DNA from: a virus
Length of the DNA: 36,911 bases
IMG/VR virus record: IMGVR_UViG_3300036766_000768
Location: 1-36,911 of that record
Strand: one strand, 5' to 3'
A model generated the notes under the pieces. The model had not been told where the DNA came from, did not search any database, and saw only the letters and a list, made by a program, of their open reading frames with translations. Each line of letters begins with the position of its first letter. Position 1 is the first letter of the stretch. The position numbers and the translations under genes are program-made. Shown piece after piece: positions 1 through 36,911 of the stretch.

Positions 1-122
1 GCCATTCATGATATCGTTGACTATGAGATAGAAGGCGGAACTAAACAGCTTCTTAAAACTTTGGCCAAGGAAATTGATGATACCATTCAACAGTATGGTC
101 GGGCAGATGCTCAATTTGCTAA
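1..122. repeat. Terminal direct repeat, left copy (circular overlap)
   Basis: These 122 bases are identical to 36790-36911. The reading frame of the large ejection-protein gene runs through the right copy and continues in frame through this one, so the repeat is the overlap of a circular assembly. The unit length is therefore 36,789 bp. This fits either a circularly permuted, headful-packaged phage or a circular replicative form. A true short terminal repeat is less likely because the boundary falls inside a coding sequence. Confidence 0.95.
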
Positions 123-825
123 AGACTATAAGCTTGCGGATAAGAAATTTCAAGAGCATGTAAAGACCTTTAGGAATAAAAACATAGCCTCGTCTTTAAA
201 AACTCAAGATCCTCGTCAACTCTTGGCTAAAATGAACACTACGCAAGGGATTAGAGAAATAAAAAATTCTCTTTCTAGATCTTCTGAGGGGAAAGAGTTG
301 TTTAAAGATATTTCTAGATTCAAAGTCGATCAACTTCTAGAGAAAAGTCTAGAGCAAGGAGCAAGCAATCAAATTCAATTCGGGAAATTTGGTAATGTCC
401 TAACTAAAGGAAAGAACCGAGAGCTTCTGCGAGAATTGTATGGGCCTGAAGCATTTTCTCGTTTTGAAAGACTTGCAAAAACATCAAGTCATATAGCCGA
501 GGCGGCTAACAAGTTCCTCAACACAAGTAAAACAGCCACAAATTTAGTAGACCTAGGTTTCGCTGGTAAATTGATGTATGATGTTGGTCATCTTTTTTCT
601 GGAAATCCATGGCCAATTCTTAAGACAGGAAGCGCTTTTGCTGGGACTAGGCAATTATCTAAATTAATATCTGATCCAGAATTCTTGAAAATGGTAGAGG
701 AAGCTATAATCGCTTCAAATACTAATAACGCTCACATTATGAAAAGAGCATCAGATCGATTATTAGAATCTGCTCAAACAGCTATTCGAGCGACTGGAGA
801 AGTTAGTGAGGATGCCACTCCTTAA
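1..825 (+). CDS. Large putative DNA-ejection protein, C-terminal part of a gene crossing the circular junction
   Basis: The frame is open from base 1, and position 1 follows in frame from 36789. Together with 35584-36789 it encodes one protein of 676 residues, of which the last 274 lie here. This part is mostly helical and charged (many Lys, Glu and Gln), with a short Gly/Ala/Leu-rich stretch around bases 540-660 that could touch a membrane. It ends at TAA 823-825 and overlaps the convergent gene 803-1105 by 23 bases. Its length, its place after two smaller putative ejection proteins and its helical composition resemble the internal ejection proteins of P22-like phages (gp20/gp16). That function is inferred from position. 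The TTG at 61 is not a real start. Confidence 0.8.
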   Translation, partial: AIHDIVDYEIEGGTKQLLKTLAKEIDDTIQQYGRADAQFAKDYKLADKKFQEHVKTFRNKNIASSLKTQDPRQLLAKMNTTQGIREIKNSLSRSSEGKELFKDISRFKVDQLLEKSLEQGASNQIQFGKFGNVLTKGKNRELLRELYGPEAFSRFERLAKTSSHIAEAANKFLNTSKTATNLVDLGFAGKLMYDVGHLFSGNPWPILKTGSAFAGTRQLSKLISDPEFLKMVEEAIIASNTNNAHIMKRASDRLLESAQTAIRATGEVSEDATP

Positions 826-1105
826 GTTCTTTGAGCCATTCTCGTCTTTCTTTTTTTTCCTTCCTAACTTGCGCTCGATATTTCTTCATTTCAATTTTAT
901 CTTCAGCAGCTTCTATCTCTCTTTGTTTATCACGCTTCTTCTTGTCAGCTTCCTCTTCTTTGCAAAAATTATGGAAGCTTATGAATGATATAATCACACC
1001 GCAAAGAATCCCGTATCCCAATCCAAAAAATCCAATGAATGCTAATCCAGGGAATAATGCTCCAAAAACAGATATTAAAAAATAATTACAAATCTTTTCC
1101 TTCAT
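803..1105 (-). CDS. Small membrane protein, two TM segments and a charged helical tail
   Basis: This 100-aa protein has two hydrophobic segments (about residues 8-25 and 28-45) joined by a Gly turn, followed by about 50 residues very rich in Lys, Glu and Arg that should form a cytoplasmic coiled coil. It is the last gene of the leftward cassette. Its start overlaps the stop of 1102-1347 by ATGA, so translation is probably coupled, and its end overlaps the convergent ejection-protein gene. Two TM segments with a charged tail suit a class II holin. A superinfection-exclusion membrane protein is an equal alternative given the P22-like position. I recognise no family. Confidence 0.75.
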   Translation of the reverse strand: MKEKICNYFLISVFGALFPGLAFIGFFGLGYGILCGVIISFISFHNFCKEEEADKKKRDKQREIEAAEDKIEMKKYRAQVRKEKKERREWLKELKEWHPH

Positions 1106-1347
1106 CTGGAAGATCCTTGGAGTCTACCAAGATGATCGTAGTGATAGATTGTTCCAGTGTAGTCTTGTGATGATTTTCCTTCTAAACGACCAAGATGATC
1201 ATAATGACAAACCGTGTAATTTGGATTCGACCTCGTCGAACCTGATGAACATGGCTCAAATCCACGACTCATAGGACGAGAAGGATTCGCATAACTCGCG
1301 GTTGTGAATGTGCAAATAGTCAACAAACAGCAAAGAAATTTTTTCAT
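1102..1347 (-). CDS. Secreted small protein with a YD-like duplicated motif
   Basis: This 81-aa protein begins with a signal peptide: MKKF, a hydrophobic core, then a likely SPase I site after the SYA near residue 20. The mature part carries the motif HYDHLGRL twice, in its middle and at its C-terminus, each followed by a Gly. This resembles the YD repeats of RHS-type proteins (Y-D-x2-G-R-L). The cysteine in LTIC does not fit a lipobox. It is coupled by ATGA to the next membrane protein and starts one base before the stop of 1349-1573. An exported periplasmic or outer-surface role is likely; the function is unknown. Confidence 0.75.
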   Translation of the reverse strand: MKKFLCCLLTICTFTTASYANPSRPMSRGFEPCSSGSTRSNPNYTVCHYDHLGRLEGKSSQDYTGTIYHYDHLGRLQGSSR

Positions 1348-1348
1348 T

Positions 1349-1573
1349 TCACTCCCTCATTATCATTTTATTTCGGCGTTCCTCAATTGTCTTCATAAAC
1401 GACTTAAATTCGGCGTCCTGAGTAGCCATCCTAGAATGAAAGTCCTTTATTTCTGCCTGAATAGCATCAATCTTAGCATCTAGATGCCTGTAATCGCTTC
1501 TAGCCATCCATAGAAATGAACCTATGGTAAGCACAACGATTAGAAACTGAATCCATTCCACGGTTTTCCTCAA
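1349..1573 (-). CDS. Single-TM protein with a coiled-coil ectodomain (spanin- or holin-like)
   Basis: This 74-aa protein has an N-terminal TM helix (about residues 8-25), then a heptad-rich segment (DAKIDAIQAEIKDFHSRMA) and a basic end. One N-terminal TM helix with a periplasmic coiled coil is the architecture of inner-membrane spanins (Rz-like) and of some small exclusion proteins. The gene is packed directly upstream of a secreted protein, which would suit a lysis pair, but no lipobox Rz1 partner is visible here. The function is inferred from architecture only. Confidence 0.7.
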   Translation of the reverse strand: MRKTVEWIQFLIVVLTIGSFLWMARSDYRHLDAKIDAIQAEIKDFHSRMATQDAEFKSFMKTIEERRNKMIMRE

Positions 1574-1592
1574 TTTCCATCAATTGTAGCAT

Positions 1593-1823
1593 TTACTCTG
1601 ATTTAATTAAAGATGTAGACTTTATTTTGTTTTTAATTAATTTCTTACTGCCCTCCTTTCTCCTCTTCTTAGGCTGATCTTCTAAGTGGATGAGGTCATA
1701 TAGAACGGCTAGGATCTCTGTCCGATTCGGATATACAATGCACCCTGGGATTTGCTCTATCAGCTCGGTAAGGTGTAGGCAGTCGGAGACGACCGCGTCC
1801 CAATTCTTATCGGAGATATGCAT
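1593..1823 (-). CDS. Hypothetical small protein
   Basis: This 76-aa soluble protein has an acidic, helical N-terminal half with Leu/Ile repeats and a strongly basic Lys/Arg-rich C-terminal half that could bind nucleic acid. There is no TM segment. It lies in the leftward cassette 3 bases after the stop of 1827-2018. I do not recognise the family. Confidence 0.65.
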   Translation of the reverse strand: MHISDKNWDAVVSDCLHLTELIEQIPGCIVYPNRTEILAVLYDLIHLEDQPKKRRKEGSKKLIKNKIKSTSLIKSE

Positions 1824-1826
1824 GTA

Positions 1827-2018
1827 TTAACCTTCTCGACAGCAGTTTATACATTTTTTTGCGCTTATCCATCCTTGCAATTTCGTCTCTTCATCTTCAA
1901 TTTGAAAGATAGGATGGGTAATTATTCTTAAGATCTTGCATTTTTTCTTCATGCAGAAATCACATGGTTGCTTTGTTGAAAATATTTCAAAAAAATCTTC
2001 TTCTTTAGATTTATTCAT
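1827..2018 (-). CDS. Small Cys-rich protein, putative zinc binding
   Basis: The ATG at 2018 gives 63 aa. I prefer it to in-frame codons upstream because GAGG lies 6 bases before it, and it leaves only an 8-base overlap with 2011-2256. Cysteines occur as CDFC (followed by MKKKC) and as CINCC near the C-terminus, so two CxxC pairs could bind a zinc ion. It is small, basic and without a TM segment. The family is unknown. Confidence 0.65.
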   Translation of the reverse strand: MNKSKEEDFFEIFSTKQPCDFCMKKKCKILRIITHPIFQIEDEETKLQGWISAKKCINCCREG

Positions 2019-2256
2019 CTTCATCCTCAGATTTCTCATAGACAAGCTCGTATGCTTCAAATAAAGAACGCTCGATTAGGCATATACGATTCCATAATAA
2101 ATCGTAATTTTCATCTTTTTCGGTAAGCCATACATCTCTGAATTTTTCGGCATTATTGACCTCTGAATTAGATATCTGTCCTCCCATGATGCCTTCGAAA
2201 AGTATTGCCTGAACTCTTCCTAGGATCTGGAGTCTTTTGGCCACATATTCATCCAT
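2011..2256 (-). CDS. Hypothetical acidic small protein
   Basis: This 81-aa protein looks all-helical, with an acidic C-terminal tail ending in EDEDE. It starts just after the stop of 2259-2420 and overlaps 1827-2018. An amphipathic N-terminal helix precedes a Gly-rich turn (EGIMGGQ). No motif is recognised. Confidence 0.65.
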   Translation of the reverse strand: MDEYVAKRLQILGRVQAILFEGIMGGQISNSEVNNAEKFRDVWLTEKDENYDLLWNRICLIERSLFEAYELVYEKSEDEDE

Positions 2257-2258
2257 TT

Positions 2259-2420
2259 TTAATCCTTTAGATCTGTCTCTTTTGATTTCAAATATTCCTT
2301 AAGCTGTTCGTCAGACATCATCATAATTCGATACGCTTCCTTCCCTTCGGGTGTATCTTTATTCGATTCAATTTCAATGAGCTTGTTTACCAATGTGTGA
2401 ATTATGTCTTCGTTAATCAT
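2259..2420 (-). CDS. Hypothetical 53-aa protein
   Basis: A short gene from ATG 2420 to TAA 2259, 53 aa, helical and charged (MINEDIIHTLVNKLIEIE at the N-terminus). It overlaps the ribbon-helix-helix gene by 8 bases and has no clear Shine-Dalgarno, so it is probably translated by coupling. The tight packing is the main evidence that it is real. Confidence 0.55.
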   Translation of the reverse strand: MINEDIIHTLVNKLIEIESNKDTPEGKEAYRIMMMSDEQLKEYLKSKETDLKD

Positions 2421-2583
2421 GAGGGTGTTCGTTTTTCATCCTTTCAGCTTTGAGTTGTTTTATTTTTTCAGCAAGAGCGATGCGAATGAGGTGAGCCATA
2501 GGCTTGCGAGTTAAAAGAGCCATCATCTTGGCTTGAGTGTAAAGATCTCTAGAGAGTTCAACAGTAGTCTTGACCATTTCCAT
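2413..2583 (-). CDS. Ribbon-helix-helix (Arc/Mnt/CopG-like) DNA-binding protein
   Basis: This 56-aa protein has the layout of a ribbon-helix-helix repressor: an N-terminal beta strand VKTTVEL, helix A SRDLYTQAKMMALL, a short turn with TRKP, then helix B MAHLIRIALAEKIKQLK. Such proteins bind operators as dimers, placing the strand in the major groove. It is the first gene of the leftward cassette, divergent from the fibre gene, so autoregulation from 2584-2686 is likely. Phage P22 carries its RHH repressors Arc and Mnt in the same interval, between the last ejection gene and the tailspike. The start could also be the second ATG (2577). Confidence 0.75.
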   Translation of the reverse strand: MEMVKTTVELSRDLYTQAKMMALLTRKPMAHLIRIALAEKIKQLKAERMKNEHPHD

Positions 2584-2592
2584 AATTATGGA

Positions 2593-2621
2593 ATTATATA
2601 GAAAATATCTTTTATTTTCAT
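2593..2621 (-). promoter_or_regulatory. Sigma70-like promoter for the leftward cassette
   Basis: On the minus strand a perfect TATAAT (2593-2598) is preceded after 17 bases by ATGAAA (2616-2621), a 4/6 match to TTGACA. Transcription would start near 2586, only a few bases before the ATG at 2583, so the RHH mRNA may be leaderless. Confidence 0.55.
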
Positions 2622-2686
2622 CTAATAAATTATTTTAAGGGGTAGGTTAAGGGAAAACACAAACAATTTTACCTAATGGGTATCAA

Positions 2687-5119
2687 ATGAAATTTGCCAG
2701 ACCAAACGCCTATACTTCTAAACAATCCAATCAATCCTGGACAGGTGCAGCCCGCGCCGCTAATTCCGTCGAAGCGGCAGCCGGAGATGCAACCAATCTC
2801 TACATCTCGCCAGCAACCCTTGCTTCAGCGGTAGGGGATTTAGTCCCATCCGCTAGCGCAACAGTTGAAGGCGTAGTATTCTTGACTGAAGGCACATCAT
2901 CGATTGCTTACCCTGTAGCCACTAAGTTCTATGCGGATGCTCTTGCAATCGCTGGCGCCCCAGTCTCTACCACTACTGTAGCTGGTATTGGTCAACTAGC
3001 GACCGATGGCGAGGCGGTTGCTGGCACAGCTTCTACGCCTGCTCTAGCTCTTTTCATCACACCTTCCAATCTAGCGGCTGTATTCGCGGCTCCCCCTGCT
3101 CAAGGCGGAACAACTCCTGCTGGTGGCGCGTTTACAACTCTTACATCCAATAACACGACCACTATCGGTAACGGCAGCGGAATCACAACCACTATTGGTA
3201 ACACAGGTGGTGCAGCCGCAGTAGCTATTAACGTAGGCACCGGTAACTTTGTCGTTAACGGAGCTGCTACTTCTCTTTACAATATTGGCGCTGCTACAAC
3301 CACAGGAACGGTTATAATTGGTGGTACTGCACAGACTGGCACTATGACTCTAGGAAGCTCCTCTGGCACGAATATTGTGGCGGTCGGAGCCGGTACGGGT
3401 GCAACCACTGTCAATATCGCTGGCGGCGCAGGTTCAGCTAAAGCAGTCAATATCGGAACCGGAGCAGTTGCAAACGTACTGACTTTGGGTACAGTTTCTG
3501 GCGCAGCATCAATGAGTCTTCTTGTAGGTACAGGTAACTTTGCCCTCGATGGTAATTCCGCATCTACATATACAGTTGGAGCGACAACAACAACAGGAAC
3601 TATCACCATAGGTGGCACGGCTCAAACTGGAACGATGACACTTGGGTCTTCATCCGGAACTAACGCTCTCATCATCGCAGGCGGAACTGGAGCAACCACA
3701 GTCTCAATCGCTGCAGCGCAAGCAGCAGGCGCGATTAACGCAGCGACAGCAATGACCACAGGAACTATCACTATCGGCGGAACCGCGCAGACTGGAACCA
3801 TCACCCTTGGAAGCTCATCAGGAACCAACATTCTTGCTCTAGGCGTAGGAGAAGGGGCGACCACTGTTAATATTGCAACAGGTGCGACTAACGCGAAGGT
3901 AGTACATATTGCAGATGGAGCCGTTGCCAATTTGATTACAATAGGCTCTATCACTGGTGCAGCAGCTCTCACATTGAAAGCAGGCACAGGTAACTTCAGC
4001 CTAGATGGTGCTGCAACGACTGCCTATACCTTTGCTCCTGCAACTACATCGGGTACTATCAACTTTGGTGGGACTGGCGCGAATACTGGAACAGCGACCA
4101 TCTTCGGTGGAACAGGCGCACAGACCATCAACATTGCAAACTCAACCGGCGGTAAGACTGTTACCCTGGCGACCGGAGCTGGAGCCAATTTAGTTTCAGT
4201 AGGTTCCGATAATGGCGCTTCATCCCTTACATTGAAAACTGGCACAGGAAATTATAACCTTAATGGTGCTGCTGCAACGACCTATACAATTGGTGCTTCT
4301 ACAACTACAGGTACATATACCCTGGGCGGCACAGCTCAAACAGGTACAATTACCCTGGGAAGTTCTTCCGGTACAAACATCGTTGCTATCGGAGCTGGAG
4401 AGGGCGCCACAACTGTGGCAATCGCAGGCGGAGCGACAAGTGCAAAAGCTGTAGATATAGCCATTGGGGCTGTGGCGAATGTTGTCAGAATCGGTACCGT
4501 TTCAGGTGCTGCTTCAATGGCTTTAAAAGCAGGTACAGGTAACTTTACTCTTGAAGGTGATGTAGCTACTACCTACGCATTTTCTGGAACTGGCGTAAAT
4601 ACTGGTACAATGACTTTTGATGGTGGAACCGGTGCAAGAACGATCAATATCGCGAACAACACTGGCATCAAAACAATCAACATTGCCGGTGATGCTGCAA
4701 CGTCTGCAAACATAATCAAAATTGGTACTGGGGCAGGGGCTCAAACAGTCTCAATTGGCTCTAGCAACACTACTTCCGCTTTGAATCTATTAGCAGGATC
4801 TGGATCAGTTAACGTCACAGGAAACTTGAAGTTAGCAAGTGTAGCTACTCAGATTTATATGAATGGTGGCGCAGTAACTGACTTCATCGGTCAAGGAACT
4901 TTGATCGGTGGGACAGTAACAATCGCCAACACCAATATTGCAGCAGGTGACAGAATCATGGTTAGCAGATCAGCGTTGAATGCTACCCCCGCGCTAGGAT
5001 TCTTAGTAACAACGATTAGCGCAGGAGCATCGTTTACAGTTGCTTCCTATAGCGTCCTTGGTGCCGCAGCGGTTACTGACGTGTCCAGTTTTGATTATGT
5101 CATCGTAAGACAAACCTGA
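2687..5119 (+). CDS. Repetitive tail fibre protein
   Basis: This 810-aa protein is very rich in Gly, Ala, Thr and Ser and built of short beta repeats. A block beginning GGTAQTGT and ending TLGSSSGTN occurs four times. Blocks around GTGNF, AKAVNIG and GATTVNIA recur between them. This is typical of trimeric beta-structured phage fibres. The N-terminus (about 150 aa, less repetitive) may be the virion-anchoring part. The last 70 residues (from IAAGDRIMVSR) form a distinct C-terminal domain that could bind the receptor. It opens the rightward fibre module, and the RBS before the ATG is weak. The reverse strand shows long Pro/Val-rich open frames that are shadows of this codon pattern. A fibre role is firm; the receptor is unknown. 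Confidence 0.85.
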   Translation: MKFARPNAYTSKQSNQSWTGAARAANSVEAAAGDATNLYISPATLASAVGDLVPSASATVEGVVFLTEGTSSIAYPVATKFYADALAIAGAPVSTTTVAGIGQLATDGEAVAGTASTPALALFITPSNLAAVFAAPPAQGGTTPAGGAFTTLTSNNTTTIGNGSGITTTIGNTGGAAAVAINVGTGNFVVNGAATSLYNIGAATTTGTVIIGGTAQTGTMTLGSSSGTNIVAVGAGTGATTVNIAGGAGSAKAVNIGTGAVANVLTLGTVSGAASMSLLVGTGNFALDGNSASTYTVGATTTTGTITIGGTAQTGTMTLGSSSGTNALIIAGGTGATTVSIAAAQAAGAINAATAMTTGTITIGGTAQTGTITLGSSSGTNILALGVGEGATTVNIATGATNAKVVHIADGAVANLITIGSITGAAALTLKAGTGNFSLDGAATTAYTFAPATTSGTINFGGTGANTGTATIFGGTGAQTINIANSTGGKTVTLATGAGANLVSVGSDNGASSLTLKTGTGNYNLNGAAATTYTIGASTTTGTYTLGGTAQTGTITLGSSSGTNIVAIGAGEGATTVAIAGGATSAKAVDIAIGAVANVVRIGTVSGAASMALKAGTGNFTLEGDVATTYAFSGTGVNTGTMTFDGGTGARTINIANNTGIKTINIAGDAATSANIIKIGTGAGAQTVSIGSSNTTSALNLLAGSGSVNVTGNLKLASVATQIYMNGGAVTDFIGQGTLIGGTVTIANTNIAAGDRIMVSRSALNATPALGFLVTTISAGASFTVASYSVLGAAAVTDVSSFDYVIVRQT
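3320..4378 (+). repeat. Four-copy internal repeat in the fibre gene
   Basis: The 54-base unit coding for an 18-residue motif (GGTAQTGT followed by TLGSSSGTN) occurs at 3320-3373, 3611-3664, 3776-3829 and 4325-4378. The protein motif is almost invariant, with one residue alternating between Met and Ile. The codons differ widely between copies, so these are old duplications held by selection on the protein. Spacings are 291, 165 and 549 bases, so the larger repeat modules have been added or lost unevenly. Confidence 0.85.
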
Positions 5120-5139
5120 TAATTGAAGCCAAAAATTAA

Positions 5140-5166
5140 ACGATCCTCTATACACTAGGGGATCGT
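5140..5166 (+). other. Stable intergenic hairpin after the fibre gene
   Basis: Arms 5140-5150 and 5156-5166 pair over 11 base pairs (one T.G) around the 5-base loop TACAC. The hairpin lies between the fibre stop and the next gene. On the plus strand it is followed by A-rich sequence without a U tract, so a classic terminator is doubtful. It may set mRNA processing or stability, or act as a weak terminator for antisense transcripts. Confidence 0.6.
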
Positions 5167-5188
5167 CAATTAAAAAATAGGGTATTCA

Positions 5189-5377
5189 ATGAAACAAGAA
5201 AGCACACAAAAATTCATCAGCGAAGATCATAAAATCGTACTATTCTGCGATAACGATACAGCTTTAGGAAGTCTGCACGATTTTCTAATGGCAGCAAAAG
5301 GAATGATCGTAGATCGCATGGTAGCTGCTCAAAAAGCAGAGGCAGAAGCCGCGCAAAAACAAAAAGAGGCAGAATGA
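5189..5377 (+). CDS. Hypothetical small protein of the fibre module
   Basis: This 62-aa protein has an acidic/hydrophobic N-terminal half and a C-terminal helix of alternating Ala, Glu, Gln and Lys (EAEAAQKQKEAE). AGGG precedes the ATG by 6 bases. The stop overlaps the start of 5374-5703 by ATGA. A small helical protein right after a fibre may be a fibre chaperone or a minor structural protein; this is inferred from position only. Confidence 0.7.
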   Translation: MKQESTQKFISEDHKIVLFCDNDTALGSLHDFLMAAKGMIVDRMVAAQKAEAEAAQKQKEAE

Positions 5378-5703
5378 GCTACAATCCAAGCAATATACTA
5401 GCTAGTTTCCCTGACGAAAGATCCGTAACAGGGCCATTTACTGGCTCGTATCAGACGCTTGGATCTGTCATCGTAGGGCTTCCCATAATGATCATCTTTG
5501 ACAACCAATCTACAGTATCCGTAGAAGTGAGTTTGAACGGTACATCTACCTGGAAAACATTTGCAGAAGGTGAAGCTCTAATCTTAGATATGAGAGCAAA
5601 CAAAGGTAAAGCCGATTCGTTTTCTATTCCCATTGGGACGCAAGTCTATGTGAAAGGTACTGCTGGAACAGGTAGTTTTAGAATGTCTTTAATCACGGGG
5701 TGA
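5374..5703 (+). CDS. Probable virion protein, beta-rich
   Basis: This 109-aa protein shows alternating hydrophobic strands and Gly/Thr turns (for example FDNQSTVSVEVSLNG and IGTQVYVKGTAGTG), suggesting a small beta sandwich. It lies in the fibre module, coupled by ATGA to the gene before and 3 bases ahead of the next. Its likely role is a surface or fibre-associated protein. The family is not recognised. Confidence 0.75.
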   Translation: MSYNPSNILASFPDERSVTGPFTGSYQTLGSVIVGLPIMIIFDNQSTVSVEVSLNGTSTWKTFAEGEALILDMRANKGKADSFSIPIGTQVYVKGTAGTGSFRMSLITG

Positions 5704-5706
5704 AAA

Positions 5707-6231
5707 TTGAGCCAGATTTACAAAGCTGTCACCTCAGGGGTTCTGCCTCCAGATGTTCCTACCACGTTCCAGACTGACTCTGGGATAGCAACCCCTGCCG
5801 CGAATATTCTGAATGTGGTTACTCCTGGCGGTGGTACTCAAGGGATTATTACTTCTGGCTCTGGCAATACGATCACTATCACCTTGCAAAGTCAGATAGT
5901 TGGCACAGGAACGACGGTAGGAGCTACCACAGCGGATCTTATCACCTTAACCCCAACAGATCTAAAAAGCTTTTCTATCCAAGCGCTCGTCTCAGGATAC
6001 GATACAGCCAACGATCAAACCTATGGGGGAGAGTTGTTAGGAGTAGGAAGAAAGAACACAACAGTGACCATTGTAGGCACTCCTGATAAGACTGCAGAAG
6101 CAGATACAGCACTCTCAGCAGGTTCTTACGACTTGATAGCAAGCGGCGGTAATTTTATCGTCCGCGTTACTGGTGTCGCCGGAAGAACGATTGACTGGGG
6201 CGCAAGATTAAATTATGTAAGTTCTCCATAA
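5707..6231 (+). CDS. Fibre-like virion protein with a TTG start
   Basis: This 174-aa protein starts at TTG 5707, preceded by GGGGTG at a good distance, and no ATG fits near the N-terminus. The first 80 residues are a low-complexity Gly/Thr beta region like that of the neighbouring fibre (NILNVVTPGGGTQGIITSG). The C-terminal half looks like a compact beta domain. It probably forms part of the tail fibre or tip. Confidence 0.75.
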   Translation: MSQIYKAVTSGVLPPDVPTTFQTDSGIATPAANILNVVTPGGGTQGIITSGSGNTITITLQSQIVGTGTTVGATTADLITLTPTDLKSFSIQALVSGYDTANDQTYGGELLGVGRKNTTVTIVGTPDKTAEADTALSAGSYDLIASGGNFIVRVTGVAGRTIDWGARLNYVSSP

Positions 6232-6240
6232 GAGGAATAA

Positions 6241-7563
6241 ATGGCCGGTTTTAACAGAGACACAATGTATGCCGATAACGTGGACTTCACGGGATCAACT
6301 CAACCTAGTCCTAAAGTTACCGCTAATGGTCAACTGCTAATAGGCTCTGCTGTAGCTCCAAATATAAGAGTGGCGACTCTTACAGCGGGCACCGGCGTAT
6401 CAATTACGAATGGAGCTGGAACGATTACTATCGGTCTTGCTGGTGCGGGCCAAGCAATTGATTCTATAGCAGTGCAGACAGGAACAAGTCCTGTAGCCCC
6501 CGATTCCAATGGTCTAGTCACTATCAACGGTGCTGTAGTCGCTGCGGGAACTAATCCTGTCCGCTCCGATGGCACAGGAGCCAATACATTGGCTATTGAG
6601 GTGCAAACCTCCCAAGCCCTAGCCGCTGCAGATGCGACTAAGATCGGCCTCTCTAATTTCGATTCTACTTCATTTGCAGTAGCAGCCACAGGATTTGTCA
6701 CTCTATCTACGACAGGCGCAGGTAAAACGATTACAGGGGATTCTGGAGGAGCGCTCAGCCCGACCGCAAATAACTGGAATATATTAGGTAGTGGGAGTAT
6801 TACAACAGTAGGTGCAGCAAGCACTTTAACGGTAACACTTACAGGCCTGACTAATCATGCAGTCCTAGTTGGCGCCGGAACCACCACAATTACAAAAGTC
6901 GGGCCCACAGCTACAGCAGGGCAAGTTCTTCAATCGGCTGGAGCCGCAGCAGATCCTGCATTTAGCACAGCAACATATCCGTTAACTACAACTGTAAGTC
7001 AAATTCTTTATTCTAGCGCAACTAATGTTGTGAGTGGTCTAGCTACAGCAAACAGAGCTGTCCTTACAACAGGAACCACGGGCATTCCAGTTTTAACCGC
7101 TCTTGCAATCGATGGCCAAGTGATAATCGGATCAACCGCCGGATCTCCTGCTGCCGCGACATTGACTGCTGGGACAGGAATTAGCATCACGAACGCTAGC
7201 AATAGTATTACTATTGCTACCACGGGCGCTGGATTTGCATGGACGGATGTTACTGGAGCCACACAAGCTCTTTCAGTAGAGAATGGATATGTTACAGATC
7301 GTGGTGGAGGAGTTACCTATACTCTGCCTGCAACGGCATCTCTTGGTGATGAGATTATTATCATCGGTAAACTTGGCCTGACAACTATCGCTCAAAATGC
7401 GGGACAATCTATTCGTATGAGCGGTTCCATTTCAACCGTTGGTGTAGGAGGGAGTGTTGCTGGGACTAACGTGGGCGATTGCATTACTTTGAATTGCACT
7501 ACATCAGGAGCATCTACTGTGTGGATTGCAACCTCGTTCGTAGGTAACTGGACAATCACTTAA
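6241..7563 (+). CDS. Second repetitive tail fibre protein
   Basis: This 440-aa protein is rich in Gly, Ala, Thr and Val with short beta repeats. The segment LTAGTGVSITNGAGTITI near residue 45 recurs as LTAGTGISITNASNSITI near residue 305. The last 110 residues (from AWTDVTGATQ) form a more globular tip with many aromatic and acidic residues, a plausible receptor-binding end. The ATG is preceded by AGAGGAA. Two long repetitive fibres in one module suggest two fibre types, or a shaft and an extension. Confidence 0.8.
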   Translation: MAGFNRDTMYADNVDFTGSTQPSPKVTANGQLLIGSAVAPNIRVATLTAGTGVSITNGAGTITIGLAGAGQAIDSIAVQTGTSPVAPDSNGLVTINGAVVAAGTNPVRSDGTGANTLAIEVQTSQALAAADATKIGLSNFDSTSFAVAATGFVTLSTTGAGKTITGDSGGALSPTANNWNILGSGSITTVGAASTLTVTLTGLTNHAVLVGAGTTTITKVGPTATAGQVLQSAGAAADPAFSTATYPLTTTVSQILYSSATNVVSGLATANRAVLTTGTTGIPVLTALAIDGQVIIGSTAGSPAAATLTAGTGISITNASNSITIATTGAGFAWTDVTGATQALSVENGYVTDRGGGVTYTLPATASLGDEIIIIGKLGLTTIAQNAGQSIRMSGSISTVGVGGSVAGTNVGDCITLNCTTSGASTVWIATSFVGNWTIT

Positions 7564-7572
7564 GGGGAAATA

Positions 7573-8052
7573 ATGACATTAGTAAGCACAGTAGTAATCG
7601 ACTTAGGCGCAGGAACAGCGATCTTAAATTGTCAATCTGACGGAAGCCTATGCGAAAACATTGCCTATGATAACTCGTTACAGCAAATTACTTTCCAAGA
7701 AAGAGGAGAACTGTTCATTCCCCCAGTGGATTATATACAATTATCAGAGCAGTTCAAGATCCTAGAGACGGCAATTCAGTTTAACTTCTCTCCCAATCAA
7801 TATGCAACGCAGCCTTGGAATCAATTGGTATTAAATAACACCCTAGATAGTCAAGCGGGTCAATGGAATATTACCATGTCATCAGTGGATCTTGATCCTT
7901 TAATAATTGAATATTCAGGTATTTTATCTCTCAATCAAGTGCAGTTGCATAAGAGAGGCAACCCAAAAACGATCATGTTCCCAGAATGGATTGCAGTTCT
8001 ATCAAGATTGAAAGCATATCAAGTTCAGTTAAAAGATTATTTTAGCTTATAA
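7573..8052 (+). CDS. Hypothetical virion-associated protein
   Basis: This 159-aa protein has ordinary composition, unlike the fibres on each side. It holds aromatic and acidic stretches (ITFQERGELFIPPVDYIQL) and ends in a basic helix and YFSL. AAGGGGA precedes its ATG. It could be a fibre assembly factor or a tail-tip subunit. I do not recognise the family. Confidence 0.75.
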   Translation: MTLVSTVVIDLGAGTAILNCQSDGSLCENIAYDNSLQQITFQERGELFIPPVDYIQLSEQFKILETAIQFNFSPNQYATQPWNQLVLNNTLDSQAGQWNITMSSVDLDPLIIEYSGILSLNQVQLHKRGNPKTIMFPEWIAVLSRLKAYQVQLKDYFSL

Positions 8053-8065
8053 GGATTAAAAAAAT

Positions 8066-9421
8066 ATGGTTCAACAACTTTCGTCTAATACATTCACGAC
8101 TGCAAAATGGATTGTCTCTGCTACTGCATCTGATGGCACTCACACGACAATTGCAACTGCTCTTACAAGTGCATCTAGTGGAGATACAATATTCATTAGA
8201 CCTGGAACCTACACAGAGAATCTAACTCTAAAAGCTGGAGTAAATTTAACATCATATAGCTGCGAAGGCCTTACCACAGGGACAGCGAATATTGCATCTA
8301 ACGTGGTAATCGTAGGCAAGCTAACAGCAAGTTATACAGGCAATGTGTACATCAGCGGGATAACATTAAAAACTAATGGAGACTACGCGATAGAGTGCAC
8401 ATCAGGTACAGTTGCTTTAATGTTTTCAGAGTGTAATTTATTCTGTAATGACTTCTCCGGCTTGCACTGCACCAACGCATCATGCTTAATAGAGCTGCAA
8501 AATTGTAATGGAACAATTCAGAACGCCTCAGCAACATTCTGCGTGATAACAAATGGTGTTATTAAAATTGAACAAGGAAATTATTACAATTCTGTCTCAT
8601 CGGTAGTAAGTACAGTGTCAGGAGGATCTTTAGCGATCTCAAATGCGGTATTTGGTTCGCCAATTACCATCAGCGGTGGCGCAGCAGTCACTGGCGAAAA
8701 TACTACATTTACCTCTCCAATAATTATGTCGGGCACTTGTACTTTTGTTTCGACATTTTCAAACATAAGCGGAGCAACTGCAAGCGCAGTTAGTATTGGC
8801 GCCGGATGCACTGCTACAATTTATGACACAATAATTAATAGTTCGAATACGAATGCACTGACTGGAGCGGGAACTCTTATCTATGCAAACCTAACATTCG
8901 GTAGCACTTCTTCTTTAATGAACGTAACCACCCAGACGGCAGCATATTCCAATCTAGGCAAGTACAAGGCGACTGGGCAGCCTCTTTTCGATATGACTCT
9001 TAATGGTACTATAAGTAATATCACAGGAGACGGAACGGTCTATACAGTTGTCTTCGATGCGACCAACGTAGATCAAAACTCCAATTGTACTTCGAATACT
9101 ACATTTACAGCTCCTGTAGCTGGTAGGTATTTGTTCTGCGCAAGTTTGTTTATGACAGGAATTGGAGTAGCTCATACTTCTTCTACGATTGGTCTTTACA
9201 TAGGTGGATCAGCTGCATTTCCAGCAAAGTTAGGTGGTGTAATTAATCCTGGAGTTTGCAAGGACGCTGTAAATACTCTTACTTTGTCTATAACTGGCGT
9301 GCTTAACCTAGCGGCTACGAATGCTGTTACTTTAACTGTAATGATGTCTGGAAGCACAAAGACAGTCGACATCACCGCGGACAATAGACTTAATTATTTC
9401 AACGGATATCTATTAGGATAG
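8066..9421 (+). CDS. Beta-helix tail protein with a C1q-like C-terminal domain
   Basis: This is a 451-aa protein. Residues about 1-70 contain the signature of right-handed beta-helix proteins (SGDTIFIRPGTYTENLTLKAGVNL), as in pectate-lyase-type tailspikes. Short Asn/Ser/Thr repeats that would form helix turns follow to about residue 290. The last 150 residues contain a C1q/TNF-like jelly-roll signature (FTAPVAGRYLFCASLF) and end in FNGYLLG. Such trimeric jelly rolls often cap phage fibres and bind host surface polymers. No catalytic residues can be assigned, so enzyme activity is open. It is the last large gene of the module. Confidence 0.8.
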   Translation: MVQQLSSNTFTTAKWIVSATASDGTHTTIATALTSASSGDTIFIRPGTYTENLTLKAGVNLTSYSCEGLTTGTANIASNVVIVGKLTASYTGNVYISGITLKTNGDYAIECTSGTVALMFSECNLFCNDFSGLHCTNASCLIELQNCNGTIQNASATFCVITNGVIKIEQGNYYNSVSSVVSTVSGGSLAISNAVFGSPITISGGAAVTGENTTFTSPIIMSGTCTFVSTFSNISGATASAVSIGAGCTATIYDTIINSSNTNALTGAGTLIYANLTFGSTSSLMNVTTQTAAYSNLGKYKATGQPLFDMTLNGTISNITGDGTVYTVVFDATNVDQNSNCTSNTTFTAPVAGRYLFCASLFMTGIGVAHTSSTIGLYIGGSAAFPAKLGGVINPGVCKDAVNTLTLSITGVLNLAATNAVTLTVMMSGSTKTVDITADNRLNYFNGYLLG

Positions 9422-9424
9422 AAT

Positions 9425-9571
9425 ATGGATCGCAGTTACAAAAAACTAATATCAAAAGAAAAATCCCTAGAATCGGATACCAAGAAGGTTTTGGCTAAGG
9501 ATGAGAAACGAGATTCACTCGTCAAGGTCGGGAAGAAAGCCAAACGCAAGATGAAGGGTAAGGGTTGTTAA
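9425..9571 (+). CDS. Lys-rich 48-aa protein
   Basis: The gene runs from ATG 9425, with AGGATAGA just upstream, to TAA 9571. The protein is strongly basic and ends in KRKMKGKGC. This end resembles that of the Lys-rich protein at 31191-31430 (DKMKGKGK). It closes the fibre operon. It may bind nucleic acid or acidic virion proteins; the role is unknown. Its 3' end overlaps the structured element that begins at 9554. Confidence 0.6.
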   Translation: MDRSYKKLISKEKSLESDTKKVLAKDEKRDSLVKVGKKAKRKMKGKGC

Positions 9572-9687
9572 CAACTCTCTTAAAAATGGAGGCCATTCGG
9601 ACACCCTGTCCGAAGCGGCCAGAATGTCCTACATTGGCGAGTGACAAAAGCGGCTACGATAGCTTAATAGTCACGGTCTTATCCCTT
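9554..9687. ncRNA. Candidate structured RNA/DNA element, copy 1
   Basis: The region is closed by 9554-9562 pairing with 9678-9687 (9 base pairs, one bulge). Inside are an 8-bp hairpin with a 3-base loop (9596-9603/9607-9614), flanked by a GGCC/GGCC pair, and a stem GTGAC/GTCAC (9641-9645/9670-9674) that encloses AAGC/GCTT. Blocks of its sequence recur in the same order at 16118-16171. The strand and function are unknown. It lies between convergent operons. Confidence 0.4.
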
Positions 9688-9822
9688 CTTCTCTTTGGTC
9701 TTAAATACCTATAGGACATATCAGAGCAAAAGAACAAGTGGTGCATATAGGGTGAATAGATTCTTTTAAGATTGCAATCCATAAAGTAGTATTCTTTTGG
9801 AACTCGTGTGCAAAATATCCAT
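9688..9822. other. Intergenic spacer between convergent operons
   Basis: Together with the structured element before it, this completes a stretch of about 250 bases without a gene. It is AT-rich and I see no convincing ORF. Neither strand shows a clear hairpin followed by a U tract. Confidence 0.5.
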
Positions 9823-10080
9823 TTAGTCATTTTGAGAATACCAAGGGTTTAGCGCACAATCGAACTCATCAGCGAACCAATCGATTACCTCTTGCTCTCT
9901 CTCGTCCTGCGTATCCATCCACTCTTTCAGAGTTAAGGGATCATCCGAATTCGCATTGTAGTCTAGGTAATCCTTCAGGATGTGGTTGTTTACCTCGATG
10001 TCGTAAACAAAGCTATAGACTTCAGCTCCGACAAAGACTATAGACATGTATATACCCATCATCCAGTAATATTTTCGCAT
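9823..10080 (-). CDS. Small membrane-anchored acidic protein
   Basis: The ATG at 10080 overlaps the stop of 10080-10283 by ATGA, giving 85 aa. This is preferred to an upstream in-frame codon at 10167. One TM helix (about residues 5-24, YYWMMGIYMSIVFVG) is followed by an acidic soluble part rich in Asp, Glu and Trp. It is the last gene of the recombination operon. The function is unknown. Confidence 0.65.
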   Translation of the reverse strand: MRKYYWMMGIYMSIVFVGAEVYSFVYDIEVNNHILKDYLDYNANSDDPLTLKEWMDTQDEREQEVIDWFADEFDCALNPWYSQND

Positions 10081-10283
10081 CAGTCGTGCCCCAGGTGATT
10101 CATTATATTCTTCCCATTGACTGAGTATAGAAAATAATCCTTCCCGCATTTGTAGAATCCAAGGCAATCCTCTACCTCGATCTTATGGCTCTCGCCGCAT
10201 ACACATTGATGCTCTGTGCTAGCGAGAGGAGCCTGGTTAAGCTCCTCGTTGCTGAATGAGACGAAGGGTGTTTCTTTATTCAT
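10080..10283 (-). CDS. Small putative zinc-binding protein
   Basis: This 67-aa protein has CVCGESH and a later DCLGFYKCG, which could supply four Cys ligands. It is soluble and overlaps both neighbours by a few bases (8 upstream, ATGA downstream), so it is translated as part of the operon. The family is not recognised. Confidence 0.65.
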   Translation of the reverse strand: MNKETPFVSFSNEELNQAPLASTEHQCVCGESHKIEVEDCLGFYKCGKDYFLYSVNGKNIMNHLGHD

Positions 10284-10461
10284 TGAAGAATCTCTTGTCT
10301 ACGTTTTTTGGGGTTTCATCCCAAGATTTTAAATATTCGAGGTGATTCTTTTGGTAGATCCTATCCATTTTATCATAGCAGTCCTTGCACCATATAGAAA
10401 GGCAAAGAGGATTGTGTTGATACGTTTTCACTCTAGGATGGTTTAGACAATATTTGCTCAT
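10276..10461 (-). CDS. Small Cys/His zinc-finger-like protein
   Basis: This 61-aa protein has YCLNH near the N-terminus and then LCLSIWCKDCYDK, so possible ligands are C-x2-H and C-x4-C-x2-C. The remainder is basic and aromatic and helical. It lies downstream of the exonuclease gene after 87 AT-rich bases. It may act as a small DNA- or protein-binding accessory factor. Confidence 0.65.
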   Translation of the reverse strand: MSKYCLNHPRVKTYQHNPLCLSIWCKDCYDKMDRIYQKNHLEYLKSWDETPKNVDKRFFNE

Positions 10462-10548
10462 AGATCCTTACTTCTCCACATAAAAAATAAAAATTAAAAG
10501 CCACATTATTAAATTCAGAAATAGACCCAAAAAAAAAGTTAGAAATGT

Positions 10549-11418
10549 TCATTCGTAAATCCTCACAGATGTAGTAGGCGGCTTTCGATACGGCTCCAAG
10601 TCTAAGCCTGACAATTCGGGGATTTTGTCATACTGAATATTTCCTCGCCTAACAATTCGTTGAACTTTTGTATTCCCGATCTTTATCCTTGGATGATCAA
10701 AAATCAACTGTTTTCGGATTTCTTCCTTACGCTCTTCTATCCAAACTATATCCTGATTTAATTCTTTTAGTTTGCGAACTTTTTGTAATAGGTCAGGATC
10801 ATTTATCTCGATCCAATCCCTATCTATTGCCGGTGGAGGTTGGAAGTTTACCAAGAAGGAAAGAAACTCTAATTCCTTGGCTTGCATATCTTTGATGAAT
10901 TCTTCATCGCGATCAATTTGCAACAGGATGAGATCATTTAATATGAATTCATCTTTACCTAGTCTTTCGACTCTTGCAGAAGCATACCAGGCGCTAGGAG
11001 TCCCCATGACCATACATTGATGCTGGCATTGAGGAAAATAAAGATCTGGCACGTTTCCCTGTCGAGCTTGCTCGTGCGTAGTATGGCCAACAACTTTGAT
11101 CTCTACATGCTCAATTCCATCCCATCCATCTAGGGAAGCGATGAGATTAGGATGCTGTTTCATCTGAAACACTTTGGGCTCAAATTTCGTATTTAGCTCT
11201 TCGTTGACTTTTTGCAAGACGAAATCTTCTGCATCGATACCCAGCTGCATAGAATCGGTGGTCTTAATTTCCACTTCATTAATCAGGTCTTCCCAGGCTT
11301 GCAGAGCTGTACGATAGGGGCTGAGATTAAGAATCGTGGCAGCCATGCTTGCGCCGATCTTACCCTTTCTAAATTCTTTCCATTCAGAAGATCGCTGAGC
11401 GACTTTTACTTCTTGCAT
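10549..11418 (-). CDS. YqaJ-type viral exonuclease / recombinase nuclease
   Basis: This 289-aa protein belongs to the PD-(D/E)xK nucleases of the YqaJ/lambda-exonuclease type, which resect DNA ends for phage recombination. The N-terminal motif RSSEWKEFRKGKIGAS is followed by SPYRTALQAWEDL. The active site is visible as D97, then E106-I-K108 (HVEIK), and a later Gln-rich motif (YFPQCQHQ, Q130/Q132/Q134). The C-terminal 90 residues are a charged helical extension. It overlaps the HNH gene upstream by 13 bases. An SSB-like gene two genes upstream supports a recombination module. No clear annealing protein (RecT, Erf or Bet) is seen, unless the SSB-like protein fills that role. Confidence 0.9.
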   Translation of the reverse strand: MQEVKVAQRSSEWKEFRKGKIGASMAATILNLSPYRTALQAWEDLINEVEIKTTDSMQLGIDAEDFVLQKVNEELNTKFEPKVFQMKQHPNLIASLDGWDGIEHVEIKVVGHTTHEQARQGNVPDLYFPQCQHQCMVMGTPSAWYASARVERLGKDEFILNDLILLQIDRDEEFIKDMQAKELEFLSFLVNFQPPPAIDRDWIEINDPDLLQKVRKLKELNQDIVWIEERKEEIRKQLIFDHPRIKIGNTKVQRIVRRGNIQYDKIPELSGLDLEPYRKPPTTSVRIYE

Positions 11419-11981
11419 GAAACGATCCTTCCTTTTTCATCTCTATAAAGTATTTTGCTTTTTCTTTTTAAATGCCTCTTTTTGTTCACCATGTCTTGCA
11501 TATTTTCCTGGTGTGTTCCTATAAATAGATGGTATGGATTTACACATTTTGGATTGTCGCAATGATGACAAACAAATAATCCATTTTGAATCATTCCAAA
11601 TTCCATTTCCCAACTTAATCTGTGAGCGTAATTCGGTTTATTCATCACACTGATTGTTCCATATCCATAAATAGAAAAACTTCCCATCCATTCCCAACAA
11701 GAATCAGAGACATATACATTTTTCCAAAATCTTTTTTCTAAAGATTCTCGAAAAAGAAGACGACATCCGCAAGACTGAGAACAACCATTTTTTAGAAGAG
11801 ATCCTCTAACATGGTGCTCATTTCCGCAATCGCACTTGCAATGCCAAATAATCTGTCTACACTTACTGCCTTTTATTTTTTCAGATGGGTTTATAGCAGT
11901 CAAAAGGCCGAATCGTTGGCCTCGTAAATCTAACGGTTTAGCCCCAGAAGGGTTAACTCTTGTGTAAATCCCTTTAGGCAT
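11406..11981 (-). CDS. Free-standing HNH homing endonuclease
   Basis: This 191-aa protein has two parts. The N-terminal DNA-binding domain begins LDLRGQRFGLLTAIN and has paired cysteines CKCDCG and SCGC, the zinc-binding fold common in phage homing endonucleases. The HNH_3-type nuclease has AHRLSWE, then CHHCDNPKCVNPYHLFIGT with its His and Asn residues, and NMQDMV. The C-terminus is basic. It stands between the SSB-like and exonuclease genes, where it looks inserted. Such genes spread by cutting alleles that lack them. It is not inside an intron or intein as far as I can see. It might serve the ORF-less intron in the capsid gene, but nothing in the sequence shows this. Confidence 0.9.
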   Translation of the reverse strand: MPKGIYTRVNPSGAKPLDLRGQRFGLLTAINPSEKIKGSKCRQIIWHCKCDCGNEHHVRGSLLKNGCSQSCGCRLLFRESLEKRFWKNVYVSDSCWEWMGSFSIYGYGTISVMNKPNYAHRLSWEMEFGMIQNGLFVCHHCDNPKCVNPYHLFIGTHQENMQDMVNKKRHLKRKSKILYRDEKGRIVSCKK

Positions 11982-12043
11982 AAATATCTCTCGAATGTAT
12001 CATGTATCTGGTCATTAGTTTAGGTCTATTTGAAGGTTTTCTT

Positions 12044-12068
12044 CTCCCCAGATGGTCTGGGGAGTTTT
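12044..12068 (+). terminator. Strong hairpin with T tract on the plus strand
   Basis: A perfect 9-bp stem (12044-12052/12056-12064) with a 3-base loop is followed on the plus strand by TTTTG. No rightward gene ends here. It lies between the leftward SSB-like gene and the HNH gene. On the minus strand no U tract follows, so it could act as a pause, an RNA stability element, or a barrier to antisense transcription into the leftward operon. Confidence 0.5.
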
Positions 12069-12123
12069 GAACTATACGGGATTTCCGAACAGTTCAGTTG
12101 TTCGATAAAAGCGAGCGACTTCT

Positions 12124-12924
12124 TCAGAAGGGTATTTCATTATCTTCCAACTCAGCCTTCTTAAGATCCTCGATCTTCCTATTGATCTGTCTCTTAGCCC
12201 ACTCATAACGATCAGAGGGTAGCAGCTTGAGCGAAGCGATCTTGCAGACCTGCAAGAAGTTCTTGAGCCAAGTGGCGTCAACCGGCGCGATGCTCGCGCT
12301 GATCAAATTAGTTAGCTCCGTCGATTGCTGCTCAGTAATGCTAAACACCAAGTCCTCCGGCTCTTCCTCTTTCTCTGGACGACCTTCCCAGAACCCTGGA
12401 GTCCGGTTCTGTTGCGTTACGTCAGCAAAAGGATCCTTTCCCTCGTACAAGGCATTCAGATTGATAGAGAGAACCATAAACGCTGTTTTAATGGCATTAT
12501 CGAGAGGTTTGGGAGAGATAGGGTTGACCGTATACCTAGTCTTAGCCTGTTCCCCTGTCTTAAAGATCTTGATGTCATAGTTGAACGGCTCACCCCAATC
12601 AGCATCTACAGAGAGCGATTGAATCGCTTGCTGAATGCTGGACTGGGTGCATTCCCAGATCTTGACCTTCCCGCCTTCGTCCTTGTAGTCCCAAATAATG
12701 AATGTCCAGAAGTGGGAGATCTTCTGGTCTGGAATGTTAGGCGCTAGTGGTTTGTTGTCGAGCTGAAAGCGAAGTGGTTTCTTCCCGCCGCCTGGAACTT
12801 CCATCCAGTCTAGCCAACCCACGATAGGTTTAGACAGTAAGCGAACTTTGTTTTCCCCTGATTGGATCTTGAAGTAAGACGAGTTGGATTTAGGCATTTC
12901 GTAGCCTGGAGGTAAAAATGTCAT
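12124..12924 (-). CDS. Single-stranded DNA-binding protein-like
   Basis: This 266-aa protein begins with a stretch typical of phage SSBs of the gp32 type (YFKIQSGENKVRLLSKP), followed by a beta-rich core with many aromatics (HFWTFIIWDYKDEGGK). A helical domain occupies about residues 195-255. The C-terminus is acidic and ends in EDNEIPF, closely like the protein-docking tip of bacterial SSBs (DDDIPF). It is the first gene of the leftward recombination operon, with AAGGAA as RBS. It probably coats ssDNA and recruits the nuclease or replication proteins. Single-strand annealing activity is possible. The assignment rests on these motifs, not on a family search. Confidence 0.7.
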   Translation of the reverse strand: MTFLPPGYEMPKSNSSYFKIQSGENKVRLLSKPIVGWLDWMEVPGGGKKPLRFQLDNKPLAPNIPDQKISHFWTFIIWDYKDEGGKVKIWECTQSSIQQAIQSLSVDADWGEPFNYDIKIFKTGEQAKTRYTVNPISPKPLDNAIKTAFMVLSINLNALYEGKDPFADVTQQNRTPGFWEGRPEKEEEPEDLVFSITEQQSTELTNLISASIAPVDATWLKNFLQVCKIASLKLLPSDRYEWAKRQINRKIEDLKKAELEDNEIPF

Positions 12925-12945
12925 TTTGTGTTTCCTTTTGGGTTA

Positions 12946-12962
12946 AAGGCTAGTGTAGCCTT
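12946..12962. promoter_or_regulatory. Candidate repressor operator (17-bp dyad)
   Basis: Two 7-base arms (AAGGCTA and TAGCCTT) flank GTG in a perfect inverted repeat. It lies in the divergent interval between the SSB-like gene and the HTH gene, just downstream of the expected leftward start site. Length and symmetry fit an operator for a dimeric Cro/CI-like protein. As RNA it would be a hairpin in the leftward leader. Confidence 0.5.
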
Positions 12963-12980
12963 GCGTTTAAAGATGAGTCC

Positions 12981-13010
12981 ATTGTATCCTTTGTAGATCA
13001 TTAACGTCAA
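12981..13010 (-). promoter_or_regulatory. Leftward sigma70-like promoter of the recombination operon
   Basis: On the minus strand TTGACG (13005-13010) and TACAAT (12981-12986) are separated by 18 bases, each 5/6 to consensus. Transcription would start near 12975, giving a leader of about 50 bases before the SSB-like gene. The promoter overlaps the leader of the divergent HTH gene. Confidence 0.65.
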
Positions 13011-13026
13011 GGAGAAAGGTATCATC

Positions 13027-13296
13027 ATGAAACTCATAGAATGGATCTCTCAGACGAAGATAAAGATCAACGACATTGCCCGAATCCTAGACATCAATCG
13101 GAATCACCTCTACATGATCCGTAGAGGGATCAAGAAACCATCGAGAAGATTGGTTCAGACTGTGTATGATATGACTCTAGGCCATGTGAATGGGGTAGAC
13201 GATTTTAGAGATGAGATGTGCTTACGGCATAAAGTACAGAAGAGATTGCTAAACGAAACCAAGGCTTCAATGGCGCCTCATCCACAGGATGAATGA
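13027..13296 (+). CDS. Cro/CI-like helix-turn-helix regulator
   Basis: This 89-aa protein has an N-terminal HTH: KINDIARILDINRNHLYMIRRG, where INDIARIL is helix 2, DINRNH the turn and HLYMIRR the recognition helix, followed by the KKPSRRLVQTVYDMT helix usual in XRE-family regulators. There is no peptidase or dimerisation domain of CI type, so it is closer to Cro or a small transcription factor. AAGGAGAAAGG precedes the ATG. It is divergent from the SSB-like gene, so it probably controls that promoter and perhaps its own. There is no integrase in the genome, so a lysis-lysogeny switch is not implied. Confidence 0.8.
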   Translation: MKLIEWISQTKIKINDIARILDINRNHLYMIRRGIKKPSRRLVQTVYDMTLGHVNGVDDFRDEMCLRHKVQKRLLNETKASMAPHPQDE

Positions 13297-13361
13297 ATTT
13301 AACCGAGGAAGGGGACTACCCCAAGTCCTTAACTCTCTGCCCGCGTTGCAGATCGTACTAA
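13293..13361 (+). CDS. Possible 22-aa CxxC micro-protein
   Basis: The ATG at 13293 overlaps the TGA of the HTH gene by ATGA and has AGGA just upstream, so it is placed for translational coupling. It encodes 22 residues with CPRC near the end (LTLCPRCRSY). It fills part of the gap before the next gene. It could equally be a chance ORF or a small regulatory peptide. Confidence 0.35.
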   Translation: MNLTEEGDYPKSLTLCPRCRSY

Positions 13362-13390
13362 CGGGAACCTTAATTTCAACAGGAAGATAT

Positions 13391-13798
13391 ATGGCAAAGA
13401 AGAAAAAAGAGCAAGCACCCAGGAAGAAAGATACTAGAGTGGTATTCAGGGTAACGGTTACTCATGGTCTAGAGGTCAGAGATTACCTCATCACTGCGCA
13501 TTACTACGAAATTGACATACACAGCGATAGCACAGTTCATCTCTACAATTTAGAGCATGATCAAGTCGCTTCGTTCCGTCACTGGGTAGCAATTGAGAAT
13601 CTAAAGGAAGCTGAAGCATGGGGAGAGAAGTTTGAGAAGTTGGCTAAATTTAAGCCCGTTCAAGGAGACATGTTTGAGCCGCACCCAGATCTAGGTGAAG
13701 GATTTTGTTCAGAGTGGAAAGCTAGAGTTGGTGAGATTAAGCAGGGGCTGCCTATCTCTCCTTCTGAAGATCTTAAATACAAAGATCTACCAGACTAA
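13391..13798 (+). CDS. Hypothetical protein downstream of the HTH regulator
   Basis: The ATG at 13391 is chosen because AGGAAGAT precedes it. An upstream in-frame ATG at 13289 would add 34 residues without a good RBS and overlap two frames. The product (135 aa) starts with a basic tail (MAKKKKEQAPRKKD), then a beta-rich middle (VVFRVTVTHG, HLYNLEHDQVASF) and an acidic helical end. The basic N-terminus suggests contact with nucleic acid. I do not recognise the family. Confidence 0.75.
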   Translation: MAKKKKEQAPRKKDTRVVFRVTVTHGLEVRDYLITAHYYEIDIHSDSTVHLYNLEHDQVASFRHWVAIENLKEAEAWGEKFEKLAKFKPVQGDMFEPHPDLGEGFCSEWKARVGEIKQGLPISPSEDLKYKDLPD

Positions 13799-13823
13799 AA
13801 GAGCGGGCTATTAGCTCCCGCTC
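13797..13823 (-). terminator. Intrinsic terminator for leftward transcription
   Basis: On the minus strand a 7-bp GC-rich stem (13817-13823/13801-13807) with a 9-base loop is followed by TTTTAG. It lies downstream of the leftward small-gene operon ending at 13876 and prevents read-through into the HTH unit. On the plus strand no U tract follows. Confidence 0.65.
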
Positions 13824-13824
13824 G

Positions 13825-13863
13825 AACCTCGATAACACCGATTAGGAGAGGATTCCCGAGGTT
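13825..13863. other. Second intergenic stem next to the terminator
   Basis: AACCTCG (13825-13831) and CGAGGTT (13857-13863) are perfect complements enclosing 25 bases. With the neighbouring terminator this makes a pair of structures between two convergent transcription units. The function is not known. Confidence 0.35.
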
Positions 13864-13875
13864 GATTGTAGTTGT

Positions 13876-13998
13876 TTAGGGAGGGTCTTTATCTTCGTCT
13901 CTGGGCAGCTCGCCATTCTCCGGTGGTAGGGTTGAAATATATCTCAATATAGCGAGCACTGTCCAAATACAAAAACAAATTGCTACGAATATAATCAT
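13876..13998 (-). CDS. Single-TM micro-protein
   Basis: A short gene from ATG 13998 to TAA 13876, 40 aa: one N-terminal TM helix (about residues 2-22, IIFVAICFCIWTVLAIL), then a Pro-rich acidic tail. It starts 11 bases after the resolvase stop and is the last gene of the leftward operon. The function is unknown; a holin or an exclusion peptide are possible. Confidence 0.5.
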   Translation of the reverse strand: MIIFVAICFCIWTVLAILRYISTLPPENGELPRDEDKDPP

Positions 13999-14009
13999 AA
14001 GGGCCACTC

Positions 14010-14405
14010 TTAATACCTATCGATGGAAATGTATACACTGGGTTTCAGATCATAGCTCTTTATCGCCCATCCTGCGATTATTTGTCGGTCATTTTCATAG
14101 ACAATCCCTTCCATCAGATCCTCGAAAAGTTTTCTGATATTGGAAACATCCCCCCCTCCCTGCGGTCTTATCGTACCTTCAAGCATGAGAGTAGTCTTTT
14201 TCTTAGAGGTTCTCTTAGGGATAGGCATATAGAACTCAAAATCTACTCTCAATTGCCCTGAGATCAACGATCCGGTGTACTGCTCTCTGATCATGGCCTT
14301 GATGATTTTTGCCTCGTTGTAGCGCGGGGAAAAGGCTCCTCTGGAGCCAACATAGGGCGCTTTCCATGGCAAAGGAAGGCAATTTTCTAGAGTTATCTCA
14401 ATCAT
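14010..14405 (-). CDS. rusA: RusA-like Holliday junction resolvase
   Basis: This 131-aa protein is the length of RusA, the phage dimeric endonuclease that cuts Holliday junctions symmetrically. The family signature is readable: beta strand VDFEFYMPIP, basic loop KRTSKKK, then RPQGGGDVSNIRKLFEDLM and GIVYENDRQI, matching the RusA pattern D-x-D-N-L followed by D-D-x-Q-I. One Asp of that signature is Ser here (GDVSN) and the second pair reads END, so the acidic centre is slightly unusual. It overlaps the Cys-cluster gene upstream by 8 bases. It would resolve recombination or replication intermediates before packaging. Confidence 0.8.
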   Translation of the reverse strand: MIEITLENCLPLPWKAPYVGSRGAFSPRYNEAKIIKAMIREQYTGSLISGQLRVDFEFYMPIPKRTSKKKTTLMLEGTIRPQGGGDVSNIRKLFEDLMEGIVYENDRQIIAGWAIKSYDLKPSVYISIDRY

Positions 14406-14550
14406 GTTCCTCTAGGCAACAGCAGCAATTGCACTTCTGTTTCTCTAGGATATACAACCCCCAGCAGACGATTCCAGAGCTAAACCCTATGCCAAGGAGA
14501 GTCCCTACCATGATCCAGATCCAGAAGGGCAAGTCGGTTGATTCAGTCAT
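14398..14550 (-). CDS. Membrane micro-protein with a Cys cluster
   Basis: This 50-aa protein runs from ATG 14550 to TGA 14398. It has a hydrophobic helix (about residues 9-33) with Gly and Ser, then a basic turn and the cluster KCNCCCCLEEHD at the C-terminus. Five Cys in six residues may be palmitoylated, bind metal or form disulphides. The gene overlaps both neighbours by 8 bases, supporting translation. The family is unknown. Confidence 0.55.
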   Translation of the reverse strand: MTESTDLPFWIWIMVGTLLGIGFSSGIVCWGLYILEKQKCNCCCCLEEHD

Positions 14551-14761
14551 TCTTTTCTCTCACAATATACGGAGGCATAGCTCCTCCCTTCGTATCTCTC
14601 ATAACAACAAAGAGCCCATCTTCGCAAGGGATAATGCATAGGACTTGCGAAGTTTTCTTAAGGTAATCAAGTACAACTTGTCCATCTAGTTCTTTCAGAC
14701 AGATATAATCTATGTCAGAGGATTTGGGTAATGCTGCGGGATCATAATGAAAAGTAAGCAT
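14543..14761 (-). CDS. Small protein, paralogue of 15292-15522
   Basis: This 72-aa protein shares with 15292-15522 the core CIIPCEDGL (CVIPCEDGL there) and the C-terminal YIVRE (YTVRE there), with similar spacing. They arose by duplication in the same operon. The sequence looks like a small alpha/beta domain; CxxxC could bind metal. No function is known. Confidence 0.65.
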   Translation of the reverse strand: MLTFHYDPAALPKSSDIDYICLKELDGQVVLDYLKKTSQVLCIIPCEDGLFVVMRDTKGGAMPPYIVREKND

Positions 14762-14981
14762 CTATTGATTCCTTGTACTTTTCAAACCATTTTAAAAAAC
14801 ATCCTCTTCCGCAAAAATCCAGATCTCTCGAAAAAGTAGGATGAATCATCATAGCCGTTACAGGGCCTTCTCTTGATGGGATTCGTCTATTTACCAAACG
14901 AAGACTCCAGTCGATGCAATTGCTGGATTCCGTTAAATCTTTATCGCAATAATCGCAGTTAATCTTTGTGATTTCACTCAT
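14742..14981 (-). CDS. Treble-clef-like zinc protein
   Basis: This 79-aa protein has INCDYCDKDL near residue 8 and DFCGRGCFLKWFEKY near residue 56, that is two CxxC-type knuckles, the second followed by an aromatic helix as in treble-clef zinc fingers. It overlaps the genes on both sides. It may bind nucleic acid or a host protein. The family is not identified. Confidence 0.65.
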   Translation of the reverse strand: MSEITKINCDYCDKDLTESSNCIDWSLRLVNRRIPSREGPVTAMMIHPTFSRDLDFCGRGCFLKWFEKYKESIDAYFSL

Positions 14982-15156
14982 TATAGATCTTTCTCCCTTG
15001 TGGTGGCTTCTCGACTTTAGGAGATTGCCAGTTAGTCATGATCGTCTCGCTGTGTCCCACATCCATTCTATGACTCTTGCCAAGAGGACAGCGATGGTAG
15101 TTTCTAGAATGTGTGTCCAGTTCATTCTTCCTTGCTTCCCCACCCACACATAGCAC
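14974..15156 (-). CDS. Hypothetical small basic protein, start uncertain
   Basis: The frame is open from GTG 15156 to TGA 14974 (60 aa). Its first part overlaps 15122-15295 by 35 bases, so the true start may be further in, for example ATG 15066 (30 aa) or ATG 15039. The sequence from HSRNYHRCPLGKSH onward looks like a real basic, His-rich protein. It fills the space between two genes in an otherwise gapless operon, the main reason to accept it. Confidence 0.45.
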   Translation of the reverse strand: MLCVGGEARKNELDTHSRNYHRCPLGKSHRMDVGHSETIMTNWQSPKVEKPPQGRKIYNE

Positions 15157-15295
15157 AGATTCCGCTAGATACCATCATGGCGTAATTCTCTTTCCCACAG
15201 GCAGCGCAGTAAACCAGGAAAAACTTGCTGTTCTCGTCGGTGAAGTTAGCTCTATATTTCTTCTGATCTTCTAGGGTTACTGTCTTTTCAGTCAT
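15122..15295 (-). CDS. Zinc-ribbon micro-protein
   Basis: The ATG at 15295 overlaps the stop of 15292-15522 by ATGA, giving 57 aa; codons further upstream would overlap that gene by 50 bases. Two CxxC pairs (YCAACGKENY and ICAMCGWG) spaced 15 residues apart form a zinc ribbon. Phage zinc ribbons of this size often bind RNA polymerase or nucleic acid. Confidence 0.65.
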   Translation of the reverse strand: MTEKTVTLEDQKKYRANFTDENSKFFLVYCAACGKENYAMMVSSGICAMCGWGSKEE

Positions 15296-15522
15296 TGCCC
15301 GATCTCCCTCACTGTATACCCATAGCAAGAATTTACCCCATACCATTGGATGATGACTAGGCCATCCTCACAAGGTATAACACAAAAAGTATACCCAGTA
15401 TCCTCAAGCCAACCCAGGCAATCAGAATAGCAATCGTCGCTCTCCTTGTCATAATAGTGCACGCTAATCTTAGCGACCTCTTCGCATTTAGGTAACTGGT
15501 GTTGGAAATCTATCAGGAGCAT
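15292..15522 (-). CDS. Small protein, paralogue of 14543-14761
   Basis: This 76-aa acidic protein has the core CVIPCEDGL and C-terminal YTVRE shared with 14543-14761. The N-terminal halves have diverged; this one has an extra Cys pair (CYSDCLGW). The ATG overlaps the stop of the upstream gene by 10 bases. Its role is unknown. Confidence 0.65.
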   Translation of the reverse strand: MLLIDFQHQLPKCEEVAKISVHYYDKESDDCYSDCLGWLEDTGYTFCVIPCEDGLVIIQWYGVNSCYGYTVREIGQ

Positions 15523-15758
15523 TTACCCTCTTCAATGTGTTTTTTATATCTCGATTTCATCTCATCTACAACATAGGCAAAGTCTTCATAGGAAATACCT
15601 ACTTCGCAGACAGAAAAGAAATAGAGTTGGCCTAGAGCTGCGCAAACTACTGCTGAATCGCAGGGGTTCAGGTTAATACACTCGCCTAGGATGTTGTAGC
15701 ATTTTTGTACTTCGTTCGCGAATACTTCTACAGGTAACATCTCTTCTTCAGATTTCAT
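15513..15758 (-). CDS. Hypothetical helical protein
   Basis: The ATG at 15758 (81 aa) is favoured because AAGG lies 7 bases upstream; a start at 15896 would overlap the first gene of the operon by almost 150 bases. The product is helical, acidic at the N-terminus and basic at the C-terminus, with a hydrophobic middle holding several Cys (SAVVCAALGQLYFFSVC). No family is recognised. Confidence 0.65.
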   Translation of the reverse strand: MKSEEEMLPVEVFANEVQKCYNILGECINLNPCDSAVVCAALGQLYFFSVCEVGISYEDFAYVVDEMKSRYKKHIEEGKCS

Positions 15759-15981
15759 CAAATTGCCTTTCTGTATTCCAAATAGATAAGATTCTATTGA
15801 TCTCTGCATCAGCTTCGTCTTGTGAGCAAAATGTTTTGTGTAATAATTCCATCTCCACTCCAAGCAGCGTATAGCTAACTTCATACACAATTTCATTGCA
15901 GTCCTTCCGCTCTCTAATCACTCTGAAGCTAGACACCTTTTCAAGGTCTACGCACCTATTTCCTAACTTTAGCCATTTCAT
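15748..15981 (-). CDS. First gene of the leftward small-gene operon, hypothetical
   Basis: This 77-aa protein is beta-rich at first (KWLKLGNRCVDLEKVSSFRV) and ends in a helix with SIWN, a layout like small PH-type or barrel folds. AGGAGAGG lies just before the ATG, the best RBS of the operon, and sits 4-11 bases after the U tract of the leader terminator. Its expression should depend on read-through of that terminator. Confidence 0.7.
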   Translation of the reverse strand: MKWLKLGNRCVDLEKVSSFRVIRERKDCNEIVYEVSYTLLGVEMELLHKTFCSQDEADAEINRILSIWNTERQFDEI

Positions 15982-15996
15982 TATCCTCTCCTGAAT

Positions 15997-16026
15997 AAAA
16001 AGCCCCAGATGTACTAAGTCTGAGGC
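15997..16026 (-). terminator. Leader terminator (attenuator candidate) before 15981
   Basis: On the minus strand GCCTCAGA (16026-16019) pairs with TCTGGGGC (16009-16002) over 8 bp including one T.G, and TTTTT (16001-15997) follows directly. The U tract ends about 15 bases before the ATG of the first gene. The stem is better on the minus strand (T.G) than on the plus strand (C.A mismatch), so it belongs to the leftward transcript. Confidence 0.6.
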
Positions 16027-16035
16027 ACGTCCAGG

Positions 16036-16092
16036 AACCTCTGAGGGGTTAATGTCTAACCCTGAAGGCAGCGCCTAGTTATTTTGCCTTCA
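16036..16092. promoter_or_regulatory. Stacked hairpins in the leader of the leftward operon
   Basis: An 8-bp stem (16063-16070/16085-16092) abuts a 6-bp stem with a 5-base loop (16046-16051/16057-16062). On the plus strand a further stem, 16036-16041 with 16045-16050, shares bases with the latter, so the two exclude each other. Such switching layouts are seen in attenuators and riboswitches. The strand actually used is not settled. Confidence 0.45.
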
Positions 16093-16106
16093 CTTTAAAA
16101 ATATCC

Positions 16107-16211
16107 CCCAAGACCCAGGTTGTAAAAACTCTCTCGACCATTTCGGACAAATGCCCGAACAGCCTACATTGCTCAAAGATTCAAGTAACTTACCGATGTC
16201 CAAGTCTTGGG
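16107..16211. ncRNA. Candidate structured RNA/DNA element, copy 2
   Basis: CCCAAGAC (16107-16114) and GTCTTGGG (16204-16211) close a 105-base region. Inside, 16142-16149 pairs with 16152-16159 (one A.C mismatch), the counterpart of the hairpin in copy 1. Shared blocks with copy 1, in order, are GGTTGT..AACTCTCT, CCATT(T)CGGACA, CCGAA and CCTACATTG. It lies in the divergent interval between the leftward small-gene operon and the rightward replication operon, a usual place for an origin or a regulatory RNA. Confidence 0.4.
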
Positions 16212-16253
16212 AGAAAGCTAAAATATATCATAGACACACAATAAGAAGCTAGT

Positions 16254-16457
16254 ATGAAGCGAAGTTCTAAGATGATGAATTCAAGAAAATATAAGAAGCT
16301 CCGATCAGAGGCAGCGCACGCCGATTGTTGCACCCGTTGCAAGACGCACTTTCGCACGCATAGGACAACTGTCCTTTTTAAGGACGTGGTTGAGTGCGCG
16401 GAGTGCGGACATATTTGGGTGCTTATCGATCTGCGGGAGTATGAGCGGTGGAGTTAG
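16254..16457 (+). CDS. Small zinc-ribbon protein
   Basis: This 67-aa protein has a basic N-terminus (MKRSSKMMNSRKYKKLR) and two CxxC pairs (CTRCKTHF and CAECGHIW) about 20 residues apart, a zinc ribbon. It is the first gene rightward of the structured divergent region. Its RBS is weak; ATG 16272 or 16275 are alternative starts. It may bind nucleic acid. Confidence 0.65.
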   Translation: MKRSSKMMNSRKYKKLRSEAAHADCCTRCKTHFRTHRTTVLFKDVVECAECGHIWVLIDLREYERWS

Positions 16458-16630
16458 GGGTGGACTTCTAAGATGTTTCTAGGGTACTTTGTAAAAAGAA
16501 GGGCTTCCGACTAGAATCAGAAACCCCGGTAACGTCATTCTCTGGTAGGGAATGATAGAGAGCATAGACGAGCGATCTATTAAATTACACTCTAAGTAAT
16601 TTCTTACCATTAAGTCAAGTCTAGTCAGAA

Positions 16631-16656
16631 GTCTCCAAACCGCAACGTACGGAGAC
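16631..16656 (+). promoter_or_regulatory. Hairpin covering the RBS of the initiator-like gene
   Basis: GTCTCC (16631-16636) is complementary to GGAGAC (16651-16656), and the second arm contains the GGAG Shine-Dalgarno of the gene starting at 16660. If the stem forms, it hides the RBS. The upstream bases 16458-16630 hold no gene I can support. Confidence 0.4.
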
Positions 16657-16659
16657 AAA

Positions 16660-17487
16660 ATGCATACCCAAGAAAATGTCTTAGAAAATCTCTTCCTCAT
16701 CGAATTTTTAGCCGATTTCAAAGATCCAAACAACAAAAGAAAACGAAGAAAAACCACTTTTTTCAGGATCTTAAACGCAATTTATCTCCTCACAAAGAGA
16801 AATTCAGAAAAAGGGAATGAACATACGTTCCCTTGTAAGGCGTTGATATCAGATGTAGCAAAAGTCGGACGGACGGAGGTCACAGAATTCATAACATCCG
16901 AATACTTTAGCCTCTTTTGTTCGGTTAGGCGACGGAAGCGCGGAGACGGGAAAAATGATTCCAATGTCTATTTCTTAAAAGATTGGGTCTTTCAGTGGTT
17001 CAGGCTCTTTTGGCGGGCCGGGATGCTGAAGGGACTTCATGTGAATTATTCGGCCTGGTTTTTGAGCTTCAAAAAGAGGCTCACGAAGTGGCTTGTTCCT
17101 TTAGTCGAAGGAGGTTGTTCAATTCGCCAGATTTACGAGGGAGTTGTGAACAAGTTATCGACGAAAAAACTCCTTAAAACGGCCGCGGCAAAGTCCCTTA
17201 AAGCGGCCGCTATAAAACCTCCGGGGGTTTTCATTAAATCTAACGAGCCTAGAGACAGATTTTTTTCATTCCAAGAACAAGAAAGAGAAGCCAGAGCCTT
17301 GGATTCCCAACTCCTCTCTTTCACTCTCACGAATTCTCAAGTTTGGATGATAAGAGACAAGTATTATTTGCAAGAAATTAAGGATGCTGTTATCATCAGA
17401 CAGCAATGGAAAGATAGTAATTTCGCTCCAAGTAATCCACTCGCCGCCATGCTGGCGGCTATCAAAAAGGTAGAGGTAAGAGTTTGA
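16660..17487 (+). CDS. Putative replication initiator / winged-helix protein
   Basis: This is a 275-aa basic protein. About residues 30-110 look like a winged helix: LNAIYLLTKR, SDVAKVGRTEVTEFI, EYFSLFCSVRRRK and SNVYFLKDW, the order helix-turn-helix, wing and a conserved SN-Y-L end seen in phage replication proteins. A very basic middle follows, with an Ala/Lys run (KKLLKTAAAKSLKAAAI). The C-terminus is helical. It lies at the head of the operon ending in DnaB helicase, so origin binding and helicase loading is the likely job, inferred from fold and context. Confidence 0.6.
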   Translation: MHTQENVLENLFLIEFLADFKDPNNKRKRRKTTFFRILNAIYLLTKRNSEKGNEHTFPCKALISDVAKVGRTEVTEFITSEYFSLFCSVRRRKRGDGKNDSNVYFLKDWVFQWFRLFWRAGMLKGLHVNYSAWFLSFKKRLTKWLVPLVEGGCSIRQIYEGVVNKLSTKKLLKTAAAKSLKAAAIKPPGVFIKSNEPRDRFFSFQEQEREARALDSQLLSFTLTNSQVWMIRDKYYLQEIKDAVIIRQQWKDSNFAPSNPLAAMLAAIKKVEVRV

Positions 17488-17672
17488 AAAAAGATCTTAA
17501 GTGTGGGCCGACTGATTTTTGGAAAAAAGTCAGGATAGATGAATGGGAGAGATCAAATAAATTTATTCCTCTTGATTTGTGGATGAACATTTGTAGAACA
17601 GGATTGTTATTATCAGAGATTTTGCCCTATGTGTTGGAAGAAATTAAACTAATGAAAAGGAACCAAGCATGA
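17484..17672 (+). CDS. Hypothetical small protein with a TTG start
   Basis: TTG 17484 overlaps the previous stop by TTGA and has AGGTAAGAG upstream. The product (62 aa) is basic with Trp and a hydrophobic helix (LDLWMNICRTGLLLSEIL). It is coupled by ATGA to the next gene. Its place between initiator-like and helicase genes suggests an accessory replication role, but nothing in the sequence shows it. Confidence 0.6.
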   Translation: MKKDLKCGPTDFWKKVRIDEWERSNKFIPLDLWMNICRTGLLLSEILPYVLEEIKLMKRNQA

Positions 17673-17953
17673 ATGATGAGATCAAGAAAAAAGTTCAGAT
17701 TGCGACGCCGGACGATGTGCGTAAATCATTTGAATATATACAAGAATGTGTATCAGTTTTTGATTCAATTCAAGATTCAGCCGACATGATTTCTGAATGT
17801 TGCGATATTAAAAGAGCATCCCAATATATTCATGGAGTTTCTTCGTTGATAAGAAGGATTTCATGCGAGATGAAATTCAGAGCATTAGAGATAAGTCACT
17901 TGCCACTAAGATTCATTAGAGAAAGCGAAGCTAACGAGAAATCTAATGAGTAA
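17669..17953 (+). CDS. Hypothetical helical protein
   Basis: This 94-aa protein is predicted almost entirely helical with regular acidic and hydrophobic spacing (VRKSFEYIQECVSVFDSIQD). It overlaps the previous gene by ATGA and the helicase gene by 8 bases. A helicase-loader or partner role is possible from position alone. Confidence 0.65.
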   Translation: MNDEIKKKVQIATPDDVRKSFEYIQECVSVFDSIQDSADMISECCDIKRASQYIHGVSSLIRRISCEMKFRALEISHLPLRFIRESEANEKSNE

Positions 17954-19268
17954 ACTGCCCGTAGACCTCGAAGCAGAAGGCCGCCTTCTAGGCGGGGCGC
18001 TCGCTTCCATCAATTGGGCGAATGATGTTGCCTCCCAAGCTCACGTAGCTTACTTCAGCGACCCTCAAAACGCTCACATCTTCGCTATAATCAAGCAACT
18101 TGTGGAAACTGACTCCGAGGTCACTCTAGATCAGATCTTCGATCTGGGGGCAAAGAAAGGGGTTTCTGCGCAACATATCATCGGTCTCAACTCCCTAGGT
18201 ACTCGTGCCGTGCCGTTTGAAGACCTCCTCATCAGCCTCAAAGAGGCTCACTTCAAGAGGTCGGTTCAAACTCTAGGCAAAGAACTCTTCGAGCAAATGG
18301 GCCAAACCAAACTCACCGAAACCCAAATCCTAGAACTCATCGATAAGTCTCTCAATTCGATCAATCAGACCTCAGGGCGTAAGAAGACGTCTTATGAGAT
18401 CGGAGAGATCCTAGACGATCCTAACGTGGTTGAGCGCTATTCTAAACTCAAGGCCGATAGAGAACGAGGTGCGTCCGTCTACAAAGGAATCCCAACGGGA
18501 TTTCATGATCTGGATGAGAAGATCAACTCGTTTCAGAACGGCCATTTAACCATTATTGGCGCTCGTCCAGCAGTTGGCAAAACACTTTATGCCCTGAACC
18601 TCATCGAGAAGGTGTCCTTTCGCCACGCTGTCCCCACTCTTTTCTTCTCCCTAGAGATGCCAGCACTCGATGTGTCCGACCGCTTAATCTTCCAATGTGC
18701 TGAGATCTCACACAAAGATGCATCCAAGGGTATCATCTCCGACCTCCAATTAAACATGCTCGAAGGGATCTACCAACAGCTCAAGAGAAAATCCCACCTC
18801 CTTGTCATCGAGGATCAAGACCAGCTCCCCATCGATCAACTCAAGGCCCGTGCCTTACGCTATCAGAAGTCCCACGGCATCAAACTAATCATCGTGGACT
18901 ATCTCCAGCGGATTAAGGGCTCAGGTTCATTCGAGGCCCGACACCTAGAGATCGGAAATGTATCCTCGACGCTAAAGGCGATGGCGAAGGATATGAACAT
19001 CCCCATTGTTGCGCTTGCGCAACTCAACCGAGAAGTTACCGCCCGGGCCGACAAGCGTCCTCTCATGTCCGATCTTCGCGAGTCTGGCCAGATAGAGGCC
19101 GATGCCGATGAGATATTGCTCTTGCACCGCGACGATAATGACTTGTCGTTAATGGAGGTGCTTGTAGTCAAGAATCGGTTCGGACCTACTGGCAAGTTTG
19201 CTTTGTACTTTGACCGCGATAGAGGTAATCTCAAGGACTATGGAGCTAGACTGGAGAGGCCGACATGA
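17946..19268 (+). CDS. dnaB: Replicative DNA helicase, DnaB type
   Basis: This 440-aa protein has DnaB length and layout. The N-terminal helical domain (about 1-110) contains the start typical of DnaB (PVDLEAEGRLLGGAL). The RecA-like C-terminal domain has Walker A GARPAVGKT (205-213), SLEMP, Walker B LIIVDYLQ (Asp318), the AQLNREV loop and SDLRESGQIEADADEILLLHRD with the arginine and glutamine motifs. It unwinds DNA at the fork as a hexamer. No DnaG primase is seen in the window, so the phage probably uses host primase and polymerase. Codon use is slightly more GC-rich than in the small genes beside it. Confidence 0.95.
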   Translation: MSKLPVDLEAEGRLLGGALASINWANDVASQAHVAYFSDPQNAHIFAIIKQLVETDSEVTLDQIFDLGAKKGVSAQHIIGLNSLGTRAVPFEDLLISLKEAHFKRSVQTLGKELFEQMGQTKLTETQILELIDKSLNSINQTSGRKKTSYEIGEILDDPNVVERYSKLKADRERGASVYKGIPTGFHDLDEKINSFQNGHLTIIGARPAVGKTLYALNLIEKVSFRHAVPTLFFSLEMPALDVSDRLIFQCAEISHKDASKGIISDLQLNMLEGIYQQLKRKSHLLVIEDQDQLPIDQLKARALRYQKSHGIKLIIVDYLQRIKGSGSFEARHLEIGNVSSTLKAMAKDMNIPIVALAQLNREVTARADKRPLMSDLRESGQIEADADEILLLHRDDNDLSLMEVLVVKNRFGPTGKFALYFDRDRGNLKDYGARLERPT

Positions 19269-19417
19269 GCGAATGGATTCCGATTGGAGGCAAAGGAGTT
19301 TGCCCTTACTGCGAAGAGATAGCCTTTTGGCTGTTTGGTGAGTGTATTTGCACTTGTTCAGGTAATGTAGAGGCTATTGCTGATAAGGAAGATGCTGAAC
19401 GGGCAGAAGAGGAGTAA
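19265..19417 (+). CDS. Small Cys-rich protein after the helicase
   Basis: This 50-aa protein starts by ATGA overlap with the helicase stop. The motif VCPYCEEIAFWLFGECICTC supplies two Cys pairs for zinc; the rest is acidic (EDAERAEEE). It is probably translated by coupling to the helicase gene. The function is unknown. Confidence 0.6.
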   Translation: MSEWIPIGGKGVCPYCEEIAFWLFGECICTCSGNVEAIADKEDAERAEEE

Positions 19418-19420
19418 ATA

Positions 19421-19573
19421 ATGGAAGTATTTTGGATGATTTGGGCGTTCTTCGTAACCCTAATGTGTGGTGTGTTGGTAGGAATGATAGCCCAAAATAT
19501 ATGGCTCTCCGTAAATGGTATGCTCAAGCACGAACCAAACCCAAAAAAACCTTGGTGGTGGCCGTGGAAGTGA
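19421..19573 (+). CDS. Single-TM protein with a Trp-rich tail
   Basis: This 50-aa protein has GGAG 7 bases before the ATG. A TM helix spans about residues 4-27 and the C-terminus ends in KKPWWWPWK, an aromatic-basic tail suited to sit at a membrane surface. It is the last gene of the replication operon, converging with the leftward genes. It could be a holin, an exclusion peptide or an antimicrobial-like membrane disruptor; none of these is shown by the sequence. Confidence 0.55.
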   Translation: MEVFWMIWAFFVTLMCGVLVGMIAQNIWLSVNGMLKHEPNPKKPWWWPWK

Positions 19574-19582
19574 AGAAGAGGC

Positions 19583-19864
19583 TCACGCCTCCTCTCCTGC
19601 TTTCTCTATCCCGCACATAGAAATATCAGTTCTTTTGAAAAGATATTTTGGGTCTTTTTCTTCAGGAATATAAAATTTGTGATAACAGGAATTCCAGGGA
19701 TATTCTATAGCTAAAGTTCCACACTTTTCACATTCATAAACTGTTCTTTCTTTGTCAAGAATCCCTAAGTTTTCATCCCAAGAACTTCTTAAATATCCTA
19801 AGTTATGATCAGGTTCGCAGATGTCCGAAATAATGTTGTCACAAATACATCTAAATTTTCCCAT
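19583..19864 (-). CDS. Cys-rich protein, related at its C-terminus to the gene upstream
   Basis: ATG 19864 gives 93 aa; a TTG one codon upstream is also possible. Cysteines appear as CICD and then YECEKCG, a possible zinc site. The C-terminal segment SMCGIEK resembles EMCGMEK in 19868-20146, suggesting a shared C-terminal tag or a partial duplication. It is the last gene of the leftward operon that starts at 21082. Confidence 0.65.
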   Translation of the reverse strand: MGKFRCICDNIISDICEPDHNLGYLRSSWDENLGILDKERTVYECEKCGTLAIEYPWNSCYHKFYIPEEKDPKYLFKRTDISMCGIEKAGEEA

Positions 19865-19867
19865 CAA

Positions 19868-20146
19868 TTAATTATCCTGTTCTTGTTTCTCCATCCCGCA
19901 CATCTCTAGATAGTCATGCCCTTGCTTCTCTGACTCAAAGCAAACGTACTCCTGACTAGCCTTCCCTTCCGTAACCCATTCATGGATCACTAGGAAATAT
20001 CCATCGATATCTAGCAATTGATACCGATCCCATCCCAAAGCCAAGCTCTTCTTGGATGCTGGTATGATTGTATCCACTATCCTCTTCACGGGGATCACGT
20101 CGAATTGCTGACTACAAGCACCTACCTTAATCCACTGTTTTGGCAT
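19868..20146 (-). CDS. Hypothetical protein
   Basis: This 92-aa protein has a beta-rich layout (FDVIPVKRIVDTIIP, YQLLDIDGYFLVIHEW) that suggests a small alpha/beta domain. It ends in LEMCGMEKQEQDN, similar to the end of 19583-19864. It overlaps the RHH gene upstream by 20 bases. The family is unknown. Confidence 0.65.
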   Translation of the reverse strand: MPKQWIKVGACSQQFDVIPVKRIVDTIIPASKKSLALGWDRYQLLDIDGYFLVIHEWVTEGKASQEYVCFESEKQGHDYLEMCGMEKQEQDN

Positions 20147-20336
20147 CTGTCCCCTTCAATTGGCATTCATCCCATTCAATCAGAAACTTGTTCACTGCGA
20201 TGCGCACTATAGCGCTGCTGCTGCCGCCATCTAGTCCGCATTGCACTCGCCGCGCTGCGGCTTCTCTTATGCGATTGATCATCTCCTGCTCTAGCGTAAA
20301 GCTCTTGCGGATGTATTTCGGTTCTCTCTCGTTCAT
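20127..20336 (-). CDS. Possible second ribbon-helix-helix protein
   Basis: This 69-aa protein has a basic strand (KYIRKSFTL) followed by helix EQEMINRIREAAARR, a Gly/Ser turn and helix SAIVRIAVNKFLIEW. This is the strand-helix-turn-helix order of RHH regulators, though the turn is longer than usual. It is coupled by ATGA to 20333-20560. It might regulate the leftward operon. Confidence 0.6.
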   Translation of the reverse strand: MNEREPKYIRKSFTLEQEMINRIREAAARRVQCGLDGGSSSAIVRIAVNKFLIEWDECQLKGTDAKTVD

Positions 20337-20560
20337 TGCCAGTCTCCATGTTGTCGTTTGTCCAATTCTCGGATCACCATAGTAAATATCCTGTCTAGGT
20401 GCATATATTGATGAAAATTATCTTTTTCAGAGGTTCTTTCATTTACAATCATTTTCCTTACTTCTAGCAACTGTTCTCCAGAAAATATTATTAATTCTTC
20501 TCTGAATTTTTTCATGTCAGCTAAGTAATTTCCCAAAGGATCTTTTTTTTGCTCGCTCAT
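20333..20560 (-). CDS. Hypothetical helical protein
   Basis: This 75-aa charged helical protein (EELIIFSGEQLLEVRKMIVNE) has ATGA overlaps at both ends, so it is part of a coupled chain of small genes. No motif is recognised. Confidence 0.6.
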   Translation of the reverse strand: MSEQKKDPLGNYLADMKKFREELIIFSGEQLLEVRKMIVNERTSEKDNFHQYMHLDRIFTMVIRELDKRQHGDWQ

Positions 20561-20685
20561 TTCTTACTCTCCATTTTCATTTCCTTAGTAATCGCTGGAG
20601 ACTCTCTCTCAGCGAATTTAACCGACATCGTTATTGTGCATGCGCATATCAGATATGCCATGACCAGGAGAAGCGCGTATTTCAT
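20557..20685 (-). CDS. Putative small lipoprotein / exported peptide
   Basis: A 42-aa product from ATG 20685 to TGA 20557. The N-terminus MKYALLLVMAYLICAC is a signal sequence whose final Cys lies after Ile-Cys-Ala, a loose lipobox. The mature part is short and Lys/Glu/Met-rich. In size it resembles outer-membrane spanins (Rz1), but it lacks their proline richness. ATGA overlaps at both ends support it as a gene. Confidence 0.5.
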   Translation of the reverse strand: MKYALLLVMAYLICACTITMSVKFAERESPAITKEMKMESKK

Positions 20686-20909
20686 TGCTGTGCTCCATAC
20701 ACTTTTTTCATGGCATGGAACAAAAGCGAGTTCCCGTTATCCGGTTTCATAATCTTCTCGCACCTTTCATAAGGCACACCACTCTCTTTTAGGTGATTAA
20801 TCCCTTGCTCTAGAATTTGTACTCTTAGATTGTCTTCGTGGATTATTCTCCTGTCGTTGAGTTTCTTGAGTTTGTCCTCTGTCTCTTTGATTTCTTCGTA
20901 TATGTTCAA
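20682..20909 (-). CDS. Hypothetical coiled-coil protein with a TTG start
   Basis: The start is TTG 20909, overlapping the previous stop by TTGA. The 75-aa product has an N-terminal coiled coil (YEEIKETEDKLKKLNDRR) and a mixed C-terminus. It lies in the chain of small leftward genes. The function is unknown. Confidence 0.6.
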   Translation of the reverse strand: MNIYEEIKETEDKLKKLNDRRIIHEDNLRVQILEQGINHLKESGVPYERCEKIMKPDNGNSLLFHAMKKVYGAQQ

Positions 20910-21082
20910 GCCTCTCTCCGTTTCTTCTGTTCATCTAGTACTCTTTGCGTTTGGCAATCGATCTCTAGCCATTCGTCATAGTTCTTGATCATTAGCGAAC
21001 GCTCTAAGAGCCCTTTGTGCATTGTGTCTAGCCCCTCGTCGCTTAGCGTGCCGAGGGGTAGTGTGTGTGGGTTTGGTGTCAT
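20906..21082 (-). CDS. First gene of the 21082-19583 leftward operon, hypothetical
   Basis: A 58-aa product from ATG 21082 with a strong RBS (AAAGGAGAGG). The N-terminal part is Pro/Thr-rich (MTPNPHTLPLGTLSDEG) and the C-terminus is helical and basic (DEQKKRREA). No family is recognised. It is the promoter-proximal gene of the operon. Confidence 0.6.
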   Translation of the reverse strand: MTPNPHTLPLGTLSDEGLDTMHKGLLERSLMIKNYDEWLEIDCQTQRVLDEQKKRREA

Positions 21083-21109
21083 TTTTCCTCTCCTTTAAAC
21101 ATATTTATA

Positions 21110-21138
21110 ATTTATCATACCGAGTACGATTTAGTCAA
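21110..21138 (-). promoter_or_regulatory. Leftward sigma70-like promoter
   Basis: On the minus strand TTGACT (21133-21138) stands 17 bases before ATAAAT (21110-21115). It drives the seven-gene leftward operon and lies in the divergent interval facing the late genes. Confidence 0.6.
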
Positions 21139-21222
21139 GAGAATGATTGCTTTCCCTATGAGCGCGTGATATTTGCATAGAGAGAGATAGTCAAATATCC
21201 GAATTTGTTTTACCGTTTGCGC

Positions 21223-21465
21223 ATGAATTATTTTGGTCTAGTAGCTAATCTTGTCGATGCTTGCTTCATGGTGATGGGTAAGACAGGAAAGTTTCTAAAT
21301 GCTCGCGGCAATCGGATTTGTTTTCTTGTAGACATCGTTTGCCTTTCTTATTGGGTATACATGGATATTAAAAGAGGGCTCTATAGTCAAGCTATCAGTG
21401 CTATCATTTCAATTGGGTTGTGCGTATATGGATTTAGAAGATGGGGAAAGAAGCGGCCCGCATGA
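21223..21465 (+). CDS. Small integral membrane protein, PnuC-like layout
   Basis: ATG 21223 gives 80 aa; an upstream TTG at 21205 is possible. Hydrophobic helices lie at about residues 4-18, 34-48 and 57-74, separated by short polar turns with NARGNRICF and DIKRGLYSQA. The pattern of a basic turn, aromatic helix and Gly-rich helix ending in GFRRW is like a fragment of PnuC-type transporters found in phages. This is a weak likeness. The gene begins the rightward late region. Confidence 0.6.
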   Translation: MNYFGLVANLVDACFMVMGKTGKFLNARGNRICFLVDIVCLSYWVYMDIKRGLYSQAISAIISIGLCVYGFRRWGKKRPA

Positions 21466-21626
21466 TTCAGCAAATAAGCAAAAAAGACCTCCGCAAGAAA
21501 AAGCCTAACCGCAAGGAAACGGGCCATTGGGAAGGGAAATATTGGTGCGATTGCCGAACGCGCAACTATCGCGCTTGGCTATCGGTGAAGAGGAATGGGC
21601 ACGATGAACGAGATAGAGAAAGATAG
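21462..21626 (+). CDS. Small basic protein
   Basis: ATG 21462 overlaps the previous stop by ATGA (54 aa); ATG 21441 is an alternative start. The product is highly basic (KKDLRKKKPNRKETGHW) with a CDCRTRNYRAW motif. It probably binds nucleic acid. The family is unknown. Confidence 0.55.
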   Translation: MIQQISKKDLRKKKPNRKETGHWEGKYWCDCRTRNYRAWLSVKRNGHDERDRER

Positions 21627-21682
21627 AGAATATTGTAAGATTGCGCGTGCGCGAATTGATCATTTTTGATACCTTTCCCATT

Positions 21683-21868
21683 ATGATAGAAATGAAAATA
21701 TCCGTCTCCGATGACGAGCAGACGCTCCATCAAAAGTTTTTAGTCCACGCCGAAGGGATGCGCGTTGCTCATGACGATCCTGACCTTGCGCGTATGGTCA
21801 ACTCCGTTGTTTCCAGGTTTAAGGGAACTCCGAAAGATATTATAATCCGTTTCAAATATACTTGGTAA
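21683..21868 (+). CDS. Small protein upstream of the terminase
   Basis: ATG 21683 (61 aa) or ATG 21692 is likely; the frame is open further upstream, but only from TTG/GTG codons. The sequence MKISVSDDEQTLHQKFLVHAEG followed by acidic and amphipathic segments and a C-terminal strand (PKDIIIRFKYTW) suggests a small alpha/beta fold. It sits 4 bases before the small terminase gene. The function is unknown. Confidence 0.6.
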   Translation: MIEMKISVSDDEQTLHQKFLVHAEGMRVAHDDPDLARMVNSVVSRFKGTPKDIIIRFKYTW

Positions 21869-21872
21869 TATT

Positions 21873-22271
21873 ATGGGAACACCTGGAGTTCCGTTTAATA
21901 TAAAAAAGTCTCGCATACTTGAGAGCATAAAAAAGAAAAAGGGCGTAGTTACACAAATACTCCTTGATCTAGATATAGCCTACGATACTTACGCAAAACA
22001 TATCAGAGACAACCCAGAGCTGAAAGAAGCAATCGATAGTGCGCGTAATGATTTTGATGATACGATTTGCGATATGGCTGAGACAGCCTTGATGAGATCA
22101 TTGAAACAGGAGCAAGACTTATCTGCTTCCCTAAGTTCTGCTAAGTTTGTTTTAAATAACAAAGGGAAAAAACGTGGGTACAGCGCGCCGACAGGAGAGC
22201 AAACATTCCAAATCACCTGCTCCGATCTCCCCAAAAAGTACGCTGCCGGAGAAATCAAGCAGCCTGATTGA
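21873..22271 (+). CDS. terS: Terminase small subunit
   Basis: This 132-aa protein has an N-terminal HTH-like region (KKKKGVVTQILLDLDIAYDTYAKHI) resembling the DNA-binding domain of small terminases, a central helical oligomerisation region (DTICDMAETALMRSL) and a segment AKFVLNNKGKKRGY close to the end, as in the phage Terminase_2-like group. It recognises phage DNA and feeds it to the large subunit. Its 3' part overlaps the large subunit gene by 98 bases in another frame, an unusually long overlap that should couple the two. Confidence 0.8.
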   Translation: MGTPGVPFNIKKSRILESIKKKKGVVTQILLDLDIAYDTYAKHIRDNPELKEAIDSARNDFDDTICDMAETALMRSLKQEQDLSASLSSAKFVLNNKGKKRGYSAPTGEQTFQITCSDLPKKYAAGEIKQPD

Positions 22272-23763
22272 AGGGCTACCACAGAAAGAGTGGCGGCTCA
22301 ATAATCTCTACCGTATCGTAAATAAGAACGGCGACTCCGTTCGCTTCCAGCTTAACAAAGTCCAGACCGAAGTCCTTCACAATCTCCATACGCGCAATCT
22401 AATCCTAAAGGCTCGCCAACTCGGCATGTCAACTTTCGCCGTAATCTATCTCCTCGACGAGGTAATCTGGGAGGCGAATGTTTCCGCCGGTATCGTGAGC
22501 TATTCTCTAGAACACGCGCAGCACATATTTAAGCGTGTCATTGGTCACGCCCTAGATACTTACCCGACCGAGTATAAACAAGCAGCGGGGATCATTCAGC
22601 ATTCGGCTAGGGAGATATCTTTCTCCAATGGTTCTTTTCTACGCGTAGATACTTCGCTCCGTGGGGGTTCGTATCAACTCGTCCTAGTCTCTGAATTTGG
22701 CAAGACATGCGCGCGTAATCCACTCAAAGCCGAGGAGGTGATTACAGGAACCCTCCAAACTGTGCCTATCAATGGGACGATAATAATTGAATCCACCGGC
22801 GAAGGAAATTCGGGATACTATGCAGAGATGATTAACAATGCCGTGCAACGAGGTAATGAAAACCTATCGCCTCTAGAGTACAAAAGTTTCTTTTTCTCCT
22901 GGTTTTTAGAGTCCACCTATCGTATGCCAAATGCTGTTACCTATGGTGTAGAGCTTACGGATTACTTTAATAAGTTAGAGAAATTAGCCAATGTAAAGAT
23001 TGATCAACAGCAGAGATATTGGTATGCGCACCAGAAGAGCATTCTAGGCGAGAAGGTACGTCAAGAGTTTCCTTCCACCGTTTCAGAGGCTTTCATCTCC
23101 AGCTCAGACGCCTACTACTTCCAGCAGAGCATAGAGAAGGCATACCAAGAGAATCGCTGCCTCTCAATCAATCCCTATGACCCTCTCTCCCATGTCTACG
23201 TTGCAATGGACATCGGCGTAAATGATTTGACTGTAATGGCCTTCTTCCAGATCATACACGGCGAAATTCGGTTTATCGATTACTACGAAGATAAGAACAA
23301 AGGCGTTGATTTCTATGCGAGATACCTCCAGCAAGATAAAAAATATCTCTACCACACAATATTTCTCCCGCATGACGCCGCTCACCGAGACGGTATCGTC
23401 GTGGAAAACACTTACGAGCGTGACTTTAGAAGATTATTTGCAGGAACATCCACAAAATTCATCGTACTCAAGCGAACCGATAAGAATCTCAACATCTCAA
23501 ACGCCAAGATCAAGTTCGACCGTTGCGTGTTTAATCTCTCTAGGGTAAAGCCTTTCCTCGATCAGCTAGGGAAGTATCGGAAGAAGTGGTCTGAGCAGTA
23601 TGGCAAGTATTTAGATGAACCTTATCACGATATCTCATCAAACTACGCCGATTGCTTCCAATATTGCTGTCAAGCAGCCACACACATCGAAACGGTGAGC
23701 GATATGAAAGGCGCTCTAGAGAAGCACAAATCCGTTACAGACGCTCGTAGATTAAAAATATAA
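22174..23763 (+). CDS. terL: Terminase large subunit (packaging ATPase and nuclease)
   Basis: This is a 529-aa protein. Start GTG 22174 has AAAGGG about 8 bases upstream. The ATPase domain shows a Walker A variant KARQLGMST (about 79-88) and Walker B QLVLVSEFG with catalytic Glu174. Motif III-like IIIESTGEG follows near 205. The RNase H-like nuclease domain has Asp346 (VAMDIGVNDLT), Asp400 (LPHDAAHRD) and an acidic cluster near 486-493 (HDISSNYAD). It translocates DNA into the prohead and cuts it. The circular permutation implied by the assembly fits a headful (pac) terminase. Confidence 0.93.
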   Translation: MGTARRQESKHSKSPAPISPKSTLPEKSSSLIEGLPQKEWRLNNLYRIVNKNGDSVRFQLNKVQTEVLHNLHTRNLILKARQLGMSTFAVIYLLDEVIWEANVSAGIVSYSLEHAQHIFKRVIGHALDTYPTEYKQAAGIIQHSAREISFSNGSFLRVDTSLRGGSYQLVLVSEFGKTCARNPLKAEEVITGTLQTVPINGTIIIESTGEGNSGYYAEMINNAVQRGNENLSPLEYKSFFFSWFLESTYRMPNAVTYGVELTDYFNKLEKLANVKIDQQQRYWYAHQKSILGEKVRQEFPSTVSEAFISSSDAYYFQQSIEKAYQENRCLSINPYDPLSHVYVAMDIGVNDLTVMAFFQIIHGEIRFIDYYEDKNKGVDFYARYLQQDKKYLYHTIFLPHDAAHRDGIVVENTYERDFRRLFAGTSTKFIVLKRTDKNLNISNAKIKFDRCVFNLSRVKPFLDQLGKYRKKWSEQYGKYLDEPYHDISSNYADCFQYCCQAATHIETVSDMKGALEKHKSVTDARRLKI

Positions 23764-23827
23764 GTGCTATCTTTACCTTGAAAAGATATCTTTAAATTAA
23801 TACAAGATATTTTGACATAGGGTGTAG

Positions 23828-25981
23828 ATGCTGACACGAGCCGAGATCTGGTCTGAATTCCAAGAAAACTATCGTTATGCGCATGATTATTGGTCGCCCT
23901 TCGTTTCCAATGCACAAGTATACACTCTCGCAGCTTCTGGCTATACATGGAGCGAGAAAGAAAGACTCCAGCTCGACAAAGAGGGAAGAGAACCGCTTGA
24001 ACTCAACATCATGCGTAGACCCCTCCAATTCTTCTCCGGTTACCTCCGAGACAATCTCAATTCAGTAGTCATAGCTCCAGTCGAGGGCAGCGATCAGAAG
24101 ACCGCCGATCAGATGACCAAGCTATCCTATTACACCTGGGATAAAGGCGAAGGTTATTCTACCTTTTTAGACGCAGCCGATGAGATGATGAAATCGGGTA
24201 TGTCTCTCGTAGGAATTCAGATGGATTATTCCCGTGATTTTATCAACGGGGACATATCTTTCTACAAGCGTACCTTCAATCAGTTCTATCTTGACCCTAC
24301 GTTCGAGCGCATCGATCTACGCGACTGCGGCTTTGCCGTTATGCGCGACCTGCTCGATCGTAGCATCATCAAGCAGCTACTACCTTTCGTAGACCCTAAA
24401 GAAATTGACCAAATACAAAATGCTTTTCGCGATGATAAATTTCTCTCGTATCACCCTAATTTTACGACTCTTTCTCGTAATCGCAATCTTATGGCTTATG
24501 ACCAATATTATAAGCGCACAACAAGACGACGCAAGTTTCTTGTGGATGAGCGATCCTCTTTTTTTCGCGACATTACTGACCTGGATTCTGAGGAAGTAAA
24601 GAAACTCAAGATGGGTATAGGCAGGATGCGAAAGCTCCGCGAAGAAGCGTCATCTATGGATGTCTCCGAAGAGCAATTGCCTCCGGTTCTAGAGATCAAA
24701 GAAGTAGAGCGACCATACATCGAGCTTCACATCATGCTCAACGGCCAAGAGATTTACAATGGCGAGGACAAGACAGGGATCGTAGATACATTTCCATTCT
24801 GTCCTCTGATCTGCTACATGGAGCCTTCTATCTGGATGCCATCGCAAAGGGTGCAAGGTATCTCATCTACGCTCTACTCAGCCCAGCGCCAGTTTAACAA
24901 GCGCCACATGAAGATAGTCGACATGATGGATACCAATATCTCCACTGGCTTCCAATACATGATCGGAGCGGTAGCAGATCCTCAAGATCTCCAGCAATCC
25001 GGCCAGAATAAGATTATCGGGTTAGACGCGGAAGATCCATCGGTTCAGAAGTTTGGACAGGATGCAGTAAGGCAACTGCAAGGCGGCGGAGCAAATCCCG
25101 CTCTCATCGAATATCAAGGAGTCCTTGATCAGCTCACTCTTACCCTTGCAAACGTCAATGAATCAGTCCTCGGAGTAGATGAAAAGGGAAATACCCAAGT
25201 ATCAGGGCGCTTGGCTCAAGTACGCATTGCGCAAGGTCTACGATCCAATCGCAAGATCTTTGACAACATCGAACTAAGCCAAAAGGTTCTCGGTGGCCTC
25301 GTTCTCAAAGCCATTCAATTGAACATGCCACCAGGTAAAGTAGAGCGTATCATTGGCGAGAAGCCTACCGATCAATTCTACGAGAGAGAATTTGAGCAAT
25401 ATGATGCAGTGATCAAAGAGGGCGTTCGCTCTCAATCTCAGCGAGATGCTTACTACTATGAACTCGTTCAGCTCAAGAAAGATGGTATTGTCAATGTTCC
25501 AGAGCCTGAGATTGTACGCGCTCTGCAAATGGCTGGTCTAAGCGATCTGCAAGAAGCTATTGACGCCCAGCAAGAGCAAATGCAGCAAGCGCAGCAGATT
25601 GCAGCGCAGACCGCAGACATGGAACTCCAAGTCCTCAATGCTACAAAAGAAGAGAAGCTAGGTTTAGCGCAAGAGCGTAGAGCGCGTGTAATCAGCGATC
25701 TCGCACTCAAAGATGAAAGAGAAAGCGAAGCGCAGCAAAATATAGCGCAGGCAGCTCTAGATCGCGCTAGAACCATCACAGAAATCGCTAAGATGAACGA
25801 TGACCGCATATTGCAGGTTCTTACATTCGTCAATCAGTTAGAGCAACAGGAAGCATCTGCAAGAGAAGCGCAAAAGGCCCAAGTGGAAGACCAATCGGAT
25901 CGAATCAATACGGACACCGAAGGATCTAACGAAAGCAAACAAGCATCCCAGGCGGCTCAAGAAGTGCAGGGAATTCAATAA
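23828..25981 (+). CDS. Portal protein, P22 type
   Basis: This 717-aa protein has nearly the length of P22 gp1 (725 aa). The N-terminal part matches the start of P22-like portals (LELNIMRRPLQFFSGYLRDN). The middle holds the stem region (QRQFNKRHMKIVDMMD). The last 140 residues are a long Gln/Ala/Glu/Arg helix (EAIDAQQEQMQQAQQIAAQ), as in the C-terminal helical barrel of P22. It forms the 12-fold ring at the packaging vertex. AGGGTG precedes the ATG. The 64-base gap before it is AT-rich with a 12-base palindrome (23782-23793). Confidence 0.93.
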   Translation: MLTRAEIWSEFQENYRYAHDYWSPFVSNAQVYTLAASGYTWSEKERLQLDKEGREPLELNIMRRPLQFFSGYLRDNLNSVVIAPVEGSDQKTADQMTKLSYYTWDKGEGYSTFLDAADEMMKSGMSLVGIQMDYSRDFINGDISFYKRTFNQFYLDPTFERIDLRDCGFAVMRDLLDRSIIKQLLPFVDPKEIDQIQNAFRDDKFLSYHPNFTTLSRNRNLMAYDQYYKRTTRRRKFLVDERSSFFRDITDLDSEEVKKLKMGIGRMRKLREEASSMDVSEEQLPPVLEIKEVERPYIELHIMLNGQEIYNGEDKTGIVDTFPFCPLICYMEPSIWMPSQRVQGISSTLYSAQRQFNKRHMKIVDMMDTNISTGFQYMIGAVADPQDLQQSGQNKIIGLDAEDPSVQKFGQDAVRQLQGGGANPALIEYQGVLDQLTLTLANVNESVLGVDEKGNTQVSGRLAQVRIAQGLRSNRKIFDNIELSQKVLGGLVLKAIQLNMPPGKVERIIGEKPTDQFYEREFEQYDAVIKEGVRSQSQRDAYYYELVQLKKDGIVNVPEPEIVRALQMAGLSDLQEAIDAQQEQMQQAQQIAAQTADMELQVLNATKEEKLGLAQERRARVISDLALKDERESEAQQNIAQAALDRARTITEIAKMNDDRILQVLTFVNQLEQQEASAREAQKAQVEDQSDRINTDTEGSNESKQASQAAQEVQGIQ

Positions 25982-26005
25982 AATAAATTATGATAAAAAT
26001 ATATT

Positions 26006-26021
26006 CTACATTACGATGTAG
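26006..26021 (+). other. Short hairpin after the portal gene
   Basis: CTACAT and ATGTAG form a perfect 6-bp stem with loop TACG, upstream of a consensus AAGGAGG ribosome binding site. No U tract follows. It may mark a 5' end or a processing site for the mRNA of the next gene. Confidence 0.4.
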
Positions 26022-26044
26022 CAAATACCCCAAGGAGGTTTTAG

Positions 26045-26257
26045 ATGGGATATGATAAAGGTAAAATGAGTGGTGGCGGCAAATTCATGAATAATGGAAA
26101 AGGCATGGCTTCATATAAAGATGGAACGATGTCCTCAGCAAACAGGGTAAAACCTGAATGCGGGCCTGGCATGAACGCAGACCAAAAGAAAGCCAATGGC
26201 TTGCTCCAAAAAGCGCAGAAATCGGTTGATTCTCTTCGCGGAATGAGTGGAATGTAA
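26045..26257 (+). CDS. Small Gly/Lys/Met-rich protein
   Basis: This 70-aa basic protein has a repetitive start (KGKMSGGGKFMNNGKGMASYKDG). AAGGAGG, the best RBS of the late region, precedes the ATG by 7 bases, so it should be made in quantity. Its place between portal and scaffold suggests a head component or DNA-binding internal protein; this is inferred from position. Confidence 0.75.
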   Translation: MGYDKGKMSGGGKFMNNGKGMASYKDGTMSSANRVKPECGPGMNADQKKANGLLQKAQKSVDSLRGMSGM

Positions 26258-26260
26258 GCA

Positions 26261-26635
26261 ATGACTGTAAAGCCATTGTTAGACATACCATCTCTCTTAG
26301 TAGATCCAGCCTTCTTTGATGAGAAGGAACAAATGAAGGATTACTTAGGAAAGGCAGTCGACGCAATCGTAATGCAGAATCAAAAGAGGACTGAGCCTTA
26401 TTTCATAGTCTTTCACGAGAAATCTGACTCTATCAACTCTCAGATGAAGATCTCCGTATCGACTACGCTGCCTAACTTCGTTACGAACCAGATTACGTTC
26501 TGGTGTTGTAATAAGCGAGGAATTTGCGAATGGTTATGGACGGTACCTCCGAAAGAAGAAGGTAAAGGTTTGAGAGTTGAGTTTAACACTACGGGTGTCG
26601 CCTACCTGCAAGCAAAGGGTGCAATGCCATCGTAA
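26261..26635 (+). CDS. Hypothetical late protein between portal and scaffold
   Basis: This 124-aa protein has alternating beta strands (YFIVFHEKSD, QMKISVSTTLPNF, QITFWCCNKRGICEW) and a helical N-terminal third. The CC and IC cysteines may bind metal. It starts 3 bases after the previous stop. I recognise no family. Confidence 0.75.
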   Translation: MTVKPLLDIPSLLVDPAFFDEKEQMKDYLGKAVDAIVMQNQKRTEPYFIVFHEKSDSINSQMKISVSTTLPNFVTNQITFWCCNKRGICEWLWTVPPKEEGKGLRVEFNTTGVAYLQAKGAMPS

Positions 26636-26666
26636 GAGGCTGTCTTACGTTATAAACGGGTGAAGA

Positions 26667-27314
26667 ATGAGTGCGGATACCGTTCCTGTACAAGAACACG
26701 AAGTAGAAGAGCAAGAGGCTCAAGCGCCTGTATCGCCGATAGGATCGGAAGATGTAGGTAAAGAAGCTCAAGACACTGAAAAAGCAGCTCCTAAAGAGGA
26801 GCATGTACCTTTATCAGCGCTACAAAAAGAGCGCAGAAAAAGACAGGATGTTGAGCAAGAATTGCGCTGGCATAAAGAGCAGATGACGAGGCAACAAGCC
26901 CCGCCTACTCCTCAAGAGCCAGATGAAAGCCTCCAAGAGCCGGCTACTCGTGAAGATTTAGGAAAGTTTAAAAGGGAAGTGAAGCGCGAAGTATTTGAGA
27001 CTGCATGGATTAAAGATAATCCAGAGAAAGTCGCGGATATCAACGACAAACTTTCAGAATTTTTAAAACAAAGACCGCACCTCGCCCGTGCGATTGAAGA
27101 CGCGCCAAATAGATATGAAGAGGCATGGGAGCTAATGGATAAGTTAACTCCTAAACAAAAGTCTGCGTTGAAACCTGCACCTCCTAAGAGGGAAGCTCCT
27201 GGAAATCCAACTGGGATGCCAAAAGCAGCATCATTAAACGAAACGCTAGACCTTGGTAAAATGACCGATTCAGAATTTAACGCGTGGAGGCAGTCGAAAC
27301 GCCAGCGCAGGTAG
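26667..27314 (+). CDS. Scaffolding protein
   Basis: This 215-aa protein has the composition of phage scaffolds: an acidic disordered N-terminus (residues 1-50, many Glu and Gln), a coiled coil starting HVPLSALQKERRKRQDVEQE, a Pro-rich hinge, further helices and a basic C-terminus (FNAWRQSKRQRR) that would dock on the capsid protein. It lies directly before the major capsid gene. Scaffolds guide prohead assembly and then leave. Confidence 0.85.
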   Translation: MSADTVPVQEHEVEEQEAQAPVSPIGSEDVGKEAQDTEKAAPKEEHVPLSALQKERRKRQDVEQELRWHKEQMTRQQAPPTPQEPDESLQEPATREDLGKFKREVKREVFETAWIKDNPEKVADINDKLSEFLKQRPHLARAIEDAPNRYEEAWELMDKLTPKQKSALKPAPPKREAPGNPTGMPKAASLNETLDLGKMTDSEFNAWRQSKRQRR

Positions 27315-27334
27315 GTCGCTAAGGAGATCCCTGC

Positions 27335-28660
27335 ATGTCAGTAACAACTACCGCTACCTATGGCTCGATGGCCGATAGATGGGCGCAAAGGGCATTGCTA
27401 CAACGTAGCAAACCACGATGCGTTCACAATTTATTTGGGCGAGCTTTTACGCTTCCTCAAAAAAATACTGATACAATGGTTTTCCGAAGACAAGAGAACT
27501 TGCCTTCCGATCCAGTTGTATTATCACAAGATGCGGATCCCGCACCTGTACAAGTCAATAAATTTGACATCAACGTAACTATTCAAGAGTTTGGTCAAGT
27601 CGTATTGCTCTCTCGTAAAGTCATCCTCGTTGTAGAAGATGACACAGCGAATGAGACTGCGGATAACCTTTCTCAGTCCATGCACACTATGCTGGATAAA
27701 GTAACGCGTGATGTATTTGCAAGTTCAGTACCTCAAATTTCTTCATTAAACGGAATTAACGGGAATGCGATTACAGAATTAACTCAAATTGATGTGAACC
27801 GTGCAATTGCATATTTAGATCAAAATGATTCGGAAAAAATGACTCCTACAATTGAAGGAACGTCAAGATTCGGTAAAATGTGTGCCGAATTAAAATCTTG
27901 GGTAATTGACTTGGAGTTCCTCGCCGCGTAAAGCGGACGGATAACAAGGGGCAAGTGAATGGACTATAAGAATTGGAATCCACCTAAAGGACAACTAGAG
28001 TTTGTTCTTTTAAAAGAAGGTACATACGGAGTTAAGAGATGTATCAATGGGATTCCTGTAGAAGATTTACAGCCTGAACGACTAAATCCTGAGACTCAAA
28101 ATGATAAATGCAGTTATTCATCAGAAGAGTGTTTTAAACTGATGAAGATATGTTCTTATCATGATGAGATGCGATAGTCTGAACTCTATGGAAACATAGA
28201 GAGAGTGATCCGAAGAGGTTGCTCCGCCAGAAATGGTCAGTAAGCGAAAGCCGAAGTAACAGAAATGACAGGGCCAGTAGAACCAGCTTATTGGGTAACT
28301 GCTCACGTAAAAATGAAGCCAGATATCCGTAATCTAGATGCGTTTGTGCCTACGTCCCAATATGGCAGTCAAGACCCTGTTTTGCAGGCGGAATTTGGCG
28401 CAACCGATGAGGCTCGCTGGGTTACCTCGACGCTCGTCACTGTAACCAGTGCAAACCCACCTGTGTTCTACAACACATTCATCGCAGCTAATGCGTATGG
28501 ATATGTAGGACTCGACGAAGTGTCGACAGAGATGATCTTGAAACCCCTTGGATTCAATGATTACCTTAACCGATTCCAATCAATGGGTTTTACTGCTTGG
28601 TTCAACGCAGCCATCTTGGATGACTCGCACATCGTAACCCTGCTTTCAACACAAGCGTAA
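27335..28660 (+). CDS. Major capsid protein, N4-gp56 family, gene split by a group I intron
   Basis: The coding exons are 27335-27874 (180 codons) and 28268-28660 (130 codons plus stop); joined, they give 310 aa. Splicing restores the run EGTSRFG-TGPVEPAYW, which matches the conserved stretch of N4-gp56 capsid proteins, where a Gly-rich loop precedes a segment ending in strands and a FVPTSQYG-like motif. The C-terminus (GFTAWFNAAILDDSHIVTLLS) is also typical. Unspliced, exon 1 would run on for 18 residues and stop at 27931, giving a truncated 198-aa product. AAGGAGAT precedes the ATG. It forms the HK97-fold shell. Confidence 0.92.
27875..28267 (+). ncRNA. Group I self-splicing intron, ORF-less, in the capsid gene
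   Basis: The intron is 393 nt. P1 pairs exon bases 27868-27874 (AUUCGGU) with 27884-27890 (GCCGAAU), leaving the required U.G pair at the 5' splice site. The 3' exon start ACA can pair with UGU 27881-27883 (P10). The core shows P6 (28056-28060/28068-28072), the R motif UGAACGACUAAAU with P7 GACUA (28080-28084) pairing with UAGUC (28175-28179), P8 (28117-28124/28139-28146) and P9 with a GAAA tetraloop (28184-28190/28195-28201). It ends in G 28267. The 72-codon ORF inside covers the catalytic core and is not a plausible gene. Splicing is essential, since the capsid protein is essential. Confidence 0.92.
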
Positions 28661-28675
28661 GCTTAAGGAGATAAT

Positions 28676-29449
28676 ATGGCAGATCTATTTTTAGGCCAAA
28701 CCTGTACCGAAGCGTACCGATTCATTTCAGCGGGTACGGCTCACACGTTTACTTTCAGCTGGCAGCCTGACAAGGTTGTGTTTAACAACATAACAAAATG
28801 GGTTGCAACTGCTGGAAACTTACCAGTTTCTATCTGGTGGAGGGATGAAACCCTATCTGGTGATTCACAACAAATGGTTGTTATTGATTCATCGGCTGGA
28901 GCTTCTTTCAACTTCAAAACAGAAGCAACTAACGGCTTTACAGTCGCTAACACAGCTGGTGGAGTAGCTTCTTATTTCAAATTAATCAGCGGCGTCACTC
29001 AAGCAGATCCCTGCGTGATTACTACGACCACAGCACATGGTTACCAAACAGACCAACAAGTTAGAATCACTGACCTTGGTAATGTGGGGCCTAGTGTTGC
29101 AGATCGCGGCATGAGCCAATTAAATAACAACCAGTACATCATCACTGTACTCACCTCGACGACTTTCTCGCTTAGAGATGTCATCACAGATGAGCCAATT
29201 GATTCTACTGCTTTTACCGCCTGGGTATCTGGTGGACGTGTTGACATGGTGACAAGAGTGATATCGCTCAACAATCCTGCTCAGTTTCCTTATCTGGTGA
29301 CACCTTATTCACCAACTCCATTTGCTTATGATCCAATCCTGTACAAGCTTACAGCGGGAACAGCAGTAATGGGAAGTGATAGCGACAGGTTTGTAATTGA
29401 GGCGTATAAATTCGGCTCGTACACCGATTTAGGTGACTTGGTGACCTAG
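28676..29449 (+). CDS. Head or tail surface protein with an FCCH-like domain
   Basis: This is a 257-aa protein. The N-terminal 95 residues form a beta-rich domain. Residues about 110-190 carry a module (DPCVITTTTAHGYQTDQQVR, later IDSTAFTAWVSGGRV) that also occurs at 29539-29871 and in 32050-33903. This domain is usually annotated as FCCH-like in phage structural proteins. The C-terminus is another beta segment. It follows the capsid gene by 15 bases and ends before a strong terminator, so it is expressed with capsid and may be a decoration protein. Confidence 0.8.
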   Translation: MADLFLGQTCTEAYRFISAGTAHTFTFSWQPDKVVFNNITKWVATAGNLPVSIWWRDETLSGDSQQMVVIDSSAGASFNFKTEATNGFTVANTAGGVASYFKLISGVTQADPCVITTTTAHGYQTDQQVRITDLGNVGPSVADRGMSQLNNNQYIITVLTSTTFSLRDVITDEPIDSTAFTAWVSGGRVDMVTRVISLNNPAQFPYLVTPYSPTPFAYDPILYKLTAGTAVMGSDSDRFVIEAYKFGSYTDLGDLVT

Positions 29450-29494
29450 GAGATTTAGCGGGATAAAACCTGTTGTTATTTGAATCTTCGTTTC

Positions 29495-29525
29495 GTTAGG
29501 CGCCTTAAAAAAGCGCCTAATTTTA
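29495..29525 (+). terminator. Intrinsic terminator after the capsid/decoration genes
   Basis: TTAGGCGC (29496-29503) pairs with GCGCCTAA (29513-29520) around a 9-base loop, followed by TTTTAATT. It should end most transcripts carrying the abundant head proteins and let less RNA run into the neck genes. Confidence 0.85.
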
Positions 29526-29538
29526 ATTAGAGGTAAAG

Positions 29539-29871
29539 ATGAGTGCAGTTGGCCAACTTCCGCATCGCGCAACACTGCTGAGCGTTAGCTTAGCATTTCC
29601 TTGTATCATAACTACAACGGAAGCGCATGGGTATTCAACGCATGATTTTATACGTCTCACTAATCTAAACGGTATGATGCCAGCTCCTCAGAATGGAGCA
29701 GACCAGCTCAATGGCAACCGATACAGGATCATTGTCACAGGTGACGATACATTTAAGATTCAAGATCCAATCACCTTCCAGGACATAGACTCTAGCAATT
29801 TCACGCCCTACAGTGCAGGCGGAAATGTAAACTTAATCGAACCTACATTTTACTTTTACGGAGAAGAATAA
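29539..29871 (+). CDS. Small virion protein consisting of the shared FCCH-like module
   Basis: This 110-aa protein is nearly all the module seen in the previous gene: FPCIITTTEAHGYSTHDF, then NGNRYRIIVTGDDTF and IDSSNFTPYSAGGNV. AGAGGTAAAG precedes the ATG, and the stop abuts the next start. It may be a neck or head-surface subunit derived by duplication from its neighbour. Confidence 0.8.
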   Translation: MSAVGQLPHRATLLSVSLAFPCIITTTEAHGYSTHDFIRLTNLNGMMPAPQNGADQLNGNRYRIIVTGDDTFKIQDPITFQDIDSSNFTPYSAGGNVNLIEPTFYFYGEE

Positions 29872-30354
29872 ATGCCAAGACCACGAAGAAAAGAAGAACA
29901 AGTCGTTAAAGAAGTTATCTCTACAATGGTGAAAAAAGATGAGCCAGTCGATATCGAAGATATGCCGTTGAATTCACTAGGCGATTACATGCGCTATAAC
30001 AAGAGAGCGCGCGAGCTAAACAAGAAACTCAAGATCCTACGCTACCTCATCAAGCAATGCCCAGTGGAACTACATCCTATGGAGCGCGTTGTATTTGGGC
30101 GCAACGATCAGCCAACGAATCCACTCCCTGTCTTCATCTCCGATGACATGATTCACTTTGATCGAACAGCGCCAAGAGATAGACTAATTCCTGGGCAAAC
30201 CTATGATCTCCCTCGCTATGTTGTCAGTTATTTAGCAGGAAAAGGAACTCCGGTTTGGAAGTGGTACGATAACCCAGATGGGTCTAGAGAGACACGAAGA
30301 GAATCTATGACTCCTCGCTTCTCATTAAGAACAATCTACAAAGATGAGCAGTAA
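29872..30354 (+). CDS. Hypothetical neck-region protein
   Basis: This 160-aa protein has a basic start (MPRPRRKEEQVVKEV), a helical middle (YNKRARELNKKLKILRYLIK) and a C-terminal half with Pro, Arg and aromatics (DRLIPGQTYDLPRYVVSYL). It is placed before the gp4-like gene. It probably takes part in head completion; no family is named. Confidence 0.75.
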   Translation: MPRPRRKEEQVVKEVISTMVKKDEPVDIEDMPLNSLGDYMRYNKRARELNKKLKILRYLIKQCPVELHPMERVVFGRNDQPTNPLPVFISDDMIHFDRTAPRDRLIPGQTYDLPRYVVSYLAGKGTPVWKWYDNPDGSRETRRESMTPRFSLRTIYKDEQ

Positions 30355-31048
30355 CATGGCACAATTTGTCTCAGATGTACTCCAAACGATGCGCCTAGCA
30401 ATTGGCCGGAGAAATGAAAATGATCCCGACTCGAATGACTCCACACTTTTCCGATATATTCAGGATTTCATTACCCTCACTATGTCAGACGATGTGAAGC
30501 TCTTTGAGCAATTCGGTACATTAGAATTCACCATCGATGAGACAAATACAACCGGCGTCTACACCTTCAATGAAGTGGGCGCCACTTCTAACTTTACCAA
30601 CATCTCTCAGGAAGCGTTTATCTCTCTCCTGAATCCCCCCAATGGGTCTATCTCATGGAATCAGCTCTGGATCATCCAAGACCCAGGATTGTTCTATGGA
30701 GAGTGGGGGATAAATAACACAGACGTGCTTATCCCTGGCTACCCTACTGAAATGCTATACTACGGGAACGAAATGGTCTTTAGAACCATTCCTAATACCT
30801 CGTACCTTGTAAATATTTACGGGTACAAGATTAATCCTGCGTTTGCAGAAACGGGCGATCCTGAGCTTCCTTTCGATTATTGGATGCGTTACCTCGCCTA
30901 TGGCGCAGCCATGAACTACGCTAGAGATTATCGATTTGAAGCGGATAAACTGGCATTGCTTAAGGATGGATTTTCCCATGAGAGGAAGCAATTGCTTACT
31001 CGGACGCATAATGCTGTAAAACAGCAAAGAGCAGCACCCCACTTTTAG
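30344..31048 (+). CDS. P22 gp4-like head-tail adaptor
   Basis: The protein is 234 aa from ATG 30344, or 230 aa from ATG 30356, which lies one base after the preceding stop and has GAG at better distance. The helical N-terminus, LWIIQDPGLFYGEWG middle and helical end (DYWMRYLAYGAAMNYARDYRF, here shown in part) agree with the tail accessory factor gp4 of P22-like phages, which plugs the portal after packaging. The order portal, scaffold, capsid, gp4-like, gp10-like matches P22. The protein is longer than P22 gp4 (166 aa). Confidence 0.75.
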   Translation: MSSNMAQFVSDVLQTMRLAIGRRNENDPDSNDSTLFRYIQDFITLTMSDDVKLFEQFGTLEFTIDETNTTGVYTFNEVGATSNFTNISQEAFISLLNPPNGSISWNQLWIIQDPGLFYGEWGINNTDVLIPGYPTEMLYYGNEMVFRTIPNTSYLVNIYGYKINPAFAETGDPELPFDYWMRYLAYGAAMNYARDYRFEADKLALLKDGFSHERKQLLTRTHNAVKQQRAAPHF

Positions 31049-31056
31049 GAGAAAAT

Positions 31057-31194
31057 ATGCCATTCAAAAGTAAGAAACAGAGAGCTTATCTCTTCTCCCA
31101 AAAGCCAGAGATAGCCAAGGAATTTGCAGAACATACGCCAAAGGGAGCTAAACTCCCATTGAAAGTGAAGAAAAAGAAAGGAAAAAAGAAATGA
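31057..31194 (+). CDS. Lys-rich 45-aa protein
   Basis: ATG 31057 follows TAGGAGAAAAT; the stop overlaps the next ATG by ATGA. The sequence begins MPFKSKKQRAYLFSQKPE and ends in an almost pure Lys tail. The pattern FKSKKQRAYL is common among short phage and bacterial proteins. It is likely to bind DNA or acidic virion surfaces. Confidence 0.7.
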   Translation: MPFKSKKQRAYLFSQKPEIAKEFAEHTPKGAKLPLKVKKKKGKKK

Positions 31195-31430
31195 AAAAGT
31201 TCAAAGAAAAGATGCCCCCATCTAAGAAATTGGTCAAGAAAGGTGGCAAACAAGTAGCTGGTAGAAAGTATTCCGAAGTCAAAGAGGAATATGATGACAA
31301 GATCGGGGATGAGGATAACCATCCATCTCGTAAACCTGCGGATATCTCTGGCGCGCTTCGCCGTGCGAAAGAGGGATATTCTAAGAAACCACGCGTAAAG
31401 CCTGACAAGATGAAGGGCAAAGGTAAATAA
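31191..31430 (+). CDS. Lys-rich small protein
   Basis: This 79-aa protein is basic at both ends (KKFKEKMPPSKKLVKKGGKQ and KPDKMKGKGK) with an acidic middle (EEYDDKIGDEDN). It is coupled by ATGA to the gene before. Together with 31057-31194 it forms a pair of very basic proteins in the neck module, perhaps packaged with DNA. Confidence 0.7.
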   Translation: MKKFKEKMPPSKKLVKKGGKQVAGRKYSEVKEEYDDKIGDEDNHPSRKPADISGALRRAKEGYSKKPRVKPDKMKGKGK

Positions 31431-31432
31431 TC

Positions 31433-32050
31433 ATGGTGTGGACTTCCGTGAGCCCTGATGGGACAAAATCGGTAAAACAAAATACCGCTCCGATGGCAGC
31501 GAATACTGTCTATACGGAAACCAACATGAACAGGGATCACTTCTGGAATATTGGAACCGATGAGGATGGTCGTCATAAAGCTGTCAATATGGAGAATTTC
31601 GCTGATACAGCGATAGGCGCTCCGGCTGATTCTCCGATAGCCACAGGAATGGATGGAGTGATGTATCTCAAGACAGTCGCCGGAACTGTGCAGGGATTCT
31701 ACCGTAATGCAGCAGGAATTTATCAATTTATCCCTGCTTTTTTAACAGGAACCGCAGCTCTAACAACAGCAGGATTTACCAATATAGTCGCAGTGCCTAA
31801 CAATACATACGGGCACATATTCATTTGGAGACAGGGGAACAATAAAGATGTTTCTTCAGGCTCTTTCATAGCTCAAAGCAGCGTTTGCCAGGCTATCTCA
31901 TCACTAACCCTATTTGATAGTAGTGCAACACCTAAGATGGCTGTACTTTATGGCAATGGAACGAATGCTAGTGGTCTTAATCTAAGAGGCAAGGTAAATG
32001 ATGGATCTAACGGAACATATGAGTATCGCATCATGTATTGGGGCATGTAA
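31433..32050 (+). CDS. Virion structural protein of the neck/tail
   Basis: This 205-aa protein has an N-terminal region about assembly (TVYTETNMNRDHFWNIGTDE) and a beta-rich remainder with Gly/Thr/Asn (AVLYGNGTNASGLNL). The stop overlaps the next ATG (TAATG). It may be a tail-needle or plug subunit; this is inferred from its position ahead of the gp10-like gene. Confidence 0.75.
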   Translation: MVWTSVSPDGTKSVKQNTAPMAANTVYTETNMNRDHFWNIGTDEDGRHKAVNMENFADTAIGAPADSPIATGMDGVMYLKTVAGTVQGFYRNAAGIYQFIPAFLTGTAALTTAGFTNIVAVPNNTYGHIFIWRQGNNKDVSSGSFIAQSSVCQAISSLTLFDSSATPKMAVLYGNGTNASGLNLRGKVNDGSNGTYEYRIMYWGM

Positions 32051-33903
32051 TGGATGTCTATGAAGTCGCTGGGTATAGCACAGGTGTAGATAGAGCGGGA
32101 GTTAATTTTCTCGATCCAAAGGATGCTTTTGAAATACTGCGTAATGGCTTCATATATCGCCAGGTTCTTCAATCTAGACTAGGTTTCTCTCAGTTCGCCG
32201 ACCGTCTTGATGACGGCTCTAGAGTAATGGGGATCTTTGAAAATGTTCTCCCTGATAGCACGAAAGATCTCTTGGTCATCAGCAAAGAATTCCTCTATAA
32301 ATACAATGCGGGCACGAACCAATTTGATCAGATTCCAATGGCTGGATCAGCTCCGGTTGGCGGATTTGGGATCGTTAGCAATGAGGATTATGTTTCAGGT
32401 ACAACCTATCTCACCAAGACAGGCTCACAAAGATTTGTCTTCACTGGGAAAGGAATGAGCGATGTTTATTTTTACAATGGAGTGAATATTCAGAGTTTTA
32501 CCTTAGACAATCCGGACTTCCAACAACCAGCAGCCTCTATTGGAAATTTAATCAAAGCAACCAATGTGATCTGGTTTGGCGAACGCCTTAACTTCTTTAT
32601 CCCTGTCACTACAGTGGCTACCTACAATCAAGGTGTTCTTTACTCAGGCATCCGCGATGCCGCAGGAAATGGCGATAAGTTCAACGTGCCAGGCTCAGGG
32701 ATGATTCAATGCGATACCTACGAACTCATGAAAGGCGCATTAATTCTTGGCGATATCGCCATCATGAACTTTCAGAGATCAAATTGGGCTCTTGAGAAGA
32801 CCAGAGATGCCTTTAATCCCTACTTTGTCCGAAAGATACCCTCAGTTTTAGGCACAGATGCAGGTTTCTCTGCTGTCTCTTGGAACTATGAGGTTAAATC
32901 CGCGGGAAAAACTGGTCTAATCACAACTGATGGTCGTCAATCTCTCCGATTCGACAATAAAGTGCCTTATCTCACCTCGGACAACATCGATCAAGGCGAA
33001 TTTGAGCTAACTTATGGCGGATTCGATAGGATCAATGGCCAATTCCTCTTCGCCTACAGAGATACAGAATCAAATCTATCCACAGTTACCCAGGATAAGG
33101 TTTTGGTCTACAACTACGAAGAAAGCACCTTTGCTATTAACGACCAGCGCTTCAGTGTCTTTGGTCAAACAGATCAAGGGCAAGACTTAGTATGGAACGA
33201 TATCGATGAAACACAAAATCCTTCTTGGGCTCGCATGGATGAGACTGAAGAGGTATGGAATAAGATCGGCATCGAAGCCTCAGTTCAAAAGACACTTGCC
33301 GGAGATGATCTTGGATTTGTTTATCAGATTAACACAGATTACGACGATTATTTCGTAGAGATCACCAATATAACTCAAGCAGGCAGTGCAGTCGTTACAG
33401 TAGACCCTTCCGCCTTTCAGATAGGTGATCGAGTCATCTTCGTTAACGTCGATGGGATGACCGAAATTAACAGCATGATAGGGACAATCACCGCAGCAGC
33501 CTTAACAAGCATCACAGTGAATATTGACAGCACTTTTTTCACTGCCTACACAACTGGTGGAACTGTTTCCAAACTGATTGACTTTGAGGCAGAGATGAGT
33601 CCATTCAATCCGTATCGAGCAGAAGGAAGAAAGTGTTATATCTCGCACATAGAGTTCTTGCTCAATACCAATGGGGGAGATTGCTTTGTTGATATTTATG
33701 AGGATGAGGAAGAGGTTCCATTTAAGACAGCTCTTCTAGTTTCTGCAAGCACTACCATAAAAGCCAGAGAATGGATTACAGTCGTGGTAGACCAGGAATC
33801 GAACTTCTTGACAGTAGTCATGAGAAATGAGAGCGCAGGATTCCAGACCCTCATCACATCGATTAGGTTTCATTGCAGTAGAGGAGCCTTTACAAGCTCA
33901 TAA
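32050..33903 (+). CDS. P22 gp10-like tail hub protein with an inserted FCCH-like module
   Basis: ATG 32050 gives 617 aa and overlaps the previous stop. The N-terminal 430 residues form a beta-propeller-like sequence (LGFSQFADRLDDGSRVMGIF, VPYLTSDNIDQGEFELTYGG) as in the gp10 tail accessory factors of P22-like phages. Around 33350-33575 lies the same module found in 28676 and 29539 (NIDSTFFTAYTTGGTV). A C-terminal beta domain follows. P22 gp10 has 472 aa, so the extra length is largely the added module and C-terminal domain. It would form the hub that carries fibres. Confidence 0.75.
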   Translation: MDVYEVAGYSTGVDRAGVNFLDPKDAFEILRNGFIYRQVLQSRLGFSQFADRLDDGSRVMGIFENVLPDSTKDLLVISKEFLYKYNAGTNQFDQIPMAGSAPVGGFGIVSNEDYVSGTTYLTKTGSQRFVFTGKGMSDVYFYNGVNIQSFTLDNPDFQQPAASIGNLIKATNVIWFGERLNFFIPVTTVATYNQGVLYSGIRDAAGNGDKFNVPGSGMIQCDTYELMKGALILGDIAIMNFQRSNWALEKTRDAFNPYFVRKIPSVLGTDAGFSAVSWNYEVKSAGKTGLITTDGRQSLRFDNKVPYLTSDNIDQGEFELTYGGFDRINGQFLFAYRDTESNLSTVTQDKVLVYNYEESTFAINDQRFSVFGQTDQGQDLVWNDIDETQNPSWARMDETEEVWNKIGIEASVQKTLAGDDLGFVYQINTDYDDYFVEITNITQAGSAVVTVDPSAFQIGDRVIFVNVDGMTEINSMIGTITAAALTSITVNIDSTFFTAYTTGGTVSKLIDFEAEMSPFNPYRAEGRKCYISHIEFLLNTNGGDCFVDIYEDEEEVPFKTALLVSASTTIKAREWITVVVDQESNFLTVVMRNESAGFQTLITSIRFHCSRGAFTSS

Positions 33904-33912
33904 GGAAAATAC

Positions 33913-34179
33913 ATGGCAAGAGTCCCAGAGTACTATAATGTAGGAGATCGATCAGATATGACAGTGGAGCGCTTGCTCGTCATAGTAGAGGATCTTTATA
34001 GGCAACTAGCTGTAGCTTTGAATCAGAAGACAGATTTAGTGCAAAGAACGACAGACGGGCTGACTACTGATGTGTTTTTATCACAGGGAACTTTCAATAT
34101 AAATTTAAATACCAATAAGGTAGAGATGCTCACGAATCATACCTCATCAACTTCCGTGACGTGGACAACTTTGAGTTAA
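33913..34179 (+). CDS. Small virion protein after the hub
   Basis: This 88-aa protein has a helical N-terminal half (DMTVERLLVIVEDLYRQLAVAL) and a Thr/Asn-rich beta C-terminal half. AAGGAAAA precedes the ATG. A trimeric needle-like subunit would have such a helix-then-beta layout, but it is short for one. The role is inferred from position. Confidence 0.7.
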   Translation: MARVPEYYNVGDRSDMTVERLLVIVEDLYRQLAVALNQKTDLVQRTTDGLTTDVFLSQGTFNINLNTNKVEMLTNHTSSTSVTWTTLS

Positions 34180-34188
34180 GGAGAAATC

Positions 34189-34839
34189 ATGGCATCAATA
34201 CTACCCTTTTTAGGCCCAATCATTTCAGGAGGGGCAGCCGCTCTTGGTGGACTCTTTGGTAAGAAAGAAAACCAGGAAACAAAGACTCAGAAAAAGCAAA
34301 GAGAACTTGTAGATCAACTCATTGGATCCCTGAATGGCCAAGGGCCATATGCGAGCCTTTTCAATGCAAATCCAGAGGACTTTGAAAGGTCTTTTGCTGG
34401 CCCTGCACGCGCTCGATTCAAAAACCAGACTGCACCCCAGATTCAGCAGAGTTACATCGCTGGAGGGCAACAGAGAAGCACTGGCTTAGAAGATACGCTT
34501 GCGCGTGCGGGTGTAGATATGGAGCAACTCTTAAACGAGCACTACCAAAACTATCAGCAGGGCGCGCAAAATCGATCAGCCAATGCAATTGGCAACATTC
34601 TAGGTCAAGGAGCTGGGGCTCCAAATGCCCAATCTGGTGCAAATGCCGCTACACAAGGACTGGGTGGATATCTCTCAGGTCAAGGTTTTGGGAGTGACCT
34701 AGAAGGCATCTTATCTTCTTTTGGACAGCCTAAAAAACCTCCAGGCGCAGATTCACTGATTGATACATTTGCTCCTCCTAGAAAAGGATTTGAGCGAGAT
34801 CAAGCGACCTATAATCCCTACACCGGAGTACAGCAATGA
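34189..34839 (+). CDS. Putative ejection protein, Gly/Gln-rich
   Basis: This is a 216-aa protein. The N-terminus (ILPFLGPIISGGAAALGGLFG) is a short hydrophobic Gly-rich segment, common in small ejection proteins that enter the host envelope. Gln/Asn/Ala-rich helices follow, and a Pro-rich end. It is the first of three genes before the fibre region, as gp7, gp20 and gp16 are in P22. It overlaps the next gene by ATGA. Confidence 0.7.
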   Translation: MASILPFLGPIISGGAAALGGLFGKKENQETKTQKKQRELVDQLIGSLNGQGPYASLFNANPEDFERSFAGPARARFKNQTAPQIQQSYIAGGQQRSTGLEDTLARAGVDMEQLLNEHYQNYQQGAQNRSANAIGNILGQGAGAPNAQSGANAATQGLGGYLSGQGFGSDLEGILSSFGQPKKPPGADSLIDTFAPPRKGFERDQATYNPYTGVQQ

Positions 34840-35582
34840 CAACGCCAAGCCCTTTTGAAATAGGCCAAGCAGTTGGATCTAATGTAAGTGGAGCTTTTCG
34901 AGGTGCTAGAGATCGAAGCGCTATCGATGAGATATTGGAGCAAGCTAACTCGTCTGGTGACCCTCAAGCAGTTAATGACGCTATGGGCCAGATCTTGCAT
35001 AGGGTATCGCCTGAACGCCAGCAGCAAGCTATGCAAGTGCTTCAGATGAAGCAGCAGCAATTAGCCCAGCAGCGACAGGCTAAAGCTTACCAAGAGCAGG
35101 GGTTGAATCCTGACCTTCCTGAGGGTATTAATAAAGAAATCCTCAGAGGCAAAGGTGACGTTAATAAAAAACAAGAAGGCACTGAACAGGTGCGTGGCGC
35201 ATTTAATCGTGCGCAAGAGATTCTTGAATCGGGCGCGACTGGTTTTAGCGCTGGTATTGCAACACCTCAAGGAAGAGAACTTCGATCAGAACTTGATACT
35301 TTGAGTGAAGTTTTTATCAGTCACCTCATACCCCTTCTAAATCCAAGAGGTGCTATTTCTAAAGAACGCTTCAATTATATAAAAGGACTTGTTCCTAACT
35401 CTACGGATACAGATGCTAAAATCAAAGGAAAGTTGAAAGCCCTAAAAGATATTTTTAAATTAGAAGGTGAAGCAGGAAAGGATATTAAAAAAGCTACTCG
35501 TGAGATGAAAGATGCTCAAGGAAATGTCTATGATATCCCAGACGAACTGTACGAAAAAGCCGTTTCACAAGGACTAAAATAG
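34836..35582 (+). CDS. Putative ejection protein, helical
   Basis: This 248-aa protein is nearly all helical, with a Gln-rich segment (ERQQQAMQVLQMKQQQLAQQ) and a C-terminal domain (GKDIKKATREMKDAQGNVYD). The C-terminal part from ATGFSAGIATPQGRELRSEL recalls segments seen in phage internal virion proteins. It is coupled by ATGA to the gene before and 1 base from the next. It probably leaves the capsid with DNA. Confidence 0.7.
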   Translation: MTTPSPFEIGQAVGSNVSGAFRGARDRSAIDEILEQANSSGDPQAVNDAMGQILHRVSPERQQQAMQVLQMKQQQLAQQRQAKAYQEQGLNPDLPEGINKEILRGKGDVNKKQEGTEQVRGAFNRAQEILESGATGFSAGIATPQGRELRSELDTLSEVFISHLIPLLNPRGAISKERFNYIKGLVPNSTDTDAKIKGKLKALKDIFKLEGEAGKDIKKATREMKDAQGNVYDIPDELYEKAVSQGLK

Positions 35583-35583
35583 C

Positions 35584-36911
35584 ATGAGCGCGCAAACTGA
35601 TTTTTCTCAATTTCTTAGAAAGAAACCAACGCAAGAAACTCAATCTGATTCTCTTTCAGAATTTGCTCAATTCAAAAGAAAAGAAAAACAGCCAGAACGG
35701 GGCGCATATGAAACTTTAGTAGAAAGGCCAGGACAAATTATCGGTCAATCAGCTGTTGCAGGATTAAGGGCATTGCCTCGTACTGCATACGATTTACTCA
35801 AGACGGGAGTATCAGCGCTTGGTGGAGATATTTCAAAATTAGAAGAATCGGAAAAAAACGCTCCAGATTTGCTCAAAAAAGCAGCTTCTATTTTGACGCC
35901 ATCCTATGAAGAAGTGAGAAAAGGGCAGAAAGATAAAAAGACTTACTTTGATAAAAAGAAATCGCTCGCTCAACCAGAAGGTGCAATCGAGAGAGGATTA
36001 GAGAAGTTTGGCAGATTCGTAGGAGAAGCTCCGGCATTTGGTGGAATAGGCGGTGCTCGAGGCTTGGCTTCCTTAGGTGGTCTTGCAGCAGGCGTTCAAT
36101 TTGGTGAAGAGAGCGAGTTAGGGCCAATTGGTCAGCTTGTTACTGGCGCAGTAGGAGCTTTGACGCCTGGAGGCGTCAAAGGTGCGGTCAAAGCAATTGC
36201 GTCTCCAAAGAAAACATTAGCTAAAGGCGCAGCAATGGCTGCAAAGTTTTCGGCAAAAGAAGCTCTTGATCTCCAAAAACAGATCATAAAAGATGCGCGG
36301 GAATCTGGAGTTCAGCTTGATTTGGGATCTCTCACAAATAATAAGATAATTCAAGGCATTCAAACAAAACTCGGGGCTTCCAGTTTGACGGGAAGTTCTC
36401 TAGAAAACTTGAAAAAGCAACTTTCAGAACAGGTTGTTGGAGAGTACAAACGCCTTTCAGAAGGATTAGGAAAAGCGCAGTTTGAGACTGTTCACGAAGC
36501 AGGAAGCGTTCTAAAGGATGCAATTACTGCGGAAAGAGACTTTAGCAAACGAGAATATGCCAATATCTACAATTCAGCTAAAAAGAGACTCACAGATGCC
36601 TCTGTAGTTTATCCTGACCGCGTGATTTCTACAATCGAACGCCTTGAATCCGAAATGAAGCCTGGCAGTTTGAAAGGTACAGAGCAAAAGGCGGTTTTAC
36701 AATTTATTGAAGACCTGAAGAAAGATGTGATGACGCCAGAAGGTCATATAAAGGGCGCTAAGGTCAAAGATTTGATCAATGATAAGGTCGCCATTCATGA
36801 TATCGTTGACTATGAGATAGAAGGCGGAACTAAACAGCTTCTTAAAACTTTGGCCAAGGAAATTGATGATACCATTCAACAGTATGGTCGGGCAGATGCT
36901 CAATTTGCTAA
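35584..36911 (+). CDS. Large putative DNA-ejection protein, N-terminal part of the gene crossing the junction
   Basis: ATG 35584 opens a frame that stays open to the end of the window and continues in frame at base 1, ending at 825; the whole protein has 676 aa. The N-terminal 60 residues are polar. Residues about 145-210 are Gly/Ala-rich with hydrophobic stretches (FGGIGGARGLASLGGLAAG), able to insert in a membrane. The remainder is long amphipathic helices (SLENLKKQLSEQVVGEYKRL). This matches the general plan of large internal ejection proteins that help DNA cross the envelope. No lytic transglycosylase motif is seen. Confidence 0.8.
   Translation, partial: MSAQTDFSQFLRKKPTQETQSDSLSEFAQFKRKEKQPERGAYETLVERPGQIIGQSAVAGLRALPRTAYDLLKTGVSALGGDISKLEESEKNAPDLLKKAASILTPSYEEVRKGQKDKKTYFDKKKSLAQPEGAIERGLEKFGRFVGEAPAFGGIGGARGLASLGGLAAGVQFGEESELGPIGQLVTGAVGALTPGGVKGAVKAIASPKKTLAKGAAMAAKFSAKEALDLQKQIIKDARESGVQLDLGSLTNNKIIQGIQTKLGASSLTGSSLENLKKQLSEQVVGEYKRLSEGLGKAQFETVHEAGSVLKDAITAERDFSKREYANIYNSAKKRLTDASVVYPDRVISTIERLESEMKPGSLKGTEQKAVLQFIEDLKKDVMTPEGHIKGAKVKDLINDKVAIHDIVDYEIEGGTKQLLKTLAKEIDDTIQQYGRADAQFA
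36790..36911. repeat. Terminal direct repeat, right copy (circular overlap)
   Basis: These bases are identical to 1-122. The ejection-protein reading frame passes through both copies in the same phase. When the circle is closed, one copy should be removed. Confidence 0.95.

Follow-up and report, generated by a model that had tools for sequence, protein, structure and literature searches.

Results

A capsid gene in two frames

The major capsid (head) protein gene of IMG/VR virus record IMGVR_UViG_3300036766_000768, analyzed here as a window of 36,911 nucleotides, is placed downstream of the terminase and portal genes and is open in two pieces. One frame runs from 27335 to a stop at 27931, and another ORF spans 28265–28660. 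Excision of 27875–28267, a segment containing three in-frame stops, yields an unbroken 310-aa capsid protein that matches 80 IMG/VR viral contigs over its full length at 82–95% identity. The gene is organized as follows.

27335–27874, plus strand: exon 1 of the major capsid (head) protein gene, 180 codons (alignment of capsid relatives; PHROG 1357 match of the joined protein)
27875–28267, plus strand: group I intron, 393 nt, phase 0, last base G (spliced-profile alignment; family covariance model; Rfam Intron_gpI at 24.6 bits, below gathering)
28268–28660, plus strand: exon 2 of the major capsid protein gene, 130 codons and stop (alignment of capsid relatives)

The intron falls between capsid codons 180 and 181. 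When the capsid profile was aligned to the DNA by spliced dynamic programming, with any U/G boundaries permitted and no base-pairing term, the intron was placed at 27875–28267; when the U/G condition is dropped, an equal-scoring solution appears one base off because the junction letters are ambiguous. In nucleotide alignment, 80 of 80 IMG/VR relatives run ungapped across the sequence TTYGGN/ACNGG (slash, splice junction), which reads TCGGT/ACAGG in the window. The profile alignment and the uninterrupted relatives, which show no gap at the junction, together reproduce the splice sites that an earlier note had read from this DNA, and the intron is very likely real with junctions exact to the base. 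The same note had described the joined product as an N4-gp56 capsid. The unbroken capsid protein stands, matching PHROG 1357 'major head protein' with E 1.7e-27, but a Pfam search of the joined protein returned no capsid family match and the N4-gp56 label is accordingly not confirmed.

Ribozyme anatomy

The intron has an exon-1 U paired with a guide G, a terminal G at 28267, P10, and a group I core from P3 to P9 that includes the P7 pseudoknot.

27867–27891, plus strand: P1, exon GATTCGGT (27867–27874) with internal guide GCCGAATT (27884–27891), 8 bp, U·G at the cut (guide-pairing test)
27881–27883 with exon 2 28268–28270, plus strand: P10, 3 bp, ACA/UGU (guide-pairing test)
27897–28093, plus strand: P3, 27897–27902 with 28088–28093, CUUGGG/CCUGAG (family alignment; identical variant at locus L193, near variant at L099)
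27910–27948, plus strand: P4, 27910–27913 with 27945–27948, and a P5 hairpin within 27917–27942 (family alignment)
27949–28075, plus strand: P6, 27949–27952 with 28072–28075; the loop is about 115 nt larger and contains the start of an ORF (family alignment)
28080–28179, plus strand: P7 pseudoknot, GACUA 28080–28084 with UAGUC 28175–28179 (sequence; aligned core)
28095–28168, plus strand: P8, 28095–28107 with 28156–28168, plus an additional 8-bp hairpin, 28117–28124/28139–28146 (folding)
28184–28201, plus strand: P9, 7 bp, GAAA loop (Rfam alignment; folding)
28203–28253, plus strand: P9.1 28203–28224, P9.2 28226–28237 and an additional GAAA hairpin 28238–28253 (P9.1 covariation)

Every element named in the earlier reading (the U·G pair at the cut, P10, the terminal G, P6, P7, P8 and the GAAA-capped P9) was identified, and P3, P4, P5, P9.1 and P9.2 are added to them. 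P9.1 carries two-sided changes in all eight of its pairs in the family alignment, and the intron folds with a z-score of −4.4. The gap between P7 and P3′ measures only 3 nt (28084 to 28088); assignment to the group IA subgroup was rejected because P7.1/P7.2 are absent from this interval.

An intron family in capsid genes

A first scan with one 16-nt core motif (GCGATAGTCTGAACTC) recovered at least 119 viral contigs, near-duplicate contigs included. Among the 119 contigs listed, 96 carry a family intron in major-capsid genes belonging to four PHROG families: 66 contigs split the window's capsid family (PHROG 1357-like) at many positions, and the other head genes among these matches belong to PHROG 283 (20 contigs), 14242 (5), 9953 (3) and a distant 1357 group (2). 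The non-capsid genes among the matches listed are a portal gene (1), major tail protein genes (2), ribonucleotide reductases (3) and a tape measure gene (1), with a further four contigs carrying a terminase-like gene that has no PHROG match, two a probable capsid gene and ten no clear flanking gene. Two further scans added loci, and family introns were counted only where both signature ends were present. On this count the window's capsid family holds at least 255 introns in at least 163 contigs. The capsid positions they occupy number 66 raw, or about 51 once merged; 34 of these were observed repeatedly, with a maximum of five introns per gene. The window's own site (TTCGGT/) and guide are present in 50 contigs, all adjoining capsid exons, and the closest relatives of the window intron are introns at this site, before codon 181, with 63–67% identity. 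Within the sampling stated, the capsid gene is well supported as the main target of the intron family. The earlier note's view of the shell gene as a less usual target holds for well-studied phages, in which a survey reports polymerase, terminase and nucleotide-metabolism gene targets and asks why only nucleotide and DNA metabolism have been colonised (PMC11878797), whereas introns of this family are usually found in the capsid gene.

Individual loci illustrate the density of insertion. L325 and L359 each carry five family introns in one capsid gene, those of L325 at capsid columns 52, 79, 124, 228 and 305, and several family introns per gene also occur in other or probable capsid genes at L090, L153, L128, L119 and L167 (PHROG 14242, PHROG 283 and unassigned). 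A different group I motif, scanned likewise, gave mixed targets, among them tape measure, terminase and several head-protein genes, with several head-protein and tape-measure genes matched across loci L200–L319; across uncultured phages, introns may commonly target structural genes. The family is rare in sequenced phage records, where it splits a P22-type coat gene in an uncultured podovirus and a ribonucleotide reductase gene in a Roseobacter phage. In Podoviridae ctn9Y15 (MW202674.1, 14377–19495; our L442), a family relative lies between two CDS both annotated 'P22 coat protein'; this coat gene differs from the window's in belonging to another capsid family, and it is annotated as split CDS without recognition of the intron.

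A small ORF in the P6 loop

The earlier note had called the intron ORF-less, a description contradicted by a reading frame that begins in the enlarged P6 loop and belongs to a class that is clearly coding.

27959–28177, plus strand: intron-encoded 72-aa ORF (MDYKNW...LQPERLNPE...HDEMR), TAG stop inside P7′ (frame reading; no Pfam or PHROG match)
27946–27951, plus strand: AAGGGG, Shine-Dalgarno-like, on the P4′/P6 strand 7 nt upstream of the ORF ATG (motif enrichment)

The same arrangement recurs in introns of about 320–625 nt, in which an ATG a few bases past the core AAGGGGCAAG is followed by a variable P6 stretch, the core is translated as QPERL(S/N)... or QPERSKRED..., and the stop falls in or after P7′. 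From a start codon in its first 20 nt, the P6 loop is stop-free in 27 of 28 comparable introns against 0.9 expected by shuffling, and 25 of the 28 loops are in frame with the core codons. In a subset unselected for the motif, no stop interrupts the ORF frame in 27 of 27 introns; the other two forward frames are open in none, and the antisense frames in 2, 3 and 3. AAGGGG is present in 26 of 30 ORF-bearing mid-size introns, 5 of 26 minimal introns and 0 of 13 long introns (mid-size versus minimal, Fisher p 4.6e-7). Scanning for ACAAGGGGCAAGATTATG recovered 95 contigs, in which 98% of 106 complete ORFs reach at least 45 codons compared to 3% after shuffling. Related ORFs also show pN below pS (0.14 and 0.69 for L371/L362, 0.22 and 0.68 for the L181 pair, 0.27 and 0.71 for L088/L113), in pairs picked by protein likeness, a choice that itself favours pN < pS; global pairwise comparison at 40% identity gave many spurious pairs, and only clearly related ones were used. 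Judged from these sequence patterns, the P6-loop ORF class is well supported as coding.

The encoded cargo proteins are small and diverse. DUF551 was found in 3 of 31 and 3 of 82, CxxC pairs are visible by eye in many, and matches were obtained to PHROGs 924, 7704 and 60, all without assigned function. Searches of the cargo ORFs gave no match to any endonuclease family, to NCBIfam or to PADLOC, and DUF551-like cargo gave none among phage records. Introns above about 680 nt, by motif reading, carry LAGLIDADG- or HNH-like ORFs; for the window, a homing-endonuclease intron (LAGLIDADG, HNH, GIY-YIG or similar) was rejected, the 72-aa ORF having no Pfam or PHROG match. The window does encode a free-standing HNH_3 endonuclease gene at 11406–11981 on the minus strand (Pfam E 1.3e-12). 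Some cargo families occur at different capsid sites, including LLKKAA..CHP..CYP (L354, L370, L376, L332) and AEADGKC..CxxCG (L356, L363, L323), and two introns in the single capsid gene of L181 (2578–2748 and 3198–3368) encode paralogous small proteins with 29 of 41 residues identical.

For the window itself, an intron that is real but whose ORF is accidental, with the P6 extension acting as structural RNA or junk that is never translated, would account for the hairpins into which the extension folds and for an ORF that has no homologue in viral contigs, Pfam, PHROGs or the retrieved family loci; a resemblance to DUF551-type proteins (L100) was visual only and was set aside. The chance that this one loop is open, taken alone, is also about 0.05 by shuffling. 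However, the extension folds no better than shuffled sequence (z −0.43), on which ground a structured-RNA role was rejected, the other five frames of the insert are closed, and the start position, the AAGGGG and the frame leading into the QPER core codons match those of the clearly coding class. An accidental ORF is accordingly unlikely, and the 72-aa ORF is probably translated; this is likely rather than established, because class position, Shine-Dalgarno-like site and frame all fit but the ORF has no homologue.

Two proposals about the intron ends were also rejected: a terminal NTG acting as the translation start of exon 2, since UG is equally common across phases (phase 0, 155 of 203; other phases, 40 of 52), and an immediate in-frame stop that protects folding, since neither of the other two frames is as open as the capsid frame.

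A family covariance model and the general Rfam model

The Rfam group I model (Intron_gpI) scores 24.6 bits on 27865–28201 against a gathering score of 50, and a scan of the window gave no Rfam model at or above threshold. The same holds for relatives: across ten family loci, none of the family introns reached gathering, and one minimal intron was unmatched even at E 1. The gathering score is a detection threshold and not a biological trait, and failing it was not taken to exclude the window intron from group I because covariance-supported relatives with full anatomy also fail.

We built a family covariance model, R1, from an alignment of 30 minimal introns of about 197–245 nt (A1), window excluded. 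RNAalifold on A1 recovers P3, P4, P5, P6, P8 and P9.1, and two-sided changes occur in 26 of 32 model pairs, a level reached by 0 of 500 shuffles and far above shuffled and slid controls; P7 is nearly invariant across the family and so contributes little covariation evidence. The model matches both halves of the window intron (67.9 bits, E 1.1e-16, and 33.5 bits, E 1.1e-7) and has no match in 38 intronless relatives. Guide and exon form a P1 of at least 6 bp in 85 of 86 family introns compared to 24% of swapped exon/intron pairs, with U·G in 83, and a P10 of at least 3 bp is present in 66% compared to 10% when swapped. The covariance search proposed in the earlier note thus gives a divided answer, the general Rfam score falling below threshold and formally counting against an intron while the family model finds both intron halves. 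A group I intron in the major capsid gene is supported by splice junctions, anatomy and family model together.

A decayed intron that no longer splices, in a genome defective for capsid protein, would fit the low Rfam score, the tandem wobble pairs in P3 and a close clade that is otherwise intronless, but the core helices are all intact, P1 spans 8 bp, P10 is present, and the exons are full-length, in frame and 95% identical to relatives, making decay very improbable. Slightly less probable still is the earlier suggestion that splicing efficiency controls capsid dose or that the unspliced product is a dominant-negative form. The ORF at 27335–27931 exists and would encode the predicted 198-aa product, yet no conservation was seen in its extra 18 residues, 80 close relatives lack the intron, and this phage is not alone in having a short C-terminal extension, a generic feature of a family whose introns can be read in the capsid frame for a median of 55 nt; the proposal is left unsupported. 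An intein, programmed frameshift or assembly error, compatible with a length of 393 that is divisible by three, has a negligible probability given three in-frame stops, group I anatomy and the recurrence of the element, with guides that match, in 162 other contigs.

Possible movement between sites

For 40% of core sequences the nearest neighbour lies at the same capsid site, compared to 8% with shuffled labels, and it hardly ever lies at another site in the same gene, indicating that descent bound to a site, or homing, dominates. Bursts of recent insertion within a single gene were rejected, same-contig nearest neighbours not being enriched. In the window's close clade, 38 relatives were scanned and are intronless, and by comparison with them the window's phage probably gained its intron recently.

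Related ORFs are nonetheless present at different capsid sites. At capsid column 12, L354 has an intron that is 92% identical over 311 nt to the one that L370 has at column 184; the two encode the same cargo ORF and have in common a 12-nt target, CTGCGCCT/GTTC. Other related introns at different sites have changed guides, and target sharing among related introns at different sites is weak (3.5 versus 2.9 of 6 exon-1 bases). The L354/L370 pattern is what P1/P10-guided reverse splicing is expected to give and is suggestive of it, as one clear pair for which DNA-level routes are also possible; reverse splicing as the route to new sites is a tentative proposal, somewhat less favoured than not. A comparable situation is described for rDNA introns, in which related introns at different sites have short guide-complementary targets in common and spread by reverse splicing, although those introns reside in fungal nuclear rDNA (PMC1299323). 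We found no phage case of such spread in the open-access literature, and a review treats reverse splicing as without direct proof and equates intron ORFs with endonucleases (PMC3984707).

Discussion

We consider the best explanation, at a probability of roughly 0.85, to be a group I ribozyme that splices the capsid mRNA and belongs to a capsid-gene family with a small P6 ORF and occasional spread to new sites. As the anatomy suggests, an external G would cut after U27874, TCGGT would be joined to ACAGG, and the 393-nt intron would be released by two-step chemistry. A core of about 200 nt suffices, and the window's form adds a P6 loop with a small ORF that would be read from the Shine-Dalgarno-like site inside the P4′/P6 core strand. 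Because that strand pairs in the folded core and the ORF crosses P6′, P7, P3′ and P8, folding (and with it splicing) and translation of the ORF would be mutually exclusive on any one molecule. The family is kept mostly at fixed sites, by vertical descent or homing, and would occasionally arrive at a site not occupied before where P1 and P10 match equally, an outcome expected if intron RNA reverse-spliced into the abundant mRNA of the capsid gene.

Capsid introns themselves already have precedents in LittleE, Tuc2009 and crAss-like phages. Mycobacteriophage LittleE carries a group I type intron in its major capsid gene, with splicing proven by RT-PCR and protein sequencing, but that intron is about 820 nt long with an opposite-strand LAGLIDADG-type ORF and represents one case in one cluster, in contrast to the many-site family described here (PMC3706429); Tuc2009 is cited in that report as a capsid intron precedent. 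The crAss-like phage MCP likewise holds several group I introns per capsid gene, with one MCP in five fragments, although its segments were recognised by endonuclease or intron domains in genomes of 145–192 kb and no small-ORF class was described (PMC7886860). For the ORF, the closest parallel is the 'core creep' of the T4 td intron and I-TevI, where a P6-region ORF has an end overlapping P6a/P7 and a ribosome-binding site sequestered in RNA structure; endonuclease ORFs with a start in P6 and an overlap with the core have been described before, and the td ORF is a homing endonuclease in a thymidylate synthase gene, unlike the small diverse proteins without endonuclease match in the window's family (PMC3073962). 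Bastillevirinae and Twort-type introns are also phage group I introns, some several per gene, but they occupy only DNA and nucleotide-metabolism genes, average 802 nt and include no capsid gene (PMC11878797). Intron-rich gut phages are known (PMC12363816). Our search of the open-access literature turned up neither an intron family centred on capsid genes nor small non-endonuclease ORFs described as a class, and the family, although large, is apparently unrecognised.

A broader reading, to which we give a little under even odds, is that a widespread family of small group I introns is specialised in phage major-capsid genes. In this reading the P6 loop would serve as the cassette that carries various small non-endonuclease proteins, the core would supply both Shine-Dalgarno sequence and C-terminal tail, and the introns would come to new sites through reverse splicing, guided by P1, into the late mRNA of highest abundance.

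Phage introns reported so far are found chiefly in genes for replication and nucleotide metabolism, and the usual assumption is that their ORFs encode homing endonucleases, while this family concentrates in the shell gene, with many members holding small proteins in a fixed loop and about 51 positions occupied in one capsid family. Annotators and Rfam miss these introns, so the capsid genes of many uncultured phages look broken. The near-identical introns of L354 and L370, with their common 12-nt target, offer a concrete case for the long-debated process of reverse splicing. If the ORFs are expressed, the introns would give phages room for accessory genes within the gene that they express most, and splicing would compete with expression of the cargo.
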